NCBI GenBank assembly: GCA_003520455.1
Contig: DOUV01000445.1
Span: forward strand, 1-6,135
Length of the DNA stretch: 6,135 nucleotides
DNA from: Chloroflexota bacterium
GTDB lineage: Bacteria; Chloroflexota; Anaerolineae; Ardenticatenales; Ardenticatenaceae
Direction: 5' to 3'
Positions within the stretch are counted from its first letter, which is position 1, and each line of letters starts with the position of its first letter. A program made the translations under genes and the position numbers. Of this stretch, positions 1 through 6,135 are shown piece by piece. The notes below the pieces were generated by a model that searched no databases, was not told where the DNA came from, and saw only the letters and a program-made list of their open reading frames with translations.

Positions 1-1
1 G

Positions 2-622
2 TTGACTTTCCTGGCCGACCAACCGCAGGTGAACGCAGAACGTCTGGCCGTCGCCGGTCTCAGTCTGGGCGGATCGAATGCCATCGCCGCCGGGGCGCTC
101 GACCCGCGGGTTGGAGCCGTCGTCGCGATCGAGGCCCCTGGCGACGGCGAGCGCTGGCTGTCCAGCCTGCGACGGCACTGGGAGTGGCTGGAGTTCAAGG
201 CCCGGCTGGTGGAGGATCGCGCGCGACGTGTGCAGACCGGACAGTCCACACGCGTGGATCCCCTGGAGATTGCGCTGCCTGACCCCGACTCGCGCGCCTT
301 TCTGGAGGGGGTCTACCGAGAATTTCCGGAGATGCAGTGCGATCTGCCGTTAGAGACGGCCGAGGCGCTGATCGAATTTCGCCCCGAGGCGCTGGTGGGG
401 CAGATTGCCCCCCGGCCGCTGCTGTTGATCCACGGCGACGCCGACCGTCTTGTGCCGGTTGGTGAGGCGCGCAGCCTGTATGCGCACGCCAGTACGCCGC
501 GCCGCCTTGAGGTCATCCCAGGTATGAGCCACTTCGACTGGGTGATGCCGACTTCGACCGGTTTCCGGCGCGTGAGCGATCTCGTCGCCGGCTTTCTCCG
601 CGAGGTGCTACCGGCCCAATGA
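2..622 (+). CDS. Alpha/beta hydrolase, C-terminal part (5' end outside window)
   Basis: This is the C-terminal 206 codons of an alpha/beta-hydrolase-fold enzyme of the dienelactone hydrolase or prolyl-oligopeptidase-like kind. The catalytic triad is readable. The nucleophile elbow GLSLGG places Ser at residue 21 of the visible part, the HGDADRLVP segment places Asp at about 148, and GMSHFDW places His at about 177. A largely helical lid-like insert (about 55-125) lies between elbow and acid. The frame is open to the left edge, so the TTG at position 2 is almost certainly an internal codon and the fold's first strands and oxyanion loop are missing. No signal peptide or membrane segment is visible in this part. 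Its stop overlaps the next start as ATGA, which implies cotranscription and coupled translation with the AcoX-like gene. The substrate cannot be told from sequence; an ester or peptide bond is the family norm. Confidence 0.88.
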   Translation: MTFLADQPQVNAERLAVAGLSLGGSNAIAAGALDPRVGAVVAIEAPGDGERWLSSLRRHWEWLEFKARLVEDRARRVQTGQSTRVDPLEIALPDPDSRAFLEGVYREFPEMQCDLPLETAEALIEFRPEALVGQIAPRPLLLIHGDADRLVPVGEARSLYAHASTPRRLEVIPGMSHFDWVMPTSTGFRRVSDLVAGFLREVLPAQ

Positions 623-1620
623 CTACCGTCGGCATCATCGCCAACCCCGCCTCGGGCAAAGATATCCGCCGGCTGGTGGCCCACGGCTCGGTGTTCGACA
701 ATGACGAGAAGGTCAGTATCGTCCGTCGTGTCCTGCTCGGACTGCAAGCCGTGGGCGTCGAACGGGTCTGGATCATGCCGGAGAGCTTCGGTATTGGCCC
801 CAAGGCGCTCGATGGGTTGCGGCTCACGCTTGAGGTCGCGTTGCTCTCGATGTTTGTCACCCGGACGCAGCAGGATTCGATGCGGGCCGCGGCGATGATG
901 GTTGAGGGCGGCGCGCGTTGTATCGTGACACTCGGCGGCGACGGGACCAACCGCGTCGTGGCCAAGGCGAGTGGTGACGTGCCACTGATGCCGGTCTCCA
1001 CCGGTACCAACAATGTCTTTCCGACAATGATCGAGGGAACCATCGCCGGCCTGGCGGCAGGGCTGGTCGCCGGTGGTCAGGCCGATGAAGCCGTGCGGCG
1101 TGTGCCGCGTTTGGACATCATCCGCCACGCGGGTGCCGGGGAAGCAGGCCCGCCGGACGACATTGCGCTGGTTGATGCCACGGTTTACGACGAGCGATTC
1201 GTCGCCTCGCGAGCCGTGTGGGATGCGGCCAAAATCAAAGAGGTGCTGCTCGCCCGGGCTGAGCCAGGCAACATCGGCCTCTCGGCCATCGGCGCCCACC
1301 TCCTGGCGGGAGGCTGCCCGCCCGGGCACGGTCTCTATCTCCGCGTGGGGCCGGCCGGGCAATCCGTCGCTGCGCCCATCGCGCCTGGCCTGATTCGATC
1401 GATCAATGTGGCTGAGTACCGCTTGCTCGCTGCGGGCGACGAGGTCACCATCAGCCATCAGCACCCATGCGTGCTGGCCCTCGACGGCGAACGCGAAATC
1501 GAGCTACGGCCGGGCGCGGCCGTTCGCGTGCGGCTGAATGCCGGTGGTCCCCGAGTGGTTGATGCGCGCAGAGCGATCGAGATTGCGGCGAGCGCGGGGG
1601 TATTCGTCGGAGCAGGGTGA
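619..1620 (+). CDS. ATP-NAD kinase family protein, AcoX-like
   Basis: This 333-residue protein belongs to the ATP-NAD kinase/AcoX superfamily (diacylglycerol-kinase-like fold), whose members phosphorylate NAD or an unknown related substrate in the cytosol. It opens with GIIANPASGKDIRRL (about 5-19). It carries the diagnostic nucleotide-binding GGDGTNR at 106-112 and a second loop, STGTNN, at 127-132. A C-terminal beta-rich half includes ALDGEREIEL at 287-296, the usual LDGE-type segment. Length is normal for AcoX-type proteins. The ATG lies within the ATGA overlap with the upstream hydrolase. AcoX genes are classically found beside acetoin dehydrogenase genes (acoABC), but none of these is in this window, so a role in acetoin breakdown is unproven. 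A true NAD kinase is the alternative. The family call is firm; the exact substrate is not known. Confidence 0.85.
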   Translation: MTTVGIIANPASGKDIRRLVAHGSVFDNDEKVSIVRRVLLGLQAVGVERVWIMPESFGIGPKALDGLRLTLEVALLSMFVTRTQQDSMRAAAMMVEGGARCIVTLGGDGTNRVVAKASGDVPLMPVSTGTNNVFPTMIEGTIAGLAAGLVAGGQADEAVRRVPRLDIIRHAGAGEAGPPDDIALVDATVYDERFVASRAVWDAAKIKEVLLARAEPGNIGLSAIGAHLLAGGCPPGHGLYLRVGPAGQSVAAPIAPGLIRSINVAEYRLLAAGDEVTISHQHPCVLALDGEREIELRPGAAVRVRLNAGGPRVVDARRAIEIAASAGVFVGAG

Positions 1621-1664
1621 AACCAACTGGGTCATAGTTGAGGTGATCGACCTATTGGAATATG

Positions 1665-1708
1665 GTGCATTGGGTGGGCGAGGCGCTGCCCTCGCCCGCC
1701 CAATGCAC
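1665..1708. repeat. Strong hairpin with 18-base arms downstream of the AcoX-like gene
   Basis: The arms at 1665-1682 and 1691-1708 are complementary over 18 positions. One is a T/G pair, which as RNA is an allowed U-G wobble, and the loop is eight bases. The hairpin starts 45 bases after the AcoX-like stop codon. No T-run follows it, so it is not a classic Rho-independent terminator. It may end or protect the upstream mRNA at its 3' end, or be one copy of a dispersed palindromic element. Only one copy is seen in this window. Confidence 0.75.
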
Positions 1709-1743
1709 GCTCCCAAGAAGGGCGAGTTCTTTCACTGCCTGAC

Positions 1744-1775
1744 GATCGTGACCCTCGAGTTCTGGACCTTTGGGT
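1744..1775 (+). pseudogene. 32-base relic of a thioredoxin-like gene (FWTFG segment)
   Basis: These 32 bases match 4760-4791 at 30 positions, with two C/T differences. In the matching frame they encode IVTLEFWTFG, against [10 protein letters not shown] in the downstream gene; one difference is silent. This is the strand that leads into the thioredoxin active site. Similarity stops on the left before the expected linker and on the right at the active-site codon, where TTG AAA replaces the TGA GTC of the downstream gene. No start codon with a ribosome-binding site or continuing redoxin sequence is present, so this is a fragment and not a gene. Shared codon phase favours descent from a coding copy over chance. 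Confidence 0.6.
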
Positions 1776-1849
1776 TGAAAGGTTTGGACAGGTTATCAGC
1801 CCTGACCTTCCGCTATGGGTTCGCCTGAGCGAATCGGGACATGACAGTG

Positions 1850-1874
1850 CCCCTCCTCATCCGGGGTTTTTTTT
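1850..1874 (+). terminator. Candidate Rho-independent terminator
   Basis: CCCC at 1850-1853 can pair with GGGG at 1863-1866 across a nine-base loop, followed directly by eight T (1867-1874). The T-run in such GC-rich DNA is striking. The four-pair all-GC stem is short for a terminator, so strength is uncertain. It lies 230 bases after the AcoX-like stop and would separate that unit from the MFS-HEAT gene. Confidence 0.5.
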
Positions 1875-1890
1875 ATGCCCAAGACGGTTT

Positions 1891-1940
1891 GCATGCTTTG
1901 ACTCTCTGCGTTGTTTTGCATTCAAGCAGAGCAAGCATGC
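1891..1940. repeat. Long imperfect hairpin in AT-richer intergenic DNA
   Basis: GCATGCTT (1891-1898) pairs perfectly with AAGCATGC (1933-1940). After an uneven internal loop (TGACT against C), CTCTGC (1904-1909) pairs perfectly with GCAGAG (1926-1931). That gives 14 pairs closing a 16-base loop. The site follows the T-run terminator by 16 bases and precedes the MFS-HEAT start by about 360. It could be an operator, a leader structure or the end of a small mobile repeat; nothing decides among these. Confidence 0.5.
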
Positions 1941-2037
1941 ATGCATGATTGCTGCGACTGGGCCGGAAGCTCGTCCCGGCTTCTGGTTCGATCGACTTTC
2001 ACCCGTTGTCCCAAAAGCAGGGTCGCTCAGTTGTCCA

Positions 2038-2131
2038 GGTGCGACGCACCCGTGTCCTTCGGAAGAGCGCACGAGGCGGGGTCAGACGACCTTCTGCAGA
2101 CCCTCAGACCACGATGAAGGTGCGTCGCACC
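2038..2131. promoter_or_regulatory. Pair of mirror-image 13-mer palindromes (candidate operators)
   Basis: GGTGCGACGCACC at 2038-2050 and GGTGCGTCGCACC at 2119-2131 are each a six-base inverted repeat around one central base, and each is the exact reverse complement of the other. An A precedes both, so 14 bases are shared in inverted orientation. Their centres are 81 bases apart. Such paired dyads upstream of a gene suit a dimeric repressor that can bridge two sites, here about 170 and 260 bases before the MFS-HEAT start. Alternatively they are the ends of a small inverted repeat unit. No regulator gene is nearby to support either reading. Confidence 0.4.
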
Positions 2132-2303
2132 TCGTGCAACCGACGTCTAAGCGGCCCTGCTGCAAAAGCGCAGGCATCGCCGAAAAAACTGGCAGGCGAT
2201 ACAATGCGCCAATTGAGAAAGCGCTCGCGCCAGCGGGCGTGCTGTCACTTCCATTTCTTACCGGTTGGTGCGCCGCAATCTGTGGTCGCGCGGGAATACG
2301 CAG

Positions 2304-4547
2304 ATGGCGAAGAATCAGGAACTCACGAACGTCGAGAAACTGCGCGGTTTCCCCTGGAGCATCGCCTCGAACGCAGCCAACACAATCTTCGTCCAATTCA
2401 CCTTCTTCGGCTCGGTCTTCGTATTGTTCTTGAGCGCGTTGGGTCTGAGCAAGAGCGAGGTGGGCTTTCTTCTGTCGCTGCTCCCCTTCACGGGGGTCAT
2501 CGCCCTCTTCATTGCGCCGGCCGTCGAGCGCTACGGCTACAAGCGCGTCTACCTGACCTTCTTCGGAACGCGCGATTTCGTTGCCGCGTTCTTGCTGTTG
2601 ACGCCCTGGGTGCTGTCCAACTTCGGGCAACAGGCCGCGTTGCTGTTCGTCTCGGTGATTGTTGCGGCTTTCTCTCTGCTCCGCTCGGTCGGCATGACTG
2701 CCAGCTTTCCCTGGATTCAAGAGTACGTTCCCAATGCCGTCCGCGGGAAATACACTGCCACCAACAACATCTTCACGACCATCACGGCATTCGTGGCGGT
2801 GATGACAGCAGGCTACGCCTTGCGTCTCGCGACTGGCTTCTTCGGGTACATTTTTTTGATCGGGATCGGTGTCATTTTCGGCTTCATCTCGGTCTGGTTG
2901 GCCTCATTTATCCCGGGGGGAGCGCCGAAAGAGCGGCGACGGACACAAACAGCGGAGCGGCGAGACCTCTGGCAGGCAGTCGGCGATGGGGACTTCCGTC
3001 GCTATCTGGTGGGCGTCGGCATCTTCACTTTGGCAACTGTGCCGCTCGCATCGTTCTTGCCCCTCTTCATGCAAGAGCAGGTGGGCCTCAACCCGGGCGC
3101 TGTCGTCTGGCTCCAGATCGGGAGCCTCGGCGGTGGCCTCATCGCAAGCCCGCTCTGGGGGTGGGCCGCCGATCGCTATGGCAGCAAGCCGGTCATGCTC
3201 ATGGGAATTTTCCTCCGGATCACCCTCCCTCTGTTCTGGATGGTAATGCCTCGCCACAGCGCCGTGAGCCTGGCTGTCGCTCTGGCGACCTTCGCGCTCC
3301 AAGGGCTCGCCGATATAGGGTGGGGCATCGGCTCCGCCCGTCTGCTCTACGTGAATGTCGTGCCACCCGCTCAGAGAGCCGACTATATGGCGCTCTACAG
3401 TGCCTGGACTGGGGTTGTCGGGGGCATCAGCCAGTTGATTGGCGGGCGGGTGCTCGAAGCCTCGCAGGATGTCACCGGGCAGTTCCTGGTCTTCACGCTT
3501 GACCCGTACCTCCCCCTCTTTCTGATGGGCTTGATCTTGCCGGTGGGGGGTGCCCTGGTGCTCCAGTCAATCCGCGTCGAGAGCGATGTCACCGTCGGCG
3601 AGTTTGCTGGGATCTTCCTGCGCGGCAATCCTTTCCTGGCCATGACCTCGTTGGTCCGCTATCACCTGGCACGAGACGAGCAGGCCACTGTGCAGGTCAC
3701 GGCGCGGTTAGGGCAGGCCAAGAGCCCCCTTGCGGTGGAAGAACTGCTCGAGGCCCTCTGCGATCCGCGGTTCAACGTGCGCTTCGAGGCAATCCAGGCC
3801 ATCGCGCACAGTGCCCCGGACGAGCGGCTCATCAACGCCCTGGCCGACATTCTCAACGGCCCCGAGCCAGCCCTCAGCGTGATGGCGGCCTGGGCTCTCG
3901 GACGGCTGGGGGACGAACGGGCCATCAAGCCGCTCCGTACCGGCTTGCACGCCAGTTATCGCTCGGTGCAAGCGCATAGCAGCCGGGCATTGGCCACGCT
4001 GGGCGATCACGACTTGATTCCTATCCTGCTGGAGCGGCTCGCGATTGAAGGCGATTACGGCCTGCGCGTCGCCTACGCCTCAGCATTAGGCAGACTCGAC
4101 GCCGAGGAGGCGACCAGCCAGATTCTGGGTATCCTGCGTACCAGTCGGGAGGAAATAACGCGTCTGGAACTCGCTTTTACTCTGGCTCGCATGCTGGGCG
4201 ATGAACACCACTTTGTTCGCTTGTTGCGCCAGCTTCGCGCCGACGCGGGGACGGCAACGGCTCAAGAACTTGCAGCCCTCAAGAAGAAGCTGGAGAAACT
4301 ATCTCCGGAGGACAGCGCCGTCGTCACGCTGCTGGAAGAGGGCATCGACGCCTTCGCCCGCGATCAGATCGCCCGTGGCACGGCGGTGCTCAGCCAATTT
4401 CTGCACCAGTTGCCGTGTAATACCATCAAAGGTGCCTGTCCTGCCATCCTCGACGAGTGTGCGCACCGCCTGGCCCAATACGGTGCCTCACGCCCCGAGT
4501 ACGTTTTGTTAACTCTCCACGCCCTCCAGGTATGCTTGCTGGGGTAA
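2304..4547 (+). CDS. MFS-type transporter fused to C-terminal HEAT repeats
   Basis: This 747-residue inner-membrane protein has two parts. Residues about 20-425 form a Major Facilitator Superfamily domain with many hydrophobic spans. The second half carries a canonical motif A, GWAADRYGSK (286-295), and the matching loop of the first half is a weaker APAVERYGYKR (71-81). A charged cytosolic loop (about 205-232) separates the halves. Residues about 445-645 are HEAT-type helical repeats, for example PLAVEELLEALCDPRFNVRFEA and VMAAWALGRLGDERAIKPL, followed by a lysine/glutamate-rich helix (about 653-670). I chose ATG 2304 because GGGAA at 2292-2296 precedes it by seven bases and residues fit a short cytosolic N-terminus; TTG at 2265 has no such site and would add 13 residues. 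Transport substrate is unknown. The tail may bind a partner or regulate transport (inference). It stands as a single gene, 111 bases before the next start. Confidence 0.85.
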   Translation: MAKNQELTNVEKLRGFPWSIASNAANTIFVQFTFFGSVFVLFLSALGLSKSEVGFLLSLLPFTGVIALFIAPAVERYGYKRVYLTFFGTRDFVAAFLLLTPWVLSNFGQQAALLFVSVIVAAFSLLRSVGMTASFPWIQEYVPNAVRGKYTATNNIFTTITAFVAVMTAGYALRLATGFFGYIFLIGIGVIFGFISVWLASFIPGGAPKERRRTQTAERRDLWQAVGDGDFRRYLVGVGIFTLATVPLASFLPLFMQEQVGLNPGAVVWLQIGSLGGGLIASPLWGWAADRYGSKPVMLMGIFLRITLPLFWMVMPRHSAVSLAVALATFALQGLADIGWGIGSARLLYVNVVPPAQRADYMALYSAWTGVVGGISQLIGGRVLEASQDVTGQFLVFTLDPYLPLFLMGLILPVGGALVLQSIRVESDVTVGEFAGIFLRGNPFLAMTSLVRYHLARDEQATVQVTARLGQAKSPLAVEELLEALCDPRFNVRFEAIQAIAHSAPDERLINALADILNGPEPALSVMAAWALGRLGDERAIKPLRTGLHASYRSVQAHSSRALATLGDHDLIPILLERLAIEGDYGLRVAYASALGRLDAEEATSQILGILRTSREEITRLELAFTLARMLGDEHHFVRLLRQLRADAGTATAQELAALKKKLEKLSPEDSAVVTLLEEGIDAFARDQIARGTAVLSQFLHQLPCNTIKGACPAILDECAHRLAQYGASRPEYVLLTLHALQVCLLG

Positions 4548-4585
4548 GTAAACAGCATTACGCCTCAGGCGAAGCCAGGCCATCC

Positions 4586-4613
4586 TTGAGCCCCCCTGCA
4601 GCCCAATTATTGC
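4586..4613 (+). promoter_or_regulatory. Weak candidate sigma-70 promoter of the thioredoxin/NHL gene
   Basis: TTGAGC (4586-4591) and TATTGC (4608-4613) are separated by 16 bases and lie in the gap after the MFS-HEAT stop, with the -10 element about 45 bases before the ATG at 4659. Both hexamers are imperfect, and short matches of this kind arise by chance. The gap of 111 bases and the lack of a terminator mean read-through from the transporter gene is equally possible. Confidence 0.25.
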
Positions 4614-4643
4614 TCCCGCGATGGGTGAGAGATGCTTGATTAG

Positions 4644-4652
4644 AGAGAGGAG
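4644..4652 (+). promoter_or_regulatory. Ribosome-binding site fixing the start at 4659
   Basis: The purine-rich AGAGAGGAG ends six bases before ATG 4659, the strongest Shine-Dalgarno match in the window. It matters because it shows that translation starts upstream of the in-frame TGA. The gene therefore should not be called from the internal GTG at 4815 or ATG at 5097. Confidence 0.75.
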
Positions 4653-4658
4653 TCATCG

Positions 4659-5051
4659 ATGGCTGATCTTCGGGGAACGACGCGGGCGCCTGAGCTTCCG
4701 CCCGGTCTGGAGTGGCTCAACACGCCGCGGCCGCTCACGCTGGAGGCGCTGCGCGGCAAGATCGTGATCCTCGAGTTCTGGACTTTTGGGTGAGTCAACT
4801 GCCATCATAATTTCGTGCAGTTGCGCGAACTCCGCGAACGGTTTTCGAATGAGCTGGTCGTTATCGGGGTCCACTCGGCAAAGTTCCCTTCCGAGCAGTT
4901 GACTGCGAACATCCGGGAGGCGATTCGGCGCCACGATATTCACCACCCGGTGGTCAACGATGCCGGCTTTCAGATCTGGCGTCAGTACGGCGTGAATGCC
5001 TGGCCCACGGTGGTGCTCATTGACCCGTTGGGGAACTACGTCGGCTCGTAG
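4659..5051 (+). CDS. Thioredoxin-fold domain with in-frame TGA at the active site (selenocysteine candidate)
   Basis: Reading TGA 4791-4793 as an amino acid gives a 130-residue domain of the NHLRC2-type thioredoxin-like family, ended by TAG at 5049-5051. The order is a linker (1-32), strand [11 protein letters not shown] (34-44), the active site [TGA]-V-N-C (45-48), helix (49-64), strand [12 protein letters not shown] (67-78), helix, HPVVND (96-101), the cis-proline loop AWPTVVLID (114-122) and LGNYVGS. Family members normally carry Cys at position 45 in CxxC, so the TGA replaces precisely the attacking cysteine, as Sec does in many redox proteins. The TAG falls just before AGEIAADAFAPLIEAM, the usual last helix, and the same frame then runs on to 5825. 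It is therefore the front of a longer gene. Ordinary termination at TGA would leave only 44 residues. Cytosolic; no signal peptide. The domain call is firm; function versus decay is open. Confidence 0.7.
4812..4829 (+). promoter_or_regulatory. Candidate bacterial SECIS hairpin after the TGA
   Basis: As RNA, UUCGUGC (4812-4818) pairs with GCGCGAA (4823-4829): six Watson-Crick pairs, one G-U, and a four-base loop AGUU with G second. The loop starts 25 bases after the UGA. From memory, bacterial SECIS elements have a small apical loop with a G in its first two positions about 16-37 bases after the UGA, so this fits. A competing hairpin, CAACTGC (4796-4802) with GCAGTTG (4817-4823), is perfect over seven pairs but its 14-base loop begins too close to the UGA. 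Short hairpins are common by chance in GC-rich DNA. Confidence 0.4.
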
Positions 5052-5096
5052 GCCGGTGAGATCGCCGCCGATGCGTTTGCCCCACTGATCGAGGCG

Positions 5097-5825
5097 ATGA
5101 TCGCGGATTTCGACCGCGAGGGACTGGTCGATCGCCGGCCGCTCGATCGCCAGCCTGAGGCCGAGCCGGCTCGCCCGCTTCGTTATCCCTCGAAGCTCCT
5201 GGTCACACCCGATGGCCGCCTGTGCGTGGCCGATACCGGCCACCACCGGATCATCGAGCTGCGGCTCGACGAGGGCGTGGCCGACGATCCCTTCGTCGCG
5301 GCCGAGCTGTGGGGACCAGACGGAATCGCCGTGCTGGGGCCGAGCGAGGGCCATCGGGAGTCGGCACGGTTCTCCATCGCGGATACCAACAACCACCTCA
5401 TCCGCGTTGGCGATCTCGAGAGCCGAACGGTGCGAACGCTCACGCTCTACGGCCTCGAGCGGCTCCAGCCGCGGCCGACTCGAGAACCGGTCGCGCGTCG
5501 CCTGCCCCCGGTGACCGTTGCCCCCGGCCTGATCACACTCACCTTCGATATCGAGCTACCGCCCGGTTACAAGCTCAACGACGAGGTCCCGCTCGCGTTT
5601 CGTGTTGAGCAGGACGGTGGTATCCATCGCTTCCCGGCCGGCGAGCCACCTATGCTCCGCCTCGACGTAGAGTCGGCCCGCGAGCTTGACCTGGATCTCA
5701 CGCTCTCCTACTGCCAGGCGGCGGACGAGCGGCTCTGCAAACGACTCGTGCTACCGATTGCGGTGGCCGAGAACGGTCCATTCTCTGTTGAGGTCCCCTA
5801 CTCCATTCCGGTGGGTACACCGTGA
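5097..5825 (+). CDS. C-terminal NHL-repeat and DsbD-like part of the interrupted thioredoxin/NHL gene
   Basis: This is the same reading frame as the thioredoxin domain, separated from it only by TAG 5049-5051; homology resumes right after the TAG. Counting from the ATG given here, residues about 30-56 (YPSKLLVTPDGRLCVADTGHHRIIEL) and about 72-115 (WGPDGIAVLG, then SIADTNNHLIRVGDLESRTVRTL) are NHL repeats. Residues about 138-237 resemble the beta-sandwich tail of this family: VTVAPG, LPPGYKLNDEVPLAFRVE and a YCQAADERLC pair (Cys 206 and 214) that recalls the DsbD N-terminal domain. Family members usually have several more NHL blades, so about half of the propeller is absent, probably by in-frame deletion. 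GAGG lies only two bases before ATG 5097, too close for efficient initiation, so independent translation is doubtful. Best read as the back half of a broken or recoded gene. Confidence 0.6.
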   Translation: MIADFDREGLVDRRPLDRQPEAEPARPLRYPSKLLVTPDGRLCVADTGHHRIIELRLDEGVADDPFVAAELWGPDGIAVLGPSEGHRESARFSIADTNNHLIRVGDLESRTVRTLTLYGLERLQPRPTREPVARRLPPVTVAPGLITLTFDIELPPGYKLNDEVPLAFRVEQDGGIHRFPAGEPPMLRLDVESARELDLDLTLSYCQAADERLCKRLVLPIAVAENGPFSVEVPYSIPVGTP

Positions 5826-5871
5826 CTGGCCGTCGGGACCCACCAGCCTGCCAATCTCTTCTTCGCAACGG

Positions 5872-5911
5872 GCCCCGCTCGAAACCCGGTTCGAGCGGGG
5901 CGTACTTTTTT
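5872..5911 (+). terminator. Rho-independent terminator after the thioredoxin/NHL gene
   Basis: GCCCCGCTCGAA (5872-5883) pairs perfectly with TTCGAGCGGGGC (5890-5901) around a six-base loop, and six T follow at 5906-5911 after a four-base spacer. It starts 46 bases past the stop codon. This is the clearest terminator in the window and shows that the frame up to 5825 ends a transcription unit. Confidence 0.88.
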
Positions 5912-5931
5912 CCCAACGCCGCTCCCATCGG

Positions 5932-5958
5932 TCGCCCGGTTTCCTCTCCTCCGGGCGA
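5932..5958. repeat. Hairpin with a competing alternative fold
   Basis: TCGCCCGG (5932-5939) pairs perfectly with CCGGGCGA (5951-5958) around an 11-base pyrimidine loop. The loop bases CCTCTCCT (5943-5950) can instead pair with AGGAGGGG (5958-5965), with one wobble, which would break the first stem. No T-run follows. Its place just after a terminator leaves its role unclear. Confidence 0.45.
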
Positions 5959-5965
5959 GGAGGGG

Positions 5966-6135
5966 GACCCCGTCGCCCCGTCGCTCGTACACCCATGGGG
6001 AGTGACGGCTGCGGAATGGGCCGTGTTGAGGGTTGCCATCCCGGCGGTGGCACAGAGTATGCTGACAAAAGAGGATAATGGCATCGTTCACTTTCTTTGT
6101 TGGCGAATTGAAATTTCGAAATGCCTGAACCTTCT
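5966..6135. other. Right-edge intergenic DNA, possible leader of the next gene
   Basis: Beyond the hairpins no gene is recognisable. The last 75 bases are clearly richer in A and T. TGGCACAGAGTATGCT at 6048-6063 matches the sigma-54 pattern at GG and GC with the right 12-base offset, but could be chance. A 16-codon frame at 6078-6128 (MASFTFFVGELKFRNA) has AGAGG three bases before its ATG. A second ATG at 6121 begins MPEPS and stays open to the edge, without a clear ribosome-binding site. ATTTCGAAAT at 6113-6122 is a perfect palindrome. None of these is strong enough to call as a gene. Confidence 0.3.

Follow-up and report, generated by a model that had tools for sequence, protein, structure and literature searches.

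Evidence for an apparently undescribed selenocysteine branch of the NHLRC2/SOQ1 family in Chloroflexota, and a gene copy read as its young pseudogene

The window, the whole stretch of 6,135 nucleotides analysed here (contig DOUV01000445.1 of a Chloroflexota bacterium), carries a disrupted gene of the NHLRC2/SOQ1 family with an in-frame TGA in the active-site motif. With a probability of roughly 0.8, this gene descends from a working selenoprotein that belongs to a selenocysteine (Sec) branch of the family in Chloroflexota, and the window copy itself is a young pseudogene. The conservation of the codon, the conservation and covariation of a downstream hairpin, the Sec machinery in the genomes of relatives, the family and fold, and the lesions of the gene were all computed. 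The initial annotation had proposed a candidate UxxC selenoprotein. This is supported by the conserved Sec codon, the bSECIS hairpin and the Sec machinery of the relatives, but a working selenoprotein from the window copy is unsupported, as the copy carries a TAG and its propeller is mostly lost. The features of the gene are as follows.

4649–4652, + strand: GGAG, likely ribosome-binding site, 6 nt 5' of ATG 4659 (sequence).
4659–5825, + strand: disrupted gene with a Sec-type thioredoxin domain, a shortened NHL propeller and a C-terminal domain, NHLRC2/SOQ1 family (Pfam; alignment with 12 relatives).
4791–4793, + strand: TGA, apparent Sec codon, first position of UxNC (same codon TGA in 70/70 fetched TGA-form relatives, TGC or TGT in 41/41 fetched Cys forms).
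4800–4802, + strand: TGC, putative resolving Cys of UxNC (sequence).
4812–4829, + strand: bSECIS hairpin, stem 4812–4818 with 4823–4829 (7 pairs), loop AGUU 4819–4822, 25 nt after the TGA (same register in relatives; covariance model).
5049–5051, + strand: TAG, second in-frame stop, located in the final strand of the thioredoxin fold (residue 131, strand 127–132, in the model of the intact Sec relative L017).
5273/5274, + strand: junction at which a single block of 237 residues is lost in frame (residues 152–388 of P0001, the protein nearest to the window gene).
5738/5739, + strand: 4 residues lost in frame from the C-terminal domain (comparison with P0001).

The frame from ATG 4659 reads EFWTFG-[TGA]-VNCHHN, which confirmed the FWTFG-[TGA]-VNC originally reported, with the TGA at 4791–4793 and the TGC at 4800–4802. 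Of the 37 TGA-form relatives in the first set, 35 have a start codon 36–43 residues ahead of FW; the distance in the window is 39. The later starts at which a gene caller had been expected to begin, GTG 4815 and ATG 5097, are indeed in frame, and the frame from ATG 5097 is open to 5825. The Pfam search assigned Thioredoxin_8 to the piece 4659–5048 (E 1.6e-13) and NHL to the piece 5052–5822 (E 4.4e-9). The motif of the window is GUVNC, which differs from the CC(I/V)NC of the NHLRC2/SOQ1 family as written and is its Sec variant; many relatives have CU[IMV]NC and others GU or AU. As expected of a selenoprotein gene, the in-frame UGA occupies a redox position where homologues have Cys; the frame is not intact apart from this UGA, since the TAG follows at 5049–5051. 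The in-frame TGA is not explained by a changed genetic code, a reading that was rejected because TGA terminates the window genes ending at 622 and 1620 as well as this very frame at 5825.

The codon was followed in the DNA of relatives from two samples. In the class sample of 396 genomes, 118 had a match to the thioredoxin part with E no higher than 1e-20. Of these, 48 were followed (best match at E 5.9e-44 or lower, the next row being at E 1.0e-29) and comprised 13 genomes with exactly one in-frame TGA and 35 without a stop; a further 10 TGA loci were fetched from the lower group beyond those 48. The phylum sample of 400 genomes gave 82 matches at E 1e-36 or better, 58 of them with one TGA and 24 without a stop. 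One genome of each kind was common to both samples, which leaves 70 TGA genomes and 58 non-TGA genomes, and in the former the TGA is the only stop within the 130-residue match. The same codon was TGA in all fetched TGA loci, both in the first set (37/37) and in the held-out set (33/33). The placement of the TGA at the first Cys position of the CxxC of an NHLRC2-type protein was borne out as well: the site is TGC or TGT in each of the 41 loci fetched from the 58 stop-free genomes, the count leaving aside the codons of the other 17. The search for homologues with U or C in this column that had been suggested at the outset thus found TGA in 70 loci and a Cys codon in 41.

The 70 TGA loci contain 63 distinct 51-nt stretches; among the 33 held-out loci there are 26, so these do not represent 33 independent cases. 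Several TGA forms (L017, L021 and L055) lie on contigs longer than 1 Mb, and this argues against an origin from poor assembly.

The AGUU loop lies exactly 25 nt after the codon in 37/37 TGA loci of the first set vs 0/22 Cys loci, and in 29/33 vs 4/19 loci, respectively, of the held-out set. Overall, it was found in 66 of 70 TGA loci compared with 4 of 41 fetched Cys loci. The four remaining TGA loci (L114, L115, L119 and L120) have CGUU at this place, by our reading consistent with a GUU loop shifted downstream by one base. The stem of the first-set TGA loci reaches up to 7 pairs or more. Among the Cys loci with AGUU, L125, L126 and L132 keep much of the stem and L135 does not, while L124, a Cys form with CCINC, retains the stem with the loop AGCU (L123–L132 are the CCINC loci of the held-out set). 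Judging from these sequences, L124, L125, L126 and L132 are possible relics of a conversion from Sec to Cys.

The stem also covaries. Across the 37 TGA loci, 92.3% of the cells were paired vs 80.5% in shuffled alignments, two-sided changes occurred in 20 cells vs 7.6, and the covariation score was 0.324 vs 0.143, a value reached by none of 500 shuffles; the number of pairs with a two-sided change (4) was within the range of the shuffles (100/500). The same columns in the 22 Cys loci were paired in 37.0% of the cells vs 37.3% after shuffling, with a covariation score of 0.114 vs 0.098 that 64 of 500 shuffles reached. A covariance model built from the 37 TGA loci without the window matched the window at 4791–4841 with 44.1 bits (E 7.9e-13), the next best window match having 2.5 bits. 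All 22 Cys loci scored between 11.1 and 28.2 bits, because they share the coding sequence.

The layout of the window hairpin (loop AGUU at +25, 7 pairs) agrees with the bSECIS model in the accessible part of PMC13188914, i.e., a loop 16–37 nt from the UGA, a G in the first two loop positions and a stem of 4–16 bp; this agreement concerns the layout only, the energy limit of the model aside. A looser energy scan for bSECIS-like hairpins preferred another hairpin in the window, with its loop at +29 and −9.6 kcal/mol. The scan passed 37/37 NHL-type TGA loci and 10/10 short TGA loci but also 8/22 Cys loci, and therefore the case rests on the register and the covariation counts. The fold of the window strand alone, in three cuts after the TGA, was unremarkable (z −0.17, −1.30 and −0.94), and the four Rfam matches on the window were all below their gathering scores.

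Taken by itself, the TGA might have arisen from a Cys codon by simple nonsense mutation in a gene that is dying, as Cys forms of the family are common and the same gene bears further lesions. This explanation is scarcely credible, and random nonsense was rejected, given that the same TGA stands in 70/70 fetched TGA forms, that 58 of the 82 phylum-sample matches have one TGA and that the hairpin is conserved, the window included. The initial annotation had likewise held that more than chance was at work, and had named the dying gene as the main rival. A dying gene fits the window copy, with its second stop and propeller loss; the TGA is not the lesion and appears to come from Sec-coding ancestors. 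From its conservation, the TGA at 4791–4793 looks like a real, inherited signal for Sec insertion.

The Sec machinery was searched in the genomes of the relatives. A selA gene over the cut-off was found in 68 of 70 TGA genomes (12/13 in the class set and 56/57 among the others), the completeness of the genomes being unstated. Among the class-set genomes with TGA (13 in all), selB was over the cut-off in 12 and selD in 13, and selD itself has one in-frame TGA in 12 of them. The tRNA-Sec search, run with stricter filters over 40 genomes, gave a strong match (>60 bits) in only 9 of these 13. Most Cys-form genomes also carry the machinery (selB in 28/35, strong tRNA-Sec in 26/35, selA in 20/23), so its presence does not separate Sec from Cys forms and was set aside as a weak separator. 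The selA count of 0/7 in one set of Cys genomes is not independent, because those seven were picked for the lack of selB over the cut-off. Two genomes have uneven sets: G278 carries the TGA gene, selA, selD and tRNA-Sec, yet no selB over the cut-off, and G222 has a strong tRNA-Sec match (76.1 bits), yet neither selA nor selB over the cut-off.

We infer that Sec is actually inserted at the codon. In the proposed mechanism, the AGUU-loop hairpin 25 nt downstream of the UGA would be bound by SelB carrying Sec-tRNA, and the UGA would be decoded as Sec. In the ancestral protein, a thioredoxin domain and a six-bladed NHL propeller would have been followed by a C-terminal beta domain. Within the cleft that separates the thioredoxin domain from the propeller, the selenol at position one of UxNC would attack a disulfide or a comparable substrate; the resulting mixed bond would be resolved by the Cys that lies three residues further along. 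Codon, hairpin and resolving Cys are retained in the window copy, which would have become a young pseudogene through the TAG further down the frame and the disappearance of the greater part of the propeller.

The assignment to the family is based on sequence and structure. P0001 matched the structures of plant SOQ1 (7djk, E 2.2e-91) and human NHLRC2 (6gc1, E 3.1e-80). The model of L017, with U entered as Cys, had a mean pLDDT of 91.9, and its best structural matches were 6gc1_A (39% identity, TM by target 0.82) and 7djk (40%, 0.90). By our reading of the strands, the model comprises a thioredoxin domain at residues 1–153, six blades at 179–492 and a C-terminal beta domain. The combination of a thioredoxin-like domain and a six-bladed NHL propeller is thus present in the Sec relatives, as modelled for L017, and absent from the window copy.

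In the tree, the thioredoxin parts of 38 TGA forms, one of them the window, fall into a single branch together with two nested Cys forms (SH-aLRT 96). The window falls in a subclade of eight with L016, L017, L018, L019, L020, L021 and L079 (support 90). Its end branch measures 0.37 vs a median of 0.13, which is within the range of the subclade (0.069–0.48). The tree is a quick one with SH-aLRT support only, five long end branches and no root inferred, and on the evidence of a single Sec branch with nested Cys forms, this branch probably acquired Sec a single time, with secondary losses here and there.

A second, shorter thioredoxin clade (L080–L089, about 105 residues after the motif, 10 loci fetched) also has TGA at the first motif position. 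Its loops are GGU, GUU and AGUUUG, and L083 bears the CCGC-AGUU-GCGG stretch of the NHL clade. No NCBIfam model was over the cut-off on the two members of this clade that were searched.

The statement in the initial annotation that homology continues smoothly on both sides of the TGA did not hold. Relative to P0001, the TAG at 5049–5051 is followed by the absence of 237 residues at 5273/5274 and of four more near 5738; both the second in-frame stop and the shortened NHL part had been overlooked. In the L017 model, the lost block corresponds to about residues 208–445; it runs from blade 1, at its last strand, as far as blade 5, and approximately two of the six blades are left. The relative-rate test against P0001 gave no clear excess of changes in the window gene (unique changes 2 vs 1 before the TAG and 25 vs 16 after it), and the codon-position composition is preserved after the TAG.

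Because of the second stop and the loss of most of the propeller, the copy is read as a young pseudogene, and we infer that it gives no working product. The gene might instead be an intact selenoprotein gene of a living organism, with the TAG and the losses being sequencing or assembly faults of the contig. Several points agree with such faults: the window is possibly a contig from a metagenome, neither loss shifts the reading frame, the rate of change in the thioredoxin part is normal and the codon-position composition persists beyond the TAG. Three separate lesions would then all have to be faults, and the clean in-frame loss of 711 nt between unlike repeats is atypical of base error, which makes this explanation unlikely, if still worth weighing. 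Far less probable is a split gene that still works, with a short Sec thioredoxin (4659–5048) and a separate C-terminal piece (from 5097) both being made: the Sec codon, hairpin and resolving Cys are intact and the frame from ATG 5097 to 5825 is open, but the TAG interrupts the fold in its last strand, ahead of the final helix, and about two of six blades are left. We therefore read the window copy as a young pseudogene of a genuine, widespread and apparently undescribed selenoprotein, an assembly fault being possible; it may show a selenoprotein gene at an early stage of being lost.

Other features of the window were recorded. At 1744–1775, in intergenic DNA 3 kb upstream, 32 nt are 94% identical to 4760–4791, which code for EFWTFG just before the Sec codon. 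No further match to the family was found around it, and a second gene copy was rejected, as the match is limited to these 32 nt and is covered by none of the best 15 outside matches; the fold of this repeat alone had a z of −0.39. A long hairpin (1665–1708, arms of 19 nt, 95% complementary, 6 nt apart) follows the gene ending at 1620. The gene at 2265–4547 encodes a major facilitator transporter fused to HEAT repeats, 53–54% identical to proteins in three Chloroflexota genomes, in which only distant thioredoxins were found (best E 2.2e-8).

In the protein database search, 7998 candidates were scored and 5328 passed, and the figures given here refer to the best 120. Among these, 47 start downstream of the motif, 73 have Cys there and none contains U; each of the best 15 relatives begins downstream of the motif and does not contain it. 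P0034 (‘alkyl hydroperoxide reductase’, Chloroflexi bacterium) and P0048 begin with MNCHHN, directly after the Sec codon. Gene callers produce such proteins when the relatives, too, have a stop at this position. The databases thus list such proteins without their active site, which would have kept the family hidden.

No description of a Sec form of the NHLRC2/SOQ1 family was found in the literature covered, in the accessible parts of its sources; preprints and most subscription papers were outside this scope, so that ‘undescribed’ is likely rather than certain. The accessible text of a 2026 review of 119 families or subfamilies (PMC13188914) contains neither ‘NHL’ nor ‘Chloroflex’, that of deep-Sep (PMC12013277) neither ‘NHL’ nor ‘thioredoxin’, and that of PMC1794560, which counted three selenoprotein families in Chloroflexi in 2006, no ‘NHL’. 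In NCBIfam (June 2026), no model was over the cut-off on the window pieces, P0001 or three intact relatives. In our assessment there is a good chance that the thioredoxin-propeller proteins of the NHLRC2/SOQ1 type that carry Sec, found in 70 genomes of two Chloroflexota samples and equipped with an AGUU-loop SECIS of their own, make up a whole undescribed selenoprotein family.

If so, the second Cys of the CCINC motif would be the likely catalytic nucleophile of an essential human protein. According to the accessible part of PMC6107167, NHLRC2 is linked to FINCA disease, its function is unknown, it is inactive in the insulin reduction assay and its CCINC motif lies in the cleft between domains. 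Sec and Cys replace each other naturally at one position of the motif, which is good evidence for redox chemistry there; as selenoproteins can be labelled with 75Se, the reaction would become easier to look for.

Compared with known systems, the Sec relatives share the thioredoxin domain followed by a six-bladed NHL propeller with human NHLRC2 (6gc1) and the lumenal part of plant SOQ1 (7djk). They differ in that U stands at the second Cys of CCINC (motif from the accessible part of PMC6107167), while the window has GUVNC and a damaged propeller. The C-terminal part of DipZ from M. tuberculosis (2hyx, 5cyy) has a related thioredoxin domain (E 1.8e-5 with P0001) and, according to the same part of PMC6107167, the motif SCINC; it is a Cys form without the NHL propeller architecture. 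The Prx-like thiol:disulfide oxidoreductase, thiol-disulfide isomerase-like and redoxin selenoproteins of Table 1 in PMC13188914 also combine UxxC, a thioredoxin-like fold and a bacterial SECIS. In the accessible part of that review they are listed under single thioredoxin-type domains, and it is by these descriptions, under which a generic row might include an NHL fusion, that the family of the window gene is set apart.
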